Shown here in pieces: positions 1 to 64,000 of a stretch of DNA of 64,000 nucleotides (position 1 is its first letter; every line of letters starts with the position of its first letter). The stretch is from positions 1 to 64,000 of the forward strand of contig NZ_RHOK01000004.1 of the NCBI RefSeq assembly GCF_003946175.1, given 5' to 3'. Below the pieces are notes generated by a model. The model was not told the DNA's origin and did not search any database. It saw only the letters and a list, made by a program, of their open reading frames with translations. The stretch comes from Lacticaseibacillus suibinensis. Its GTDB lineage: Bacteria; Bacillota; Bacilli; Lactobacillales; Lactobacillaceae. The translations under genes and the position numbers were made by a program.

Positions 1-135
1 TCTCCTTTTCGATTAAGTAGTATGGCCTTGAACATCCATATTCTAATCGACAAGGAGAGTTTTTCGTATAACCAGTTTGACTCCACCCGCATAGCGGGTG
101 GTTTTGAGCCTCGCGCGTCCCCGCGCGAGCCCGGC
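1..135. other. cluster of three hairpins at window edge
   Basis: No gene is seen here. Bases 1-15 pair with 44-58 (one mismatch), continuing after an internal loop as TATGG 21-25 with CCATA 36-40, followed by GTTTTT. Next come CCACCCGC 83-90 pairing with GCGGGTGG 94-101 before TTTT, and CTCGCGCG 110-117 pairing with CGCGCGAG 122-129. The first two can act as plus-strand terminators for a gene left of the window. Three closely spaced hairpins also recall the subterminal hairpins of IS200/IS605 elements, but no transposase is present, so that is only a guess. Confidence 0.45.
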
Positions 136-153
136 TAAAGCCTCTATAACAAA

Positions 154-184
154 AAAATGCTCTCACTTCATGTGAGGGCATTTT
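154..184. terminator. bidirectional intrinsic terminator
   Basis: A 13-bp stem (154-166 with 172-184, one G-T wobble) has an A-run on one side and a T-run on the other. It lies 12 bp past the stop of the minus-strand oxidoreductase gene and can end transcription from both sides. Confidence 0.8.
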
Positions 185-195
185 GCGTGCGTCGC

Positions 196-1113
196 TTAAC
201 GTAACACCACCAGTTTACCTGGGGCATGATGGGTTTCCAGCAGTTCATGGCCTTGCACGACCCCGGCTACCGAAAATGGCAAGCGTTCGGTAATTTGAAT
301 TGAGAGGCTAGTGGTCGTTGCCAGCTCCGCTAAATAAGGCAGGACGACCTCAGCTTTGGCGGGGCGATCATCACCGAGTTGGATGAGCTTCAGGTTTTTA
401 CCCTGCAGATCAGGCGTGCGGTAGGCTGTGGTGAGCAAGGTGCCACCGACCTTAGTGATGACGCTGCCTAACCCGTGGTCATCGCCGCCGTTGATGGCAT
501 TCACTGTCGCATCAGCGGCTGCCAGGTTCGGCGCAGCGTCATAGGTGGCGACTTGATCAGCCCCGAGGCTTTCAAGATAAGGTTGACTGGCCGACCCAGC
601 AATGGCGAGGACGCGCAGGCCTTCATGCTTGGCCATTTGCACCACCAGTGCGCCGACCCCGCCGCTGGCCCCAAGCACCGCTAGGGTTTGCCCAGAGGCT
701 AGGTTGAGTTGTTGGAGAATGGAATAAGCGGCAATCCCCACTTGCCCCAAGCCTGCCGCCGCGGCGTCACCAAGCAGTGCTGGCTTTTTGATCACTTTAC
801 CCACGCTCGCCGTCACGTATTCACTATAACCGCCAATCGGGCGATAATTGATGACCACATCGCCCACGGCAAATTCAGTGACGCCTTCGCCGAGTTGCGT
901 GACCGAGCCTAAAACATCGGTACCAGGGACAATGGGAAAACTCAGCTTGCGAAAAGGGGCCTGTTCACCGCGGCGCAGCGACGCATCATAAGGATTGAGG
1001 CCAAAGCCCAGCACTTTGAGCTGGACTTGCCCCGGTTTGGGTTGCGGCGGGTCGCTTTCCAGGGCTTGAAAAACCTGCGGCGCCCCATATTGATTAAAGC
1101 CAAAACGAATCAT
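196..1113 (-). CDS. NADPH:quinone oxidoreductase-like MDR protein
   Basis: A 305-residue medium-chain dehydrogenase/reductase. It has the N-terminal GroES-like fold and a Rossmann nucleotide-binding motif (GASGGVGALVVQMAK) near residue 148. It contains no cysteine, so it lacks the zinc sites of alcohol dehydrogenases and fits the zinc-independent quinone oxidoreductase branch, which reduces quinones or enones with NADPH. The start is the ATG at 1113, preceded by GGAGGTGG; a start ten codons upstream has no such site. The ATG overlaps the stop of the upstream esterase (ATGA), implying translational coupling as the last gene of a three-gene electrophile-stress operon. The exact substrate is unknown. 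Confidence 0.85.
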   Translation of the reverse strand: MIRFGFNQYGAPQVFQALESDPPQPKPGQVQLKVLGFGLNPYDASLRRGEQAPFRKLSFPIVPGTDVLGSVTQLGEGVTEFAVGDVVINYRPIGGYSEYVTASVGKVIKKPALLGDAAAAGLGQVGIAAYSILQQLNLASGQTLAVLGASGGVGALVVQMAKHEGLRVLAIAGSASQPYLESLGADQVATYDAAPNLAAADATVNAINGGDDHGLGSVITKVGGTLLTTAYRTPDLQGKNLKLIQLGDDRPAKAEVVLPYLAELATTTSLSIQITERLPFSVAGVVQGHELLETHHAPGKLVVLR

Positions 1114-1709
1114 TGTGCCACCTCCATGAAGTGAGTGAGCCACGCCTTGGCCTGGCGCAGTTCAGTAATATTGAGATTATGGCGTTGATCATGGTGAAAC
1201 ACAGTTAACTGACCGCCACTGGCCTTGATTTGTTGAGTCAAAGCCCTAAAGATGGGGGCACTGACCTTCTCATCCTGCGCGCCATGTGAAGCCCAAAGTG
1301 CCTTGCCTGCCAGCTGTAGCTTTAACGGTAGCGGGCTGGTCGGGTGCAGCAGGACTGCGGCGGGGAATGGTAAAGCTGACCCTAGTGCTGCTAAGGCAAA
1401 ATCGGCGCCATTGGAATAGCCAACTGGAATCATCGTCTGCGGGTCCAGTTGGTACTGCCGGCAGCGAGCTTGAACTGTTTCAGTGAGCCAAGCCACCTGG
1501 GTCTTGATGGCTGCCGCTTCAGCGCTGGCGGCGAAAAACTGGGTGCGGCCCTGAATGGTGACCTGGCCGCGGAGACTGAGAAGGCTGGCGTGCGGGGCCA
1601 AAAAATGGCCAATCGGCATTAAATCATTTTCCGTGCCGCCAATGCCGTGGAGTAACAGCAGGGTCGGCTGACCAGCGGCCCCGGCCTTGAACTGTTCATG
1701 GGGCCTCAT
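1110..1709 (-). CDS. alpha/beta-hydrolase, MhqD-like carboxylesterase
   Basis: A 199-residue serine hydrolase of the phospholipase/carboxylesterase family. The nucleophile elbow GYSNG puts Ser at about 99, with Asp about 146 (GAQDEKV) and His about 177 (QRHNLN) completing the triad, and HGIGG near residue 21 forming the oxyanion region. In Bacillus the homologue MhqD is encoded beside the dioxygenase MhqO and responds to quinones; the same pairing is seen here. The gene overlaps both neighbours by four bases (ATGA), so all three are probably translated together. The substrate cannot be told from the sequence. Confidence 0.85.
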   Translation of the reverse strand: MRPHEQFKAGAAGQPTLLLLHGIGGTENDLMPIGHFLAPHASLLSLRGQVTIQGRTQFFAASAEAAAIKTQVAWLTETVQARCRQYQLDPQTMIPVGYSNGADFALAALGSALPFPAAVLLHPTSPLPLKLQLAGKALWASHGAQDEKVSAPIFRALTQQIKASGGQLTVFHHDQRHNLNITELRQAKAWLTHFMEVAQ

Positions 1710-2569
1710 GCGGGCACCACTTGGAGCGGCAGCTGCGGCACACCAGCCGCAATTTCGGCCCGATGCGGTTCCAGAAATGGGGGTAAGCCAAGCGTGGTGC
1801 CTAAAGTAGCCGCTCGCTCGTCCAAAGTGAAGCCAGGCGCGGTCGTAGCGAATTCGATACGATTGCCGCCCGGTTCTTTCACATATAAGCTTTCGAACCA
1901 GCCGCGGTCGGCTCGTTTTTCAATTTGACCACCGGCGGCTTCGGTGCGGTTGGCTAAAAGCGTGAGCTGCTCGGCATCGGCCACGGCTAGGGCAATATGG
2001 TCGATGCTACCGCGGCCAAAGCGATGTTTGGTTTGCGCCTGACTAGCGGCAATCGCGATGGTGTCTTGGCCTAGCTGCAGATCACCGCCAAACGCAGGGA
2101 TGGTCAGTAGTTGCGCAAAGAACTGCCTCGTGGCCGTCGGGTCAGGGACCCGCAGCGCACTGCCAGCCAGGCCGCTAATTTGATTAACCGCTGGAATTTC
2201 ATTTTGAACGGGCGCTTGGCTGTGCGCTGGGGTTTCCACTAAGGTGACGGTCACGCCATTAGGATCTTGCACTGTCAGGCCTCCCAGACGCTGCTGCCAA
2301 AATTTGGCACTGCCAGCGGGAATGGCCAACGACAGGGTGTCCATATAACTGGTGCCATCATAGCGCGGTCCAAGATGATTGATGACAAAGAACGTGATGA
2401 CAGTGCCCGGCGTGCCCATCGCATCCCCGAAGAACAAATGCGGCATGCGCCAGTTCTCTTGATTCACGGTTTGCTTGACCAGCCGTAAACCAAGTTGCTG
2501 GGTATAAAAAGCGACCGTTGCCGCCGCATCACCGGTCAAAAGCGAAACGTGGTGTAAAGAATAGTTCAT
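1706..2569 (-). CDS. MhqO-like ring-cleaving dioxygenase (VOC family)
   Basis: A 287-residue protein of two glyoxalase/VOC modules, the first opening with YSLHHVSLLTGD and the second with IDHIALAVAD near residue 190; these His residues are typical metal ligands. Homologues such as MhqO and MhqA are extradiol dioxygenases linked to removal of hydroquinones and catechols. It is the first gene of the minus-strand trio. The start at 2569 follows AGAGGGGGC at suitable distance. Promoter and a palindromic operator lie directly upstream. The family name is secure; actual ring cleavage in this organism is inferred. Confidence 0.85.
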   Translation of the reverse strand: MNYSLHHVSLLTGDAAATVAFYTQQLGLRLVKQTVNQENWRMPHLFFGDAMGTPGTVITFFVINHLGPRYDGTSYMDTLSLAIPAGSAKFWQQRLGGLTVQDPNGVTVTLVETPAHSQAPVQNEIPAVNQISGLAGSALRVPDPTATRQFFAQLLTIPAFGGDLQLGQDTIAIAASQAQTKHRFGRGSIDHIALAVADAEQLTLLANRTEAAGGQIEKRADRGWFESLYVKEPGGNRIEFATTAPGFTLDERAATLGTTLGLPPFLEPHRAEIAAGVPQLPLQVVPA

Positions 2570-2588
2570 GCCCCATGCCCCCTCTAGT

Positions 2589-2632
2589 TACTTATTATTA
2601 ATAAGTATATCGCAGCACTTGATTAAAGCCAA
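2589..2632 (-). promoter_or_regulatory. promoter and 19-bp palindromic operator of quinone-stress operon
   Basis: On the minus strand, -35 TTGGCT (2627-2632) and -10 TATACT (2604-2609) are 17 bp apart. TACTTATTATTAATAAGTA at 2589-2607 is a perfect palindrome around a central base and covers most of the -10. That is the classic position for a dimeric repressor of the MarR or HxlR type. Its regulator is not adjacent. Confidence 0.7.
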
Positions 2633-2822
2633 GGTCGTTACTCTTATGATAGCGCGGCAACAGTGGGCCTGCTAGCGATGTGCACCTCGCTCAGTCGCTT
2701 TGACCCATGTTTACCATGAACATAAATGAGACATGTTTTTTCTAGGCGAAATACGTACTTCTTTTAGCCTGGGTGTGATCCAACATAACCGACCATTTTC
2801 GAAGTAGGGCAGAACAGCCGGA

Positions 2823-2946
2823 GCCGGCATGGGCTCAGTGGTGAAATTGTTCTTAGCCAACGGTCTAAGTTGGCTTAGAACAAGCCGCGACTTTGAGACT
2901 CGCAGAGGCTCAAAGCGCTGGCCACCACGTTCCAGCCCATGCCGGC
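2823..2946. repeat. three-way-junction inverted-repeat structure
   Basis: An outer 13-bp perfect stem (2823-2835 with 2934-2946) leads into GTGGTG 2838-2843 paired with CACCAC 2923-2928. This encloses two hairpins: a 13-bp arm 2849-2861 with 2869-2881 (one mismatch), and 2884-2897 with 2909-2922 (two bulges). Nothing here reads as a gene; the open frames crossing it have no ribosome-binding site. It could be a structured RNA or a folded remnant of a mobile element. Confidence 0.6.
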
Positions 2947-2980
2947 GGAGGCTGGTCTGCCCGGCAGCCGATGCCAAACC

Positions 2981-3271
2981 CGAGGCTACTCGTCGGAATA
3001 AGCCCGCCGACCTCCGCAGCCTAGTTGCGCTGCGTGAGGCCAACGCCGGCGTGATTAGCTACGCCTCAAGCATCGCCATCAAAAAACGATGGCAATACTT
3101 GAGGCTAGGCTACTCATCCGGCTAAGTGCAGCCTCACTACACAGCCGAGTTGCGCTCCGGTCAACAACGTCCGAGCGATTAGCTACGCCTGAAGCCTCGC
3201 CAGCAAAAAACGCTGGCAATGCTTCAGGCTAGGCTACTCGTCGGACTAAGCCCGCCGGCCTCCGCAGCCTG
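2981..3271 (+). repeat. palindromic GCTACGC/GCTAGGC elements, two copies plus half copy
   Basis: Copy one (3023-3146) has GCTACGC at 3058-3064 and GCTAGGC at 3104-3110 around the nested stems CCTCAAG/CTTGAGG and GCCATC/GATGGC. Copy two (3148-3271) has the boxes at 3182-3188 and 3228-3234 around CCTGAAGC/GCTTCAGG and GCCAGC/GCTGGC. Both loops are A-rich. Bases 2981-3022 look like the right half of a third copy. The two full copies form a head-to-tail tandem. Confidence 0.75.
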
Positions 3272-3347
3272 TTCAGCGTGCCGTGCATTTCGCGCTTAAA
3301 TCGACTATACTATTAAGGACTATGGAACATATGAAGGAGGCGGCCTG

Positions 3348-3878
3348 GTGGCACTGTTTGAACCGACATGGGCAATCAAAGCGATTTATAATCTGACCCC
3401 AGCACAATTGAAACGAGAAGGGATTCGCGCGGTGTTGACGGATCTGGATAATACCTTGATCGCCTGGAACAATCCAGACGGTACCCCGCAGTTGCGGCAG
3501 TGGCTCAGCGAAATGAAAAACGCCGGCATTACCGTGATGGTGGTCTCCAATAACAATGCGGACCGCATCGCGCGGGCTTTGGCTAAGTTGGAATTACCCT
3601 TCGTTTCGCGGGCTTTGAAACCACTACCCACTGGCATCAACCGCGCCGTTCGCCAGCTTAGCTTGACGAAAGCCGAGGTGGTCATGGTCGGTGATCAGTT
3701 GATGACCGATATCGCTGGCGGCAACGCGGCTGGCGTGCGCACCATCTTGGTCCAGCCCCTGATTGAAACGGACGCCTGGAATACGCGCATTAACCGCTTT
3801 TTTGAGCGGCGCATCATGAAACGAATGAACAAACACCATCTCATTGATTATGCGGAGGAATTGAATGGCAAACACTGA
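3348..3878 (+). CDS. yqeG: YqeG-family HAD phosphatase
   Basis: A 176-residue HAD-superfamily (subfamily IIIA) phosphatase. Motif I is TDLDNTLIAW, with catalytic Asp about 32 and 34; motif II lies in VMVVSNNN and motif III in VGDQLMTDIAGG. The physiological substrate of YqeG proteins is uncertain. It opens the conserved yqeG-yqeH-yhbY-nadD-yqeK-rsfS operon of Firmicutes. The start is GTG at 3348, seven bases after GAAGGAGG. Its end overlaps the yqeH start by 14 bases. A TATACT at 3306-3311 may be the -10, with no clear -35. Confidence 0.92.
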   Translation: MALFEPTWAIKAIYNLTPAQLKREGIRAVLTDLDNTLIAWNNPDGTPQLRQWLSEMKNAGITVMVVSNNNADRIARALAKLELPFVSRALKPLPTGINRAVRQLSLTKAEVVMVGDQLMTDIAGGNAAGVRTILVQPLIETDAWNTRINRFFERRIMKRMNKHHLIDYAEELNGKH

Positions 3879-4983
3879 TGACGCGCTTTATTGCATTGGT
3901 TGCGGCGCCAAGCTGCAGACAACGGACCCCAAGGCTGCGGGCTACTTGCCGGCCAGTAGTTTAGCCAAGGCTGATGACGGCGAGGATATTTATTGCCAGC
4001 GCTGTTTCCGGCTGCGGCATTACAACGAAATCGCGCCAGTCGAGTTGACCGACGACGATTTTTTGCGCTTACTGAATAAAATCGGGGAAAGCGACGCCTT
4101 GATTGTCAATGTGGTTGATATTTTCGACTTCAATGGCAGCGTCATTCCCGGCCTTCATCGCTTTGTCGGCGACAATCCGGTGATTTTGGTCGGTAACAAA
4201 GCAGACGTTTTACCCAAATCCATTAATGAACGGCGGGTCACCAATTGGTTGACCCAGGCCGCTCATGCTCAAGGCTTGCGGCCAGTGGCGACGCTGTTAA
4301 CCAGCGCGAAGAAAGGCCGCAATCTGGATGACCTCCTGGCGCTGATTGAGCAGTACCGTGAGCATCGTGATGTCTATGTGGTCGGGGTGACGAACACTGG
4401 GAAGTCGACTTTGATCAACCGTATCATCAAAGATGAAAATGGGATGGGCGACTTGATTACCACCTCACGCTTTCCCGGCACCACACTGGACCGCATTCAA
4501 ATTCCGCTGGCGGATGGCCATTTCTTAATTGACACCCCAGGGATTATTCACCGCCACCAAATGGCGCATTACGTTAATCCCAAGGATCTCCAGCTGGTGG
4601 CGCCGACTAAGCCGATTCGCCCCACAGTGTTCCAACTTAACGCCGGCCAGACCTTGTTCTTTGCCGGGTTAGCGCGCTTTGATTACTTGCGCGGGCCAAA
4701 GTCAGGCTTTACGGTGTATGCCGATAATCAGCTGTTGCTTCACCGGACGAAGCTGGCCAATGCGGATGCCTTTTACGAAAAGCATCGCGGCGACTTGCTC
4801 AGCCCGCCGCGGGCCGAAGATTTGGCCACTTTCCCGCCACTGGCGCGCTTTGAGTTTACGCCGAAGGGAAAATCGGATCTTGTGATTGCCGGGCTCGGCT
4901 GGGTGGTGGTGCCAGCTGGAGCGACGGTTGCCGGCTATGCGCCGGAAGGGGTCGACGTCTTATTGCGCAAGGCTTTGATTTAG
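3865..4983 (+). CDS. yqeH: ribosome biogenesis GTPase YqeH
   Basis: A 372-residue circularly permuted GTPase needed for 30S subunit assembly in Bacillus. An N-terminal zinc finger has the pairs CIGC (residues 10-13) and CQRC. The G motifs come in permuted order: NKAD (G4) first, then the P-loop GVTNTGKST near residue 174, then DTPG (G3). The C-terminal part matches the family's RNA-binding domain. The ATG at 3865 follows GAGGAATT inside the end of yqeG. Length and order are normal for the family. Confidence 0.97.
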   Translation: MANTDDALYCIGCGAKLQTTDPKAAGYLPASSLAKADDGEDIYCQRCFRLRHYNEIAPVELTDDDFLRLLNKIGESDALIVNVVDIFDFNGSVIPGLHRFVGDNPVILVGNKADVLPKSINERRVTNWLTQAAHAQGLRPVATLLTSAKKGRNLDDLLALIEQYREHRDVYVVGVTNTGKSTLINRIIKDENGMGDLITTSRFPGTTLDRIQIPLADGHFLIDTPGIIHRHQMAHYVNPKDLQLVAPTKPIRPTVFQLNAGQTLFFAGLARFDYLRGPKSGFTVYADNQLLLHRTKLANADAFYEKHRGDLLSPPRAEDLATFPPLARFEFTPKGKSDLVIAGLGWVVVPAGATVAGYAPEGVDVLLRKALI

Positions 4984-4992
4984 GAGGTCAGC

Positions 4993-5307
4993 ATGTTAAC
5001 AGGAAAACAAAAACGCTTTTTGCGCAGTCGCGCTAATACGATGCGCCCGTTAGTCTCACTAGGTAAAAATGGGCTTTCAGATCAGTTCGTCGATGGGGTG
5101 GCCAAAGCCTTGGAAGCCCGCGAATTAGTGAAAATTTCCCTGCTCCAAACCGCAGAGGAAACGCCGGCGCAGGTCGGGGCCTTTTTAGCCCGCACCATTC
5201 CAGGTGCCCAGGTCGCCCAAACCATTGGCCGGACGGTGCTAATGTACCGTAAGGCCACTAAAGAAGAGCATCAGAAACTCTCTGTTGAAGTGGCCAAATT
5301 GGGGTGA
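4993..5307 (+). CDS. yhbY: YhbY CRM-domain RNA-binding protein
   Basis: A 104-residue single CRM-domain protein. The start [15 protein letters not shown] and the GxxG-like loop SLGKNGLS are characteristic. YhbY proteins associate with pre-50S particles and take part in ribosome maturation. The gene lies 9 bp after yqeH, with AGGAGGTC ahead of its ATG, and its stop is just upstream of the nadD start. This is the standard position in the operon. Confidence 0.95.
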
Positions 5308-5311
5308 GACT

Positions 5312-5965
5312 GTGACCAACACGCTACAAACACATCTGCGCCAACCGGTGATTACCGAAGAGGTCAGTGAACAGATTCTGGGGCCGCGGCGCAAACAAGT
5401 CGGCCTGCTCGGTGGCACGTTTAATCCCGTTCACCTGGGGCATTTGATCATGGCGGAAACCGTGGGCACCCAGTTGGGCTTAAGCAAAGTCCTGTTTATG
5501 CCGGATAATTTGCCGCCGCATGTCGATCATAAAGAAGCCATCCCGGCGCCGCAGCGCGTTGAGATGCTGCAAGCGGCAATTCACGACAATCCCATGTTTG
5601 GGCTGGAATTGATTGAAGTGCAGCGCGGCGGGGTCAGCTATTCCATTGATACCATGCGCCAGCTCACCAAAACCCATCCGGATACCGATTACTTCTTCAT
5701 CATCGGCGCCGATATGGTGAATTACTTGCCCAAATGGCGCGCCATTGATGAACTCCTGAAGCTGGTGCATTTCGTCGGCGTCAAGCGCCGCGGCTTTGCG
5801 CCCACTAGCCCGTATCCGATTACCTGGGTCGATGCCCCCACCATTGAGATTTCTTCCAGTCAGATTCGCACCAAAATCAGAACCGGACAAAGCATTCGTT
5901 ACCTGGTGCCAGATTGTGTCCGGAATTATATCGAGAAAGAAGGGTTGTATCTTGACGAACATTGA
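5312..5965 (+). CDS. nadD: nicotinate-nucleotide adenylyltransferase
   Basis: A 217-residue nucleotidyltransferase that makes nicotinate adenine dinucleotide from nicotinate mononucleotide and ATP in NAD synthesis. The signature [11 protein letters not shown] contains the HxGH motif and the C-terminal [11 protein letters not shown] motif binds ATP. A start at 5285 (TTG) is open, but the GTG at 5312 is preceded by GGGGTGAG and gives a normal length, so it is preferred. It lies between yhbY and yqeK and overlaps yqeK by 14 bases. Confidence 0.95.
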
Positions 5966-6566
5966 ATATCCGCAAAGTCTCACGCAAGGGTTGTCTCGCG
6001 CTGAGCTGCTCAATCATTTACAAAATCGGCTAGATGACGCCCGCTTTCAGCACTGTCTGCGCGTTGAAACCACGGCTCGGCAGCTGGCCCAGCGCTTCGA
6101 TGCCGATGTGGATCGCGCTGGTTTAGCCGGTCTACTGCATGATTATGCCAAGCAGATTCCGGTGGAAGAATACCGGCGGGTGATTGTTGAAAATGGCTTT
6201 GATCCGGCCTTGCTGCAGTACAATCGCGGCGTCTGGCATGGCATTGTTGGCACTTGGTTCATCAAAACCGAAACTGGCATCATGGATCATGCGGTGCTCC
6301 AGGCCATTGAGCGCCATACCACTGGCGATCCCGACATGACCGTGCTGGACCAGATCATTTTCGTTGCGGACTTTATTGAACCAGCTCGCACCTTAGACGC
6401 GGAAGTTCAAGCGCGTCGGGCGGCAGAAACTAACCTCGAGCTGGCCAGCTTCATTGAAATGAAAAATACCTTGCAATACTTGATTAGCAGCGAGCTGACG
6501 GTTTATCCGAAAACGCTGCTGACCTACAATGCTTTTTTGAAGAAAACACAAGCAGCGCGGGCCTAA
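5952..6566 (+). CDS. yqeK: YqeK HD-domain hydrolase
   Basis: A 204-residue HD-domain protein. The motif LLHDYAKQI supplies the His-Asp pair, with further His residues at HCLRVE and WHGIVG. Members of this family from Gram-positive bacteria act as symmetrical diadenosine tetraphosphate hydrolases that cleave Ap4A to ADP. The frame is open far upstream through nadD, but TTG at 5952, seven bases after GAAAGAAGGG, gives the expected length. The overlap with nadD suggests coupled translation. Confidence 0.92.
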
Positions 6567-6595
6567 CCTGCGCCTCACCTTAAGGAGGGTTTATT

Positions 6596-6952
6596 CTGGA
6601 TACCAAAGCATTACTGCAAACTGCCGTTCACGCGGCTGATGAAAAACGGGCTGAGGACATTGTGGCCTTGGATATGACCAAGGTCTCCTTGTTGGCGGAT
6701 TACTTTGTGATCATGAGTGCCGGCTCAACGCGCCAGGTGCAAGCCATTGTCGATGAAATTGAAACGCAGGTCAAAGCCGCTGGTGGCGTTGACCCGCGCA
6801 TCGAAGGGAACAAAGAATCCAAGTGGATTTTGATGGACTTCGGGGATGTCGTGGTCAATGTCTTCACCCCAGAAGAACGGCAATTCTATAACTTGGAAAA
6901 GCTGTGGCAACAGGCGCCACTGGTTGACGTGTCAAACTGGGTCAACGCATGA
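6596..6952 (+). CDS. rsfS: ribosome silencing factor RsfS
   Basis: A 118-residue RsfS/Iojap protein that binds L14 on the 50S subunit and blocks subunit joining in poor growth. Core motifs are DIVALDM, DYFVIMSAGS and EGNKESKWILMDFGDVVVNVF. A GTG at 6662 would remove the N-terminal helix conserved in the family. Reading further upstream, the frame opens with LDTKALLQTAVHAADEKRA, and the best start is a CTG at 6596, six bases after AAGGAGGG; an ATT at 6593 is too close. CTG starts are rare. The stop overlaps the next ATG (ATGA). Confidence 0.93.
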   Translation: MDTKALLQTAVHAADEKRAEDIVALDMTKVSLLADYFVIMSAGSTRQVQAIVDEIETQVKAAGGVDPRIEGNKESKWILMDFGDVVVNVFTPEERQFYNLEKLWQQAPLVDVSNWVNA

Positions 6953-7680
6953 TTTACGCTACCTTTGCGCAGGTGTATGACACCTTGATGGACGAGTCGC
7001 TGTATCTGAAGTGGCGCGACTATGTGCAGGCGCGCGTGGCGCCGCAACCGGTGCTTGAGCTTGCCGGCGGCTCCGGCAGCTTGGCCGGGTTATTGGCGGC
7101 GGCCGGCTATCAGCCGACCGTCTTTGATTTGTCCAACGAAATGTTGGCCTTAGCCGATGCCAAGCTGGCTGCCAAAGGCGTGCAGCTGCCCCTAATTCAA
7201 GGCGATATGCGCGATTTAAGCGCGCTTGGCGAATACCCAGTGGTGACTTGCTTTGATGATTCGATTTGCTACATGCCGGATTTGGCTAGTGTGACGGCGG
7301 TGTTTAAGCAGGTGGCGGCCCATTTGCCGCAAGGCGGGGACTTCATGTTTGATGCGCATTCGCTACACCAGATGGATGATTTGTTCCCAGGTTACATGTA
7401 CAATTACCAGACCGAAGATTATGCCTTTTTGTGGCATAGTTACGCCGGTGAGGTGCCACATTCTGCCTCCCATGATTTGACCTTCTTCGTTTACGATGAA
7501 GCCATCGATGCCTATCATCCGCTGATCGAAACCCATGAGGAGCGCACTTACCCGATTGCTGATTACGAAAAAGCGCTCAAGGCCGCGGGCTTTACAGACA
7601 TTGAAGTGACAGCAGATTTTGGCACCGGTGCGGTGGCACCTGATAGCACTCGCTGGTTCTTTCACGCAAAGAAGGGATGA
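6949..7680 (+). CDS. yqeM: YqeM-like SAM-dependent methyltransferase
   Basis: A 243-residue class I methyltransferase. Motif I, VLELAGGSGSLAGLL (residues 35-49), binds S-adenosylmethionine and is followed by the acidic VFDLSNEML. The target of YqeM is not established; its fixed place after rsfS points to a role in translation or RNA modification. The ATG overlaps the rsfS stop by four bases, and the stop lies just before the tmcAL start. Confidence 0.9.
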   Translation: MIYATFAQVYDTLMDESLYLKWRDYVQARVAPQPVLELAGGSGSLAGLLAAAGYQPTVFDLSNEMLALADAKLAAKGVQLPLIQGDMRDLSALGEYPVVTCFDDSICYMPDLASVTAVFKQVAAHLPQGGDFMFDAHSLHQMDDLFPGYMYNYQTEDYAFLWHSYAGEVPHSASHDLTFFVYDEAIDAYHPLIETHEERTYPIADYEKALKAAGFTDIEVTADFGTGAVAPDSTRWFFHAKKG

Positions 7681-7681
7681 T

Positions 7682-8818
7682 ATGCGCGCGGTTGGAATGA
7701 TTGCTGAATTCAACCCGCTCCACAATGGCCATGTCTATGCCTTAAAGCAAGCGCGGCAGCTGGGCCAAGCCGATGTGGTGGTGGTGGTGATGTCAGGCAA
7801 CTATGTGCAGCGCGGCGAGCCCGCGCTGGTCGACAAATGGACCCGCGCCCAGGCGGCGCTGGTCAGCGGCGCGGATCTGGTGGTGGAACTGCCTACCACA
7901 GATGCGGTGCAGGCTGCCGATGGCTTTGCGACTGGCGCAGTGGCGCTACTGACAGCGCTAGGCGTGGAGCAGCTGGCCTTTGGCAGCGAGGCACCTGAGA
8001 TAGATTATCTGGGGCTGGCCCAGGCCGTGGCCGCGGCGCCGCCAAGTAAAACCCTGTTCCAAGACTTCACCGAGACCTATGCCACGCAGCTGAATCATTA
8101 TTATCAGCAAACGGCAGGCGTGAGCTTGACCGCGCCGAACTTACTGCTGGGGTTGAGTTATGCCCAAGCCGCGCTGGCGCAACCACAACCAATGAAGTTA
8201 TTGCCTTTTGCGCGGCGAGGGGTAGGGCATGATACGACTCAAGCCCATGGCAATTTTGCTAGCGGCAGTGCGATTCGCCAGCGGGTAGCGGCAGGGGAGT
8301 CGGTTGCGGCTTTGGTGCCGCCGGCCATGGCCGCAGGGCTGGCAGAGCGGCTCCAGACTTGGGATGATTTGTTTCCACTGCTGCGCTATCGGCTTCAAAC
8401 CGCCGATCTCGCGGCGCTGCGGCAGATATACACCATGAGTGAAGGCCTGGAGTATCGCCTGACGCAACAGTTGGCAGGCGCAAAGGATTTTGCCAGCTAC
8501 ATGGCGCAAATCAAATCCAAGCGCTACACCTTTGCCCGCATGCGGCGACTGTGTCTGTATGTCACGCTGAATCTGACTGCGGCCGTCGCGGCTGACGCTG
8601 CTGCTCACCGCTATTTGCACGTGCTGGGGTTTACCGCAGCCGGCCGCGCCTATCTGAATGCGGTCAAGAAAGAGGTTTCGCTCCCTCTGATCACCAAGGT
8701 GGCCGCTGACATGATTGCGCCAGGTGGCCTGATGTATGCGCAGCAGCGGGCGGATAATTTATATGAAACGCTGGTGGGAACGCGCCAAAATTATGGCCGC
8801 ATCCCCCTGATGAAATAA
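7682..8818 (+). CDS. tmcAL: tRNA(Met) cytidine acetate ligase TmcAL
   Basis: A 378-residue nucleotidyltransferase-like enzyme (formerly YlbM) that uses acetate and ATP to form N4-acetylcytidine at the wobble base of elongator tRNA-Met. The start MRAVGMIAEFNPLHNGH holds the HxGH-type ATP motif; VVMSGNYVQRGEP is another family block. The frame is open upstream through yqeM, but the ATG at 7682 follows AAGGGATG and gives the correct N terminus. Confidence 0.95.
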   Translation: MRAVGMIAEFNPLHNGHVYALKQARQLGQADVVVVVMSGNYVQRGEPALVDKWTRAQAALVSGADLVVELPTTDAVQAADGFATGAVALLTALGVEQLAFGSEAPEIDYLGLAQAVAAAPPSKTLFQDFTETYATQLNHYYQQTAGVSLTAPNLLLGLSYAQAALAQPQPMKLLPFARRGVGHDTTQAHGNFASGSAIRQRVAAGESVAALVPPAMAAGLAERLQTWDDLFPLLRYRLQTADLAALRQIYTMSEGLEYRLTQQLAGAKDFASYMAQIKSKRYTFARMRRLCLYVTLNLTAAVAADAAAHRYLHVLGFTAAGRAYLNAVKKEVSLPLITKVAADMIAPGGLMYAQQRADNLYETLVGTRQNYGRIPLMK

Positions 8819-8827
8819 GGAGACAAT

Positions 8828-9379
8828 ATGCTTAAATGGACATTAAGTGAGCTGGCCAAATACCGCCAGACGCCACTGCATTTCACCGAGACCCTGGATT
8901 TGAAGCAGGAGCTGATGGAACGCGATCCCGAAATTCTCGATGTCACCCCAGTTGAGGCTGACGGTTATGTCAGCTTCGACGACGGCGATATTTTGGTCAG
9001 CGTGACGTTAGGTGGTAAGCTGACGGTGCCGTCCACCCGGAGCTTGCAGCCGGTGGTTTTACCGCTAGATTTCACTTTTAGTGAAGTGTATCTGACCGAT
9101 GAGACGCACAAAGATAAGTACGAAGATGGCCAGCTCGTGCTGGACCTTGACGGCGACACCCTGGATTTGCATCCGGCCATTGCCGACCATGTGTTGCTGA
9201 GTATTCCGATGCAGGTGTTGACCCCTGAAGAAGCAGCACAAGGCATTATGCCCAAAGGCGACAACTGGACGGTCATGGGTGAGGATGATTTTGCCAAAGA
9301 GCAGGAGCAAGACCGCCCGAATCCAGCGTTTGAAAAGCTTAAAGGCTTGTTTCCCGATGATGATGACAAGCAAAAGTAA
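8828..9379 (+). CDS. YceD/DUF177 family protein (YlbN-like)
   Basis: A 183-residue protein of the DUF177 family, linked in other bacteria to 23S rRNA accumulation. The middle part (VEADGYVSFDDGDILVSVT, later DLDGDTLDLHPAIADHVLLS) is typical and the tail is highly acidic (LFPDDDDKQK). An AAGGAG sits before the ATG. In many bacteria rpmF (L32) follows directly; no L32 gene is visible here. A weak hairpin, GCGTCA/TGACGC, follows the stop at about 9387-9408 without a T-run. Confidence 0.88.
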   Translation: MLKWTLSELAKYRQTPLHFTETLDLKQELMERDPEILDVTPVEADGYVSFDDGDILVSVTLGGKLTVPSTRSLQPVVLPLDFTFSEVYLTDETHKDKYEDGQLVLDLDGDTLDLHPAIADHVLLSIPMQVLTPEEAAQGIMPKGDNWTVMGEDDFAKEQEQDRPNPAFEKLKGLFPDDDDKQK

Positions 9380-9491
9380 CTGGCCAGCGTCACTTTAAAA
9401 CTGACGCCAACTTTGCTAACATAACCATGTAATGGCTTTTAAACGAATTCATAATAACGGCAGCTTCTACTACCGTTTAGGAGGCAATCTA

Positions 9492-10916
<1,425 letters not shown>

Positions 10917-11233
10917 ACCGCTTTTAGAGACGTTACCGCCTGACCCATTGGTTGAGGTGGTAACGTCTTTTTCTTTTCGCTATTGGACTATACCTTTGTG
11001 TAACACACAATTATCAAAATGAAAATTCCTAATAAAGGTATATACCAATGCGGCATAATCCTAATTCTCATAGTTTCCTTAAGGATGATAAAGTTAAAAA
11101 CTGATGTGATAGCATCTGCCCGTTAACTATGGTAGAATGACAAAGCAAATGTAAGAATGAGAAAAAGTTACCGTTGGGTCCATCCAGTATGAGAAGTGGC
11201 CCGGTGAGCACAACAGATTAAGGAGTACACGTT
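10917..11233. other. AT-rich gap with terminator, inverted repeat and promoter
   Basis: No gene is seen. AGACGTTACC 10928-10937 pairs with GGTAACGTCT 10959-10968 before a T-run, ending gnd. Two 15-base arms (10983-10997 and 11034-11048) are complementary apart from two positions and share a 9-bp perfect core TATACCTTT/AAAGGTATA. A TGGTAGAAT at 11130-11138 looks like an extended -10 for the two-component genes, with no good -35. The stretch is markedly AT-richer than its surroundings. Confidence 0.6.
10928..10972 (+). terminator. gnd terminator
   Basis: A 10-bp stem, extended inward by CC/GG pairs around one mismatch, is followed by TTTTTCTTTTC. Confidence 0.9.
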
Positions 11234-11920
11234 ATGAGCCGAATTTTAATTATTGAAGATGAGAAAAACCTAGCGCGCTTCGTTGAACTTGAATTGAAGC
11301 ACGAAGGGTATGAAACGGCCGTACACTTTAACGGCCGGACAGGCCTAGAGGCGGCCTTGTCTGAAGACTGGGATGCCATCTTGCTTGATTTGATGCTCCC
11401 AGAGCTGAACGGGCTGGAAGTTTGCCGGCGCGTGCGGCAGGTCAAAAACACCCCCATCATCATGATGACGGCGCGGGATTCCGTGATTGATCGCGTTTCC
11501 GGGTTGGATCATGGGGCCGATGACTATATCGTCAAGCCTTTTGCCATTGAAGAGCTCCTCGCTCGGCTCCGTGCGCTGCTGCGGCGCATCAGCATTGAAG
11601 GCGAACATAACGCTGCCAAGCAAACGACGATTACCTACCGTGATTTGACCATCGAAAAGGAAAATCGCGTGGTGCGGCGCGGGGATGACATCATCGAGCT
11701 GACCAAGCGTGAATATGAACTGCTTTTGACCTTGATGGAAAACATCAATGTCGTGCTGGCTCGCGACGTGTTGTTGTCTAAGGTCTGGGGTTATAACTCG
11801 GATGTTGAAACCAACGTCGTGGACGTCTACGTCCGTTATATCCGCAATAAGATCGATCGGCCAGGGGAACCTAGCTACATTCAGACGGTTCGGGGCACCG
11901 GCTACGTGATGCGCTCCTAA
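11234..11920 (+). CDS. OmpR-family response regulator (ArlR/LisR-like)
   Basis: A 228-residue response regulator. The receiver holds the acidic pair in IIEDEKNLARF, the phospho-acceptor Asp in ILLDLMLPELNG (about residue 52), Thr in MMTARD and Lys in YIVKPF. A C-terminal winged helix ends with the usual VRGTGYVMRS. Similarity over the whole length is to ArlR, LisR and CsrR, which act on cell-surface and stress genes. It starts at ATG 11234 after AAGGAG and overlaps the kinase start by one base (TAATG). Confidence 0.93.
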   Translation: MSRILIIEDEKNLARFVELELKHEGYETAVHFNGRTGLEAALSEDWDAILLDLMLPELNGLEVCRRVRQVKNTPIIMMTARDSVIDRVSGLDHGADDYIVKPFAIEELLARLRALLRRISIEGEHNAAKQTTITYRDLTIEKENRVVRRGDDIIELTKREYELLLTLMENINVVLARDVLLSKVWGYNSDVETNVVDVYVRYIRNKIDRPGEPSYIQTVRGTGYVMRS

Positions 11921-13494
11921 TGGCAGACCAGCCTGAGCCTCATACCAAACGACGGCTGCCCCTTGCATTCAAGTGGACAGCCGTTGTTGCAGTGGGCATC
12001 TTTTTCACGTTTATTGTTTTTTCGGTGATGCTGGTCACCCTGATGCGTCAGATTTTGATCAATCAGGAGCAAGGCACCATCAAGGAGACGATTAGTGCCG
12101 TCGAGTTGCGGCTAGCCCCAGTCACGACAAACTTGACCCATGAAACGGTGCTCCCACGGATCGAATCAAGCAGTCAAACCCGTTTGCCAGATGGCTCCAT
12201 CACCGGGCAAGCACAGGGAAGTGTGTTTGACGATTCCGTGATTCAAAAAGTGTCACGCGATGATATGTCGCTCGCGATTTATGATCGCGATGGCCACAAA
12301 ATTTTCACCTCGCGGGAAAGTGACGAACCGCTGACCAAAGTGAAACATACCACCATCAAAATGGTGGATAACGGCCGCTTCCGGGGGATGTTGGCCCGGG
12401 CGCCGATTGTGTCCAGCGAAAATGGTAAAATGATTGGCTATCTGCAAGTGACCGACCACATGACGGCGTTTTATGCCACCATGAAGCAGATTTGGGAAAT
12501 TATCGCCGCCTTGGCGGTCGTCGCGCTTCTGGTGTCCACCTTGGTCGGATTCTTCTTGGCCCGGCGGTTCTTGAAACCGATTAAGCTGATTACCAACACC
12601 ATCGACGAGGTCAATGACGAGCCGCAAAGCAGTGTGCGGATTCCGCCGCTGCAACGCAATGACGAGTTGTCGGACCTGGTGGATGAATTTAACGGCATGC
12701 TGGATCGCATTCAGCGGTTCATTGATCAGCAAGGCGAATTCGTGCAGGATGTGTCGCATGAGCTGCGCACCCCGGTGGCCGTGCTGGAAGGGCACTTGCA
12801 GCTGCTGAACCGTTGGGGGAAAGACGATCCTGAAGTACTCGATGAATCGTTGACCGCGTCGCTGCAAGAAGTGAAGCGGATGAAGAGTCTGATTCAAGAA
12901 ATGCTGGAGCTGACCCGTGCGGACCAAGTGGATGTTCAGTTCCCCAATGCAACGGCGGATCTCAATCAAACCGTTGAGCAGGTGGTCAATGATTTTCGCA
13001 TGATTCATCCCGACTTTGTGTTCACCTTAGACAACGATTTGCCAGGGGAAGTGTACGTCCGGATGTATCGCAACCACTTGGAGCAGATCTTGATCATCTT
13101 GCTGGATAACGGGGTCAAGTACTCCCGTGACCGCAAGGAGCTGCATGTTTCGGCGGCACTGGATAGTGACGGCGTGGCCCTGGCGGTACAGGACTTTGGC
13201 GAAGGGATTACCCCGAAGGATCGCGAACGCGTCTTCAACCGCTTCTACCGGGTGGATAAGGCTCGCAGCCGCGAAAAAGGCGGTAACGGATTAGGCCTGT
13301 CGATTGCCCAGCAACTGATTGAAAGCTATCACGGGTCGATTTCAGTCGATTCCGTGGTGGGGTCCGGTTCGGTGTTCCGCATTCAGCTGCCGACCATCAC
13401 GTATGACGAAGTATTGACTCTGCGCGCCGCCGAAGAAGCCAAGCAGAAAGAGGCTGAAGGCCCCGCTACTGATCAAATCAAAAGTAATTTATAA
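11920..13494 (+). CDS. sensor histidine kinase (ArlS/LisK-like)
   Basis: A 524-residue membrane kinase. A first membrane segment at about residues 17-40, an extracytoplasmic sensor of about 150 residues and a second segment (IWEIIAALAVVALLVSTLVG) precede a HAMP domain. The phospho-acceptor His is in DVSHELRTPVAVLEGH (about residue 280). The ATPase domain has the N box DNGVKY, DFGEGI and GNGLGLSIAQQ. It is the partner of the regulator encoded just upstream. The signal sensed is unknown. Confidence 0.95.
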   Translation: MADQPEPHTKRRLPLAFKWTAVVAVGIFFTFIVFSVMLVTLMRQILINQEQGTIKETISAVELRLAPVTTNLTHETVLPRIESSSQTRLPDGSITGQAQGSVFDDSVIQKVSRDDMSLAIYDRDGHKIFTSRESDEPLTKVKHTTIKMVDNGRFRGMLARAPIVSSENGKMIGYLQVTDHMTAFYATMKQIWEIIAALAVVALLVSTLVGFFLARRFLKPIKLITNTIDEVNDEPQSSVRIPPLQRNDELSDLVDEFNGMLDRIQRFIDQQGEFVQDVSHELRTPVAVLEGHLQLLNRWGKDDPEVLDESLTASLQEVKRMKSLIQEMLELTRADQVDVQFPNATADLNQTVEQVVNDFRMIHPDFVFTLDNDLPGEVYVRMYRNHLEQILIILLDNGVKYSRDRKELHVSAALDSDGVALAVQDFGEGITPKDRERVFNRFYRVDKARSREKGGNGLGLSIAQQLIESYHGSISVDSVVGSGSVFRIQLPTITYDEVLTLRAAEEAKQKEAEGPATDQIKSNL

Positions 13495-13499
13495 CCACC

Positions 13500-13533
13500 A
13501 CCGGCGTTGACAAAACCTGTCACGCCGGTTTTT
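13500..13533 (+). terminator. terminator after histidine kinase gene
   Basis: ACCGGCGT pairs with CGCCGGT and GACA with TGTC, followed by TTTTT. Confidence 0.88.
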
Positions 13534-13580
13534 ATTTGACCTCACCCGCTGAAGAACACCGTTATTTTAAGCCTTGTGCG

Positions 13581-13647
13581 TTGACATCGGCTTGATTTTC
13601 AGTAAAATCGTCAATATGTCAATGGCATTGACAATATATACCATTGA
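13581..13647 (+). promoter_or_regulatory. promoter and MarR-type operators of yhgE-marR
   Basis: A perfect -35 TTGACA (13581-13586) and -10 TAAAAT (13603-13608) are 16 bp apart. Just downstream, GTCAATGGCATTGAC (13618-13632) is a palindrome around a central base, and CATTGACA occurs twice (13626-13633 and 13642-13649). A MarR regulator is the second gene of the unit, so this is probably its own operator; binding downstream of the -10 would block transcription. Confidence 0.65.
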
Positions 13648-13673
13648 CAAAAACTTTTCAGGTGGTGTCAGAC

Positions 13674-16013
13674 ATGCAAGCTCTTAAATCTCGGGGTCGC
13701 TTTGCGTTATTACTCGCAATGATCGTGTTGATCCCGTTGCTAGTGCTCTACATTGCGCTTCAGTTTGTCGATTATGAGCAAACGAATTCGACGAAGCATA
13801 TCAATGTGGCAGTAGTGAACAATGACCAGTCCGCGACATTCCAGGACACAACAGTCCACGCCGGACAAGACGTCCAAGCGAAGCTCAAGCACAACAAGGA
13901 CGTGACGTGGCATTTTGTTTCTGCCGCGGTGGCCGATAAGAATCTGAAAAACGGCACTTACCTGATGAAGGTGACGCTGCCCAAGGACTTTTCCCGCAAC
14001 GTGACGACAGCGTTGGCGAAGAATCCGCAGAAAAGCACGATTCAAGTCGCGCTCTCTGCGCATAACAATTTCGCCTCGCACATGATTACCGAAACCGTGG
14101 CCGAGAAGCTGCAGGCGCAGGTGGTTCAAAATGTGCAACAGGCTTATGATGCGACCGCTTTGGCGGCGATTAAGCAGCTGGCTGATGGGGTCGATCAGGC
14201 CCATGATGGCACCCAGCAGCTCAAAGCCGGTACCGATCAAATCAGTGATGGCTTTGATACCCTGACGGCCAACAATGACACATTGACCGGCGGCGCCGTG
14301 CAAATGGCTGACGGGGTCGAGCAAATCATTGATGGCAATAATCAATTGCTCGCCGGGAACCAGCAAGTCACCAGCGGCGCAACGACCTTGGCCGCCAGCT
14401 TGCGGCAAGCAGCTGCCCAAATTCAAGGGCAACTCAAGGCCGGCGCGCCAGACCTCGCCCGGCTGGACGAAGCGTTGACCACTTTGACTAACGGCACCGC
14501 GCAATTGGCCGCTGGGGTCAATGATCCCAAAATGACCAAGCTGGATGGCGATATTGCCGCCAACGTCCAAGGCTTAGGCGACAATGCCAAGGCATTGCAA
14601 GCTGGTCTACTAGGCTTAAACGCAGCGATTTTTGACCAAACTGCAGCTAACTCTGCAGCCTCCCAGCTCAAGGCGGCAGGCGATGACTTCACTTCAGTGG
14701 GGGCCGCGCTCACCGACCTGAAGAGTTCAATGATGAGTGATAGCGGCGTCATGAAGTTCTTCATCACGCATCCCGATAAGCTGAAAGAATTGCTGGGCGT
14801 GGAGACCTCGATGAAGTCAGGCGAAAAGGAAATGAACGCCGTTGCCGCCCAATTGATGGTCGGCGGCATTCACGCCATGAAGATGAAAGACGCCTTGACC
14901 AAAACTGGCGCGGCGCTGCCAGCGCTGGGCGAACTCCTGACCACGCTGCACAACAACATGAACACCCTAAAAGATGGGGTTAACCAGCTGAATGACAAGC
15001 AAAATGGTGCACCAGCTTTGGCTGCCGGGGTCCGGCAAGCGATTAACACCTTGACCGCCGGCCTGAATGAAGTGCAAGCGGGTTTGACCCGCACCGGCAA
15101 TACCACCAGCACCATGGGCGCAGTGCAAGGGGCGACCAAGCTGGCTGATGGGTCTTCGCAGCTTGGCGGCGGCCTAGATCAATTGCACAGCGGCTTGGCC
15201 CAGCTCTACACTGGGCTCACCGGTACCAAGACTCAAGTGGGGTTGATTGATGGCTTAACCCAGTACACCGATGGCACCACCCAGCTGCAAGATGGCAGCA
15301 AGCAAGTGGCGGCTGGGGTGACGGAACTTAACGTCAAACTTGGCGAAGGGGCGAGTCAGGTCAAAGGGCTGAACACCGGGAGTGCGAATGTCGATCATTT
15401 CGTTTCTCCAGTCGCCAACCAAACCCAAGCTGATCCGCTGGCCAAGCCATTGCTCAGCGTGCTGGCGCCAGTGGTGATTTTGATGGTTTCCTTCATTGCG
15501 GCCCTGCTCACCGAACTGGGCTTTGGTCGCTACAGCAAGTCCTTTGCCAGCCAGCCGCTGCTGAAGCGCGCTGCGGTAGTGGCTTTGGCGGTGGCGCTGC
15601 AAGCCCTGGGCATTGCGCTGTTAACGGCAGCAATGGGCGTGGCGATTGCTAGTCCAGTGGTTTACTTCTTAGCCTTATTTGCCACTGGCGGCTTGTTCAC
15701 CATGATTATCTTCGCCTTCGACCGCTGGTTCGGCACGCTCGGCGTCCTGGCGACGCTCGTGATTTTGTTCCTCCAACTCATTGCCTCTGGTGGCTTGCTG
15801 CCAAGTGCGATGCTGTCTGGCTTCTACCGGTTCGTGCGCTATCTGTTGCCAGGGACGTATGCCCTTGATCTGTTTAACAGTGCCATCAATGGTCTCCAAA
15901 CCGCCTCGCTGCTGGATTGGATTGTACTGTTAGGCATTGCCGCTTTGGTCGGGGTCATCCTCTGGCTGCCGCGTCGCAGTCAAAGCGTCGACGGCGAAAA
16001 TGTGGTAGGCTAA
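13674..16013 (+). CDS. YhgE/Pip-family membrane protein
   Basis: A 779-residue membrane protein with one N-terminal membrane segment, a long extracytoplasmic domain of about 550 residues, and several C-terminal segments from about residue 590, in the ABC-2-like arrangement of YhgE/Pip proteins. The outer domain carries DG repeats (DGTQQLKAGTDQISDG, MADGVEQIIDGNNQL) in predicted coiled coils. Relatives serve as phage receptors (Pip, YueB) or as efflux-like proteins; the function here is not known. The ATG at 13674 follows CAGGTGGTG; a TTG at 13644 overlaps the operator and is rejected. Confidence 0.88.
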   Translation: MQALKSRGRFALLLAMIVLIPLLVLYIALQFVDYEQTNSTKHINVAVVNNDQSATFQDTTVHAGQDVQAKLKHNKDVTWHFVSAAVADKNLKNGTYLMKVTLPKDFSRNVTTALAKNPQKSTIQVALSAHNNFASHMITETVAEKLQAQVVQNVQQAYDATALAAIKQLADGVDQAHDGTQQLKAGTDQISDGFDTLTANNDTLTGGAVQMADGVEQIIDGNNQLLAGNQQVTSGATTLAASLRQAAAQIQGQLKAGAPDLARLDEALTTLTNGTAQLAAGVNDPKMTKLDGDIAANVQGLGDNAKALQAGLLGLNAAIFDQTAANSAASQLKAAGDDFTSVGAALTDLKSSMMSDSGVMKFFITHPDKLKELLGVETSMKSGEKEMNAVAAQLMVGGIHAMKMKDALTKTGAALPALGELLTTLHNNMNTLKDGVNQLNDKQNGAPALAAGVRQAINTLTAGLNEVQAGLTRTGNTTSTMGAVQGATKLADGSSQLGGGLDQLHSGLAQLYTGLTGTKTQVGLIDGLTQYTDGTTQLQDGSKQVAAGVTELNVKLGEGASQVKGLNTGSANVDHFVSPVANQTQADPLAKPLLSVLAPVVILMVSFIAALLTELGFGRYSKSFASQPLLKRAAVVALAVALQALGIALLTAAMGVAIASPVVYFLALFATGGLFTMIIFAFDRWFGTLGVLATLVILFLQLIASGGLLPSAMLSGFYRFVRYLLPGTYALDLFNSAINGLQTASLLDWIVLLGIAALVGVILWLPRRSQSVDGENVVG

Positions 16014-16047
16014 ACTTATCTGACGGCAGGCAAAAGGAGGACGGCAC

Positions 16048-16506
16048 ATGGCAACGCAAACGTTATTGGATGAATACATTGAGGTGTATCTGACCAGTTT
16101 TAAGTATGTCAGTGAGCTGGTGTCCGTCCCCACGGTGAAGTTTCACCTGTCATTTGAACAATTTTTGATCATGCGTGATTTGCACGCTGGTCATCGGTTG
16201 GCTATCTCGGATGTGGCCAAGCATCGCGGGGTCACGCGCGCGGCGATTTCCCGCCAAATCAAAACGATGCTGGATCACCATTACATCGTGCAAACGCGCG
16301 ATGAAGGAGACCGGCGCCGCTTGTATCTGAGTCTCACGCCGGAAGGCACTGAAATCACCGGCCAAATCAACGAAGCGATTCACAAGCGCTTCTATGGCTG
16401 GGTGGATATTATCGGTGAGCATGATGTCAAAGAACTCCTGCGTATCATGCGGCGCGTCAGCGTGGAGGTCATCCAAACCGATCAACGTGAACCAAAAGCT
16501 AAGTAG
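16048..16506 (+). CDS. MarR-family transcriptional regulator
   Basis: A 152-residue winged-helix regulator. The recognition helix lies in GVTRAAISRQIKTMLDHHYI and the wing in TRDEGDRRRLYLSLTPEG, the usual MarR DxRxxxLxLT signature. It lies 34 bp after yhgE behind AAAGGAGG and most probably represses the shared promoter at 13581 through the palindromes there. The inducer is unknown; such pairs often respond to membrane-active compounds. Confidence 0.92.
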   Translation: MATQTLLDEYIEVYLTSFKYVSELVSVPTVKFHLSFEQFLIMRDLHAGHRLAISDVAKHRGVTRAAISRQIKTMLDHHYIVQTRDEGDRRRLYLSLTPEGTEITGQINEAIHKRFYGWVDIIGEHDVKELLRIMRRVSVEVIQTDQREPKAK

Positions 16507-16510
16507 ACGA

Positions 16511-16543
16511 ACAGGGCGGAGACATGGTCTCCGCCCTGTTTTT
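16511..16543 (+). terminator. marR terminator
   Basis: A 13-bp perfect stem (16511-16523 with 16527-16539) with a three-base loop and a T-run. Confidence 0.93.
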
Positions 16544-16548
16544 GGCCA

Positions 16549-16587
16549 AAAGAAGATGCCACTTCAATGTGAAGTGACATCTTCTTT
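16549..16587 (-). terminator. yidC terminator
   Basis: AAAGAAGATG 16549-16558 pairs with CATCTTCTTT 16578-16587, and CACTTCA with TGAAGTG inside. It lies just past the yidC stop and is symmetrical, so it may work both ways. Confidence 0.85.
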
Positions 16588-16597
16588 GCGTTTGACA

Positions 16598-17575
16598 TTA
16601 ACGGCGGTGCTGCTTGCCTGCGTTGCGGCCATGGTGCGAACGCGGTGTGGCATCATCGGCCGCGGCGGCGTCAGTGTCGTAAGTGGCTTCGACCGGAGTG
16701 GCAGCAGGCTGGGCATCGAATGTGTGTTCATCCACCACGATCACCGGTGGGTTCTCGGCGAGCTCTGCATCCATGCGCTTGCGAATACCAGGGGTGATGA
16801 CGTAGGTGACGATGACTTGCTGCACGAGGACAATGACCCCGCCAGCCAGGAAGTAAAGCCCCAAACCGGCGTTATACATCATACAGAAGAAGAAGGTCAT
16901 CAGTGGGCTCATCATCGACATCGTTTGCATTTGCTTGCGTTGTTCCGGTGGATACATCTGAAGCATGATGAAGGACTGGGCAACATACAGCAAGGTCGCG
17001 ATGATGGTGATGACCATGCTTGACTGCCCCAAAGCAATGCCGAAGAATTTACTGCTGGAAATTTCTGGAGAGTAGGCGACGGCCTGATATAAGCCCGAGA
17101 AAATTGGCAGCTGGATCAGCATGGTCAAGCAGCCCATCGAAGGAATCATGCTGGTGCCATTTTTGCGGTAAACGTCTTGCATTAAGCCGTTTAACTTGAC
17201 CTGTTCTTCCTGCGTGATACCAGGCTTCTTCATTTGCTTTTGAATCAGGTCAAGCTGCGGCTTCAGGACGCGCTGTTTTTCCTGGGAAGCGGTCATGTTC
17301 TTTTGCTGATTCAGCATTAACGGCAAAAGCACCAGCCGAACCACTAAGGTGATGAGCACAATGGCGATCCCGTAACCGCTGGCGGAGCCTTTGAGCAGGT
17401 CGTTGGCGATCCAGCCCATCAAGTTTTGCAGTGGCTTACCAATGAAGTCATAGAACATCCCGAAAAAGCCGGTCGGTGGCTTAAGTTGAGTGGTGGCTGC
17501 GCGTTTGCAGGCACTCAGTAGTACAGTCATGACGCCGATGCCGCCAAGCGTCAGCCCCCGTTTAAATTTAGACAT
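16598..17575 (-). CDS. yidC: membrane protein insertase YidC (lipoprotein type)
   Basis: A 325-residue Oxa1/YidC insertase that places proteins in the membrane with or without the Sec translocon. A lipoprotein signal peptide ends in the lipobox LLSAC with Cys about 23, as in Gram-positive YidC1/SpoIIIJ. Five membrane segments follow, the second region opening GYGIAIVLITLVVRLVLLPL, whose Arg is conserved and important for function. The tail is His- and Arg-rich. The ATG at 17575 follows AAGGGAAT; the longer frame is an artefact of upstream sequence. Confidence 0.96.
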   Translation of the reverse strand: MSKFKRGLTLGGIGVMTVLLSACKRAATTQLKPPTGFFGMFYDFIGKPLQNLMGWIANDLLKGSASGYGIAIVLITLVVRLVLLPLMLNQQKNMTASQEKQRVLKPQLDLIQKQMKKPGITQEEQVKLNGLMQDVYRKNGTSMIPSMGCLTMLIQLPIFSGLYQAVAYSPEISSSKFFGIALGQSSMVITIIATLLYVAQSFIMLQMYPPEQRKQMQTMSMMSPLMTFFFCMMYNAGLGLYFLAGGVIVLVQQVIVTYVITPGIRKRMDAELAENPPVIVVDEHTFDAQPAATPVEATYDTDAAAADDATPRSHHGRNAGKQHRR

Positions 17576-17642
17576 TGAATTGATTCCCTTCATAAATATT
17601 CTATTAGTCTGTGGAACATGATACTTGATGGTGCGGCCGCTT

Positions 17643-17924
17643 TCAACCAGTAACGCGGAACCTGTCATATAAAGGCACCGGATCAAGCAGTTGTTCCTCA
17701 TAATGCGTAACCTTGCCGCTCGGGGTCGGGCTGGCTTTCACCGCGGCGGTGAACTTGGCCATATTCTCTGGGGTCCCGACCGCTTCAATGTAAACGGATC
17801 CGTCTGCATTGTTTTCCACTTTACCGAAGATGTGCAATTGTTGGGCCACGAGCTGGGTCATCCAGCGAAAGCCAACGCCTTGCACGCGGCCGGTCACTGT
17901 AATTGCTTTGCCGATTTTTTCCAT
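17643..17924 (-). CDS. acyP: acylphosphatase
   Basis: A 93-residue acylphosphatase that hydrolyses acyl phosphates such as acetyl phosphate. The signature GRVQGVGFRWMTQ contains the catalytic Arg, and the catalytic Asn is in GKVENNADGSVYIEA. An AGGAGG stands before the ATG. It lies 67 bp upstream of yidC on the same strand, an order common in lactobacilli, and diverges from the RNA methyltransferase gene. Confidence 0.96.
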   Translation of the reverse strand: MEKIGKAITVTGRVQGVGFRWMTQLVAQQLHIFGKVENNADGSVYIEAVGTPENMAKFTAAVKASPTPSGKVTHYEEQLLDPVPLYDRFRVTG

Positions 17925-18038
17925 CTGCTGTGCCTCCTAACATGAGGGTGGGGCAGGCTTGAACCTGCGCAATATACTGTCTAGTTTAGCATAATTGCCC
18001 GAGGATATATGTTAGACTTAAGCCTGAGGAGGCGGAAT

Positions 18039-18797
18039 ATGGAATACATTTCTTCTGCAAAAAACGAGCATATCAAAGCGGCCAAGAAACTGACCGTCAA
18101 AAAATATCAAAAACAAGCAGGCGCCTACCTGCTGGAAGGGTGGCATTTGGTTGAAGAGGCCATCAATGCAGGCATCACGCCCAAGCGAATCTACGCCACC
18201 AACAAATACTTGGCAGAACGGTTGCTGAAGCCCCTTTACGAAATCACCACCGAAATCAGTGAAGATGTGGCCAAGCACCTGGCAGAGACTGAAACCCCGC
18301 AAGGTATCTTTGCTATTTTGCCGCTGGCAGCGGAGAAGCTAGACGCGCCGCTGGCTGGTCAATACCTGCTGCTGGACCAGGTTCAAGATCCCGGTAATGT
18401 CGGGACCTTGGTGCGGACCGCTGATGCGGCTGGCATCAAGACGGTTGTGTTTGGCGGCGGTACCGCCGATGCGCACAATCCGAAAGTGCTGCGCGCGATG
18501 CAAGGCAGCCAGTTCCACGTCAAAATCGTAGCGACGCCGCTGCCAACGCTGGTCAAAAAGCTGCAGCAGGCCGGCATTCCGGTCTATGGCTCTGAGCTCA
18601 ATGCCGCTGCCAAACCTTATCGTGAGGTTGCGCCTAGCGACCAGTTCGCTTTGATTGTCGGCAATGAAGGCAATGGCATGGCCAAAGAGTTATTGAACGC
18701 AACCGATGCCAACTTGTACATTCCCATTAAGGGCAGAGCTGAATCCTTGAACGTCGCCATTGCAGGCGCTGTCATTATGTTTCATTTAACTGCTTAA
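18039..18797 (+). CDS. ysgA: TrmH/SpoU-family RNA methyltransferase (YsgA-like)
   Basis: A 252-residue 2'-O-ribose methyltransferase of the SPOUT class. An N-terminal substrate-binding domain (SAKNEHIKAAKKLT) precedes the knotted domain with motifs NVGTLVRTADAAG, IVGNEGNGM and AESLNVAIAGAVI. Its RNA target is uncertain. The ATG at 18039 follows GAGGAGGCGG. As in many Firmicutes it lies upstream of pheST, here separated by two other genes. Confidence 0.92.
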   Translation: MEYISSAKNEHIKAAKKLTVKKYQKQAGAYLLEGWHLVEEAINAGITPKRIYATNKYLAERLLKPLYEITTEISEDVAKHLAETETPQGIFAILPLAAEKLDAPLAGQYLLLDQVQDPGNVGTLVRTADAAGIKTVVFGGGTADAHNPKVLRAMQGSQFHVKIVATPLPTLVKKLQQAGIPVYGSELNAAAKPYREVAPSDQFALIVGNEGNGMAKELLNATDANLYIPIKGRAESLNVAIAGAVIMFHLTA

Positions 18798-18832
18798 GGA
18801 TCCCTTAACGGCTGCACCAGCGCCTAGAAACC

Positions 18833-18910
18833 TGTTATACTAGAGGTGTGTTGGACAACCCGCGGCAGAAAACCTGGCCGCGAAACACAGCGTCACGAAA
18901 AGGGGCAGTT
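18833..18910 (+). promoter_or_regulatory. promoter and leader of HD-domain gene
   Basis: TGTTATACT (18833-18841) is an extended -10 with a weak -35 TGCACC at 18813-18818. The leader holds a hairpin, CGCGGC pairing with GCCGCG and GTGTT with AACAC, of unknown role. Confidence 0.5.
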
Positions 18911-18912
18911 GA

Positions 18913-19419
18913 ATGAGCGATAAGCTTAATTGGGCCGCTGATGCCGAATACATGAGTTACGTGGGTGATCTTTTAGCCCAACCAGCCGTGCAAAAACTGG
19001 CTGATTACACGCAACATCATCATTCGACCCGGCTGGACCACAGCTTGAGCGTTTCTTACCGGAGCTACTTGCTGGGTAAGAAATGGCATTTGAACACCCG
19101 CGCCTTAGCGCGAGCAGGTCTTTTGCATGACTTGTTCTATTACGACTGGCGGGTGACCAAGTTTAGCTTGGGCACGCACGCGTATGTGCATCCGCGCATT
19201 GCCTTGCGTAACGCTGAAAAAATCACCGACCTGTCCGATATGGAAAAGGACATCATCATCAAGCACATGTGGGGCGCAACCCTGGGTGTGCCAAAGTACC
19301 GCGAAACCTGGGTGGTGTCTTTGGTCGATGACTACGCAGCGGTGGATGAGTACTTCTTACCGATGCTGCACAAGTTGCGGCACCCGCATCGCCGCTTAGA
19401 ACATGAGCATGTTGGATAG
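18913..19419 (+). CDS. HD-domain hydrolase
   Basis: A 168-residue HD-domain protein, probably a metal-dependent phosphohydrolase. Likely ligands are His in RLDHSLSVSYRSY, the pair in GLLHDLFYYDW, and His in HAYVHPRIALRN. Members of this group are common next to translation genes in Firmicutes, but the substrate is not known. It starts at ATG 18913 after AAAAGGGGC and forms a one-gene unit with its own promoter and terminator. Confidence 0.85.
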   Translation: MSDKLNWAADAEYMSYVGDLLAQPAVQKLADYTQHHHSTRLDHSLSVSYRSYLLGKKWHLNTRALARAGLLHDLFYYDWRVTKFSLGTHAYVHPRIALRNAEKITDLSDMEKDIIIKHMWGATLGVPKYRETWVVSLVDDYAAVDEYFLPMLHKLRHPHRRLEHEHVG

Positions 19420-19446
19420 AAGCCTGGCCCAGTGCCAGGCTTTTTT
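19420..19446 (+). terminator. terminator of HD-domain gene
   Basis: AGCCTGGC pairs with GCCAGGCT around a short loop and is followed by TTTTTT. Confidence 0.92.
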
Positions 19447-19449
19447 GAG

Positions 19450-19690
19450 ACTGCGAAGACCGCCGCACTTAGCCGGATGGGTTGCCTAGCATCAGGCATT
19501 GGCGCAGGGTTTTGCGCCGAGGCCTGATGCGTAGCAAACCACTCCGGCGTTGGCCGCCTGGAGCGTAACTCTGCTGAAATAGTGGTGATATTAGCCATTG
19601 CCGCTGGTTTTGGCGCCGAGGTCTGATGCGTAACGAACCACTCCGGCGTTGGCCACTCGGGAGCGAAACTTGCTGAAATCGTGGTGATCA
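19450..19690 (-). repeat. palindromic element (minus copy) plus partial duplicate
   Basis: The full copy (19450-19570) reads on the minus strand, with GCTACGC as GCGTAGC at 19529-19535 and GCTAGGC as GCCTAGC at 19484-19490. Stems are ATCAGGC/GCCTGAT and GGCGCA/TGCGCC. A second, decayed copy follows: AACCACTCCGGCGTTGGCC recurs 100 bp later (19537 and 19637), and a GCTGAAATnGTGGTGAT block occurs at about 19573 and 19672, so about 100 bp was duplicated in tandem. The gap holds no gene. Confidence 0.72.
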
Positions 19691-19732
19691 CACGGGCCAA
19701 AATCATTGCCAAGCCCGCTTTTAACTCGCCCC

Positions 19733-19760
19733 TTGTATTTCCGCGCTGATGGGGTATAAT
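19733..19760 (+). promoter_or_regulatory. hxlR promoter
   Basis: -35 TTGTAT (19733-19738) and a perfect -10 TATAAT (19755-19760), 16 bp apart. Confidence 0.7.
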
Positions 19761-19805
19761 AACTACTATCAAATTGTAAGCGAATAATTCAATGAGGTGA
19801 AAAAG

Positions 19806-20165
19806 ATGGAACAGGTCATCCTTAAGGAACGGACCGCAGATGCTTTGACCCTGTGTCCGAAGTTCACACAAACTTTTGTGATCCTTGGTAAGAAATGGAA
19901 TGGCATGATTTTGGAGACACTGCTGCAAAACGGCCCTTCCCGGTTCAAAGATATTGCCGGTGCCGTTAGCAAGTGCTCTGACCGGGTGTTGGTTGAGCGC
20001 CTGAAAGAACTGGAAGCAGCGGGCTTGGTCGATCGGCTGACGCACGCCGAATCCAGCTTGATCGAATATGCTTTGACCGCTAAAGGGGCAGCCCTGCAGC
20101 CAGTCATGGCCGCAGCGCACACCTGGGGCGATACTTGGCTCAGCGATGCTGAGTGCGGTAAATAA
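19806..20165 (+). CDS. HxlR-family transcriptional regulator
   Basis: A 119-residue winged-helix regulator of the HxlR type. The N-terminal Cys-Pro (LCPKFTQTF, Cys about 17) matches the cysteine used by relatives YodB and HypR to sense quinones, aldehydes or disulfide stress. The core GKKWNGMILETLL, SRFKDI and LVERLKELEAAGLV is typical. The ATG at 19806 follows GAGGTG. Its targets are not evident; the quinone-stress operon at 196-2569 is one candidate because it lacks an adjacent regulator. Confidence 0.92.
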   Translation: MEQVILKERTADALTLCPKFTQTFVILGKKWNGMILETLLQNGPSRFKDIAGAVSKCSDRVLVERLKELEAAGLVDRLTHAESSLIEYALTAKGAALQPVMAAAHTWGDTWLSDAECGK

Positions 20166-20173
20166 TTGACTTT

Positions 20174-20206
20174 GCGCGGCGTCACCTTGACGAATCGCGC
20201 TTTTTT
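20174..20206 (+). terminator. hxlR terminator overlapping pheS promoter
   Basis: GCGCG 20174-20178 pairs with CGCGC 20196-20200, enclosing CGTCA/TGACG, followed by TTTTTT. The stem covers the -35 of the next promoter. Confidence 0.75.
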
Positions 20207-20214
20207 GGTACACT
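20187..20214 (+). promoter_or_regulatory. pheST promoter
   Basis: -35 TTGACG (20187-20192) and -10 TACACT (20209-20214), 16 bp apart, directly upstream of the T-box leader. Confidence 0.75.
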
Positions 20215-20219
20215 AGGGT

Positions 20220-20450
20220 CATTGAGATATTCTGTAAATACAACGAAAAAAGCGCGAATCGGCGGCCCAGTACAGGGAAGGTGTTCGATGACTGGAAGAC
20301 ACCACGACGGTTTATGATTCGTTTTCACTTTTGGAGTAGACAGTCGAAAGACTGCTCCGGCCTTGCCGTTATGAAGTTGAGTGCACGTGTATTTGGCGTG
20401 AACAAGGGTGGCACCGCGACGCTTCGTCCCTTCTAGGACGAGGCGTTTTT
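20220..20450 (+). ncRNA. T-box leader, phenylalanine type
   Basis: A tRNA-sensing attenuator. The T-box AAGGGTGGCACCGCG lies at about 20404-20418. Stem I includes CGAATC pairing with GATTCG, and a TTC at 20324-20326 followed by A on its 3' side is the likely Phe specifier codon. The terminator stem (TTCGTCC with GGACGA, flanked by ACGC and GGCGT, T-run to 20450) follows. Uncharged tRNA-Phe would stabilise the antiterminator and allow transcription of pheST. The T-box call is firm; the specifier position is inferred. Confidence 0.93.
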
Positions 20451-20476
20451 GTATGGAAAAAAGGGAGGCAATTTGC

Positions 20477-21529
20477 ATGAGCATGGATCTTAAAACGCGC
20501 TTGGAACAGCTGCGTGAAGAGAACCAAAAACGCATCAAGGAAACGACAGACCTTGATGCGCTGAACCAGATTCGCGTCAATTTGTTAGGGAAAAAGAGCC
20601 CCATTACTGAAGTGTTGCGCGGGCTGAAGAATCTTGATCAAGACGAGCGGCCAAAAGTCGGCGCGTTTGCCAATCAGATCAAGGCCGATTTACAAGCTAA
20701 CCTGCAGACGCGGCGGGAGGCGCTAGAGCAAGCGGCCATCGATGCCAAGCTTGAATCCGAAACCATCGACGTGACGCTGCCTGGCGACCAGATGCAGGAA
20801 GGCACACCGCACATTCTGGATCAAATCATGGATGACATCGAAGAATTCTTTATCGGCCAGGGCTACCAAGTGGTGGACGGCCCAGAAGTCGAAGAAGATC
20901 ACTATAACTTCGAGATGCTCAACATCCCTAAGAATCACCCAGCGCGCGACATGCAAGATACCTTCTACATTGACGATCAGCTGCTGATGCGGTCGCAAAC
21001 CAGTCCGGTGCAAGCGCGGACGCTGGAAGTCCACGACTTCAGCAAAGGGCCGCTCAAAATGATTAGCCCTGGGCGCGTTTACCGCCGCGATACCGATGAT
21101 GCTACCCACAGCCACCAGTTCCACCAGGTGGAAGGCTTGGTGATCGATAAGCACATCACCATGGCCGACCTGAAAGGGACGCTGCTGACGCTGGCGCAGC
21201 ATGTTTTCGGCGCTGATCGCAAAATTCGGCTACGGCCAAGTTACTTCCCGTTCACCGAACCTAGTGTGGAAGTCGATGTGTCCTGCTTCCGTTGCAACGG
21301 CAAGGGCTGCGCGATTTGCAAGTATTCCGGTTGGATTGAAGTTTTAGGCGCCGGCATGGTTCACCCGAATGTGCTGACCAATGCTGGGGTGGATGCCGAT
21401 GTCTACGGCGGCTTTGCCTTTGGGCTGGGGCCGGATCGTTTTGCCATGCTGAAGTATGGGATTGACGATATTCGCAGCTTCTACCAAGGCGACTTGCGCT
21501 TTTTGACGCAGTTCAAGGAGGAAGGTTAA
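20477..21529 (+). CDS. pheS: phenylalanyl-tRNA synthetase alpha subunit
   Basis: A 350-residue class II synthetase subunit with a coiled-coil N terminus and a catalytic domain. The motif 2 region contains the [11 protein letters not shown] block, and motif 3 is [22 protein letters not shown] in outline. A CxxC-rich stretch ([13 protein letters not shown]) is present as in other PheS proteins. The ATG at 20477 follows GGGAGG; the longer frame runs into the leader terminator. It is transcribed with pheT and controlled by the T-box. Confidence 0.98.
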
Positions 21530-21530
21530 C

Positions 21531-23939
21531 ATGGACGTTTCATACGATTGGTTAAAAGAATTAGTTGACGTGCCAGTTTCGCCTGAGGAACTGATGGACA
21601 AAGTGTCACGCACTGGGATTGAAGTCGATTCCGTCCATCGCCTCGGCGACGGGCTGAAAAAAATCGTGATTGGCCATGTTGAATCCGTTAAGCCGCATCC
21701 GGATGCGGATCACCTGCGCATCACCATGGTTGATACCGGTGAGGATGAATTACGCCAAATCGTCTGCGGTGCGCCGAATGTGGCCGCGGGCCAAACGGTC
21801 ATTGTGGCCCTGCCTGGCGCCCGGATTGGCGATAATGTCAAAATCAAGCGCGGTAAAATGCGCGGGGTGGTCTCAGACGGCATGCTGTGTGCACTGCAAG
21901 AACTCGGCTTTAGCAACGACTTAGCACCGAAAGCTTATGACGATGGCATTTATGTCTTTGATGAAGCACTCAAACCCGGTAGCGATGCCTTGGCGGCGCT
22001 GGGCATGGAAGATGCCGTGCTCGATTTTGAAATCACCCCAAACCGCGCCGATGCCTTGGGCATGCGTGGGGTCGCCTGGGAGGTCGGGGCCACTTATGGC
22101 AACAAGCCGCACTTCAACGACCAACCCGTGGTGGAAACCGGCAAACCGATTGCCGACTATCTGAGCGCAAAGGTGGCAGACACCAATGATGCGCCGGCTT
22201 ACCAAATGCGGGTGGTGGACAACATCACCATCAAAGACAGTCCGCTGTGGCTGCAGCGCCGGCTCTGGAATGCCGGGGTGCGGCCCATCAATAACATTGT
22301 CGATGTGACCAACTTGATCATGCTCGGCTACGGCCAGCCACTGCACGCCTTCGATTATGCGCAGCTTGGCAGCAAGGAAATCCTCGTGCGCCGTGCCCAT
22401 GCCGGGGAACCGTTGACGACTTTGGATGGCAACGAGCATGAGTTGACCACCGAGGACATTGTCATCACCAACGGCGAAAAACCAGTCGCTTTAGCCGGGG
22501 TGATGGGCGGGCTTGATTCCGAAATCACCGCCAAGACCCAAACCGTGGTGATTGAATCCGCCATGTTTGCACCGACCCCGATTCGCAAAACCGCTTTGCG
22601 CTACAACTTGCGCTCCCAAGCCTCTGCCCGCTTTGAAAAAGGCGTGGATGTTGGCAGTATCAACCTCGCGCTTGATGAAGCCGCCCGGTTAATGGCGGAA
22701 CTCGGCGACGGCGAGGTCGCGACTGGCACCCTTTCTGCCAGCCAAGTCCCAGCTGATCCGGAAGAAGTTGATATTTCTTTGGATCGCATCAACCATGTGC
22801 TCGGCACCCAGCTGGATGAAGCCACGGTGACGGCCTTGCTGGATCGGTTGGGCTTCGGAGTGACCGTCGCTGACGGGTTGTTCGCCGTTTCCGTGCCGAC
22901 GCGGCGCTGGGACATCCACATTGAAGCCGATTTGATTGAAGAAATCGCCCGGCTGTATGGCTATGACAACCTGCCTAGCACCTTGCCGACCACCACGATG
23001 ACGGTCGGGGAGTTCACCCCGATGCAGGCGCGCCGCAAGCGCAGCCGCAAGCTGTTAGAAGGCCTTGGGCTGACGCAGATCATCTCGTACAGTCTGACCA
23101 CCGCCGCTAAAGCGAACGCCTTTCAGCTGGAGCCAAGTGAGGAAACCCATGTCGCTTGGGCGATGACGGCAGATCACGAAACGCTGCGTCGCAACTTAGT
23201 GTCCGGGTTGGTGGACGCGGTGGCCTACAATGTCGCGCGCAAGCAAACGGATCTTGCTTTGTATGAGCAAGGCCGAATCTTCCCGCGCAGCGCTGGCCAC
23301 ACGCAGCCTGCCGAAAAAGAATACATCGCCGGCGCTTTAACCGGCAATGTGATTCAAAAGAGCTGGCATCAAGCCGCCAAGCCCGTGGATTTCTACTATG
23401 TTAAAGGGATTGTCGAAACCCTGCTGGCAGACTTCCGCTTGGAGCAGCCGGTGCAGTACGTACCGACTAAGCGGCCAGACCTGCATCCAGGTCAAAGCGC
23501 GCAAATTATGCTCGGCGATGAAGTGGTCGGCTTGATTGGCCGCGTGCACCCACGGTATGAGCAGGACCAAAGCATTCCGGAAACCTACATTTTCGAATTG
23601 AATCTAGAAGCCTTGATGCTTGCCGATCGCTCTGAGATGACAGCGACGCCAGCGCCGAAGTTCCCAAGTGTCACGCGCGACATTGCGGTGCAAGTCGCAA
23701 CGTCAGTGGCCAATGCCGAAATTGAAGCCATTATTGCGGCCAATGGTGGCAAGTTCTTGCGTGATACGCGGTTATTCGATGTCTATAGTGGCGTCAAAGT
23801 CGCCCCTGGGCAAAAGAGTTTAGCCTACACCTTGACGTATCGCCGGGATGATCAGACCCTGACCGAAGACGAGGTCAACAACGCTTTTGCCAAGATTGTG
23901 GCGGCCTTGGAAACGCAAGTCGGTGCGCAAATTCGTTAA
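21531..23939 (+). CDS. pheT: phenylalanyl-tRNA synthetase beta subunit
   Basis: An 802-residue subunit of the alpha2-beta2 enzyme. It has an N-terminal EMAP/OB tRNA-binding domain (HPDADHLRITMVD), the B3/B4 editing domain that removes Tyr-tRNA-Phe, B5, a catalytic-like core, and a C-terminal anticodon-binding FDX domain (KFPSVTRDIAVQV). It follows pheS by one base, with AAGGAGGAAGG ahead of the ATG. Length is normal. Confidence 0.98.
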   Translation: MDVSYDWLKELVDVPVSPEELMDKVSRTGIEVDSVHRLGDGLKKIVIGHVESVKPHPDADHLRITMVDTGEDELRQIVCGAPNVAAGQTVIVALPGARIGDNVKIKRGKMRGVVSDGMLCALQELGFSNDLAPKAYDDGIYVFDEALKPGSDALAALGMEDAVLDFEITPNRADALGMRGVAWEVGATYGNKPHFNDQPVVETGKPIADYLSAKVADTNDAPAYQMRVVDNITIKDSPLWLQRRLWNAGVRPINNIVDVTNLIMLGYGQPLHAFDYAQLGSKEILVRRAHAGEPLTTLDGNEHELTTEDIVITNGEKPVALAGVMGGLDSEITAKTQTVVIESAMFAPTPIRKTALRYNLRSQASARFEKGVDVGSINLALDEAARLMAELGDGEVATGTLSASQVPADPEEVDISLDRINHVLGTQLDEATVTALLDRLGFGVTVADGLFAVSVPTRRWDIHIEADLIEEIARLYGYDNLPSTLPTTTMTVGEFTPMQARRKRSRKLLEGLGLTQIISYSLTTAAKANAFQLEPSEETHVAWAMTADHETLRRNLVSGLVDAVAYNVARKQTDLALYEQGRIFPRSAGHTQPAEKEYIAGALTGNVIQKSWHQAAKPVDFYYVKGIVETLLADFRLEQPVQYVPTKRPDLHPGQSAQIMLGDEVVGLIGRVHPRYEQDQSIPETYIFELNLEALMLADRSEMTATPAPKFPSVTRDIAVQVATSVANAEIEAIIAANGGKFLRDTRLFDVYSGVKVAPGQKSLAYTLTYRRDDQTLTEDEVNNAFAKIVAALETQVGAQIR

Positions 23940-23962
23940 GACTCGGTAACTGTTCCCCTAAA

Positions 23963-23988
23963 CCTGTCGCAATTTGCGGCAGGCTTTT
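23963..23988 (+). terminator. pheT terminator
   Basis: CCTGTCGC pairs with GCGGCAGG (one mismatch) and is followed by CTTTTG. A TATAAT follows at 23990-23995 and may be the -10 for mltG. Confidence 0.75.
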
Positions 23989-24030
23989 GTATAATCATGG
24001 CAGGATTTTGAGCGGGGTTTAGCCCGTAGT

Positions 24031-24058
24031 AAAAACGGCCAGTTGACTGGCCGTTTTT
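24031..24058 (+). terminator. terminator-like hairpin in the mltG leader
   Basis: AAAAACGGCCAGT pairs perfectly with ACTGGCCGTTTTT around a two-base loop. It ends two bases before the mltG ribosome-binding site, so it may attenuate mltG or sequester its translation start. Confidence 0.75.
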
Positions 24059-24072
24059 GAGGAGGAACGCAA

Positions 24073-25203
24073 GTGAAGCAGCCGAGTTCAAGCAGGCGCC
24101 GCCGCGATCAGATGGTCGAAGGCGCGTCCAAACATGTGGTGAAATGGGTGATGGGCATTGTTTTGGCCCTGTTGGTGATTGCCGGACTGATGGGCGGGTT
24201 ATATGTGCATGATGCCTTGCAGCCAGTTGATGCCAATGCCAAAAAAAGCATCGCCGTTCATGTACCGCAAGGGGCCAGCACTGATCAAATCGGCCAGACC
24301 CTGGCGGCCAAGGGCTTGATCAAAAGCGCCTTAGTCTTCAAAGTCTACGTGAAATTCCAAAATGTCCCCAGCTATCAGGCGGGGGACTACCGCTTCACGA
24401 AAGCTGAAACCATGGCCAGCATGCTGACGAACCTTCGCGGGGGCGGCAGCGATACCGGCATTGGTACGGTTTTGGTCAAAGAAGGGGTGGATGCCGAAAC
24501 CATCGCCACGGAAGTGCAAAAGCTGCACAAGAAAGATGCGAAACTCAGCCGTAAGCAGTTCCTGGCGGCGCTGAAGGATCAGGCCTTTTTCAAACGCTTG
24601 GCCAAGCAATACCCTCAGCTGCTGGGCAGTGCGGCGAAGGCGACGAATGTCCGCTACCGGCTGGAAGGCTACTTGTTCCCGGCGACGTATACCGTCACCG
24701 CGAACTCCTCGGCGGAACAGTTAATTGCTCAAATGGTGGCGAAAGCAAACGCCGTGATTGCGCCTTATCAAACTAACATTCAAAAGCAAGGCTTAACGGT
24801 GCAAGAAGTCCTGACGCTGGCCAGTTTGGTCGAGCGTGAAGGGGTAACGGACACGGACCGCGGCAAAATCGCTGGCGTCTTCTTCAACCGGTTGGCGGCG
24901 GGGATGCCGCTGCAATCTGATATTTCGGTGATGTACGCTTTGGATACGCACAAGACCCATCTGACCAACAAAGACACCAGTGTCGATTCGCCGTATAACC
25001 TGTATCGCAATACCGGTTATGGGCCAGGCCCATTCAATTCGCCAAGTGAAGCGGCCATTAAAGCGGTCCTGAATCCGATTGATCGCAGTGATGATTACCT
25101 GTACTTCGTGGCGAACTTGAAGACTGGCGAAATCCTCTATGCTCACACGCTGGCGCAACATAATATCAATACCGCGAAGTTTGCGGCTGACAATCAGCAA
25201 TGA
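24073..25203 (+). CDS. mltG: endolytic murein transglycosylase MltG
   Basis: A 376-residue membrane-anchored lytic transglycosylase that cuts nascent peptidoglycan and helps set glycan strand length. A basic cytoplasmic N terminus and one membrane segment ([20 protein letters not shown]) precede a LysM-like and a YceG domain. The catalytic Glu lies in [10 protein letters not shown], and other conserved blocks are [11 protein letters not shown] and [16 protein letters not shown]. It starts at GTG 24073 after GAGGAGG. The udk start is only 14 bp past its stop. Confidence 0.96.
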
Positions 25204-25217
25204 GGGAAGGCAAAACT

Positions 25218-25856
25218 GTGACGTTACCCAAACCAATCGTCATCGGCGTCACTGGCGGCTCCGCCAGCGGCAAAACGTCAGTGTCCCGCGCGATTTTCGA
25301 TCAATTCTCCGGGCACTCGTTGCTCCTGCTGACTCAGGACGCTTATTATAAAAAAAGTGACCTGCCGTTTGAACAACGGCGGTTAATCAACTACGACCAT
25401 CCGCTGGCCTTTGATACGCCGCTGCTCCACCGCCAGTTGAAGCAGTTGATTGCCCGTGAGGCGATTGACCGCCCGGTGTATGATTACAAAAATCATAACC
25501 GCTCCGATGAAGTGGTCCACATGACCCCCAAAGACGTGATCATTGTCGAAGGCATCCTGATTTTGGCGGATGAGGAACTGCGCAATTTGATGGATATCAA
25601 GATTTACGTGGATACCGATGATGATATCCGTGTCATTCGGCGAATTAAGCGGGATATGGTGGAGCGCGGGCGGTCGCTGGATGATATCATTCAGCAGTAC
25701 CTCAAAACCGTGAAGCCGTCGTATCATCAGTTCATCGAGCCGACCAAGCGCTACGCGGATATCATTGTGCCCGAAGGTGGCCAAAACGAGGTGGCCATCG
25801 ATCTCCTTACCACCAAGATTCGGTCGATTTTGGCGGCGCGCGGGTTGCAAGAGTAA
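25218..25856 (+). CDS. udk: uridine kinase
   Basis: A 212-residue P-loop kinase that phosphorylates uridine and cytidine in pyrimidine salvage. The Walker A motif is [11 protein letters not shown], and [11 protein letters not shown] and YDYKNHNRS contribute to substrate binding. An ATG at 25200 lacks a ribosome-binding site, while GTG at 25218 follows GAGGGAAGG and gives the usual length, so it is preferred. It is cotranscribed with mltG, as in many lactic acid bacteria. Confidence 0.95.
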
Positions 25857-25884
25857 TTGACAAAGCTTCAGATTAAGGTAATAT
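25857..25884 (+). promoter_or_regulatory. greA promoter
   Basis: A perfect -35 TTGACA (25857-25862) and -10 TAATAT (25879-25884), 16 bp apart, beginning immediately after the udk stop. Confidence 0.8.
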
Positions 25885-25918
25885 CTCCACTAGAGAATAA
25901 AGAATTGAGGAATGTAAC

Positions 25919-26395
25919 ATGGCAGACAAGACATATCCAATGACAGCAGAAGGTAAAGAAAAGTTGGAGGCCGAATTAGAACGGCTGAAGACGGTAGAAC
26001 GGCCCAAGGTGATTGATCGCATCAAAGTTGCCCGTGGTTTTGGCGACTTATCGGAAAACTCCGAATACAGTGCCGCCAAGGATGAACAGGCAACGCTGGA
26101 AAGCCGCATTGTTCAGGTGCAAACCATGCTGCGGTTTGCGGACATCATCGACTCGAACGAAGTGCCGGCCGATGAAGTGTCGCTGGGCAAGAAAGTCAGC
26201 TTCGTTGAAGATGGCGATGACGAAGAAGAAACCTATGAAATCGTCGGCGCTGCAGAAGCGGATGCCTTCAATGGCAAGATTTCCAACGAAAGCCCAATTG
26301 CTACTGGCTTGATCGGCAAGAAAGTCGGCGACCATGTGACCATCAGCACCCCCGGTGGGGACATGCTGGTTAAAATCACTAAGGTTGAAGGCTAA
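25919..26395 (+). CDS. greA: transcription elongation factor GreA
   Basis: A 158-residue factor that enters the secondary channel of RNA polymerase and stimulates cleavage of backtracked RNA. The N-terminal coiled coil ends in [15 protein letters not shown], whose tip acidic residues act at the active centre; the C-terminal FKBP-like domain has [14 protein letters not shown]. It has its own promoter and terminator, and a TTGAGGAATG ribosome-binding region. Confidence 0.98.
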
Positions 26396-26396
26396 G

Positions 26397-26422
26397 CAAA
26401 AAGCGCTGCGGCGCTTTTTTTT
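26397..26422 (+). terminator. greA terminator
   Basis: AGCGC pairs with GCGCT around TGCG, with an A-run before and eight Ts after. Confidence 0.9.
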
Positions 26423-26467
26423 ACGGAAATCCGTCTCGGGGCGGACAGTAAAGTCTACCTGCTGGCG

Positions 26468-26473
26468 TATACT
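26468..26473 (+). promoter_or_regulatory. possible -10 of the liaFSR unit
   Basis: TATACT with no good -35 at the usual distance. Such a promoter often needs an activator, which fits control by LiaR, but no LiaR site could be defined with confidence. Confidence 0.45.
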
Positions 26474-26502
26474 GAAGAAAACAGGACTAAGGAGGGATGC
26501 AA

Positions 26503-27213
26503 GTGAAACGACGGTGGCAATTGTTCTGGGTGCTCGAAATCGCCTTGCTGATGGTGTTGGGTTACCAAATCGTTCAAAACACCGCGTCCCTCATTGGGGT
26601 GCTGACAGGGGCGTGTGCCTTGTTGCTGGGCATCAAGGGGCATTTCTGGCGCGCTTTTTGGTTAACCTTGGGGACGATTTTGATGGTGGTTGGGGTCTTC
26701 CTCATTCCCACCATTTGGATCATTCTGTTCGTGGCGCTGATTGGTGCCTTGTTTGCCATGTCAGGCAAGCAAGGCGGGCGCTTGCCTTGGCTCCAGAAGC
26801 AGTACTGGGCGGTGCGGACCAAGGCGCCAGCGCCCAAGGCTGGCTGCACGACGCATCACGCTTGGTTTGGCGATGAACATATTGGTGGTCAAACCTTCGA
26901 GTGGGACGATATCAACATGACCTTGATTGCCGGGGACACCATCATCGACCTGGGCAATACCTTGCTGCCGCCTGGTGATAGTACCATTGTCGTGCGCAAA
27001 GGGCTGGGTAAAACCCGGATTCTGATTCCGGTTGGCGTTGGCGTGATGGTTGATCATGCGACCTTGGCTGGCACTTTGACCATCAACGGCACCGAGCATA
27101 GCTTGCACAACCAGGCGGTTAAGCACTACAGCGATGATTACGACACCGCTGCGCGCCGCGTGCACATCCTGACCAACGTGATTGTTGGTGATTTGGAGGT
27201 GCTGTCGGTATGA
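26503..27213 (+). CDS. liaF: LiaF-like membrane regulator
   Basis: A 236-residue protein with four N-terminal membrane segments (residues about 7-85) and a C-terminal cell-wall-response domain (TLIAGDTIIDLGNTLLPPGDS and VPVGV-like repeats) typical of LiaF/YvqF. LiaF inhibits the LiaS kinase in the absence of wall-active antibiotics. The GTG at 26503, six bases after AAGGAGGG, is preferred over an ATG that abuts the site. It overlaps liaS by four bases (ATGA). Confidence 0.92.
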   Translation: MKRRWQLFWVLEIALLMVLGYQIVQNTASLIGVLTGACALLLGIKGHFWRAFWLTLGTILMVVGVFLIPTIWIILFVALIGALFAMSGKQGGRLPWLQKQYWAVRTKAPAPKAGCTTHHAWFGDEHIGGQTFEWDDINMTLIAGDTIIDLGNTLLPPGDSTIVVRKGLGKTRILIPVGVGVMVDHATLAGTLTINGTEHSLHNQAVKHYSDDYDTAARRVHILTNVIVGDLEVLSV

Positions 27214-28274
27214 AAAATCGCCAGATTATCTGGTTGTTTGCCATTACGCTGCTGGCCACCTTTGCGTTGGAGCTGGGGCTGGTGTTTCTACTCAGTACCG
27301 CTCAAGCCGTGACTTTTCTTGACGAGCTGATGGCGCCGGCGTATGCCATGCCCCTGCTTGCCTACTTACTCACCGGGGCGGTGCTTTTGGCGCTGATTGT
27401 GACCGGCTGGACCGCGGCCATGGTGCGCATGCAACACACCCAACTGTCACGCCGTTTGACGCAGCTGGTGGCGGGACAAACCGACGCACCAGTGTTGGCG
27501 CGCCAGCATCAGGCTCAAGCAGTGTTAGGCCAAGATGTGGCAGGGGCGCTTGAAGCCTTGCGCCAAAAAATGATACGCTTACAGCATGAAATTGAGCGCT
27601 ACAGCAACACGCCGGTTTTGCTCGACGGTCAGTCCAAAGAGGATATTTTGACTGAAGAACGCCACCGGCTGGCGCGGGAGTTGCATGACTCGGTTTCGCA
27701 GCAGTTATTTGCCGCCATGATGATGTTATCAGCAGTGCGCAGTGTGGTGGCCCAAAATGGTAACAACGCCGCTGAGCTGAAACAAATCACCACGATTGAA
27801 AGTGTGATCAACGAGGCGCAGTCAGAGATGCGGGCGCTATTATTGCACCTGCGGCCGACGAATTTAGCCGGTAAGTCGCTTAAAGATGGTATCATCAGTT
27901 TGTTGCAGGAGTTGCAAACGAAAATCAAAATCGAGATTACTTGGAATCTGGAAGACATTCACTTGTCCCCAGCGATTGAAGATAATCTGTTTCGCATTGT
28001 GCAAGAACTGTTGTCAAACACGCTGCGTCACGCCAAAGCCAAGCATCTGGAAGTGTACCTGAAGCAGGTGGCCACCACGGTGGTGCTGCGCGTCGTGGAT
28101 GATGGCGTTGGCTTTGATCCGAAAACCGAAAATACGACTGGCAGCTATGGCCTTTCCAACATTGCCGAACGCGCAAGCAGCATCGGCGGGGTCGCGAAGG
28201 TCATCAGTTTCCCTCATCAAGGCACAAGCGTTGAAATTCGCGTGCCGATTTCAAAGGAAGAGGCTCATGATTAA
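27210..28274 (+). CDS. liaS: LiaS-like sensor histidine kinase
   Basis: A 354-residue kinase with two membrane segments in the first 75 residues separated by a very short outer loop, the intramembrane-sensing layout. A HisKA_3 domain carries the phospho-acceptor His in LARELHDSVSQQ (about residue 159), followed by an ATPase domain with DNLFRIVQELLSNTLRHA and DDGVGF. It senses envelope stress with LiaF. It overlaps liaR by eight bases. Confidence 0.95.
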   Translation: MKNRQIIWLFAITLLATFALELGLVFLLSTAQAVTFLDELMAPAYAMPLLAYLLTGAVLLALIVTGWTAAMVRMQHTQLSRRLTQLVAGQTDAPVLARQHQAQAVLGQDVAGALEALRQKMIRLQHEIERYSNTPVLLDGQSKEDILTEERHRLARELHDSVSQQLFAAMMMLSAVRSVVAQNGNNAAELKQITTIESVINEAQSEMRALLLHLRPTNLAGKSLKDGIISLLQELQTKIKIEITWNLEDIHLSPAIEDNLFRIVQELLSNTLRHAKAKHLEVYLKQVATTVVLRVVDDGVGFDPKTENTTGSYGLSNIAERASSIGGVAKVISFPHQGTSVEIRVPISKEEAHD

Positions 28275-28914
28275 AGTATTGATTGTCGATGATCACGAAA
28301 TGGTGCGCTTAGGCGTATCAACCTACCTTGGGGTGCAACCGGATATCGAAGTGGTCGGTGAGGCCGAAGATGGCCAGCAGGGATTGGATAAGGCGCTCTC
28401 CTTGCGGCCAGATGTCATTTTGATGGACCTGGTGATGCCGAACATGGATGGCATTGAATCCACCAAGCGGATTCTCAAAGCTTGGCCGGAAGCACGCATC
28501 ATCATTTTGACCAGTTTCATTGATGATGAGAAGGTGTACCCCGCCATTGAAGCCGGTGCGGCTAGCTATATTTTGAAAACCGCTACGGCCGATGAAATCG
28601 CCGCTGCGATTCGCAAAACCGCGGCCGGTGATTCGGCCCTGGATCCCCAGGTGACCACCAAAATGATGAATCGCCTCACCCAAAAGCAAACGCCAGAGCT
28701 GGCTGATGAGCTCACGAACCGCGAACGCGAAGTGCTGATGCTGATTGCGCAAGGCAAGTCCAACCAGGAAATTGCCGATGAGCTCTTCATCACCCTGAAA
28801 ACCGTGAAGACGCATGTGTCGAATATTCTGGCCAAGCTGGAAGTTGAAGACCGCACGCAGGCGGCGATTTATGCCTTCAAACACCACCTCGTGAGCAAGG
28901 AGGACCCGTCATGA
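28267..28914 (+). CDS. liaR: LiaR-like response regulator
   Basis: A 215-residue NarL/LuxR-type regulator. The receiver has VDDHEMVRLGV, phospho-acceptor Asp in VILMDLVMPNMDG, and the C-terminal helix-turn-helix is LTNREREVLMLIAQGKSNQEI in outline. The start is ATG 28267 inside the end of liaS; a longer open frame is an artefact. It controls cell-envelope stress genes in relatives. It overlaps the next gene by four bases. Confidence 0.95.
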   Translation: MIKVLIVDDHEMVRLGVSTYLGVQPDIEVVGEAEDGQQGLDKALSLRPDVILMDLVMPNMDGIESTKRILKAWPEARIIILTSFIDDEKVYPAIEAGAASYILKTATADEIAAAIRKTAAGDSALDPQVTTKMMNRLTQKQTPELADELTNREREVLMLIAQGKSNQEIADELFITLKTVKTHVSNILAKLEVEDRTQAAIYAFKHHLVSKEDPS

Positions 28915-29210
28915 TTACCATTACTGATCAGGCCAGCGCCTGGTTCCGCCGGGAATTGGCACTACCGAAAGCCGGCGCGGGTGTCCGCTTTTTCGGCAAA
29001 GTCTATGGCAAAACCAATGTCCATGATGGTTTTTCGGTGGGGATGACCCGCGATGACCAAGCCGTCGCGCCAGTGCTGGCCACAAAAAAAGATGGCGTGT
29101 TGTATTACGTTGATGCCAACGATGACTGGTTTTTTGCCAATCTTGATCTCACCGTGGACTACGATGCCTGGCGCGACGAACCAAGCTATCACTTCACCCC
29201 GCAAGCCTGA
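28911..29210 (+). CDS. HesB/YneR-like protein without cysteines
   Basis: A 99-residue protein of the HesB/IscA-like Fe-S biosynthesis fold (MITITDQASAWFRREL, GVRFFGKVYG). It contains no cysteine at all, so it cannot hold an iron-sulfur cluster through the usual ligands; this is characteristic of a branch found in lactobacilli. The start overlaps the liaR stop (ATGA), making it the fourth gene of the lia unit. Function unknown; the fold assignment is by resemblance only. Confidence 0.8.
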   Translation: MITITDQASAWFRRELALPKAGAGVRFFGKVYGKTNVHDGFSVGMTRDDQAVAPVLATKKDGVLYYVDANDDWFFANLDLTVDYDAWRDEPSYHFTPQA

Positions 29211-29219
29211 GCGGGAGCC

Positions 29220-29244
29220 AACCCGCATGCGGGTTATTTTTTTT
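29220..29244 (+). terminator. terminator of lia unit
   Basis: AACCCGCATGCGGGTT is a perfect 16-base palindrome followed by ATTTTTTTT. Confidence 0.93.
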
Positions 29245-29264
29245 GCCTCCATACGCTTTTAGGG

Positions 29265-29321
29265 TTGCGCACGGGATGGGTTCGCAGTATAGTCATAGTG
29301 TAATAGATGTATAGTACACTA
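29265..29321 (+). promoter_or_regulatory. promoter and YtrA-type operator
   Basis: -35 TTGCGC (29265-29270) and -10 TATAGT (29289-29294), 18 bp apart. Directly downstream, TAGTGTA (29296-29302) and TACACTA (29315-29321) form a perfect inverted repeat with a 12-base spacer. It resembles the AGTGTA/TACACT repeats bound by YtrA, the GntR-family regulator encoded just downstream, so autorepression is likely. Confidence 0.75.
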
Positions 29322-29336
29322 GTGAGGAGGGACAAA

Positions 29337-29717
29337 ATGGAATTTGACGCCAAGACCCCGATTTATTACCAAATTGAGCAATACATCAATCGGGAAATCA
29401 TCATTGGGCATTTGCGCCCAGGCGCTCAGGTCCCGGCAGTCAGACAGCTTGCCATCACGCTGACGGTGAATGTGAACACGATTCAGCGGGCGCTGGCGAA
29501 TCTGATTCAGGCTGGCATTCTGGTGCCGGAACGCGGGAAAGGGAATTTTGTCACCACGGATCAGAAGGTGTTGGGGAAAATGAAACAAAGTATGATCGAA
29601 GGGGAATTTAAGGCCTTGTACGACCATTTGGCGGCCCTTGAACTCAGTCCCGAGGAAATGACCGCCGCCTTTGCGCAGTACGTGCAAACGCAGCAGGGAG
29701 GCGAAGCGCATGAGTAA
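29337..29717 (+). CDS. ytrA: GntR-family regulator, YtrA type
   Basis: A 126-residue short GntR regulator with an N-terminal winged helix (PIYYQIEQYINREIIIGHLR, VPAVRQLAITLTVNVNTIQRAL in outline) and a brief C-terminal dimerisation segment, the YtrA layout. It probably represses its own operon through the inverted repeat at 29296-29321. The ATG at 29337 follows GAGGAGGGA. It overlaps the ABC ATPase gene by eight bases. In Bacillus the Ytr system responds to inhibitors of wall synthesis. Confidence 0.9.
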   Translation: MEFDAKTPIYYQIEQYINREIIIGHLRPGAQVPAVRQLAITLTVNVNTIQRALANLIQAGILVPERGKGNFVTTDQKVLGKMKQSMIEGEFKALYDHLAALELSPEEMTAAFAQYVQTQQGGEAHE

Positions 29718-30420
29718 CGTTTTAACGATTGAAAATCTTACCTATCGCCGCAATTGGAAAACCATTCTGACCGACGTGTCACTGCAGCTGCCAGCGGGCC
29801 AAATCATTGGCCTGCTTGGGGCAAATGGCGCCGGTAAAACGACCTTGATGCGCCTGATTGCCGGTAGCGCCGTACAATTTAAAGGCCAGATTCAGGTCGA
29901 CGGTCAAACCGCCATGGCCCGGCGCAAAGCGAGCGTCAGCTACACCGGCCAGCTGACGGATATTGAGCCCCGGTGGAAAGTTGGTCAAATTGCCGAATTA
30001 ATGGCCCGATTGCATCCCGATTTTCGCATGGCGGATTTTTTGCAGTTGGCGGACCTGCTTGGCCTCCAGCAAAAGCAGCGCTTCAACCGGCTGTCCAAAG
30101 GTAATCAGCGCAAACTAGCGCTGGCAGTCACCATGGCCCGGCGCACGCAGTTGTACCTACTGGATGAACCCTTTGACGGCATCGATGTCATGACCCGTAA
30201 GGCGATGCTGAATAGTATCGTGCGCTGGTTGCCAAACGCGGCGACGATGGTGATTTCCGACCATCATGTCACCGATATCGACCAGCTGCTGGACGCCGTG
30301 GTGGTGATCAAAGACCAAACGATTGTGGCCCATGCCGCCGCCGATGAAATTCGCGAAGGTGGCCAAAGCATTGAATCTTACTTTGAACAATTCTACGAAG
30401 GCGGTGAAAACGATGACTAA
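29710..30420 (+). CDS. ABC transporter ATP-binding protein (YtrB-like)
   Basis: A 236-residue ABC ATPase with Walker A GANGAGKTT, signature LSKGNQRKLALA and Walker B LYLLDEPFDGID. It energises the membrane protein encoded next. The start is ATG 29710 inside the end of ytrA; the permease gene overlaps by eight bases. The context (YtrA repressor, lia genes upstream) suggests export or wall-stress sensing; the substrate is unknown. Confidence 0.93.
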   Translation: MSNVLTIENLTYRRNWKTILTDVSLQLPAGQIIGLLGANGAGKTTLMRLIAGSAVQFKGQIQVDGQTAMARRKASVSYTGQLTDIEPRWKVGQIAELMARLHPDFRMADFLQLADLLGLQQKQRFNRLSKGNQRKLALAVTMARRTQLYLLDEPFDGIDVMTRKAMLNSIVRWLPNAATMVISDHHVTDIDQLLDAVVVIKDQTIVAHAAADEIREGGQSIESYFEQFYEGGENDD

Positions 30421-31216
30421 AGCAAGCAAGGTGTTGGGGCAACTTCTGGGGCTGCGGCTCAAAGAAATTGCCGGTTGGCTGGGGCTCTACGTGCTCCTGA
30501 TTCTCGGGCTCTCCGCCGCATATGCGCTGGGCTGGGTCGATGAAGGCAACTATTTCGGCCTGCCGCTGAGTGCCATGGTGTTTGGTCTATTCGCCGGCTT
30601 TGTTCGCTTGGCGATGTTGCAAGAGCAGCTTTGGACCAGTAACTGGTGGCGGCTCCTACCGCTGCCAAGCTGGCAGCTCATGGTGATAGGGACGCTCGCG
30701 ACCTGGCTGACGCAGCTCATGCTGTGGTTAGGGGCTGGTCTGATTACCGCCGCCTGGTTGACGGTCGTGCCTGGGGGCCCAGATTTGGGGGCAGCGAATA
30801 TTCAAGGAGGCCTCGTACTGGTCGCCTTAGCCCTGGTGGTAGAATTGTGGTTTGGGGCCATGATTTCGACCGTCCATTTGCTCACCGAAATGATCAGTGA
30901 CTACTTACCAGATTTACGACAGAAAGTTGTGAAAGTGGTCTTATACGCCGTCTTGTTCGTCGGGCTGGAATGGTTGTTAAGCGGGCTGTTCGATTTGATG
31001 TGGCGGCTGGCTGCCCATGGGCGTCATCCTGAATTCAGTTTTTCCTTTGGCACCAGTACTGCTGACTGGGGCACCTCGGTTCAGATTCCCGCTGGCATCG
31101 GGCAGGCGTTTTTACCCATCTTCGTGCTCCTAGGCCTGGGCACGATAGCACTTATTTGCCTTAACGCGTACCTGTTAGATCACGTGGAAACCAAACAACC
31201 GCAACAAGTTGGGTAA
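30413..31216 (+). CDS. ABC transporter membrane protein
   Basis: A 267-residue integral membrane protein with about six predicted segments, among them LYVLLILGLSAAYALGWV and LMLWLGAGLITAAWLTVV. It has no recognisable catalytic motif and is the membrane partner of the ATPase encoded upstream. The start is ATG 30413, overlapping that gene. It is the last gene before a bidirectional terminator facing yfhO. Confidence 0.88.
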   Translation: MTKASKVLGQLLGLRLKEIAGWLGLYVLLILGLSAAYALGWVDEGNYFGLPLSAMVFGLFAGFVRLAMLQEQLWTSNWWRLLPLPSWQLMVIGTLATWLTQLMLWLGAGLITAAWLTVVPGGPDLGAANIQGGLVLVALALVVELWFGAMISTVHLLTEMISDYLPDLRQKVVKVVLYAVLFVGLEWLLSGLFDLMWRLAAHGRHPEFSFSFGTSTADWGTSVQIPAGIGQAFLPIFVLLGLGTIALICLNAYLLDHVETKQPQQVG

Positions 31217-31219
31217 TCC

Positions 31220-31256
31220 AAAAAAGCTTCGCCATTTTTTCTGGCGAAGCTTTTTT
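31220..31256. terminator. bidirectional terminator between permease gene and yfhO
   Basis: A 15-bp perfect stem (31220-31234 with 31242-31256) with A- and T-runs at its ends serves both convergent genes. Confidence 0.95.
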
Positions 31257-31259
31257 GAT

Positions 31260-33866
31260 TTACGCGTGATGCCGGCCCAGTGGCAGTAGCCACCACCAGA
31301 CGCCGCAGAGCAAAAGCGCAATCAGACTCACCACCACGCCAGACCAGAAATAAGGTGGCGTATAGGTCATGGTGAGGTGATGCACACCTTTGGTCACCGG
31401 AATGGCGAGCATGAAGCCAAGTGCCTTTTGGGTTTTGACGGTTTGGCCATCAACCTTGACGTGCCAGCCGGCAGCATAAGGGATGCTGGTCATCACCACT
31501 TGTTTGGCCTTGGCATTGACTGTGGCGGCGAGAGACCGACTCCCACGGGCGGTGAGGTGCCAGTTGTTGGCCTTCAGGGTGTTGAGGCGAAGCAAGGTGT
31601 CAGCTAAATCCAACCGGAATAATTTGATATCGGCGAAATCCGCTGAGTCTTTGTTCAGCGTGAAGACGAGGGTTTGTTTGACCCCTGGCGCGCTCGGCGT
31701 GACATTGAGCAACTCGCGGTCGCGGAAGGTGTCGTAAATTGGGACGCTACGACCGTTTTGGGTCAGGCTGGTGAGGTTGTCGGTGAAGTTGGCGCCGATT
31801 TGAAGATAGTACGCATCGGTGGTCGCCGCGGTGAAGGTGTAGGTGACAGTGGTGGCTTCATTGCTGGTGAGGACAGTCTTAGACACGACACTGCCGCTTT
31901 GCGTGCCGTGCTTGACTTGCGGCGCGGACAGCGGCTCGACGCTGAACAGATCCGGTGTGCTGGTGCCGGTCAAGCCGCCCAAAATCCGCTCCTGGTTGAC
32001 AGTGGGTGCTTGCGGCAGCAGCTTAGTGGTGAGAATTTTCTGGCTCGCGGTAAAGCCGAGGGCCAAGGCATAAGGATTGCGGTAGGCATTCAGGGCCTTG
32101 GTGTGGCCGACCTGGTCGTAGCGCTGCAGATCCGGCCGCGCCGCGATTTGCGGCATGAAGACGCTGGTCGGGGCACTCAGCCGCGGACTCAGGTAACCTT
32201 TGATGTTGAGCAACGCGTCCGTAATCACAGTGCCGTTGGTGTAGGCCACAAAATTGTCGCCGGCGCTTTGCCCGAGTTCGCCATAAAATTGCGGTTCCGC
32301 CGGTTCCAGCATCGAAGAAAATTGATCAGTGCCGAGATAGCCGATTTGCATCGAATCATTTTTGCTGCGGAGCACAGTTTTGCCAATGCGGCTGTTACTG
32401 CCGATTTTGGCTTGCAAGGTGTTGACGCCCGCACGAAGCGCTTCGGTGTACGTATGGTAATCCGAATGGCTGATATCACTTAGTTGATTTAAGGTCAAAA
32501 CCGCATTACTCCCAGCATCCACCACCATTAACACGCCAATCGCAATGGTGAAGGCTCGGCGCTTCGGGCCATGCAGGCTCAGGAGCATCAGCGCCGCCAC
32601 ACTCATGCCGGCGGTGATGCCAATGGCGCCGGTGGTGAGATAGCTGTAATGGTCGCGCCGCAAGAACACGGTTAGCGTGAGCGCCGTCATCACGCCCAGT
32701 GCTATCAGCAACTGGGTGATGGTGATGCCTTTGGGCCGGCGCAGCAGGGCCCGCAGGCTGAGCATCAACAGCCAAAAACAAATGACGAACGAGAAGCGGT
32801 AAGGATACCAGACCGGAAACTGCATGCCATGCCACAGCAGGTCAAGCGGCGCCCAGGTGATGGAAAGCAGGAGGAAGCCACTATACAGCCCGGCGGCCAG
32901 TCGCTCTTGCCAGCGAATTTCCTTGGTGCAGAAATATAAGATGAAGCCAATCAGGCCAATGCTGCCGACAAAGATATTGGCCTCACCGCTCGGCATTTGG
33001 CCGAAAGAATAGGCGCCAGCAAAAAACTTGCCTAACAGCTTCAGCGGGCTAGACTCGAAATGGGTCCATTGAATTTGGTTTTCGGTATAGGTGCCTTTGC
33101 TTTGCGCCAGCTGAAAGGCCGTGGGCAACAAGAGCCAAGCCGCCAGCCCGGCCGCCAGCAGCCCACTGGCGGCGAACTGCCGGACGGCGCGCCAAGTCTG
33201 ACGCCACGGCAGTCGAACTTCAAGCAGGCGAAAGCCGAAGTAGGCAATCAAAAACAGCACCAGCATGTAGGCCATGTAGTAGTTGCTGACCATGGCCAGC
33301 AGAAGCCAGCCGAGCATCATGAACGGCCGCCGTTGCTTAATCAGCCGATCACAGCCTAGGGCAATCAGTGGCAGGAACACGGCGGCATCCAACCACATGA
33401 GATTGAGCTGGTTGGCGACCATCCAGCCGCACAAGGCATAAGCCGTGCCAAAGCCCACCACCCAGCTGCCGCGGGCATGCTGCTTTTGCACATACCAACC
33501 CATGGCCAGACCAGCAGCGCCATATTTGAGCAGGGTCATCACTGTGATGGCCAGATCCAGCATCGTTTTCGGAAACACCAAAGTGACGAGGTTGAACGGA
33601 CTCATTAAGTAGTAAGCCCAAATCCCTAGCGCATCACCGCCAAGATCTTTGTTGAAAGCATAAAAAAATTGGCCAGGATGGCCGAGCAGCGTTTGGCGAT
33701 AGTAGCTGTAATAGTCGATGTATTGTTGGCCCATGTCGACAGTCATTACCGAGTTATTGCCAAAGGGCCACACTTTGACCGCAATGAAATAACCGGCCAT
33801 GATGACGACTGGCACCAAAAAGGCGAAAATTAACGGCCGCCGTTTGCGCCATTTGCTCTCTTGCAT
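31260..33866 (-). CDS. yfhO: YfhO-family membrane protein
   Basis: An 868-residue protein with about a dozen membrane segments and an extracytoplasmic C-terminal domain before a last membrane segment, the layout of YfhO. The family has a GT-C glycosyltransferase fold, and in Listeria and Bacillus YfhO glycosylates lipoteichoic acid outside the cell. The acidic loop TVDMGQQYIDYYSYYR after the first segment fits the GT-C catalytic loop. The ATG at 33866 follows AGGAGGCC. It is divergent from the PBP gene. The acceptor is inferred. Confidence 0.9.
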   Translation of the reverse strand: MQESKWRKRRPLIFAFLVPVVIMAGYFIAVKVWPFGNNSVMTVDMGQQYIDYYSYYRQTLLGHPGQFFYAFNKDLGGDALGIWAYYLMSPFNLVTLVFPKTMLDLAITVMTLLKYGAAGLAMGWYVQKQHARGSWVVGFGTAYALCGWMVANQLNLMWLDAAVFLPLIALGCDRLIKQRRPFMMLGWLLLAMVSNYYMAYMLVLFLIAYFGFRLLEVRLPWRQTWRAVRQFAASGLLAAGLAAWLLLPTAFQLAQSKGTYTENQIQWTHFESSPLKLLGKFFAGAYSFGQMPSGEANIFVGSIGLIGFILYFCTKEIRWQERLAAGLYSGFLLLSITWAPLDLLWHGMQFPVWYPYRFSFVICFWLLMLSLRALLRRPKGITITQLLIALGVMTALTLTVFLRRDHYSYLTTGAIGITAGMSVAALMLLSLHGPKRRAFTIAIGVLMVVDAGSNAVLTLNQLSDISHSDYHTYTEALRAGVNTLQAKIGSNSRIGKTVLRSKNDSMQIGYLGTDQFSSMLEPAEPQFYGELGQSAGDNFVAYTNGTVITDALLNIKGYLSPRLSAPTSVFMPQIAARPDLQRYDQVGHTKALNAYRNPYALALGFTASQKILTTKLLPQAPTVNQERILGGLTGTSTPDLFSVEPLSAPQVKHGTQSGSVVSKTVLTSNEATTVTYTFTAATTDAYYLQIGANFTDNLTSLTQNGRSVPIYDTFRDRELLNVTPSAPGVKQTLVFTLNKDSADFADIKLFRLDLADTLLRLNTLKANNWHLTARGSRSLAATVNAKAKQVVMTSIPYAAGWHVKVDGQTVKTQKALGFMLAIPVTKGVHHLTMTYTPPYFWSGVVVSLIALLLCGVWWWLLPLGRHHA

Positions 33867-33985
33867 AAAGGCCTCCTGAACCACGATTTGAACTGGCGGC
33901 AGGCAAGGTTAGGAATCGGTAAAATCTTGGGCTAAGCCCGTCAGTTCAACTGCTTTTACTATAACATGATTCGGTAAGGCATGGC

Positions 33986-34010
33986 GTTTAGCCCTAGATT
34001 TTGCTAAACT
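33986..34010 (+). promoter_or_regulatory. possible PBP2 promoter with inverted repeat
   Basis: TGCTAAACT (34002-34010) resembles an extended -10. GTTTAGC (33986-33992) and GCTAAAC (34003-34009) are a perfect 7-bp inverted repeat overlapping it. No clear -35. Confidence 0.4.
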
Positions 34011-34039
34011 GCAGAGGATAGAAGAAGGAGTCGAGAAGT

Positions 34040-36160
34040 TTGAAATACATTCGCACGCCGAAGCCTAAGCGCGAGCGCTCGCACATTCCGTTTCGCCTGA
34101 ACTTGTTATTTTTCTTCGTGTTTTTGCTGCTAGCGGCGCTGGTGGCGCAGTTAGCGTACCTGCAAATCATGAATGGCGCCAAGTTCCGCGCGGATGTTGA
34201 CAGTACGGATCAGGCGACGGTCACCGGCAGTGTGCCGCGGGGGCAGATTTATGACAGTGAAGGCCGACTTTTGGTCGCTAACTCTGCCAACAATGCGATT
34301 GTGTACACCAAAAGTGTCGGTGTTTCGGCGCAAACCATGCGTGATACCGCTGACGAGCTGTCCAAGTACGTCACGATTTCCCTTGATGGCATGCGCAAAC
34401 GCGATTATGCCGACTATTATCTCGCGGATAAAACCGCTTCTGATGCGGTGCTGAAAAAGCTGTCAGCGGAGATGCAAGCCACGACAGACACGAGCAAACA
34501 GTATCAAGCCCAATTGAGTTACGTGACGAAACACTTGCCTGATTACTCTGACCGAGAAAAAGACGCCGCCGCGATTTACAAAAAAATGAACGGCGCCACG
34601 CAACTCACGACGGTTTACATCAAGGACCAAAACGTCAGCGAGCAGGAAGTGGCAGAAGTCGGTGAACATCTCACCAAAATGCCTGGCATCAGTTTAGGCA
34701 CCGACTGGGAACGTTCCTATCCGAACGGCAAATCGATGCTGAGCATCATCGGCACAGTGTCCTCGGAGAAAACGGGGCTGCCAGCCGAAACCTTGAATGA
34801 ATACCTCGCCAACGGATACGCCCGCAATGACCGAGTCGGCACCAGCTATCTGGAAAAAGAATATGAAAGCATTCTCAAAGGCGCCAAGAGTCGCACCAAG
34901 GTTGAAATCGGGCGTGACAACAGCATTGTCAGCTCAACTACCGATTTTCAGGGCCAACAAGGCGCTAACTTGAATCTGACCATTGATTCCGCCTACCAGA
35001 AAATGGTGGATGACGATGTGACGAAGGTCTTCAACCAGGCCAAGTCTGCTGGCGAAACTGGGGTCTCCGATGGGGCCTATGCGGTGGCAATGAATCCCAA
35101 AACCGGTGCGATTTTGGCTATTTCTGGGTTGCATCAAAACGTCAAGACGCATGAAGTCACCAATGATTCTTTGGGCGTTTTGAACCGCGCGTTCGCCATG
35201 GGGTCGATTGCCAAGCCTGCCATGGTGCTAGGGGCGCTGCAAGATGGCGTCATTACCGTGAATAATAATACCCTTGGCGACTCCGCGATTTATCTGCCGA
35301 ATACGCCAGTTAAAAAGTCTGACTACGGGATTGGCAAGTTCAGCAGTCTGACCGCGACGAAAGCCTTGGAAGTTTCCTCAAACACCTACATGATGCACTT
35401 GGCCATGCTGGAAGGCCACGCGGATTATGTTGCCAATTCACATTTGTATATGAATAAGGACATTTTCACCAAGATGCGTGGTTACTTTAACCAATTCGGG
35501 CTCGGCCAGAAAACTGGCATCGATTTGCCTGGTGAAATTGCCGGTTTGGAAGGGGCCGAATACACCGATGGCCGTTTCAACGTTGGCTCGGCGCTGGACT
35601 TGTCTTATGGTAACTTGGATACTTACACGTTGATTCAAGCTATTCAATATGTCAGCACCATCGCCAACAATGGCTACCGCATGAAACCTTATATTGTGAA
35701 GAGCGTGAGTCAAACCCTCAGTGATGGCAGTTCAGGGCCAATCATCAATACCACCACCCCAACGGTTTTGTCCAAAATCAAGAACAACCAGGACCAAATC
35801 AACTTGGTTAAGCAGGGGATGTGGCAAGTGGTTCATGGCACCAGCGGTTATGCCACTGGGACAGCGCTGCAAAGTCTCAATCCTGGCGTCGCTGGGAAAA
35901 CTGGGACGGCGCAAACCTTTACACGCACCGATCCGGAAAATTCCAACTCGACGCAAGTGGAAGCCATCACCCAAAGTTTCATCGGTTATGCCCCAGCAAG
36001 CGATCCGCAAGTGGCAATCGCCATCGTGGTGCCTAACGTCAGCAAGATGTCTTCTTGGGCGTATGATATTGCAAAGTTAATGTTTCAGGATTATTACAAG
36101 CTCTATAAGGTGCCAACGCAGAAGAACTATTCGGTTCATCAAAAGACCGCCAATGGTTGA
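34040..36160 (+). CDS. class B penicillin-binding protein (PBP2-type)
   Basis: A 706-residue peptidoglycan transpeptidase. After a basic cytoplasmic tail and one membrane segment (LNLLFFFVFLLLAALVAQLA) come the dimerisation/pedestal domain and the transpeptidase domain. Active-site motifs are SIAK (Ser about 389, Lys about 392), SSN in VSSNTYM, and KTGT near residue 620. It cross-links septal or side wall. The start is TTG 34040, nine bases after AAGGAG. The rhomboid-glk cluster follows, as in related genomes. Confidence 0.96.
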   Translation: MKYIRTPKPKRERSHIPFRLNLLFFFVFLLLAALVAQLAYLQIMNGAKFRADVDSTDQATVTGSVPRGQIYDSEGRLLVANSANNAIVYTKSVGVSAQTMRDTADELSKYVTISLDGMRKRDYADYYLADKTASDAVLKKLSAEMQATTDTSKQYQAQLSYVTKHLPDYSDREKDAAAIYKKMNGATQLTTVYIKDQNVSEQEVAEVGEHLTKMPGISLGTDWERSYPNGKSMLSIIGTVSSEKTGLPAETLNEYLANGYARNDRVGTSYLEKEYESILKGAKSRTKVEIGRDNSIVSSTTDFQGQQGANLNLTIDSAYQKMVDDDVTKVFNQAKSAGETGVSDGAYAVAMNPKTGAILAISGLHQNVKTHEVTNDSLGVLNRAFAMGSIAKPAMVLGALQDGVITVNNNTLGDSAIYLPNTPVKKSDYGIGKFSSLTATKALEVSSNTYMMHLAMLEGHADYVANSHLYMNKDIFTKMRGYFNQFGLGQKTGIDLPGEIAGLEGAEYTDGRFNVGSALDLSYGNLDTYTLIQAIQYVSTIANNGYRMKPYIVKSVSQTLSDGSSGPIINTTTPTVLSKIKNNQDQINLVKQGMWQVVHGTSGYATGTALQSLNPGVAGKTGTAQTFTRTDPENSNSTQVEAITQSFIGYAPASDPQVAIAIVVPNVSKMSSWAYDIAKLMFQDYYKLYKVPTQKNYSVHQKTANG

Positions 36161-36188
36161 GCGGCTAGGCAATCAGCGGAAATAATGC

Positions 36189-36268
36189 TACACTGATTTG
36201 TGAAACTTGGACATGTTCTGTTGTTGTGCGCACCGGCCGCTCCCAAGTTGGTTGGGTAGCGGTTTTTT
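36189..36268 (+). promoter_or_regulatory. promoter followed by terminator before rhomboid gene
   Basis: A -10 TACACT (36189-36194) with a weak -35 TAGGCA lies 40 bp upstream of an intrinsic terminator: CCGC-TCCCAA 36237-36246 pairs with TTGGG-TAGCGG 36252-36262, then TTTTTT. The transcript would be about 70 bases, either a short RNA or an attenuated leader. No rpmG or other small gene is readable in it. Confidence 0.6.
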
Positions 36269-36313
36269 AATGCATGACGTTGACATGGTTTGATTCAGAA
36301 AGGAGCCACCCCT

Positions 36314-36991
36314 TTGCACAGTTCTGGCTACCGCAGACTTGCTAACCAGCCTTTTGTCACTTATGGCTTGCTTGGCATTACCGTGTTGGTTTATCTGCTT
36401 GAAACGCTGGCTGGTGGCAGTACTGATACCATGGTGCTGCTGCAGTTCGGCGCGCGCTACAACCTGCTGATTGAAGCAGGCCAGTGGTGGCGGTTGATTA
36501 CCCCGATTTTTGTCCATATCGGCCTGATGCACATTGTCGTCAATGGCGTCACGCTGTACTACCTGGGCATGCTGACCGAGCGCATTTTTGGCCACTGGCG
36601 GTTTTTCGTGGTGTACCTGCTGTCAGGCATTACCGGCAACTTAGCGAGCGCAGTGTTTAATTCAACCGGGCTAGCGGCTGGGGCTTCGACCTCGCTGTTT
36701 GGGCTGATGGGGGCATTTCTGATGCTCTATGATACCTTCCGCGATGATCCGCAAATCACAGCACTGGCCAAGCAGTTCATTTTGCTGGCGGGCTTGAACC
36801 TGGTGATGGATCTGTTCATGAGCGGCGTTGATATTTGGGGTCACATTGGCGGGTTTGTTGGCGGCTTCTTGATTGCGACGGTGCTAGGTGTCCCGCGTTT
36901 TGCCAGCAGCCGGGTGCGCCAAGTTATCGCTGCCGCCGTGTTGGTCGTGGCCTCAGGCGCGATGGTGTGGGCCGCTTTCGGGGCATTCTGA
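36314..36991 (+). CDS. rhomboid-family intramembrane serine protease
   Basis: A 225-residue protease with six membrane segments. The catalytic Ser is in GASTSLFGLMGAF and the His in WGHIGGFVGGF; the loop-1 block WWRLITPIFVHIGLMHIVVN has the oxyanion His and Asn. Usual rhomboids read GxSG; here a Thr follows the Ser, as is frequent in lactobacilli. The start is TTG 36314 after AAAGGAG; a TTG at 36290 lacks a site. Like Bacillus YqgP, it lies beside yqgQ and glk. Confidence 0.92.
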   Translation: MHSSGYRRLANQPFVTYGLLGITVLVYLLETLAGGSTDTMVLLQFGARYNLLIEAGQWWRLITPIFVHIGLMHIVVNGVTLYYLGMLTERIFGHWRFFVVYLLSGITGNLASAVFNSTGLAAGASTSLFGLMGAFLMLYDTFRDDPQITALAKQFILLAGLNLVMDLFMSGVDIWGHIGGFVGGFLIATVLGVPRFASSRVRQVIAAAVLVVASGAMVWAAFGAF

Positions 36992-37245
36992 TGAAGACTT
37001 TTTATGACGTTTTGCAATTACTCAAGCGCTACGGCACCTACGTTCACGTCGGTGAGCGGCTGTGGGATATCGAATTAGCAGCGGTGGAAGTGGATCGCCT
37101 TCACAAAGCCCAGCTAATTGATGATAAAACTTATGCCTCAGCCAAAATCGTGCTCCGACACGAACATGCTCAAGAGGAGAAGCATCCTTTAATAAAAACA
37201 CATGGAGGAAACAATCATGGCGGACAAGAAACTGATGGGCGTTGA
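36991..37245 (+). CDS. yqgQ: YqgQ-like small protein
   Basis: An 84-residue protein of the YqgQ family (MKTFYDVLQLLKRYGTYVHV, LWDIELAAVEVDRLHKAQLI), a helical bundle of unknown function encoded next to glucokinase in most Firmicutes. Its ATG overlaps the rhomboid stop by one base. The frame runs 29 bases into glk, an unusually long overlap, so the last ten residues or so may be dispensable; the conserved part ends near residue 60. Confidence 0.9.
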   Translation: MKTFYDVLQLLKRYGTYVHVGERLWDIELAAVEVDRLHKAQLIDDKTYASAKIVLRHEHAQEEKHPLIKTHGGNNHGGQETDGR

Positions 37246-38176
37246 TTTAGGCGGTACGACCTGCAAGTTTGCAATTTTAACCGAAGACGGTGAAATTCAA
37301 CAACGGTGGAGCATTGACACGAATATCTTGGATGAAGGTAGTCACATCATCCCTGATATCATTGCGTCCATCCAGGACCACTTGAAGCTCTACGACATGA
37401 CGGCAGCTGATTTCCAAGGCATCGGCATGGGGACGCCAGGGACGGTTGATCCTGCCCAAGGCACGGTCATTGGCGCCTACAACCTGAACTGGAAGACGAT
37501 GCAGTACCCAAAGCGCGACATTGAAGCGGCTACTGGCATTCCTTTTGCCATCGACAACGACGTTAACGTGGCAGCGATGGGTGAACAGTGGAAGGGTGCC
37601 GGCGACAAGTCTGACAACGTGACGCTGGTGGCTTTGGGCACCGGGATCGGCGCCGGTATCGTCTCTGACGGCATCTTGCTGCATGGCGCGGCTGGGTCTG
37701 CTGGGGAAGTCGGCCATGTGACCGTGCAACCAGGCGGCTACATGTGCACCTGCGGCAAGCGCGGCTGCCTGGAAACTGTTGCTTCCGCCACTGGGATTGT
37801 CCATGTGGCGCGCGATATGGCTGAAGAATTTGCCGGCGACTCGCGTTTGAAGCAGATTTTGGATGATGGTGAAGACATCTCCAGTAAAATCGTCTTCGAC
37901 TGCGCCCAGGCCGGCGACAAGCTGGCTTTGATGATTGTCGATAAAGTCTGCTATTACCTTGGCCTCGGTTTGGGGAATATTGGGAACATGCTGAACCCTG
38001 AATTTCTGCTGATCGGCGGCGGCGTTTCTGCAGCCGGCGACTTCCTGCTGACTCGGGTCCAGAAGTACTTCAACGAATTTACCTTCCCGAATGTGCGCAA
38101 CACCACGCACCTGCGTTTAGCCACCTTGGGCAATACCGCCGGTGTGGTGGGAGCCGCTAGCTTGGCTCGCGCATAA
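37217..38176 (+). CDS. glk: glucokinase (ROK family)
   Basis: A 319-residue ROK kinase that phosphorylates glucose with ATP. It has the phosphate motif GVDLGGTTCKFAIL, the catalytic Asp in IDNDVNVAAMGE and the zinc motif CTCGKRGCLE, with the preceding His in GEVGHVTV. The ATG at 37217 follows TGGAGGAAA. It lies inside the yqgQ-glk-rhodanese order of Firmicutes. Confidence 0.97.
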   Translation: MADKKLMGVDLGGTTCKFAILTEDGEIQQRWSIDTNILDEGSHIIPDIIASIQDHLKLYDMTAADFQGIGMGTPGTVDPAQGTVIGAYNLNWKTMQYPKRDIEAATGIPFAIDNDVNVAAMGEQWKGAGDKSDNVTLVALGTGIGAGIVSDGILLHGAAGSAGEVGHVTVQPGGYMCTCGKRGCLETVASATGIVHVARDMAEEFAGDSRLKQILDDGEDISSKIVFDCAQAGDKLALMIVDKVCYYLGLGLGNIGNMLNPEFLLIGGGVSAAGDFLLTRVQKYFNEFTFPNVRNTTHLRLATLGNTAGVVGAASLARA

Positions 38177-38231
38177 GGAGCATTAGCATTAAAAAATCAG
38201 GGCGAAGAGTCTGTTAAGGAGCGAATTTGTA

Positions 38232-38633
38232 ATGGGGAACTTGTTGCTGGTTGTTGTTGGGATTGGGCTGGTCGTCTGGGCCGCCAACTATTTGTATCAA
38301 ATGTGGCAGAAGTCACGGCTCAAAGCGGTCGGCGGCGAAATGACGCCGGAAGACTTTGAAGCGACGATGCGCAAGGCGCAGATTATCGATCTCCGGGAAA
38401 AAGGCGACTTTGACGCCGGCCATATCCTGGGCGCCCGCAATCTGCCATACACGCAGTTGAAGCAGCGCCAAGTGGAACTGCGTAAGGACTTACCGGTGTA
38501 TCTGTATGATTTAACCGGTGCCATGTCCGTGCGTGCGGCGCGCAAGCTGCGCAAGGAAGGCTTCCAGCATCTGTACTTCCTCAAGGGCGGTTATGATAAC
38601 TGGTCCGGCAAAACGAAGAAGCGCGAAGCATAA
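38232..38633 (+). CDS. rhodanese-like protein lacking the catalytic cysteine
   Basis: A 133-residue protein with an N-terminal membrane segment (LLLVVVGIGLVVWAANYLY) and a rhodanese domain (IIDLREKGDFDAGHILGARN). At the place of the active-site loop it reads YLYDLTGAMSVRAA; the sulfur-carrying Cys is replaced by Asp and the protein has no other Cys, so sulfurtransferase activity is unlikely. It may be a binding or regulatory module. It follows glk, with AAGGAG near the start, and ends at a strong terminator. Confidence 0.9.
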   Translation: MGNLLLVVVGIGLVVWAANYLYQMWQKSRLKAVGGEMTPEDFEATMRKAQIIDLREKGDFDAGHILGARNLPYTQLKQRQVELRKDLPVYLYDLTGAMSVRAARKLRKEGFQHLYFLKGGYDNWSGKTKKREA

Positions 38634-38635
38634 TG

Positions 38636-38680
38636 AAAAAGACGTGGCTGTTTGCGAATTGCAAGCAGGCACGTCTTTTT
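38636..38680 (+). terminator. terminator after rhodanese gene
   Basis: A stem of about 20 bp (38636-38655 with 38661-38680, a few mismatches) with flanking A- and T-runs; possibly bidirectional. Confidence 0.92.
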
Positions 38681-38723
38681 GCGTTTTGAGTGAACATAAC
38701 CCATCACTAGGAGCGAGGTAGGG

Positions 38724-38903
38724 TCAGCCTTGGTGAGCAGCGTGAGATTTGCGGTTGGCCTTGCGGCGGTTAGCATTGATCTCATCGACTTTTTCTTCAA
38801 CGGGTTCGATGTAAGACTTTTTGAATGTCAACACCGCACCGGCCACGGCGCCGGCCGCAGTGGCAAGTCCGAGTAAGAACCCAGTCGCAAATTTGTGTTT
38901 CAT
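38724..38903 (-). CDS. DUF3042-like miniprotein
   Basis: A 59-residue protein reading MKHKFATGFLLGLATAAGAV, then a second part of the membrane helix and KKSYIEPVEEKVDEINANRR, ending in a basic His-rich tail. One membrane segment near the N terminus plus a charged tail match DUF3042, a family known mainly from lactobacilli, function unknown. GGAGGG stands six bases before the ATG. It diverges from miaA, with overlapping -10 elements (TATAAT on minus at 38943-38948). Confidence 0.85.
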   Translation of the reverse strand: MKHKFATGFLLGLATAAGAVAGAVLTFKKSYIEPVEEKVDEINANRRKANRKSHAAHQG

Positions 38904-38944
38904 AAAAATCCCTCCAATATATCGAACTTAAGTGCTAACTACAT

Positions 38945-38950
38945 TATACT
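38945..38950 (+). promoter_or_regulatory. -10 element of miaA
   Basis: TATACT, with TCGAAC 17 bp upstream as a poor -35. The first in-frame ATG of miaA begins seven bases downstream, where transcription should start. Confidence 0.5.
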
Positions 38951-38956
38951 TGATAT

Positions 38957-39925
38957 ATGACATTGAGCGGGAATAATTCTAACCAAACGCAAGTATTAAT
39001 GATCGGTGGCCCAACTGCTACCGGCAAAAGTGCTTTAGCCGTGGCTTTGGCCAAGCAATTTGATGGTGAGATCATCAATGGTGATGCCTATCAGATCTAT
39101 CAGGGCATGGATATTGGCACAGCCAAAGTGACTGTGGCTGAGCAAGGCGGGGTCCCGCACCATTTGCTGGATATCGTGCCGCCAAGTGCTAGTTTTTCTG
39201 CGGCTGAATTTCAGCGTCGGGCCGAAGCGGCGATTGCTGACATTGCCGGGCGCAAGAAGCTACCGATTGTGGTGGGCGGGACTGGCTTTTACCTGAACGC
39301 GCTAAGGCTGGGCTTGCCGCTGGGCACCCAGGCCGCTTCACCAAGCCGCGCGCGGTGGCAAGCGGCGTTAGCGGCTCATGACACAGCCTGGCTATGGCAG
39401 CAACTGGCCGCCCAAGATCCGGCGGCGGCGGCCAAAATTCCGACCGGTAATTCGCGGCGGGTGATCAGAGCACTGGAAGTGATTGAGCAAACCGGTCAGC
39501 TATTTTCGGCGCAGCCACCGAGCACCCCGCAATACGATACTTTGGTTTTGGCCCTCACCACTGAGCGGGCGGCCTTGTATGACCGGATTAATGCGCGGGT
39601 GGAAGCGATGCTGAAAGCAGGTTTGGTGGCTGAAGTGCAAGCAGTGTTAGCGCAGGCGCCGCCGACTGCTCAGGCGCTGCAGGCCATCGGCTACAAGGAG
39701 CTGCTCCCATATTTGGCCAAAGAGCAGTCGTTAGCTGAGGCTACGGCGCTGATTCAGCAACATTCACGGCATTACGCCAAACGACAATTAACGTATTTTC
39801 GCCATCAGATGCCGGCCCACTGGCTGGATCTGATTGCTGATCCGAAGGCGCCGGCACAAGCGGCGGCCTTGGTTTCGGCGTGGCGCATTCAAGGAGGAGT
39901 TCATTTTGATGAAGTGGCAAGATAA
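38957..39925 (+). CDS. miaA: tRNA dimethylallyltransferase
   Basis: A 322-residue enzyme that adds an isopentenyl group to A37 of tRNAs reading U-initial codons. It has the P-loop GGPTATGKSALAVALA, substrate Asp in GDAYQIYQGMDIGTAK, and the tRNA-binding blocks GGTGFYLNAL and GYKELLPYL. A stop codon lies two codons upstream of the ATG at 38957, no ribosome-binding site precedes it or the next ATG (38999), and the -10 is seven bases away. The message may be leaderless. It heads a unit with the PLP enzyme and probably glnRA. Confidence 0.95.
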   Translation: MTLSGNNSNQTQVLMIGGPTATGKSALAVALAKQFDGEIINGDAYQIYQGMDIGTAKVTVAEQGGVPHHLLDIVPPSASFSAAEFQRRAEAAIADIAGRKKLPIVVGGTGFYLNALRLGLPLGTQAASPSRARWQAALAAHDTAWLWQQLAAQDPAAAAKIPTGNSRRVIRALEVIEQTGQLFSAQPPSTPQYDTLVLALTTERAALYDRINARVEAMLKAGLVAEVQAVLAQAPPTAQALQAIGYKELLPYLAKEQSLAEATALIQQHSRHYAKRQLTYFRHQMPAHWLDLIADPKAPAQAAALVSAWRIQGGVHFDEVAR

Positions 39926-41174
39926 GTTTGATCCGAAATTAATGGCAACCGTGGCCGAGGTTGATGCCCAAATCGCGCCGCGGCTGGCGGCGATTGATGA
40001 CCAGGTGCTGACCAACGAAGCGAAAGTATTAGATAGCTTCCGGGCCCATGAAGTGGCGGAAAGCGATTTGATCAGTTCCACCGGCTATGGCGACAGTGAT
40101 GTCGGCCGAGATAAGCTGGAAGCCATTTATGCCGACGTGCTCAGCGGTGGGGCGCCGTATGCAGACGCTTTGGTGCGGCCACAGTTCGTCTCTGGGACCC
40201 ACACGATTGGGGTGGCGATGCTCGGGTTGGTGCGGCCCGGTGATGAAATCCTTTATATCACCGGCGCGCCTTATGACACCTTGCAGGAAGTGCTGGGGAT
40301 GGCTGGCAATGGCATTGGCAGTCCCAAGGAATACGGGATCAAGGCGGATTATGTGCCGCTGAAGGCTGATGGCAGTGCCGATTTGCCTGCCATTCAAAAA
40401 CGGATTCGGCCAGAAACCAAGGTCATCACCATTCAACGCTCCCGCGGCTATGCGACCCGCGAATCCTTTACGGTGGCCAAAATCGCCGAGATGATTAAAG
40501 CCGTGCGGGCCATCAAACCAGACGTCTGGGTGTTCATCGACAATGCGTATGGCGAATTTTCCGAACCAATCGAGCCGCTGCAAGTCGGCGCTGACTTGAT
40601 GGCTGGTTCCTTGATCAAAAATGCTGGCGGCGGCATGGCCAAGTCTGGGGGTTACATTGTGGGCCGCAAAGATCTGGTCGAACGGGTGTCCTACCGTATG
40701 ACGGTGCCTGGCATCGGCGGGGCAGAAGGCGCGACCTACGGCAATTTGGCCGATATGTACCAAGGCTTCTTCATCGCGCCGCAGGTCACCGGTGGCGCGA
40801 TCAAAGGCGCCATCTTTGAGGCCGCACTGCTGGCGAAGCTAGGTCTGCAGGTCAGCCCAAGCTGGGATGCGCCGCGGACGGACCTCATTCAAACCGTCAA
40901 CTTTGGTAACCCCAAAGACATGAGTGCCTTTGCTAAAGCCGTGCAGCAGAATTCACCGATTGATGCCTTCGTGACGCCAATTGCCGAGGAAATGACCGGC
41001 TATGAAGACAAGGTCATTATGGCTGCCGGCAACTTCGTCGAAGGCTCCACCATCGAGTACTCCGCCGATGGGCCAATGCGGCCGCCATACACCTTGTATA
41101 TGCAAGGCGGGTTGACCTACGCCCATGCCAAGCTGGCCACGATTGGGGCAGCCCAGGCCACATTTTTCAATTAA
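39909..41174 (+). CDS. ynbB: YnbB-like PLP-dependent lyase
   Basis: A 421-residue PLP enzyme of the methionine gamma-lyase-like (aluminium resistance) family. The PLP lysine is in SLIKNAGGGMAKSGGY; other conserved blocks are GTHTIGVAMLGLVRPGDEIL and FIDNAYGEFSEP. It probably acts on a sulfur amino acid, but the reaction is not established for the family. The ATG at 39909 follows AAGGAGGAG within the end of miaA. The order miaA-ynbB-glnR-glnA is that of Bacillus and lactobacilli. Confidence 0.93.
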   Translation: MKWQDKFDPKLMATVAEVDAQIAPRLAAIDDQVLTNEAKVLDSFRAHEVAESDLISSTGYGDSDVGRDKLEAIYADVLSGGAPYADALVRPQFVSGTHTIGVAMLGLVRPGDEILYITGAPYDTLQEVLGMAGNGIGSPKEYGIKADYVPLKADGSADLPAIQKRIRPETKVITIQRSRGYATRESFTVAKIAEMIKAVRAIKPDVWVFIDNAYGEFSEPIEPLQVGADLMAGSLIKNAGGGMAKSGGYIVGRKDLVERVSYRMTVPGIGGAEGATYGNLADMYQGFFIAPQVTGGAIKGAIFEAALLAKLGLQVSPSWDAPRTDLIQTVNFGNPKDMSAFAKAVQQNSPIDAFVTPIAEEMTGYEDKVIMAAGNFVEGSTIEYSADGPMRPPYTLYMQGGLTYAHAKLATIGAAQATFFN

Positions 41175-41180
41175 GCGATT

Positions 41181-41208
41181 AAGATTCGGCAGTGGCCGAA
41201 TCTTTTTT
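41181..41208 (+). terminator. ynbB terminator
   Basis: AAGATTCGGC pairs with GCCGAATCTT and is followed by TTTTTT. Confidence 0.92.
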
Positions 41209-41216
41209 ATTGCAAA

Positions 41217-41269
41217 TGTCAGAAAAACTGACATCAGTCGTTGACGCCTGGTTTTGAAGTTGGTAGTCT
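41217..41269 (+). promoter_or_regulatory. GlnR box and glnRA promoter
   Basis: TGTCAGAAAAACTGACA (41217-41233) matches the GlnR consensus TGTNA-N7-TNACA exactly. It ends seven bases before -35 TTGACG (41241-41246); the -10 is TGGTAGTCT with TAGTCT at 41264-41269, 17 bp away. GlnR bound here with glutamine synthetase feedback should repress glnRA in nitrogen excess. Confidence 0.9.
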
Positions 41270-41297
41270 GGTACACGTGATGAAGGGGGCCAGGCTG

Positions 41298-41663
41298 ATG
41301 CCAGACATAGATGACATTCGCACCCGCCCAGTCTTGCCGATCGGGACAGTGATGGCGTTAACCGATTTGACTGCGCGTCAGATTCGGTACTACGAAGCAC
41401 AGGGCTTGATCAAAACCGAGCGGACGGCGGGCAATCACCGATTGTATTCCTTAAACAATATCGACGCGTTGCTTGAAATTAGCACCCAGCTGAAAGATGG
41501 CTTCACGATTGCCGATATCAAACAGCAGCGCCATCCGCGCCATCGCCAGCCACTCAGCGACGAAGAGGTGCGGCGCATGTTGCGTGAGGAATTGCTCAGT
41601 CAGGGACGGCTGAATCCAAGCGGACCGGATCAGCCGACTCAAGGTTTCGGATTTCGTCCGTAG
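41298..41663 (+). CDS. glnR: nitrogen regulator GlnR
   Basis: A 121-residue MerR-family repressor of nitrogen genes. The helix-turn-helix is LTDLTARQIRYYEAQGLIKT and the wing RTAGNHRLYS. The C-terminal tail, which responds to feedback-inhibited glutamine synthetase, is present (GRLNPSGPDQPTQGFGFRP). The ATG at 41298 follows AAGGGGGC. The gene is autoregulated through the box at 41217 and lies 24 bp upstream of glnA. Confidence 0.96.
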   Translation: MPDIDDIRTRPVLPIGTVMALTDLTARQIRYYEAQGLIKTERTAGNHRLYSLNNIDALLEISTQLKDGFTIADIKQQRHPRHRQPLSDEEVRRMLREELLSQGRLNPSGPDQPTQGFGFRP

Positions 41664-41687
41664 CGGTAAGGGAAAAGGAGCGACTTC

Positions 41688-43028
41688 ATGGCTAAACAAG
41701 CGATTACTGCTGATATGATTCGGCAGAGCGTCAAAGAGCAAAACGTTGAATTTTTACGGTTGATGTTTACTGACATCAACGGCATCATCAAAAACGTCGA
41801 GGTGCCGGTTTCGCAATTAGAGAAAGTCCTAGCCAACAAAATGACCTTTGATGGCTCTTCCATCGATGGCTTTGTCCGCATCGAAGAAAGCGACATGCTG
41901 CTGTTCCCTGATTTGAACACCTGGCTGCTTTTCCCTTGGGAAAACGACGGCGGCAAAATTGCGCGGTTGATTTGCAGTGTGCATAAGCCTGATGGTGAAC
42001 CGTTTGTCGGCGATCCCCGGAACAATCTGATTCGGGTCATGGAAGACGCCCACAAGGCTGGCTACACCGCCTTTAACATTGGCCCAGAACCTGAATTCTT
42101 CTTATTCAAGCTGGATGAAAATGGCGAACCTTCTTTGAAACTGAATGATAAGGGCTCCTATTTTGATTTTGCCCCACTTGATTTAGGGGAAAACTGCCGG
42201 CGCGATATCGTGCTGGAATTGGAAAAAATGGGCTTCGAAGTGGAAGCTTCTCATCATGAAGTGGCCCCAGGTCAGCATGAAATTGACTTTAAGTATGCCG
42301 ACGCGGTTGATGCTGCGGATAATATTCAGACTTTCAAGCTGGTGGTCAAATCCATCGCCCGCAAACACGGCTTGTATGCCACCTTCATGCCCAAGCCTTT
42401 GCAAGGCATCAATGGTTCGGGGATGCACATCAACATGTCCTTGTTCAATGAGCAAGGCAATGCTTTTTATGATGCGGACGCAGATGAAAAACTGAGTCCA
42501 GTGGCCATGCATTTTCTCGCGGGTCTGCTGGCCCATGCGCGCGGCTTGACGGCTATCAACAACCCCACCGTTAACTCCTACAAGCGCTTGGTCCCTGGTT
42601 ATGAAGCGCCTGTTTACATCGCGTGGTCTGGCACTAACCGCAGTCCGCTGATTCGGGTGCCACAATCCCGCGGCCTGGGTACGCGGCTGGAAATGCGGTC
42701 GGTCGATCCAACGGCTAACCCTTACCTGGCGATTGCGGCGATTCTGGAGGCGGGCCTCGATGGCGTGCGCAACCAGCTGGATCCGGAAGATGCGGTGGAT
42801 CGTAACATCTACTCGATGCAAGATACTGAACGCAAAGCCAACCACATCCAAGATTTGCCTTCGACGTTGCACAACGCTTTGAAGGCCTTGGCTTCGGATC
42901 AAGTGGTCAAAAATGCGCTAGGCGAGCATCTGTTCCGCAGTTTCACGGATTCCAAAGATCTCGAGTGGGCCGCTTACCGGCAAAGTGTTTCCGAATGGGA
43001 ACGCAGCCAGTACCTCGAACTCTACTAA
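41688..43028 (+). CDS. glnA: glutamine synthetase type I
   Basis: A 446-residue enzyme that makes glutamine from glutamate, ammonia and ATP. Its length and lack of the adenylylation region fit the GSI-alpha form of Firmicutes. Signatures include [17 protein letters not shown], the metal site in GPEPEFFLF, and [19 protein letters not shown] stands before the ATG. It also acts as the corepressor that transmits nitrogen status to GlnR. Confidence 0.98.
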
Positions 43029-43044
43029 GCCAAACCAAACCAAA

Positions 43045-43077
43045 AAAGCCGGAGGGAAAAATTTTCCCTCCGGCTTT
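43045..43077. terminator. bidirectional terminator between glnA and miniprotein gene
   Basis: A 16-bp perfect stem (43045-43060 with 43062-43077), A-run on one side and T-run on the other; it serves both convergent genes. Confidence 0.93.
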
Positions 43078-43085
43078 TGCTGTGC

Positions 43086-43208
43086 TTAGCGTGAAAGCTG
43101 AGCTACGGCTTGTTCAATCGTCGCGCCGCGACCAATGTGAGTTTGGTTGGCTGGGTCGATTGCGATAAATTGTTGCGTATTGGTATCTAATTGAATTCTG
43201 TATTTCAT
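43086..43208 (-). CDS. 40-residue miniprotein of unknown function
   Basis: A 40-residue protein beginning MKYRIQLDTNTQQFIAID and ending IEQAVAQLSR. It has no signal or membrane segment and is polar throughout. Expression signals are strong: on the minus strand a TTGACT/TATAGT promoter with 17-bp spacing, GGAGGTAA six bases before ATG, and the terminator shared with glnA. The short beta-like start and C-terminal helix could be a DNA- or protein-binding module, but I do not recognise the family. Confidence 0.75.
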   Translation of the reverse strand: MKYRIQLDTNTQQFIAIDPANQTHIGRGATIEQAVAQLSR

Positions 43209-43262
43209 GTGTATTACCTCCATTCGATCACGCATGAATGGTCGTTCAGTAGCGATGAAATA

Positions 43263-43291
43263 ACTATACTATATTTTAGTAAGCAAGTCAA
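43263..43291 (-). promoter_or_regulatory. promoter of 40-residue miniprotein
   Basis: Minus strand: -35 TTGACT (43286-43291) and -10 TATAGT (43263-43268), spacer 17 bp. Confidence 0.85.
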
Positions 43292-43339
43292 AAGAAAACC
43301 TTCTGGTGGCGTAAAATCAGTCGGAAGTCGTAGATCGCC

Positions 43340-43440
43340 TGAGCAGAGCAGAATGGGTTAAGGCCGCACTGCCGCAACCTGGTAGCTGCGCCAGGCTAGG
43401 GGAGTCGTCGACCCAAGCCCGCCGCCCTCCGCAGCCTGGC
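43340..43440 (+). repeat. decayed palindromic element
   Basis: Remnant of the GCTACGC/GCTAGGC family. The right arm (GTCGTCGACCCAAGCCCG, CCTCCGCAGCCTG) is kept, but most of the inner hairpin is deleted, leaving GTAGCTGCGCCAGGCTAGG. The rest of the gap 43292-43516 shows nothing else. Confidence 0.55.
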
Positions 43441-43516
43441 CGTCTTTTGAGAAAGGTTTTTTGCGCCAGCGGGCTGGGTGTGCGAAGATAGAACACAAAG
43501 AAACGGAGGCCATGAC

Positions 43517-44092
43517 ATGGAAGACGAAACCAAAGAGACGCGAGACTTGAAAGGCGCATTGATTACCGGAATCGTGGGGGTCATCCTCGCGGTGCTACTG
43601 ATGGTGGCGCATCAGGTCATCTGGGGTGTGCTGACGCTGGTGTTGGCGGCGGCGATGGTCTGGCACATTCTACGCCAGCCCGCGGCCAAGTCAGGGCTGC
43701 CGACGGATCGCGCCACCATTACTGAACTCGAACAAAAGAACGGCCATCTGCCCTTGGATTGGGAGCCAATCACCAGCGCTGCTGCTGCAGAAAGCTTGCT
43801 AACGGAAAAAGTTGGCGATTTCGGCTGGCACACTGAAAGTGGCACCGTGGCGGTGTCTTCGCCGATTCAGTTCGTTGTGACCAGTCAGGAAGGTCAGCGC
43901 TATGTGGTGTTCGCCACTGGTGCGTACGAGGCTGTGACGGTTGAAGGCCAGACCGCTGCTGAAGCTGCAGAAGATCAAGAAGCGGATACAGTGAGCGAGA
44001 GCTCGGCAAGTGATGCCCCCGCGGATGCTGCGCCGGCCCCAAGTGACCCGGCAGAATCGACGCCGACCCAACGCGAATCAGAGGTGAAGTAA
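43517..44092 (+). CDS. uncharacterised membrane protein
   Basis: A 191-residue protein I do not recognise. Two membrane segments at about residues 14-52 (GALITGIVGVILAVLLMVA, GVLTLVLAAAMVWHIL) are followed by a soluble domain and a low-complexity acidic tail rich in Ala, Glu, Pro and Ser. The ATG at 43517 follows GGAGG. Its stop abuts the patatin start, so the two are cotranscribed and may act together at the membrane. No function can be assigned. Confidence 0.75.
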   Translation: MEDETKETRDLKGALITGIVGVILAVLLMVAHQVIWGVLTLVLAAAMVWHILRQPAAKSGLPTDRATITELEQKNGHLPLDWEPITSAAAAESLLTEKVGDFGWHTESGTVAVSSPIQFVVTSQEGQRYVVFATGAYEAVTVEGQTAAEAAEDQEADTVSESSASDAPADAAPAPSDPAESTPTQRESEVK

Positions 44093-44947
44093 ATGTATCG
44101 AGCAGCACTGATCTTAGAAGGTGGGGCTTTGCGCGGTCAGTACACCGCCGGAGTCTTGGATACGTTTTTGAAGCATGACATTCACTTTGAACTGGTGGTT
44201 GGCGTGTCAGCCGGGGCGCTTTGTGGGACAAACTACTTGTCCGAGCAGATTGGGCGGACCAATACCATCAACACCAAACACCGCCAAGATAAAAATTATA
44301 TTTCCCTGCGCCGGGCTTTTAAACGCCAGGACATTATCAATCTTGATTATCTATTTGCTCCTCACAGCGGTGATTGGGAGAACTTTGATGAGCGGACCTA
44401 CCGCAGCTCAACCAGCGAATTTGTCGTGGTCGCAACGGCGTTGGCTTCCGGCCAGGCTGTGTACTTTAGACATCCTCAAGGGCGCGACTTGGTGGCAGAT
44501 TTGAAGGCCAGCTCCGCGATGCCGTTTATCTCGGCACTAGCAATGACGAACGCTGGCGTCTGCCTGGATGGCGGGATTGCCGATTCCATTCCGTTCGCTT
44601 ATGCCCAAAAGCGCGGCTTTGATCAAATCGTGGTGGTCCGCACGAGAGAGCGCACCTACCGCAAGAACCCGACGAGCGCCGTGTTGCGCCGTGCTTATCA
44701 GCGCAGTTTTGCCGAATATCCGGCCTTTGCTAGCACCGCCAGCGCGCGGCCAGAGATGTATAACCAGCAGGCTGCTCAGCTGCAGCAACTCGAGCAGCAA
44801 GGACAGGTCTTTGTCATTGCGCCACAAGAGCCAGTCACCGTTGGCCGCCTGGAGCGTGATGTCAACAAATTAACCGCTTTGCATCAAACCGGGATGACAG
44901 AAGCCGAAGCGGCGCTACCAGCGATGACGACCTATTTAACCCACTAA
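44093..44947 (+). CDS. patatin-like phospholipase
   Basis: A 284-residue patatin/YjjU-type lipid hydrolase. The oxyanion motif is LEGGALRGQYTAG, the nucleophile Ser is in GVSAGAL (GxSxG), and the catalytic Asp is in DGG (CLDGGIADSIPF). It should cleave acyl esters of phospholipids, though the substrate is unknown. It starts directly after the stop of the membrane protein gene and ends at a strong terminator. A second patatin lies at 59148. Confidence 0.92.
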   Translation: MYRAALILEGGALRGQYTAGVLDTFLKHDIHFELVVGVSAGALCGTNYLSEQIGRTNTINTKHRQDKNYISLRRAFKRQDIINLDYLFAPHSGDWENFDERTYRSSTSEFVVVATALASGQAVYFRHPQGRDLVADLKASSAMPFISALAMTNAGVCLDGGIADSIPFAYAQKRGFDQIVVVRTRERTYRKNPTSAVLRRAYQRSFAEYPAFASTASARPEMYNQQAAQLQQLEQQGQVFVIAPQEPVTVGRLERDVNKLTALHQTGMTEAEAALPAMTTYLTH

Positions 44948-44957
44948 TCAGAAGATT

Positions 44958-44985
44958 AAAAAAACCCGCAAATTTGCGGGTTTTT
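44958..44985. terminator. terminator between patatin and tRNA-Arg
   Basis: AAAAACCCGCAAATTTGCGGGTTTTT is a perfect palindrome in two 13-base arms (44960-44972 and 44973-44985) and can serve both strands. Confidence 0.92.
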
Positions 44986-44998
44986 CTTGGCTCAAAAG

Positions 44999-45072
44999 TG
45001 CGATAGCCGAGATTCGAACTCGGGACCGATGGTTTAGAAGACCATTGCTCTATCCAACTGAGCTACTATCGC
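44999..45072 (-). tRNA. tRNA-Arg (anticodon UCU)
   Basis: On the minus strand the acceptor arms GCGATAG and CTATCGC pair, the D arm has AGCTCAGTTGG, the T arm has GGTTCGAATC-type sequence (GAGTTCGAATCTC), and the anticodon stem ATGGT/ACCAT encloses CTTCTAA with anticodon TCT. It reads AGA codons. CCA is not encoded. A strong promoter lies just upstream. Confidence 0.96.
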
Positions 45073-45084
45073 AGCACGCTTTCC

Positions 45085-45114
45085 ATTATACGAACGGGCA
45101 ACGAGGCCTGTCAA
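45085..45114 (-). promoter_or_regulatory. tRNA-Arg promoter
   Basis: Minus strand: perfect -35 TTGACA (45109-45114) and -10 TATAAT (45085-45090), spacer 18 bp. Confidence 0.88.
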
Positions 45115-45126
45115 TCACTGCTTGGC

Positions 45127-45155
45127 TTGAAAGGCGGCGGTGAGTCGACTAGACT
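45127..45155 (+). promoter_or_regulatory. pepX promoter
   Basis: -35 TTGAAA (45127-45132) and -10 TAGACT (45150-45155), spacer 17 bp; divergent from the tRNA promoter. Confidence 0.7.
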
Positions 45156-45186
45156 GAAAGAAATGAAGAAGAAATGAGGAATTGCT

Positions 45187-47583
45187 TTGAAACTCAATCA
45201 ATTTGGCCGTGTCACCGTCAACTTTGACCAGCAATGCCAGGAACTGACTGCCATCGGCTTTGACGTGACGCTGGACCAACCTTTAGCGGCGGTCGCCAGC
45301 GCGGCCTATGCCAAACTTTTTCCAGAGGCGTTGTCGAATACTGCCAAGCAGCAAGCCTTTGCCGCAGTGGCCGCCACAGCCAAGCTCGACCTGGGGGAGT
45401 GGCTGGCCACTAAGCCAGCGACCATTAGCCGCGAAATCTTTTACGCGATTGCTTTGCAACTGCTGGGCTTTGAACCCCTGACGGAGTATCAACTGGATGA
45501 TGCCCTTGGCTTTATGGCCAAAACCCAGCTGCCAGTCGTCGACGATGCGATTGAGTCCGCAGCGGATTTTTATGCGGCGTTGTATTTGCTGCTGTGCACG
45601 CGCACGAAGCACTTGGTCAACTATTTGGATGATTTGGCCAATCGCGGGTTCTTTAAGGACTTCCAAACCGGTAAGGCCAAACCGGAGTATCTCTTCTTCA
45701 ATGGTAAGGCGCAGGCAGTGTTTGATGCGCGCCACTTGCACCGTGAAGTGGTGTGGGTGGAATCGGACCTGGACACTGATGAAGATGGCAAACGGGACAT
45801 GCTGGAAGTGACGATTTTCCGGCCATCGGCCACGGATCAAGGCGTCAAAATGCCGGTACTGTTCACGGCCAATCCTTATTTTCATGGCACCAACGATGTC
45901 GACTGGATTACCCACAAGCCTGATCCGACGCTGGCGGTGAAGACCGAGTCGCACACGCGCGCTGAAGTCACAGCCAAAGTGCCGGCGCCGGCGGACTTGC
46001 CTCATCAACCCGTGAATGGCGAAAGCACGACCGCTGAAGTTTACGGCGATGAAAATGGCATCTACATGTTTAATGACTTTATGCTGCCGCGGGGCTTCGC
46101 GACGGTGTACTCTGGCGGGGTCGGCACCCGCGGCTCAGATGGTGTCCGCAGCACTGGGGGACAAAGTGAAACCGACTCCGCTGTGGCAGTGATTGAATGG
46201 TTGACCGGCCAGCGCAAGGCTTTCACCAACCGTACCGACGGCATCGAAATCAAAGCCTGGTGGAGCAATGGTAAAGTGGCCATGACAGGGAAGTCTTACC
46301 TGGGCACGTTGTCAATCGCCGCTGCCACCAGTGGCGTGGCGGGCCTGAAAACCGTGATTTCCGAATCTGCCATTTCCTCTTGGTACGATTATTACCGGGA
46401 AAACGGTTTAGTGGTGGCGCCTGGTGGGTTCCAAGGGGAAGACGCTGATGTACTGGCGGTGGATACCTTCTCCCGGCAGAAACAAACGGGCGATTATCTG
46501 AAAATAAAGCCCACTTGGGACCGTGTCTTGGCCCAAATCACCGCTGATCAAGATCGTCAAACTGGCGATTACAGTGCCTGGTGGGATGAGCGCAACTATC
46601 GCAACCACTTGCAAGACATTCGCTGCGATGTGGTGATTGAACACGGCCTCAACGACTGGAACGTCAAACCGGCCAATGCCATTCGCTTCTGGAATGGCTT
46701 GCGGGATTTGCCTATCAATAAGAAGTTATTTCTGCATCAAGGCCAACACACTTACCTCGACAACATTCGCTCGCTGGACTTCGCTGACCAATTGAATTTG
46801 TGGCTATCCTACGAATTGCTCGACGTTGAGAACGACGCACCTGCTACCTTGCCGAATGTCACGGTGCAAGATAACGTGACGCCGGAAACCTGGCACACTT
46901 ACGCAGATTTTGGCGCGCCAGCCAGTGACCATGAGGTGAAGCCGCTGAACTTGGCCACAGACTTCAAAGCGCCGCGAGCTGGTTTTGCTGACAATGCCAC
47001 AAGCATTTTCACAGCCGCCCATTCCAATTCTGATGAATTCGAAGCAGACATCATCAAGCCTGACTCACGCTACAATGACGCGCGCCTTTGGCTGGATTTG
47101 CCAGCGTTCAGCACAGCCGTCACCTTGGAAGGCGTCCCGCATCTGAAGCTGCGGCTATGGATTGACCAACCAACGGCCATTTTGTCGGTGCGGTTAGTCG
47201 ATGTGGGGGATGCGTTGCGGTTCACGCCAGTGGCCAGTGCGGTTGATCCAGCCGGTTGGCAACTCGGCTATGATTTCAAAACCGCTTCGATTTTGGAGTT
47301 CAAACCGGAAAAACAGCCGTCTGCCAGCAAGCTGATCAGTTTCGGTCACGTCAACGTTCAAAACCAGCACAACGCGTATGAAAACGTGCCGGTGGTGCCG
47401 GGTCAACCGTTCACCGTCGAGTTCGATTTGCAGCCAACGCATTTGAACTTGCCGGCCAGTCGCCATCTGGCGCTGATCATTCATGGCGCGGATATGGCGC
47501 AGACCCAGCGGACCGAGACGGTGGTCAATTTCCACGTTGATCTGGCCCAAAGCGAATTGTTACTGCCGTTGCGGACGAAATAA
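45187..47583 (+). CDS. pepX: Xaa-Pro dipeptidyl-peptidase PepX
   Basis: A 798-residue cytoplasmic serine peptidase that removes X-Pro dipeptides, important for using casein peptides. An N-terminal helical dimerisation domain precedes the alpha/beta-hydrolase domain with nucleophile motif GKSYLGTLS, Asp in HGLNDWNVKP and His in HQGQHTY, and a C-terminal jelly-roll. The start is TTG 45187 after GAGGAATT, as in the casei group. It is a one-gene unit. Confidence 0.97.
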   Translation: MKLNQFGRVTVNFDQQCQELTAIGFDVTLDQPLAAVASAAYAKLFPEALSNTAKQQAFAAVAATAKLDLGEWLATKPATISREIFYAIALQLLGFEPLTEYQLDDALGFMAKTQLPVVDDAIESAADFYAALYLLLCTRTKHLVNYLDDLANRGFFKDFQTGKAKPEYLFFNGKAQAVFDARHLHREVVWVESDLDTDEDGKRDMLEVTIFRPSATDQGVKMPVLFTANPYFHGTNDVDWITHKPDPTLAVKTESHTRAEVTAKVPAPADLPHQPVNGESTTAEVYGDENGIYMFNDFMLPRGFATVYSGGVGTRGSDGVRSTGGQSETDSAVAVIEWLTGQRKAFTNRTDGIEIKAWWSNGKVAMTGKSYLGTLSIAAATSGVAGLKTVISESAISSWYDYYRENGLVVAPGGFQGEDADVLAVDTFSRQKQTGDYLKIKPTWDRVLAQITADQDRQTGDYSAWWDERNYRNHLQDIRCDVVIEHGLNDWNVKPANAIRFWNGLRDLPINKKLFLHQGQHTYLDNIRSLDFADQLNLWLSYELLDVENDAPATLPNVTVQDNVTPETWHTYADFGAPASDHEVKPLNLATDFKAPRAGFADNATSIFTAAHSNSDEFEADIIKPDSRYNDARLWLDLPAFSTAVTLEGVPHLKLRLWIDQPTAILSVRLVDVGDALRFTPVASAVDPAGWQLGYDFKTASILEFKPEKQPSASKLISFGHVNVQNQHNAYENVPVVPGQPFTVEFDLQPTHLNLPASRHLALIIHGADMAQTQRTETVVNFHVDLAQSELLLPLRTK

Positions 47584-47588
47584 CATTA

Positions 47589-47629
47589 AAAATCGGCATC
47601 TCGCGAGGTAAGCGAGGTGCCGATTTGAC
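47589..47629 (+). terminator. pepX terminator
   Basis: AAATCGGCATCTCGC pairs with GCGAGGTGCCGATTT; the T-run after it is short and interrupted. Confidence 0.75.
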
Positions 47630-47679
47630 TTTTCGTTTCAAAATGATGGTGGCGCTGGTCGCAGGTTCGCTACTGGTGG

Positions 47680-47736
47680 TATACTGAAGGTCCTTGGCAG
47701 GGGCAGGGTTCGATTGCAGTTTGATCGAGCCTTTTT
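47680..47736 (+). ncRNA. possible very short transcript
   Basis: A -10 TATACT (47680-47685, preceded by TGG) without a clear -35 is followed about 23 bases later by an intrinsic terminator: GGTTCGAT 47708-47715 pairs with ATCGAGCC 47724-47731, then TTTTT. Nothing is encoded between them. It may instead be a backup terminator for pepX. Confidence 0.35.
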
Positions 47737-47982
47737 CTATTTCGTCCGGTGGAAATAATACCGCAGGCCGTACAAGCCGCCAATCATGGCCAACATCCAC
47801 AAGCCGTAAAGCAGGGTGAAACCGCCAAGCCTCCAGAATTTGAGACTGAGGCCGAATAGAATGACCCACAAGCAGCCGGCCACCACGAGATTCAACGGTT
47901 GATGCAAGCGTGCCGTGGTGATCAAGAGCAAACCTGCCGAAATCAGATAGATCAAAGCAATCAACAAAGCAACCAACGCCAT
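47737..47982 (-). CDS. small integral membrane protein
   Basis: An 81-residue protein with three predicted membrane segments (LVALLIALIYLISAGLLLI, LVVAGCLWVILFGLSL, FTLLYGLWMLAMIGGLYGL) and a basic C-terminal tail. No family is recognised. On the minus strand AGGAGGTGG lies three bases before the ATG at 47982; a TTG two codons later would be better spaced. A promoter sits directly upstream. It is divergent from the L21 leader. Confidence 0.7.
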   Translation of the reverse strand: MALVALLIALIYLISAGLLLITTARLHQPLNLVVAGCLWVILFGLSLKFWRLGGFTLLYGLWMLAMIGGLYGLRYYFHRTK

Positions 47983-47997
47983 CCACCTCCTGAAGGT

Positions 47998-48026
47998 AGT
48001 ATACCGGCCAAGCGCGGCGGCGACAA
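47998..48026 (-). promoter_or_regulatory. promoter of small membrane protein
   Basis: Minus strand: -35 TTGTCG (48021-48026) and -10 TATACT (47998-48003), spacer 17 bp. The leader would be only about ten bases. Confidence 0.65.
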
Positions 48027-48042
48027 TACCTACCGCCAAGAC

Positions 48043-48071
48043 TTGCGTTGACGGGTTTTCTTTGGTACAAT
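48043..48071 (+). promoter_or_regulatory. rplU promoter
   Basis: -35 TTGCGT (48043-48048) and extended -10 TGGTACAAT (TACAAT 48066-48071), spacer 17 bp. Confidence 0.7.
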
Positions 48072-48077
48072 CTGAAC

Positions 48078-48176
48078 GTTGTATTTGTCACCCCTCAACT
48101 GCAACCGCACAACGTCAGGTTTTCAAGCGTAGCACCTGACTTGGCGAGTACTCAGGGGAAAAAGCCTACGGGCAAC
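48078..48176 (+). ncRNA. ribosomal protein L21 leader
   Basis: A structured 5' leader in the place and form of the Firmicutes L21 leader. CCCCT (48091-48095) pairs with AGGGG (48154-48158), enclosing GTCAGGT (48114-48120) with ACCTGAC (48134-48140). It ends at the rplU ribosome-binding site and probably mediates feedback by L21. The fold is visible; the regulation is inferred from the family. Confidence 0.85.
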
Positions 48177-48190
48177 AGGAGGTGCACAAG

Positions 48191-48502
48191 ATGTACGCAA
48201 TTATCAAAACCGGTGGTAAGCAATACAAGGCTGAAGTCGGTGAAGCACTTTACGTCGAGAAGCTCGATGTTGAAGAAGGCAAGACAGTTACATTCGACCA
48301 AGTGATTTTGGTCGGCGGCGAAGGCGATGCCAAGATTGGCACACCAACAATCGACGGTGCAACGGTCACTGGTAAAGTTGAGAAGCAAGGGCGCGAAAAG
48401 AAGGTTGTTACCTACAAGTACAAGCCTAAGAAGCATCAACACCAGAAGAAGGGCCACCGTCAGCCATATACGAAAGTGGTTATCGACGCGATCAACGCCT
48501 AA
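48191..48502 (+). CDS. rplU: 50S ribosomal protein L21
   Basis: A 103-residue primary 23S rRNA-binding protein. The start [18 protein letters not shown] and the basic [15 protein letters not shown] are diagnostic. The ATG at 48191 follows AGGAGGTGC; a GTG nine bases earlier lies inside that site. The order rplU-prp-rpmA is standard in Firmicutes. Confidence 0.99.
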
Positions 48503-48514
48503 CAAGGAGTTCGC

Positions 48515-48859
48515 ATGATCAAAGCGATTTTTACGCGGGACGCGCAAGGTGAAATCAGCCATTTTAGCTTAACCGGCCATGCCGATTCAGGTGATTACGG
48601 GCACGATTTGGTCTGTAGCGCGGTTTCAGCCGTCAGTATCGGCGCTGTCAATGGCATCGAAGCGTTAGCCGGCTTTCAGCCGGATGTTGACGCAGATGAG
48701 GTCAATGGCGGGCACTTGGTTTTGGCGCTGGAACAACCAGTGAATGGTGAACAGGAGCATATCGCGCAAATTCTCCTTGAGAATTTGCTGTTATCCCTGA
48801 CCAGCATTGAAGAAAATTACGGCGATTATTTGCACGTCACAACCCAGCAACAAGCCTGA
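48515..48859 (+). CDS. prp: ribosomal-processing cysteine protease Prp
   Basis: A 114-residue cysteine protease (YsxB family) that removes the N-terminal extension of L27. The catalytic His is in [13 protein letters not shown] and the Cys in [10 protein letters not shown]. It lies between rplU and rpmA, its substrate gene. The L27 encoded here carries the expected cleavable extension, which supports an active protease. Confidence 0.97.
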
Positions 48860-48891
48860 TTCAATATTCGATACTCGGAGGTGTACAACTT

Positions 48892-49182
48892 ATGTTAAAG
48901 ATGAATTTGCAGTTCTTCTCTCACCACAAAGGTGGCGGTTCGACTTCAAACGGTCGTAACTCTGCCGGTCGCCGGCTTGGCAGCAAGCGTGCCGACGGTC
49001 AATTCGTTAAGGCTGGTAACATCTTGTACCGTCAGCGCGGTACCAAGATTCACCCAGGCGTTAACGTCGGCCGTGGCGGCGATGATACTTTGTTTGCAAC
49101 CGCAGATGGCGTTGTGAAATTCGAACGCCTTGGCCGCGATAAGAAACAAGTATCTGTTTATCCAGCAGCAAAAGCTGAATAA
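48892..49182 (+). CDS. rpmA: 50S ribosomal protein L27
   Basis: A 96-residue ribosomal protein whose N terminus reaches the peptidyl transferase centre. It begins [18 protein letters not shown], the Firmicutes extension that Prp cleaves after LQFF. The core is [28 protein letters not shown] lies before the ATG at 48892. An intrinsic terminator follows. Confidence 0.99.
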
Positions 49183-49188
49183 TCCTGA

Positions 49189-49213
49189 ACGCTCCGGAGA
49201 CGGAGCGTTTTTT
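49189..49213 (+). terminator. rpmA terminator
   Basis: ACGCTCCG pairs with CGGAGCGT around GAGA, followed by TTTTTT. Confidence 0.94.
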
Positions 49214-49242
49214 GTATGTTATTGGAAAAATGGAGGGATCAC

Positions 49243-50322
49243 ATGACCCGTTTAACCAATTTACAAGCGCAACTCAAACCCCTGAAGCTTGATGCCTTGC
49301 TGGTGTCCGACCCAGTGAACGTCACGTATCTGACTGGCTTTACCGGCGATGAAAGTGCGCTCTTGGTCAGCGCTGAAAAGGCCTGGCTCATCACCGATTC
49401 ACGCTTTACGGAACAGGTGAAACAAGAAGTAACCGAGGCCGAAATGGTGTTGCATGAACATGGCTTGTTTGCGGAAGCCGGCAGCTTGGCCCAAGCCCAT
49501 GGGCTCAAGACCGTGGGCTTTGAAGCGGAAACGCTGACCTATGCCGACTTTGCGAAGTTGCCTGAGGGCCTGCACTGGCAACCTACCCAAAATGTTGTGG
49601 CGCAACTGCGCGAAGTCAAAGACGAGCATGAACTAGCGCTCATCAAACGTGCCATTGCGATTGCGGAAGCTGGTTATCAACACGTGTTGGCGACGATTAA
49701 GCCTGGAATGACCGAGCTGGAAGTGGCCACCGACCTGGACTTTTTCATGCGTCAGCAAGGCGCAAGCGGGACCTCGTTTGAGACCATTGTGGCCAGCGGC
49801 GCGCGCGCGGCGATGCCGCATGGCGCCGCCACAGCCAAAAAGATTGAAGTCGGTGATGTGGTGACCCTGGACTGGGGCTGCGTCTACCAAGGCTATGTCT
49901 CGGACATCACCCGGACCTTTGCTGTGGGTGAACCTGATCCTAAGCTCAAAGCCATTTACAAGATTGTGGCGGCATGCAACCAGGCCACGGCGAAGATGAT
50001 GGCCCCAGGGGTGTTGGGCAAAACTATCAACGACTTTGCCCATGGGTTCATTGACCAAGCCGGCTATGGCCAGTACTTCGGCCATGGCACCGGGCATGGT
50101 ATCGGCCTATCGATTCATGAAGGGCCAGGTGCCTGGGGGCCTTACCGGGATGTGCCGCAAGCCATTGGCAATGTGGAAACCGACGAACCTGGCATTTACG
50201 TCCCAGATTTAGGCGGCGTGCGGGTCGAAGACGACCTTTTGATCACGGCGGATGGGGCGCAGTACCTCACCACGCCGGCGCCAAGTGAGTTATTGATTGT
50301 GCCAGCGCAAGATCAGACCTGA
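49243..50322 (+). CDS. pepP: Xaa-Pro aminopeptidase (M24B)
   Basis: A 359-residue pita-bread metallopeptidase that removes N-terminal residues before proline. A creatinase-like N-terminal domain (LDALLVSDPVNVTYLTGF) precedes the catalytic domain with metal ligands in LDWGCVYQGYVSDITRTF, the His of GHGTGHGIGL, and Glu residues in ETDEPGIYVP and VRVEDDL. The ATG at 49243 follows GGAGGGATC. It lies upstream of efp, as in Bacillus (yqhT-efp). Confidence 0.93.
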   Translation: MTRLTNLQAQLKPLKLDALLVSDPVNVTYLTGFTGDESALLVSAEKAWLITDSRFTEQVKQEVTEAEMVLHEHGLFAEAGSLAQAHGLKTVGFEAETLTYADFAKLPEGLHWQPTQNVVAQLREVKDEHELALIKRAIAIAEAGYQHVLATIKPGMTELEVATDLDFFMRQQGASGTSFETIVASGARAAMPHGAATAKKIEVGDVVTLDWGCVYQGYVSDITRTFAVGEPDPKLKAIYKIVAACNQATAKMMAPGVLGKTINDFAHGFIDQAGYGQYFGHGTGHGIGLSIHEGPGAWGPYRDVPQAIGNVETDEPGIYVPDLGGVRVEDDLLITADGAQYLTTPAPSELLIVPAQDQT

Positions 50323-50342
50323 GAGAAAAGTGGCTTGGTATC

Positions 50343-50530
50343 AGGCTGCGGAAGGTGGCCGCTCTTAGCCCAACGAATAGCCTAGCTCAAGGCATTGCCG
50401 GCGCACTTTGCCGGTGAGGCCTTGAGCGTAGCTATTCGCTTGGGCGTTGGCCACCTGGAGCGCAACTACAAATGGGGCGCTAAGCTCGCCGTCCTTCGCA
50501 GCCTGTAGTTGCGGCCCGCTCCGCAGCCTT
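50343..50530 (-). repeat. palindromic element (minus copy) plus partial right end
   Basis: The full copy (50343-50469) reads on the minus strand: GCCTAGC 50380-50386 and GCGTAGC 50426-50432 are its boxes, with stems TCAAGGC/GCCTTGA and GCCGG/CCGGC. Its outer arms also pair (GGTGGCC with GGCCACC). A partial plus-oriented right end follows to 50530, and GCAACTACA (50462-50470) is inverted at 50504-50512. The gap 50323-50556 holds nothing else. Confidence 0.72.
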
Positions 50531-50556
50531 TCGCCTTTTCTCTTTCGTCCTTCTGC

Positions 50557-50585
50557 TTGCATGGCCTTTGCCTGATTGATATAGT
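50557..50585 (+). promoter_or_regulatory. efp promoter
   Basis: -35 TTGCAT (50557-50562) and -10 TATAGT (50580-50585), spacer 17 bp. Confidence 0.78.
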
Positions 50586-50620
50586 AAAGTGTAGCGATTT
50601 AGCAGTTATGGAGGAAATTT

Positions 50621-51178
50621 ATGATTTCAGTAAACGATTTTAAAAATGGTTTGACGATCGAAGTCGATGGCGACTTGTGGCGGATTGTTGAATTCCAACA
50701 CGTTAAGCCAGGGAAGGGTTCCGCGTTTGTGCGGTCCACTTTGAAGAACCTGCGGACCGGGGCCGTTCAAGAAAAGACCTTCCGTTCCACTGAAAAAGTT
50801 GAAAAGGCGCAGATTGATACCAAGACCATGCAGTATTTGTATGCTGATGGCGATAGCTATGTCTTCATGGATACCAGTACTTATGAACAGCTTTCTTTGC
50901 CAGGCGATGAATTGCAGGATGCGCTGAAGTACATGAAAGAAAACATGGAAGTCAAAATCATGATGCACGGGGCCGAAACGCTGGGCGTTGAAGTGCCGAA
51001 CACTGTTGATTTGACGGTGACCGCCACCGAACCTGGCGTGCGGGGCAATACCAGTTCAGGCGGCTCCAAGCCGGCCACGATGGAGACAGGCCTGGTCGTT
51101 CAGGTGCCATTTTTCATCAACGAAGGCGATGTCTTGACCATCAATACGCAAGACGGCAGTTACATTTCTCGCGCATAA
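50621..51178 (+). CDS. efp: elongation factor P
   Basis: A 185-residue factor that relieves ribosome stalling at proline runs. It has the KOW-like first domain and two OB domains. The tip residue Lys32 is in [10 protein letters not shown], so any modification would be of the lysine type. It has its own promoter and a GGAGG before the ATG. The Asp23-like and nusB genes follow with a second promoter. Confidence 0.98.
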
Positions 51179-51193
51179 GTAAAAGCGCGGCAG

Positions 51194-51222
51194 TTGCTGC
51201 TGACGGTTTGATGCGTTAGACT
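51194..51222 (+). promoter_or_regulatory. promoter upstream of asp23-like gene and nusB
   Basis: -35 TTGCTG (51194-51199) and -10 TAGACT (51217-51222), spacer 17 bp. Confidence 0.65.
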
Positions 51223-51263
51223 TTTGAACGATAGCAGTGTGGCACGAGACAGGAGGAATTGGC

Positions 51264-51701
51264 ATGGCAGAAGAATCGAATATCATTCTGGCAAATCGGA
51301 CGGATGCGCAAGGCACGATTGAGATCGTTCCAGAAGTGCTGGAAGTGATTTTAGGCATCGCCGCGGTGTCCGTGGACGGGGTTTATCAAATGCGCGGCAG
51401 CATGGCCAGCACGATTAATTCATGGTTCGGTCGTGCCAATCATGGCAAAGGCGTCGATTTGAAAGTCGACGGCAAGCGGCTCACCGCCGATGTTTATGTT
51501 TATCTCGATTACGGCGTGTCCGTGCCAAAAGTGGCTTTGGCCATGCAATCGACTTTGCGTGAACAATTGCTGTACATGACCGATTTGACCCTCGATGAGG
51601 TCAATGTCCATGTGGTTGGCGTCGTGCCAGAAAAGGCGCCCAAGCTCGATGCCGAGGCCCTATTTGCCGATGACAATGGCGAAAACGAGGACGACAAGTA
51701 A
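51264..51701 (+). CDS. yqhY: Asp23/Gls24-family envelope stress protein
   Basis: A 145-residue protein of the Asp23/Gls24 family (NRTDAQGTIEIVPEVLEVIL, YVYLDYGVSVPKVA), membrane-associated proteins linked to envelope stress and, for YqhY, to fatty-acid synthesis control. The tail is acidic. The ATG at 51264 follows AGGAGGAATT. The stop abuts the nusB start. The order efp-yqhY-nusB is the usual Firmicutes one, here without accBC. Confidence 0.93.
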   Translation: MAEESNIILANRTDAQGTIEIVPEVLEVILGIAAVSVDGVYQMRGSMASTINSWFGRANHGKGVDLKVDGKRLTADVYVYLDYGVSVPKVALAMQSTLREQLLYMTDLTLDEVNVHVVGVVPEKAPKLDAEALFADDNGENEDDK

Positions 51702-52097
51702 ATGCTAGACAGACATGATACACGGGAAGCCGCCTTCAAGGTGCTGTTTGCGCTGGCGACCAATCCTGATGCTGACCGCGAAACGGTTTACCAAGAGGTA
51801 CTGCCTGAAGGCGCCGCCACGCCAGATTATCTGGTGACGCTGGTGGATGGCGTGCTGGCCAAGCAGCCGGAACTGGATGAACAGATTCAAGGTAAGCTTA
51901 AAGCAGGCTGGACTTTAGCGCGGCTTTCCAAAACCGATTTGATTTTGCTACGCCTTGGCCTATACGAAATCACCGCAGTGGCTGACGTGCCTAATCGCGT
52001 GGCCGTCAATGAAGCCATTGAACTGGCGAAGACGTACAGCGACGATCAAGCGGCAAAGTTCATCAACGGGATCTTAGGCCATTTTGTTGAGGCCTGA
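51702..52097 (+). CDS. nusB: transcription antitermination factor NusB
   Basis: A 131-residue helical RNA-binding factor that joins NusE (S10) on boxA RNA in rRNA operons. Diagnostic blocks are REAAFKVLFAL at the start and NRVAVNEAIELAKTYSDDQAAKFINGILG in outline at the end. It starts directly after yqhY, with GAGGACGAC as the ribosome-binding region, and ends at a terminator. Confidence 0.97.
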   Translation: MLDRHDTREAAFKVLFALATNPDADRETVYQEVLPEGAATPDYLVTLVDGVLAKQPELDEQIQGKLKAGWTLARLSKTDLILLRLGLYEITAVADVPNRVAVNEAIELAKTYSDDQAAKFINGILGHFVEA

Positions 52098-52100
52098 CCA

Positions 52101-52138
52101 CGAGCCGACTACTGCGTAAAGCGGAGCCGGCTTTTGCT
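52101..52138 (+). terminator. nusB terminator
   Basis: AGCCG and following bases pair imperfectly with CGGCT before TTTTG. Confidence 0.65.
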
Positions 52139-52143
52139 TTATG

Positions 52144-52161
52144 GTCGTCAGCGCTGACGAC
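52144..52161. promoter_or_regulatory. 18-bp perfect palindrome upstream of folD
   Basis: GTCGTCAGCGCTGACGAC has two 9-base arms with no spacer and lies 53 bp before the folD start. It could be an operator; no clear promoter was found around it. Confidence 0.4.
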
Positions 52162-52214
52162 GGCGAAATATCTAATGACCCAGTCGCACCGCACGGACTG
52201 CAAGGGGGAAGAAC

Positions 52215-53066
52215 ATGACGATTCGACTTGATGGCAAACAAACGGCTAACACCATGATGGCCGCACTTAAAACTGAAATCATGGCGCTTAAGGCCCAGGG
52301 CGTGACCCCGGGGCTGGCCGTCGTGCTGGTGGGCGATGACCCGGCCAGCGCCATTTATGTGCGCAATAAGCAACGGCGGGCGGAAGAATTGGGCATCAAT
52401 TCCATCCGTCGCACTTTGCCCAAATCAGCCACTCAAGCAGAAGTCCTGGCGCAGGTGGTGGCGCTCAATCAAGATCCCAGTATCGATGGTATTTTGGTGC
52501 AACTGCCGCTGCCGCCGCAAATTGACGAAAACGCGGTGATCGAAGCCATTGATCCCGCCAAAGATGTGGACGGATTCCATCCTCTGAACGTCGGCAAGCT
52601 CTGGGAAAATATGCCCCAAATCATCGCGTCGACGCCTTTTGGCATCATGGCTTTGCTTGAGCATTACCACATTGACGTGGCCGGGAAACATGCCGTGGTG
52701 CTGGGGCGGTCTAATATCGTGGGTCGGCCCATGGCGGCGCTACTGCTTAACCATGACGCAACCGTGACGATTGCCCACAGCAAAACCCAAAATCTGTTTG
52801 CCATAACCAAGCAGGCGGATATTTTGGTGGTGGCTACTGGCCAAGCTGAATTCATCACAGCGGACGCAGTGAAGCCGGGCGCAGTGGTCATCGATGTCGG
52901 CATGGATCACAACGCCGCCGGGAAGCTGGTCGGCGATGTGGACTACGCCAGTGTGGCGCCGGTGGCCAGTGCCATTACGCCAGTGCCTGGCGGGGTGGGG
53001 CCAATGACGATTGCGGGGTTAATGACGCAAACTGTGGCGCTAGCAAAGAGGCGAGTGCATGAGTGA
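52215..53066 (+). CDS. folD: methylenetetrahydrofolate dehydrogenase/cyclohydrolase
   Basis: A 283-residue bifunctional enzyme that interconverts 5,10-methylene-, methenyl- and 10-formyl-tetrahydrofolate. The catalytic Lys lies in YVRNKQRRAEELGI, the Asp in VDGFHPLNVGKL, the NADP site is GRSNIVGRPMAALLL, and PVPGGVGPMTIAGLM closes the domain. A GGGGGAAG precedes the ATG. It starts the folD-xseAB-ispA-tlyA-argR-recN cluster and overlaps xseA by eight bases. Confidence 0.98.
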   Translation: MTIRLDGKQTANTMMAALKTEIMALKAQGVTPGLAVVLVGDDPASAIYVRNKQRRAEELGINSIRRTLPKSATQAEVLAQVVALNQDPSIDGILVQLPLPPQIDENAVIEAIDPAKDVDGFHPLNVGKLWENMPQIIASTPFGIMALLEHYHIDVAGKHAVVLGRSNIVGRPMAALLLNHDATVTIAHSKTQNLFAITKQADILVVATGQAEFITADAVKPGAVVIDVGMDHNAAGKLVGDVDYASVAPVASAITPVPGGVGPMTIAGLMTQTVALAKRRVHE

Positions 53067-54405
53067 GCCTGATTTTTTGACCGTCAGTTTGCTGACGGAA
53101 TACCTGCGGCGTAAGTTTGACCTGGATCCGTATTTGAAACAGGTCTTTTTAACCGGCGAAGTGTCCAACTTCCGCCAACGCCCGGGGCATCAGTATTTTT
53201 CCTTGAAGGATGATCACGCCAAAATTAGTGTGGTCATGTTTAAGTCGGCCTTTGCCAAGCTCAAATTTAAGCCTGAAGAAGGCATGAAGGTTCGGGTCGT
53301 TGGCCGCGTGACGCTATACCCGGCCAGTGGCCAATATCAAATCGTCATCGACAAAATGGAACCTGATGGCGTTGGTGACTTGTATCAAGCCTTAGCCCAG
53401 CTGAAAGAAAAGCTGGAAAAAGAAGGCTTATTCACCCGCAACCAGCGGCCTCTGCGGCCGTTTCCCAAGCGGGTGGCAGTAATTACCAGTCCCAGTGGCG
53501 CGGTGATTCAAGATATTATGACCACGGTGGCGCGGCGCTACCCAATTTTGCAGATTGTCTTGTTCCCGGCTCAGGTGCAAGGCGATACTGCAGCGGCCAC
53601 CATTGTCACTCAGCTCGAGCGGGTCAAAGCCATGGGTGGGTTTGACGCCTTGATCATCGGCCGCGGCGGCGGCTCTATTGAAGATCTGTGGCCGTTCAAT
53701 GAAGAAAAGGTGGCGCGGGCCTTGGTCGACATGCCGATGCCGATTGTCAGCTCGGTCGGTCACGAAACTGACACCACCATCACGGACTTCATCGCTGACC
53801 ACCGTGCCGCCACCCCCACCGCGGCAGCGGAGCTAGTGACGCCGGTGCCGCTGGTGGATGCGCTAGACCGGCTTGCCCAAGACCGCTTGCGTTTGACCAC
53901 GGCGATGAAAAATCGCATCGCGAATGCCCAAGAGCGCCTCGATCGCTCGCGGCGCAGCGTGGTGCTCACGCAACCAGAGCGCTTGTATGATCAGTATTTG
54001 CAGCAAGTCGACCAGCTGAAAAACCGCCTGCATGCTGCGACCAAAGCCCAATTGGACTTCTTGGCGCACCGGGTCCAGGTGGCGCAAACTGCGCTTAATC
54101 CCCGCCAACTCGGGGTGCGGGTGGCGACAGGGCAGCAAACTGTGCAAACAGCCACCCATCGCTTGCAAACGGCGATGCAAAGTCTGTTGCAGGCCAAGCG
54201 GCAAGCCTTTGCCCAAGCCAATGAAGGGCTGGAGCATTTGGGCCCGGCGCAAATTCTGGGGCGCGGCTATGCGTATGTGACCGATGAGCAGGGGCGGATG
54301 CTCAAGCATGTGGCTGATTTCAAGCCGCAAGCCGCTGCTGTGATTCATGTGACGGATGGGCTTGTCCCAGTCGTCGTTCAAGAAAGGACGAAGAAAAATG
54401 GCTGA
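53059..54405 (+). CDS. xseA: exodeoxyribonuclease VII large subunit
   Basis: A 448-residue nuclease subunit. An N-terminal OB domain (YLRRKFDLDPYLKQVFLTGE) is followed by the catalytic domain (AVITSPSGAVIQDIMTTVARR, RGGGSIEDLWPFNEE, SSVGHETDTTITDF) and a long coiled coil that binds the small subunit. It degrades single-stranded DNA to oligonucleotides. It overlaps folD and xseB by eight bases each, suggesting coupled synthesis. Confidence 0.98.
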   Translation: MSEPDFLTVSLLTEYLRRKFDLDPYLKQVFLTGEVSNFRQRPGHQYFSLKDDHAKISVVMFKSAFAKLKFKPEEGMKVRVVGRVTLYPASGQYQIVIDKMEPDGVGDLYQALAQLKEKLEKEGLFTRNQRPLRPFPKRVAVITSPSGAVIQDIMTTVARRYPILQIVLFPAQVQGDTAAATIVTQLERVKAMGGFDALIIGRGGGSIEDLWPFNEEKVARALVDMPMPIVSSVGHETDTTITDFIADHRAATPTAAAELVTPVPLVDALDRLAQDRLRLTTAMKNRIANAQERLDRSRRSVVLTQPERLYDQYLQQVDQLKNRLHAATKAQLDFLAHRVQVAQTALNPRQLGVRVATGQQTVQTATHRLQTAMQSLLQAKRQAFAQANEGLEHLGPAQILGRGYAYVTDEQGRMLKHVADFKPQAAAVIHVTDGLVPVVVQERTKKNG

Positions 54406-54628
54406 ACCAACCTTTGAAGCAAATCTGCAGAAACTTGAAACCATTGTCACGCAGCTGGAGCAAGGTCAAGTGCCGTTGGAAGAAGCGCTGGAACAATATA
54501 AAACCGGCATCAAGCTTTCCCAGCAGCTGGAAGCGACCTTGAAGAACGCGGAACAAACTGTGACGCAAATGGTCAAAGAAGATGGCACGGTGGCGCCATT
54601 TGACCCGAAAGCCGATCAGCATGCTTGA
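54398..54628 (+). CDS. xseB: exodeoxyribonuclease VII small subunit
   Basis: A 76-residue helical subunit; FEANLQKLETIVTQLEQG and PLEEALEQYKTGIKL are the family marks. The ATG at 54398, after AAAGGACG, overlaps the end of xseA and the stop overlaps the ispA start by eight bases. Several copies wrap the coiled coil of XseA. Confidence 0.97.
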   Translation: MAEPTFEANLQKLETIVTQLEQGQVPLEEALEQYKTGIKLSQQLEATLKNAEQTVTQMVKEDGTVAPFDPKADQHA

Positions 54629-55484
54629 AGCCGAAACTGAGGCGTTACGGGCGCCTTTAAACGCGTTCTTGGATCAGCATCTGGCTACGGTTGAGAACGC
54701 CCATTTACAGGCCGCGATGCGCTATTCTGTCGACGCTGGCGGCAAGCGACTGCGGCCACTTTTGCTGCTGGCTACAGTGGCAACCTTTGGCGGCGAGGTC
54801 GCCGCGGCCATGCCAGCCGCCGCCGCCTTGGAGCTGGTGCATACTTATTCGCTGATTCATGATGACTTGCCTGAAATGGACAACGACGATTTGCGTCGCG
54901 GTCAACCCACCGCGCACAAAAAGTTTGATGTCGCCACGGCGGTTTTGGCCGGTGATGCCTTACAAAGCGAAGCGTTCACCTTGTTAGGTCAGCTCACCGC
55001 TCAGCCGCAGGTGCAAGTGGCGTTGCTGCAAACCCTGGCGACAGCGATTGGCGGCAATGGCATGGTGGGCGGTCAGGTGATGGATATGGTTTCACAAGGC
55101 CAAACCATCAGTTTAGCCGACTTGAAACAGTTGCAACGTTTGAAAACCGGGGCCTTGCTGGAAGCAGCCGTGGTGATGGGCGGTCAGCTGGCTGACGTCG
55201 ACGCGGTCACCCTTGGCGCGTTGCGGGCGTTTGCGGCGCATTTTGGTCTGGCTTTCCAGATTCAAGATGATATCAATGATCTGACCAAAACCGCGGCGCA
55301 GCTCGGGAAAACGCCGAACAAAGACGTGGCCGAGCACAAAGCCACTTTCCCAGCCCTGCTGGGGTTGGCCGGCAGTCGTGAGGCTTTGCAGCAGGAAGTC
55401 GCCCAAGCGGCAGCAAGCTTGGCCACGCTGAACCAACCGGCACCGCAACTAAGCGCTTTTTTGACCTATTTTGAAACGAGGTAA
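54621..55484 (+). CDS. ispA: farnesyl diphosphate synthase-type prenyltransferase
   Basis: A 287-residue trans-prenyl synthase that condenses isopentenyl and allylic diphosphates, feeding undecaprenyl-phosphate synthesis. The first Asp-rich motif is DDLPEMDNDD, the second is QDDINDL, and GGKRLRP binds isopentenyl diphosphate. The ATG at 54621 lies inside the end of xseB. Chain length is inferred from position, not proved. Confidence 0.96.
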   Translation: MLEAETEALRAPLNAFLDQHLATVENAHLQAAMRYSVDAGGKRLRPLLLLATVATFGGEVAAAMPAAAALELVHTYSLIHDDLPEMDNDDLRRGQPTAHKKFDVATAVLAGDALQSEAFTLLGQLTAQPQVQVALLQTLATAIGGNGMVGGQVMDMVSQGQTISLADLKQLQRLKTGALLEAAVVMGGQLADVDAVTLGALRAFAAHFGLAFQIQDDINDLTKTAAQLGKTPNKDVAEHKATFPALLGLAGSREALQQEVAQAAASLATLNQPAPQLSAFLTYFETR

Positions 55485-55487
55485 ACT

Positions 55488-56309
55488 GTGAAAAAAGAAC
55501 GAGTCGATGTGCTATTGGTCGAGCAAGGGTTGTTCATGTCCCGGGAGCAGGCCAAGCGGGCTGTGATGGCCGGTGAAGTGTATGACCAAAACAACGAACG
55601 GCAGGACAAACCAGGGGTCAAAATTGCTGGGGACACCATTTTGCATGTGAAAGGTAAAACCATGCCTTATGTCAGCCGCGGTGGTTTGAAACTGGCCAAG
55701 GCGCTTGATGTGTTCGATTTGGATCTCACCGGTCTGACGGTGCTGGATATTGGCGCGTCGACTGGCGGCTTTACCGATGTGGCGCTGCAGCATGGCGCTA
55801 AGATGAGTTATGCGCTGGATGTTGGCTACAACCAGCTGGCCTGGAAACTGCGCGAAGATCCCCGGGTGAAGGTGATGGAGCGGGTCAACTTCCGCTATAG
55901 CAAACCGGAAGACTTCACTGACGGCCCGGTTGAATTCGCCATGACCGATGTGAGTTTTATTTCGTTGAAGCTGATTTTGCCACCGCTGCATGCCATTATT
56001 CAGCCCGGCGGCCATGCAGTGGCTTTGATCAAGCCCCAGTTCGAGGCGGGCCCGAGCCATGTGGGTAAAAAGGGCATTGTCCGTGATCCAGCGGTGCATC
56101 GCAGCGTTTTAACCACCATTGTCAACTTTGCCCTTGGCGCCGGTTACAACGTGCTCGGCCTGGATTTCAGCCCGATCAAAGGGGGGGAAGGGAACATTGA
56201 ATTCCTGATTCATTTGCAGCAAACCGAAGGGGCGGGCCAAGCCGCCAGCACAGTGGCTATCGACCAAACCCTGGCCGCTGCTTACGCCGAATTGCGCCCA
56301 GGCCACTAA
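55488..56309 (+). CDS. tlyA: TlyA-family rRNA methyltransferase/hemolysin-like
   Basis: A 273-residue protein with an N-terminal S4 RNA-binding domain (KKERVDVLLVEQGLFMSREQ) and an FtsJ-like SAM methyltransferase domain (VLDIGASTGGFTDVAL). Relatives 2'-O-methylate C residues in rRNA. The GTG at 55488 lies three bases after ispA. Its place before argR and recN is typical. Confidence 0.95.
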   Translation: MKKERVDVLLVEQGLFMSREQAKRAVMAGEVYDQNNERQDKPGVKIAGDTILHVKGKTMPYVSRGGLKLAKALDVFDLDLTGLTVLDIGASTGGFTDVALQHGAKMSYALDVGYNQLAWKLREDPRVKVMERVNFRYSKPEDFTDGPVEFAMTDVSFISLKLILPPLHAIIQPGGHAVALIKPQFEAGPSHVGKKGIVRDPAVHRSVLTTIVNFALGAGYNVLGLDFSPIKGGEGNIEFLIHLQQTEGAGQAASTVAIDQTLAAAYAELRPGH

Positions 56310-56351
56310 TGTATATCTATGCATCAGCTTTCACGAATATGCAGTATGTAG

Positions 56352-56357
56352 TATAAT
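56352..56357 (+). promoter_or_regulatory. -10 of argR-recN
   Basis: TATAAT, with a poor -35 TTTCAC at 56329-56334. The AT-rich TATGCAT-like sequences upstream might include an ARG box, which I cannot define with confidence. Confidence 0.5.
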
Positions 56358-56381
56358 TATTAGTAGAAAGCAGGTGGCAGG

Positions 56382-56834
56382 ATGCAAAAAACTCAACGGC
56401 ATGCGCTCATCCGGCGCTTGGTCACCAGTCAGGCAATCGAACGCCAAAGTGATTTTGTGAAGGCCCTGAAAGCTGAAGGTGCCAATGTCACACAGGCCAC
56501 GATTTCGCGCGACATTAAGGAGCTACAATTGATTAAAGTGCCCATGGCCAATGGTCATTATCGGTATAGTCTGCCGGCGGAAAAGCAACTTTCGCCGCGG
56601 GACAAACTCAAGCGCACCTTGGCGGCGTCGTTTGTCCGCAGTGACCGGATGAATAATTTTGTGCACCTGGTGATGTCACCCGGTACCGCCGCGGCGGTCG
56701 GCAATCTGATTGACCAGCTTGACGACCCGCGGATTTTTGCCTCGATTGCCGGGGATGCAGCGATTTTGATTGTTTGTCGTAGCGATCAGGACGCCAGCGC
56801 TGTGAATCAGGATTTAGACGAAATGGTGGGATAA
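56382..56834 (+). CDS. argR: arginine repressor ArgR/AhrC
   Basis: A 150-residue hexameric regulator of arginine metabolism. The N-terminal winged helix contains VTQATISRDIKELQLIKVP, and the C-terminal domain has the arginine-binding Asp-Asp region (IAGDAAILIVCRSDQDA). It also serves as accessory factor in some recombination systems. A CAGGTGGCAGG site precedes the ATG. The position beside recN is conserved. Confidence 0.97.
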   Translation: MQKTQRHALIRRLVTSQAIERQSDFVKALKAEGANVTQATISRDIKELQLIKVPMANGHYRYSLPAEKQLSPRDKLKRTLAASFVRSDRMNNFVHLVMSPGTAAAVGNLIDQLDDPRIFASIAGDAAILIVCRSDQDASAVNQDLDEMVG

Positions 56835-56837
56835 ACC

Positions 56838-58526
56838 ATGCTGCAAGAATTAGTCATTCATGATTTTGCAATCATTGAATCCCTGGAATTGAGCTTTGAA
56901 AAAGGCATGACCACCTTGACCGGCGAAACCGGCGCCGGCAAGTCGATCATCATCGACGCGGTGGGTCTGCTGGCAGGCGGGCGCGGCTCCACTGATTTCA
57001 TCCGCACTGGCGCGCCCAAAGCGGTGTTGCAAGGCTTGTTTGACGCGAGCCGTAATTCCCGGACCGCTACTGTGATGGCGACGTATGGCTTGGCGCCAGA
57101 TGATGGCACCGTGCTGCTCCAGCGCGAGTTATTTGCCAGTGGCCGCAACTTGTGCCGGATCAACGGCGAGTTGGTGAACACAGCGACCCTCCGCGCAGTG
57201 GGTGAAACGCTGGTCGATATTCACGGCCAAAATGAGCATCAGCAGCTGATTCACCCGGAGACCCATATCACGTTGCTGGATCAATATGCAGGCGCTGCCG
57301 TCGGTGATTTGCTGAGCGATTTTCGGGCGCAGTACACCGCGTATCAAAAAGATCAAGCGGCCTTAGCGAAGAAACGCGCCAACGAGCAAGAGTGGGCTCA
57401 GCGCCTGGATATGTTGCAGTTTCAGGTGGGAGAAATTCAAGGGGCGCAGCTCAAGCCCAATGAAGAAGACGAACTTAGCACTGAGCGTGATCGCTTGGCC
57501 AATTATCAGCGGATCTCCGACGCCTTGACCGAAAGTTATGAACTGCTTGGCAATGAAGACGCCAACCCGCTGGATCAAATCGGTGAAATCATGCATGCGC
57601 TGCAAGGCATTGCCACCTATGGCAAGGACTACGAGGCGCTGGCCAACAGTGTGCAGTCGGTTTACTACGGCTTGCAGGATGTGCAAAGCGACTTATCCCG
57701 GGAACTGGACGGGCAGGAATTCGATGCCAACCGCCTCGATGAAGTCGAAAAGCGCCTGGAGTTGATCAACCAATTGGAACGCAAATATGGTGCGGATCTC
57801 CCCGCGGTGATTGCTTACGGCGAAAAAGCGGCCAAAGAGCTGGCGCAAATGACAGCCACCGATGAGAACGAGGAAGGCCTCGATCAGCGGGTCCAGACCG
57901 AGCACGAGGCTTTGCTCAAGCTTGGGGCCAAGCTCCGGGCTGCACGCCAGCATGCAGCGAAGGCGCTGACCAAAGCCATTCATGCGCAGCTCGCTGCGCT
58001 TTACATGGCCAAAACCGTCTTTTCCGTGCGCTTTACCCCAGTGGCAGATGGCACGCTGCGGCCTGACGGCATTGACAACGTGGAATTTTACATTCAAACC
58101 AACCCTGGCGAGGCGGCAAAACCATTAGCCAAAATTGCCAGTGGCGGGGAACTTTCCCGCATCATGCTGGCCCTAAAGACGATTTTTGCTGAAAGCGACG
58201 GCGTTACCAGTATTATATTCGATGAAGTCGATACCGGGGTTTCCGGCCGGGTCGCTCAAGCCATCGCCTCGAAGATCTCCCAAATTGCGCAGCGCTCGCA
58301 GGTGCTGTGCATCAGCCATCTGCCGCAAGTTGCGGCGATGAGCGATCATGAGTTCTTGATCCAAAAGCAGGTCGCCGCGGGCCGGACCCAAACCAAGGTG
58401 CAAAAGCTCGACAACGCCGGCCGGGTGCAAGAAATAGCGCGGATGCTGGCGGGTGAGGAAGTCACGAAACTCGCGGTTGAACACGCGGAAGAAATGTTGC
58501 GGCTGGCCGCCGCAGCCAAAAAGTGA
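56838..58526 (+). CDS. recN: DNA repair protein RecN
   Basis: A 562-residue SMC-like ATPase recruited to double-strand breaks. Walker A is TGETGAGKSIIIDAV, long coiled coils span the middle, and the C-terminal part has the signature ASGGELSRIMLALK and Walker B IIFDEVDTGVSG. It starts three bases after argR and closes the cluster with a terminator. Confidence 0.98.
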   Translation: MLQELVIHDFAIIESLELSFEKGMTTLTGETGAGKSIIIDAVGLLAGGRGSTDFIRTGAPKAVLQGLFDASRNSRTATVMATYGLAPDDGTVLLQRELFASGRNLCRINGELVNTATLRAVGETLVDIHGQNEHQQLIHPETHITLLDQYAGAAVGDLLSDFRAQYTAYQKDQAALAKKRANEQEWAQRLDMLQFQVGEIQGAQLKPNEEDELSTERDRLANYQRISDALTESYELLGNEDANPLDQIGEIMHALQGIATYGKDYEALANSVQSVYYGLQDVQSDLSRELDGQEFDANRLDEVEKRLELINQLERKYGADLPAVIAYGEKAAKELAQMTATDENEEGLDQRVQTEHEALLKLGAKLRAARQHAAKALTKAIHAQLAALYMAKTVFSVRFTPVADGTLRPDGIDNVEFYIQTNPGEAAKPLAKIASGGELSRIMLALKTIFAESDGVTSIIFDEVDTGVSGRVAQAIASKISQIAQRSQVLCISHLPQVAAMSDHEFLIQKQVAAGRTQTKVQKLDNAGRVQEIARMLAGEEVTKLAVEHAEEMLRLAAAAKK

Positions 58527-58532
58527 GGATGA

Positions 58533-58556
58533 AGACTGTCTGTGGCAGTCTTTTTT
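58533..58556 (+). terminator. recN terminator
   Basis: AGACTG (58533-58538) pairs with CAGTCT (58546-58551) and is followed by six Ts. Confidence 0.85.
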
Positions 58557-58568
58557 CGCATCAAAAAA

Positions 58569-58740
58569 GGGCTGTAACCAATGTCACAGCCCCTAGATTC
58601 ACTCCGAATGTTTCAGCAGAGTTACGTGCCAAAAGGCCGGAGCCGAGTAGCTAGCTACGCTATCCACCGAGTCCAAAGTTCGGACTTGGTGGATAGCTAG
58701 GCTACCTGTCGGCTCCAAAACCGCCTTTTGTCACAGCCCC
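58569..58740 (+). repeat. palindromic element flanked by a 12-bp direct repeat
   Basis: The element core (58621-58735) has GCTACGC at 58654-58660 and GCTAGGC at 58696-58702 around TATCCACC/GGTGGATA and AGTCC/GGACT; the outer GGAGCCGA and TCGGCTCC also pair. TGTCACAGCCCC occurs at 58582-58593 and again at 58729-58740, flanking it. The first repeat is the right arm of a hairpin, GGGCTGT 58569-58575 with ACAGCCC 58586-58592. Confidence 0.7.
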
Positions 58741-58750
58741 GGATAGGTAC

Positions 58751-59050
58751 TTAGACCCGTTGAATGTAGCGCAGTTGGTCAAATGAGACGACACGATATA
58801 AGTTACTGCGATATGCTTGGAACAAGAACCGGTTCTCGCCCAGTTGGCGGGTGAGGTGACCAGCCAGCGGGGTGGCTTCCCCTTCAAAGAATAAAGCCAC
58901 TCGATAGTGACGGTCGAACGCTTGGGCCGTGAACGCGCGGAGTTGATTAGCCGGCATCGTCTGAGCAGGTTCTTCTAACGCAAAGAACTGCTTGGTTGAT
59001 TCAATCAGTGAATGCGTGACGGTTTGTAATGCATTAGCGCGATTTTCCAT
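58751..59050 (-). CDS. YolD-like protein under LexA-type boxes
   Basis: A 99-residue protein. The C-terminal half (HYRVALFFEGEATPLAGHLT, FQAYRSNLYRVVSFDQLRYI) resembles the YolD-like fold, a small beta-rich family usually encoded with Y-family DNA polymerases in SOS operons. No polymerase gene is beside it. The ATG at 59050 follows CGGGGGC. Its promoter carries two sequences close to the Gram-positive LexA box. The family call is tentative; induction by DNA damage is inferred. Confidence 0.65.
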   Translation of the reverse strand: MENRANALQTVTHSLIESTKQFFALEEPAQTMPANQLRAFTAQAFDRHYRVALFFEGEATPLAGHLTRQLGENRFLFQAYRSNLYRVVSFDQLRYIQRV

Positions 59051-59063
59051 TTTGATTTGCCCC

Positions 59064-59113
59064 CGAACATTTGTTTGTGACTTCATTATGCAAACAAACG
59101 TTCGAGAAGTCAA
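59064..59113 (-). promoter_or_regulatory. promoter with two LexA-like boxes
   Basis: Minus strand: -35 TTGACT (59108-59113) and -10 CATAAT (59085-59090), spacer 17 bp. CAAACAAACGTTCG (59091-59104) fills the spacer and CGAACATTTGTTTG (59064-59077) lies just downstream. Each differs from the consensus CGAACRNRYGTTYG at one position. Confidence 0.75.
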
Positions 59114-59147
59114 GCGGTTTTGCAATTTATTTTGAGGAGGTGAGTCC

Positions 59148-59837
59148 ATGCCTTTAGCCATGGTGTTTGGTGGTGGTGGCGCGCGCGGCGCGTTTCAGGC
59201 TGGTGCCTATGCGGCCTTGGCCCAGACCGGGTTGACGCCGCGGTTTATGCTGGGCACTTCGATTGGGGCGATTAATGCGCTGGCGGCCACGAAACTGGCT
59301 GGCGCGCAGTTGGGACAATGGTGGCTGACCAAATTACCTACCCGCATGTTTGCCTTGGGTGGCGAGCTGCCGTTTGTGCCAGTCCTGCAGGAGCTGATCA
59401 GTTTGCCGCGGCAACAGGCCTGGCCAGTGCTGGCAGTAACCGCCACTAAGCGCACCCGGCGGCCTCATGTGGTGACGCTCAACCAACCACCTGCAGAGCA
59501 GTTGCAGTGGCTCTTGGCGACGGCTGCCATTCCTGGGGTCTATCCGCCAGTCACCATTGCCGGCAAGCGGTATGTCGACGGGGCAGTGTGTGATGAATTA
59601 CCCGTGGATTTGGCGTATGATCTCGGGGCAACCACGGTGATTGCAATCGAAGCCGGTGGGGTTGGCGCCCGGTCAACGCGGACCGCCGATTTCACCATTA
59701 AAATACCGCCGCAAATGCCCGGCATTTTGGATTTTCGCCGTCAAGGCCGGGCTTTGATGTTGACTCGTGGCTGGCAAGCCGGGCAAAAACTACTGAAAAG
59801 CCCTGAATTTCAAGCTTGGCGTGCCGAACAAGCTTGA
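59148..59837 (+). CDS. patatin-like phospholipase (RssA type)
   Basis: A 229-residue patatin. The oxyanion motif is GGGGARGAFQAGAY, the nucleophile Ser is in GTSIGAI, and the catalytic Asp is in DGAVCDELPVDLAYDLG. It is shorter than the patatin at 44093 and of a different subgroup. GAGGAGGTGA precedes the ATG. It lies between recN and gmk, normally neighbours, and is divergent from the YolD-like gene. Substrate unknown. Confidence 0.9.
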   Translation: MPLAMVFGGGGARGAFQAGAYAALAQTGLTPRFMLGTSIGAINALAATKLAGAQLGQWWLTKLPTRMFALGGELPFVPVLQELISLPRQQAWPVLAVTATKRTRRPHVVTLNQPPAEQLQWLLATAAIPGVYPPVTIAGKRYVDGAVCDELPVDLAYDLGATTVIAIEAGGVGARSTRTADFTIKIPPQMPGILDFRRQGRALMLTRGWQAGQKLLKSPEFQAWRAEQA

Positions 59838-59862
59838 AATTCACCGGCCTAAACGGCATAAT
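59834..59862 (+). promoter_or_regulatory. gmk promoter
   Basis: -35 TTGAAA (59834-59839) and -10 CATAAT (59857-59862), spacer 17 bp. Confidence 0.65.
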
Positions 59863-59895
59863 GTGAGGTAACACAAAAATGAAAGAGGTTAAAGC

Positions 59896-60504
59896 ATGCA
59901 TGAACGGGGAATGCTGATCGTCTTATCGGGTCCTAGTGGTGTCGGTAAGGGTACGGTTCGGCAAGCCATGCTCCAAGACGATTTTCGCGATTTTCAATAC
60001 TCAGTTTCGATGACCACGCGCAAGCCCCGGCCTGGGGAAAAAGACGGTATCGACTACTACTTCCGCACCAAGGAGCAGTTTGAGCAAGAAATTGCGGATG
60101 GGCAGATGCTCGAATATGCCAAATACGTCGACAACTATTATGGCACTCCGCTTAAGTATGTGAACCAAACCCTCGATGCCGGCCGCGATGTCCTGCTAGA
60201 AATCGAAGTCAAAGGCGCCATGCAAGTGCGGGCTAAATGTCCAGATGGGGTCTTCATCTTTTTGACGCCGCCAGACCTGGTCGCTTTGAAGCACCGCCTG
60301 GTCGGCCGCGGCACCGATGACATTGCCACGATCAACAAGCGCATCCAGCAAGCCGCGCAAGAAATCAAGATGATGGAAAATTATGACTATGCCGTCGTCA
60401 ACGACGAAGTGCCGCTGGCAGTGAAGCGCATTGAACGCATCATCGAAAGTGAGCACTTGCGGGTGCCGCGTGTGATCGATAAATACCGAAATATGGTAAA
60501 CTAG
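59896..60504 (+). CDS. gmk: guanylate kinase
   Basis: A 202-residue kinase that converts GMP to GDP. The P-loop is [19 protein letters not shown] is bound by [20 protein letters not shown] in outline, and [11 protein letters not shown] follows. The ATG at 59896 has AGAGG ahead. The order gmk-rpoZ-coaBC-priA is conserved in Firmicutes. Confidence 0.98.
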
Positions 60505-60788
60505 ACTGACGGTTAACGGAAAAAAGGAGCAAACATCATGATTATTTACCCATCCATCGATAAGTTACTGGCGAAGATTCCTTCCCGCTATTCACTGGCA
60601 GTCTTAGCTGCGAAGCGGGCGCATGAGCTGGAAAGTGGCAGCATCAAAATGTTGCCTGAATACCGCTCGCTGAAAAAAGTCGGCCAGGCGCTTGAAGAAG
60701 TTGCGGCTGGTGATGTCATCATCGACCCTGACTCCAAGTTGCTTGAACGTGACGCGGAAAAGCTGGATCACAAAGACTAAACTGAATG
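60107..60788 (+). terminator. rpoZ terminator (60788-60807)
   Basis: GCCCGC (60788-60793) pairs with GCGGGC (60797-60802) around GGT, followed by TTTTT (60803-60807). Confidence 0.9.
60538..60780 (+). CDS. rpoZ: RNA polymerase omega subunit
   Basis: An 80-residue subunit that helps fold and hold beta-prime. [20 protein letters not shown] and [12 protein letters not shown] are diagnostic. AAAAGGAG stands before the ATG. It lies 33 bp after gmk and ends at a terminator, so coaBC has its own promoter. Confidence 0.97.
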
Positions 60789-60834
60789 CCCGCGGTGCGG
60801 GCTTTTTCTTTGGGCAGAATGATTGCATTGCGAA

Positions 60835-61131
60835 TAGTTAGGCTACTCGTCGTGCTAAAACCGCTGGTCTTCGCAGCGTGATAGGTGCGCTCAGACCAGC
60901 AACGCGTGAGCGACTAGCTACGCTTAAGCCCTCGCCGGCACGACCGGCCGGCAATGGCTTAAGCTAGGCTACTCGTCCCGCTAAAACCGCTGGTCTTCGC
61001 AGCGTATAGGTGCGCTCCGCCTGGCAAAGCCGACGAAACTAGCTACGCGCTGAAACCGACCGCAAAAACCAGCGGTCAATTCCAGCGCTAGGCTAGTTTG
61101 TCGGCAAAAATCGCCAGCCTTCGCAGCGTGA
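60835..61131 (+). repeat. palindromic elements, two copies plus right-half remnant
   Basis: A right-half remnant (60835-60880) is followed by two tandem copies. The first (60881-61005) has GCTACGC 60917-60923 and GCTAGGC 60963-60969 around TTAAGCC/GGCTTAA and GCCGGC/GCCGGC. The second (61007-61131) has the boxes at 61042-61048 and 61087-61093 around GCTGAAA/TTCCAGC (one mismatch) and GACCGC/GCGGTC. Their right ends share ACCGCTGGTCTTCGCAGCGT or a close variant. The gap 60808-61141 holds no gene. Confidence 0.76.
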
Positions 61132-61147
61132 TATTCTTTGGTATAAT
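61120..61147 (+). promoter_or_regulatory. coaBC promoter
   Basis: -10 TGGTATAAT (TATAAT 61142-61147) with -35 TTCGCA (61120-61125), spacer 16 bp. The -35 is the conserved right end of the adjoining palindromic element. Confidence 0.6.
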
Positions 61148-61171
61148 AGACTAAAAAATGGAGGGGATTGC

Positions 61172-62353
61172 ATGGCGAAACACATCGGAGTTTTTGTGAC
61201 TGGCGGGATTGCGGCTTATAAAGTTCCGCTGTTGGTGCGGGCGCTGATCAAACAAGGCGACGAGGTGCGCGTGGCGATGACGCCAGCTGCGGCCAATTTT
61301 GTGACGCCGCAAACCCTCGCGACTGTCAGCAAGGCGCCGGTGTTGACAGATGCCGCCGAGTTCGACGCGCCGGAGCATGTGGCGCATGTCGCGCTGGCGC
61401 ACTGGATGGATCAGGCCATTGTGGTCCCGGCCACCGCTAATACCATTGCCAAACTGGCTTTTGGATTGGCCGATAATGTGGTGACCACCACGCTGTTGGC
61501 GTTTGCTGGGCAGAAGCTGCTGGTGCCGGCAATGAACGACCAGATGTGGCAAAATGCGCAAACTCAGGCGAATATTAGCCATCTGCAGGCGGCGGGGTGG
61601 CAAGTGTTGCCGCCAGCCACTGGCTTTTTAGCGGAAGGCTATGCCGGCGTTGGCCGCATGCCAGAACCGGACGCGATTGCCTTGTTCTCAGCGCTAGCGC
61701 CGCAGCAGGCTTATTTGGCCGGCAAAAAAATTGTCATTACTGCTGGCGGGACTCGTGAACGCATCGATCCCGTTCGTTACTTGACCAATGATTCGTCTGG
61801 CAAAATGGGCACCGCACTGGCCAATGCCGCCGCGGCAGCTGGCGCACAGGTTGAGCTGATCACCACTGCAGAGCAGTTGACGCTACCGCAGGTCAAGGTG
61901 ACCCAGGTTAAAACGGCCCAGGAGATGGCAACCGCGGTGCAAAGCCGCTTTGAGGCCGCTGATATTGTGCTGATGGCGGCGGCAGTGGCGGATTATCGAC
62001 CGGCCGCCCCAGCGGATCATAAATTGAAGAAGCAAGGGGCGGCAGGTTTGACCATTGATTTGGTGCAAAACCCAGATATTTTAGCGCAGCTTGGCGCCAC
62101 GAAGACGCATCAGTTCGTGGTGGGTTTTGCGGCGGAAACCAATGATTTGCTGGCCAATGCCCAAACCAAATTAACGAAGAAGCATGCTGATTTGTTGATT
62201 GCTAATTCAGTTGGCAGCGGTCTTGGATTTAACACCGACAACAATACCGTGACGCTGTTGTGGCCAAATGCGGCACCAGAACCACTGCCAACTGCCAGCA
62301 AAACCGCCTTGGCGCAAACCATTTGGCAAAAAATTGCTCAGGTGCGCGCATGA
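61172..62353 (+). CDS. coaBC: phosphopantothenoylcysteine decarboxylase/synthase
   Basis: A 393-residue bifunctional enzyme of coenzyme A synthesis. The N-terminal CoaC flavoprotein domain has VTGGIAAYKVPLLVRAL, the active-site His in HVALAHWMDQ and the PAMNDQMW motif. The C-terminal CoaB domain has ITAGGTRERIDPVRYLTN and KLKK. GGAGGGG precedes the ATG. Its stop overlaps the priA ATG by four bases. Confidence 0.98.
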   Translation: MAKHIGVFVTGGIAAYKVPLLVRALIKQGDEVRVAMTPAAANFVTPQTLATVSKAPVLTDAAEFDAPEHVAHVALAHWMDQAIVVPATANTIAKLAFGLADNVVTTTLLAFAGQKLLVPAMNDQMWQNAQTQANISHLQAAGWQVLPPATGFLAEGYAGVGRMPEPDAIALFSALAPQQAYLAGKKIVITAGGTRERIDPVRYLTNDSSGKMGTALANAAAAAGAQVELITTAEQLTLPQVKVTQVKTAQEMATAVQSRFEAADIVLMAAAVADYRPAAPADHKLKKQGAAGLTIDLVQNPDILAQLGATKTHQFVVGFAAETNDLLANAQTKLTKKHADLLIANSVGSGLGFNTDNNTVTLLWPNAAPEPLPTASKTALAQTIWQKIAQVRA

Positions 62354-64000
62354 CCACTGTGGCAAAGGTGATTGTCGATGTGCCGACGATGCAAACGGAC
62401 CAGCCCTATGACTATGCCATACCGGCTGCTTTGACCGGCCAAGTCGTGCCGGGGATGCGCGTGTGGGTGCAGTTTGGCCAAGGCAAACGCGAGGTCAGTG
62501 GGATGGTAGTGGCGACTGAAGCGCAGGCAGACTTTGCGGGCACTCTCAAGCCACTGCTGGCGGTACTGGATTACGCCCCCGTGATGAACAGCGAGTTGCT
62601 CAAGCTGTCGCACTGGCTGGCGCAAACGACTTATGCTTTTTGGATTACCTGTATTCAAACCATGTTGCCTGCCATGCTGAAAGTCGATACGGTGAAAACC
62701 GTGGCGCTTGGGTCAAAGCCCAGCGCCGAGGCCGACAGCCTCTTAGCGGCGCATCCTGGGCTGGTGCTGGACCAGCACCTTGACTCGGAACTGTCGGCGC
62801 GGGTACTGCAGCTGGTGGCCAAACAGGCTTTAACCATTCAGTATCAAAGCCGCGACCGCGCCAAGGTCAAAACGCAAAACTATATTGTACCTAGCCTCAC
62901 GCCGGCTGCCTACCAGGCTTCTGCCGCTGAACTGCGGGCGAATGCCAAGCAGCAGCGGGCCTTGCTGGAGGCACTGACGCATTGGGTCCAAACCGGTGCA
63001 GAGCCGGCCCTCTCCACGGTGCTCAAAGATTCTGCACTTTCGCGCGCCACAGTCAACGCCGGGGTCCAGAAGGGCTGGCTCACTTTGGCCGCCCGCGAAA
63101 TTTACCGCGCCCCTTATGCTCAGCTGGATCAGCAGCCGTTAACCCAGCCGCTCCCCTTAACCCCGGACCAAGCCGCAGTGGTGAAGCCGGTTGTCGCCGC
63201 CGTCGAAAGCCACACCGCTCAGCCATTTTTGCTGGAAGGGGTAACTGGCTCGGGGAAAACCGAAGTCTATTTGCAAGTCATCGCGGCCGCGCTAGCTGCC
63301 GGCCGTAATGCTATGATGCTGGTGCCAGAAATTGCTTTGACGCCGCAAATGGTCCACCGGGTTAAAGGCCGGTTTGGCGATGCCGTCGCTGTGCTCCACA
63401 GCGGGTTGTCAGAAGGGGAAAAGTTCGACGAGTGGCGGCGGCTTGAACGCGGGGAAGCCCGCGTAGTGGTTGGCGCGCGTTCGGCGGCGTTTGCCCCGAT
63501 GACCAATATCGGTGTATTCATCATTGATGAAGAGCACGAAACCTCCTATAAGCAGGACGACGCGCCGCGCTATCACGCTCGAGATGTGGTGATGCATCGG
63601 GCTCAAACCTTTGGCGCGCCGGTGCTGCTGGGTTCGGCGACGCCAAGCTTGGAGTCGCGGGCGCGCGCCGAAAAAGGGGTTTATACCTTGCTCCGCCTGC
63701 CTGAGCGCATTAATGATCAGCCGCTCCCTGCGGTGCACATCATCGATATGCGGGATGCGTATAAACAAGGCGGGAAGGACGACTTTTCCCAGCCGCTCCT
63801 GCAGGCCTTGCAAACGCGTTTGGCCCGCAGCGAACAAAGTGTGTTGCTGCTGAACCGGCGGGGTTTTTCTTCCTTTGTGATGTGCCGGGAATGCGGCTAC
63901 CGGGTGCAATGTCCCAACTGTGATATCAGCTTGACCTTGCACATGGATACCCATACTTTGAAATGCCATTACTGCGGCCATGAAGAACCCATTCCCACGG
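62350..64000 (+). CDS. priA: primosomal protein N' (helicase PriA), partial
   Basis: The first 550 residues of PriA, cut by the window end. An N-terminal 3'-DNA-binding domain (VAKVIVDVPTMQTDQPYDYA) and a winged helix precede the helicase with Walker A EGVTGSGKTEVYL (near residue 297) and the DEEH box (about 393). The zinc-binding cysteines begin at CRECGYRVQCPNC (about 512). It restarts stalled replication forks. The ATG overlaps the coaBC stop (ATGA). Confidence 0.97.
   Translation, partial: MTTVAKVIVDVPTMQTDQPYDYAIPAALTGQVVPGMRVWVQFGQGKREVSGMVVATEAQADFAGTLKPLLAVLDYAPVMNSELLKLSHWLAQTTYAFWITCIQTMLPAMLKVDTVKTVALGSKPSAEADSLLAAHPGLVLDQHLDSELSARVLQLVAKQALTIQYQSRDRAKVKTQNYIVPSLTPAAYQASAAELRANAKQQRALLEALTHWVQTGAEPALSTVLKDSALSRATVNAGVQKGWLTLAAREIYRAPYAQLDQQPLTQPLPLTPDQAAVVKPVVAAVESHTAQPFLLEGVTGSGKTEVYLQVIAAALAAGRNAMMLVPEIALTPQMVHRVKGRFGDAVAVLHSGLSEGEKFDEWRRLERGEARVVVGARSAAFAPMTNIGVFIIDEEHETSYKQDDAPRYHARDVVMHRAQTFGAPVLLGSATPSLESRARAEKGVYTLLRLPERINDQPLPAVHIIDMRDAYKQGGKDDFSQPLLQALQTRLARSEQSVLLLNRRGFSSFVMCRECGYRVQCPNCDISLTLHMDTHTLKCHYCGHEEPIPT

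Follow-up and report, generated by a model that had tools for sequence, protein, structure and literature searches.

RAYT-associated GTAG REP/BIME sequences, as described in PMC3733652, are intergenic palindromic clusters near gene 3′ ends and stop codons that use alternative complementary stem letters and are held to be mobile single-strand hairpins. The repeats reported here resemble them in these respects. However, the REPs are 20–40 bp long with one stem of 5–13 bp, whereas the lactobacillus units are about 125 bp long with four stacked stems and fixed internal loops. Integron attC sites, according to PMC2727003, are 57–142 nt long, palindromic and poorly conserved in sequence, with extrahelical bases, an unpaired spacer and a variable tip, and one of their strands is recombined; the lactobacillus units resemble them in length, sequence variability and fold. 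The enterobacterial repeat RU-1 (127 bp), compared here by its description in PMC2759123, is similar in length, intergenic and MITE-like. It differs from the lactobacillus units in belonging to other bacteria. RU-1 is presumably linked to ERIC, and we know of no stem covariation in enterobacterial RU-1/ERIC-like repeats. The repetitive hairpin elements of organelle genomes, also compared by description, are likewise dispersed, single or double and taken as mobile, but are mitochondrial and of another shape (PMC2800124). A survey of stem-loop families gives three initial clusters in Lactobacillus johnsonii (PMC2267715).

The repeats were found in a window of 64,000 nucleotides of the Lacticaseibacillus suibinensis genome. 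A sequence-only reading of this window had noted seven copies of a palindromic element whose stems covary while two short boxes stay fixed. R1, a covariance model built from these seven window copies, placed all of them at the noted positions with offsets of a few bases only, and the noted layout and P3 pairs were also correct. The repeats and the sequences next to them are as follows.

2981–3020, + strand: relic to the left of the first pair, corresponding to the right half of another unit (recognised by sequence)
3021–3148, + strand: unit 1 of the first tandem pair, R1 117.2 bits, folded, boxes GCTACGC...GCTAGGC at 3058–3110
3146–3271, + strand: unit 2 of the first tandem pair, R1 127.5 bits, core 3182–3234
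19447–19572, − strand: single unit, R1 114.3 bits, core 19484–19535
50342–50469, − strand: single unit between pepP-like and efp-like genes, R1 134.5 bits, core 50380–50432
58569–58593, no strand assigned: small hairpin GGGCTGTAAC...GTCACAGCCC, left of the subfamily B unit (recognised by sequence)
58618–58740, + strand: subfamily B unit, R1 82.7 bits, core 58654–58702, element absent at this site in the sister species L. suilingensis
60881–61006, + strand: unit 1 of the second pair, upstream of a coaBC-like gene, R1 120.3 bits, core 60917–60969
61006–61130, + strand: unit 2 of the second pair, with the noted P3 mismatch in its core, R1 111.7 bits, core 61042–61093

Scanning the window with R1 revealed no further place beyond the seven copies, except reverse-strand echoes of them. 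The only Rfam matches in the window were a tRNA (44999–45072) and an L21 leader (48093–48162), both ordinary. No Rfam family matched any copy at the gathering score (best E 0.66 on a locus with five units), and no description of the family was found among the top-ranked matches in open-licence PMC texts, the scope of the literature search as distinct from subscription papers. The sequence-only reading likewise named no described family of this form in lactobacilli. Left of the first pair lies a second long palindromic repeat, GGGCTCAGTGGTGAAATTGTTCTTAGCC ... CTGGCCACCACGTTCCAGCCC (about 2803–2975), parts of which adjoin other copies, for example at L123 and in stretches L230 and L247 of genome G015, which is taken to be L. 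suilingensis. In L. zeae, the intergenic region upstream of coaBC that holds the 60881 pair in the window instead contains another palindrome, about 75 nt long and with outer arms that pair (L194, about 12124–12238); its R1 score is only 22 bits.

The covariation seen by eye was confirmed on the seven copies, in which both sides had changed in 26 of 44 pairs (shuffled mean 12.4); none of 500 shuffles reached the observed value on any of five measures. It also holds on an alignment of 105 copies, made with MAFFT without structural guidance and almost gapless over 128 columns. These copies are a subset of 142, 131 of which were 120–129 nt long; from these, members of subfamily B, copies that were odd or truncated, and tandem duplicates that were nearly identical had been removed by hand. 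The fold is one rod consisting of a short end helix, P1 (columns 14–21 with 111–117), P2 (25–40 with 88–102, with a bulged G at 31), P3 (43–51 with 77–85), P4 (55–60 with 68–73) and a loop. Stem cells were paired in 94.5% of 3979 cases, compared with 72.8% for shuffled partners, and pairing fell to 19–42% when the partners were slid by one to three columns. Double-changed stem cells numbered 890, compared with 249 in shuffles, and columns 17 and 114 made near-equal use of the Watson-Crick pairs (AU 28, GC 26, CG 23, UA 20). A strict parser retained 94 of 142 units in the L. suibinensis genome (G000) and 66 of 131 in G015; these 160 units had 106 different P3 left arms, and 139 of them kept at least seven of eight P3 pairs, wobble counted. 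The letters of the TAC/TAG loop were unchanged in 101 of the 105 copies and the bulged G in 102, and the CTC/AAT loop was less strict (exact form in 59). Since the stems covary while the mismatch loop and the bulged G stay fixed, pairing is preserved only at positions left free by the fixed loops. The boxes had been described as fixed, which is true of the loop letters, but their outer halves can co-vary across the genus (at L065, TAGGTACGC with GCTAGCCTA), and a few distant copies, including L054 and L056, have other boxes.

In a structured RNA, G.U cells are expected to outnumber A.C cells. In an SRP RNA control (29 of 30 loci used, 26 distinct rows), there were 94 G.U and 6 A.C cells when all pairs were counted, and 34 and 4, respectively, among the variable pairs. 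The elements, read on the top strand, showed 35 G.U and 112 A.C cells over 32 stem pairs, and 32 and 80, respectively, over the variable RNAalifold pairs. All RNAalifold pairs together gave 143 G.U and 86 A.C, with one fixed T.G box pair supplying 103 of the 143. By helix, the ratio of G.T to A.C on the top strand was 16:17 in P1, 12:17 in P2, 9:54 in P3 and 5:26 in P4. An A.C on the top strand is a G.T on the bottom strand. Therefore, a structured RNA of the top strand is disfavoured and a bottom-strand fold favoured; the counts suggest, without proof, that it is the bottom strand that folds. Unpaired conserved columns lean in the same direction (G>A 33/472, C>T 31/1207), and the strand signal of the A.C excess may thus be mutational, reflecting strand-biased mutation. 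The sequence-only reading is partly supported: the structure-dependent covariation holds, a top-strand RNA is disfavoured, and conversion between arms, its other proposal, is still a candidate and is retained as a rival explanation below.

By ORF guesses (the longest ORFs, some of them overlapping), the units are intergenic, clustered and near stop codons. Where an array end faced the 3′ end of a gene, the distance to the stop codon was at most 10 nt for 23 of 41 right ends and for 1 of 51 left ends; the corresponding counts in G015, which are not independent of those in L. suibinensis, were 24 of 43 and 0 of 48. The 23 abutted stops comprised 15 TAA, 8 TAG and no TGA (16, 7 and 1 in G015), and ORFs over 150 aa at the same loci ended in TAA 315, TAG 101 and TGA 116 times. 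Between co-directional genes, 54 copies lay in the orientation of the genes and 36 in the opposite one, showing no strong bias. In a crude scan, terminators adjoined the left end in 15 of 95 cases and the right end equally often, in 15 of 95 (background, 37 of 400 random 150-base windows). Therefore, there is no asymmetry, and terminator targeting was rejected as an explanation. A conserved pepP-efp insertion site across species was also rejected, as the copies of other species lie upstream of pepP.

The polarity toward convergent stops, seen in both genomes though not independently, and the preference for bottom-strand G.T in P3 and P4 are what one would expect if the reverse complement formed the 3′ UTR in transcripts of the convergent gene whose stop codon abuts the right end, with the hairpin stabilising or ending the mRNA. 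However, 54 of the 90 copies between co-directional genes would then be transcribed as the top strand, the wobble bias is absent in P1 and P2, and the unpaired columns lean the same way as the stems. Moreover, resident stems break at a fair rate (see below) and no Rfam family matches. We regard such a bottom-strand RNA as an unlikely explanation of the family.

The family is widespread and apparently undescribed. The L. suibinensis genome contains at least 142 copies (R1; 150 of 1424 candidates scored) in 88 clusters, 34 of which hold two to five units, mostly in common orientation and abutting with a period of about 125–127 bp. At least 131 copies were found in G015 (150 of 1500 candidates scored). 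A search of the genus with R1 gave matches in at least 18 of 30 genomes, and at least 19 of 60 genomes matched, L. suibinensis itself included, when one genome of another genus is counted; 58 candidates were scored per genome in this search, and its copy and genome counts are lower bounds. In a wider draw of Lactobacillaceae (E 1e-6 or better; 13 candidates scored per genome), R1 matched at least 42 of 251 genomes and at least 11 of 40 genera. The family is thus present in Lacticaseibacillus, where it had been noted, but is not confined to it. Twenty stretches from other genera yielded 31 R1 matches, two of them reverse-strand echoes, and many of these matches had a TAGCTACG...CTAGGCTA core with differing ends.

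Carriage by viruses was considered and rejected: 50 viral contigs matched the exact box pattern, and in none of them were at least six of the eight bases beside the boxes complementary, a result that also serves as a control for chance pairing. Window units had no match against plasmids or phages (one query each), and units from other genera had none against phages. One other-genus unit matched 6 of 72,556 plasmid records, all from Ligilactobacillus salivarius, at 92–93%; two further ones matched no plasmid. The plasmid copies are embedded in about 400 bp of a Lactiplantibacillus-type repeat at 80% and so show transfer of a longer segment. The mobilizable plasmid pSF118-44 of L. salivarius UCC118 carries a unit (L355:3001-3122) that is 92.6% similar to one from Lactiplantibacillus and is flanked by genes for an oxidoreductase and a recombinase-family protein.

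L. suilingensis is a sister species of L. suibinensis, with 99% identity in RecN. Both flanks of 59 of the 88 clusters were present in the G015 stretches fetched (median flank identity 94.3%), and the length of the array between the flanks agreed within 1 nt at only three of these 59 shared sites. Among 63 parsed units at 34 shared sites, 24 had a counterpart at 0.85 or more, 36 were below 0.70 and three lay between; with random partners, 54 of the 63 were below 0.70 and one reached 0.85. More than half of the units (36 of 63) are therefore unrelated at shared sites, indicating replacement of units and not gradual change. Most of the difference between the sister species arises in this way, by exchange of entire units or modules, which the sequence-only reading had not foreseen. 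Of the 24 matched units, 20 entered the orthologue counts. Over their 838 pairs, we observed 29 single breaks, six compensated and three uncompensated double changes, seven changes to G.U and four changes from wobble to Watson-Crick; changed sites amounted to 58 of 1678 among paired positions and 56 of 793 among unpaired ones. Two differences separate the window unit at 50342 from its L. suilingensis orthologue: a compensated C-G to T-A exchange in P2 and a change in the loop. Selection at each site thus seems mild in resident copies though the family keeps its fold, a combination that would be expected if the fold matters at copying.

Units also appear to be modular. Of 93 unit pairs with a common inner hairpin, 32 had the same P1 and 25 a different one. 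At L088, the neighbours at 2257 and 2382 share an identical inner hairpin of 41 nt, and their P1 and P2 differ on both arms. Across loci, the identities of P1, P2 and the inner module are almost uncorrelated (−0.003 to 0.139). In both sister species, some units are interrupted at different points by a nested hairpin of about 50 bp, TTGATCAG...GCGCGTAC...GACATGCG...AGAAA, which is perhaps a small element of its own; the window unit at 3146–3271 is present in the sister species with such an insertion. Examples are the following.

L070:2001-2175, L125:2001-2174 and L138:6846-7020: nested insertion of about 50 bp
L116:2001-2168, L110:2001-2170 and L212 in G015: nested insertion of about 50 bp

In genome G285, which by its RecN would belong to Lactiplantibacillus, the genus containing L. 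modestisalitolerans, a repeat of about 400 bp occurs at 20 loci (L376-L395). In the 8 long repeats fetched, the 125-bp hairpin forms the centre; in the 12 short ones, an unrelated hairpin of about 38 nt takes its place. Both groups had been chosen by match pattern and not at random.

The copy at 58618, in which the sequence-only reading had missed CTC/AAT, is a member of subfamily B, which is distinct from the main subfamily and far more uniform. Subfamily B has 10 copies in G000, and 16 matches were found in the G015 stretches. Identities were compared for seven of the 10 copies, those with nested insertions being left out; four were 95–99% identical at loci with unlike flanks, and the three others were 76–91% identical. 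Near-identical copies at unrelated loci, a MITE-like feature, are thus seen for subfamily B but not for the main subfamily, in which none of the 160 parsed units had a copy at 0.95 or more elsewhere in its own genome and seven had one at 0.9 or more. Small hairpins like that at 58569–58593, whose right arm repeats the right end of the 58618 unit, adjoin most subfamily B copies. The 58618 site measures about 172 nt here and holds a 28-nt hairpin in L. suilingensis, so the change is a replacement and no clean insertion. The 28-nt hairpin may be the terminator of the convergent gene, a T run following it on the other strand. No clean gain of a main-subfamily unit was seen, and the two shorter single-copy sites inspected (L113:2001 and L123) keep relics. 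As for target duplications, the spacers between units were slightly more similar to the right flank than expected by chance: at least three letters were shared in 14 of 61 spacers, where 500 shuffles gave a mean of 5.5 and a maximum of 14.

An alternative is that nothing moves at present: old arrays would lose, duplicate and recombine units, and template switching from arm to arm would alone match the stems, with no protein reading the fold. Template switching is described as perfecting imperfect palindromes in Escherichia coli (PMC7202029). The disagreement of array lengths at nearly all shared sites, the scarcity of recent copies elsewhere in the genome and the six compensated double changes in orthologues are also consistent with this alternative. 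Template switching should, however, pair the TAC/TAG and CTC/AAT loops too, and TAC/TAG is nearly invariant. Furthermore, the spread of the same core over at least 11 genera and the dispersal of subfamily B would be left unexplained. We therefore consider the absence of mobility improbable.

Candidate partner enzymes were sought in known systems. The Y1 transposase (PF01797) was absent from six element-rich genomes (G001, G006, G007, G011, G014 and G024) and gave only two partial matches in the L. suibinensis genome. Y1 transposase and elements co-occur in some genomes (e.g. G017, G020 and G021), and Y1 matches without an R1 match were found in G010, G012, G028 and G029. The Y1 distribution thus shows no association with the elements, and an IS200/REP partner was rejected. 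The integron integrase (TIGR02249) did not score above its cut-off in any of 31 genomes, all of which had weaker tyrosine-recombinase matches, and was likewise rejected as the partner. The units also differ from attC sites in abutting without gene cassettes, and their ends lack the AAC/GTT boundary pair that PMC2727003 places in the R boxes. The consensus ends of the units are AGTTGCGC and GCAGCCT, and the letter before TAG varies; hence the units depart from the REP definition (20–40 bp, one stem, terminal GTAG or CGTC). The element may nevertheless share with attC sites and REPs a mode of action in which the fold is what is read, although defining features of both proved to be lacking.

The intergenic clustering, the palindromic form, the contact with stop codons, the TAG at the left end and the two partial Y1 matches would fit a REP-like element of unusual size, mobilised by a RAYT-like transposase of the IS200/IS605 type that is now mostly lost, and GTAG REPs also supply stop codons to neighbouring ORFs (PMC3733652). 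However, the units are much longer than REPs, with several stacked stems, and Y1 and the elements are found without each other in the genomes listed above. In addition, the main text of PMC3733652 does not mention Firmicutes or lactobacilli. An origin of this kind seems very unlikely.

Our preferred explanation, to which we assign a probability of about 0.45, is that the family is a non-autonomous mobile DNA hairpin whose fold is needed for propagation and whose resident copies are decaying. One of the two strands, perhaps the one complementary to the strand shown here, would fold into a rod in which stacked stems alternate with fixed unpaired features (the TAC/TAG loop, the CTC/AAT loop, the bulged G and the CAAC/CTAA junction), and a postulated enzyme would read these features. 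If copying or exchange of a unit requires folding, propagation would be limited to units whose arms match, and selection would act then and not on resident copies, which would decay slowly. The same requirement would let stem letters drift freely provided that the arms pair, perhaps aided by template switching between arms. Units would accumulate in intergenic arrays, many of them immediately following the stop codon of a gene that converges on the array, and these arrays would gain, lose and swap units and hairpin modules. The data establish the family, its fold and covariation, unit replacement, the spread of one subfamily and the polarity of position, whereas the folded strand, the enzyme, the copying step and the selection at propagation are what we infer in this scheme.

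In favour of a mobile hairpin we count the covariation in the 105 copies with its nearly unchanging mismatch loop and bulged G, the 29 breaks against six compensations in orthologues while standing copies are 94.5% paired, the 36 of 63 unrelated units and the inner hairpins that carry different outer stems in 25 of 93 pairs. The dispersal of subfamily B together with one site lacking it in the sister species, the patchy range and the lack of strong orientation bias point in the same direction. Against it, no clean gain was seen in the main subfamily, none of the 160 parsed units has a copy at 0.95 or more elsewhere in its genome, and the Y1 and integron integrase searches yielded no partner enzyme. 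Moreover, the spacers give no more than a hint of target duplication, mutation may account for the strand signal and the plasmid copies lie within a longer repeat.

A bolder and doubtful version of the mobile hairpin is a new kind of recombination site, in which a folded strand marked by the TAC/TAG loop would be inserted or swapped as a hairpin cassette by a postulated structure-reading enzyme. Hairpins would then be exchanged for hairpins, and stem sequence would stay free. Such exchange would fit three observations: inner hairpins can be identical although their outer stems differ, the sister species has a 28-nt hairpin where L. suibinensis has a whole unit, and the 400-bp Lactiplantibacillus repeat occurs with either of two central hairpins.

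If the mobile-hairpin explanation is right, Lactobacillaceae would harbour a repeat family that keeps its shape while its sequence is nearly free and that turns over its units within a single species split. A covariance model finds these repeats where plain sequence comparison finds little. The family would offer a natural experiment on the recognition of DNA by fold and not by letters, and would point to an undiscovered enzyme in food and gut bacteria.
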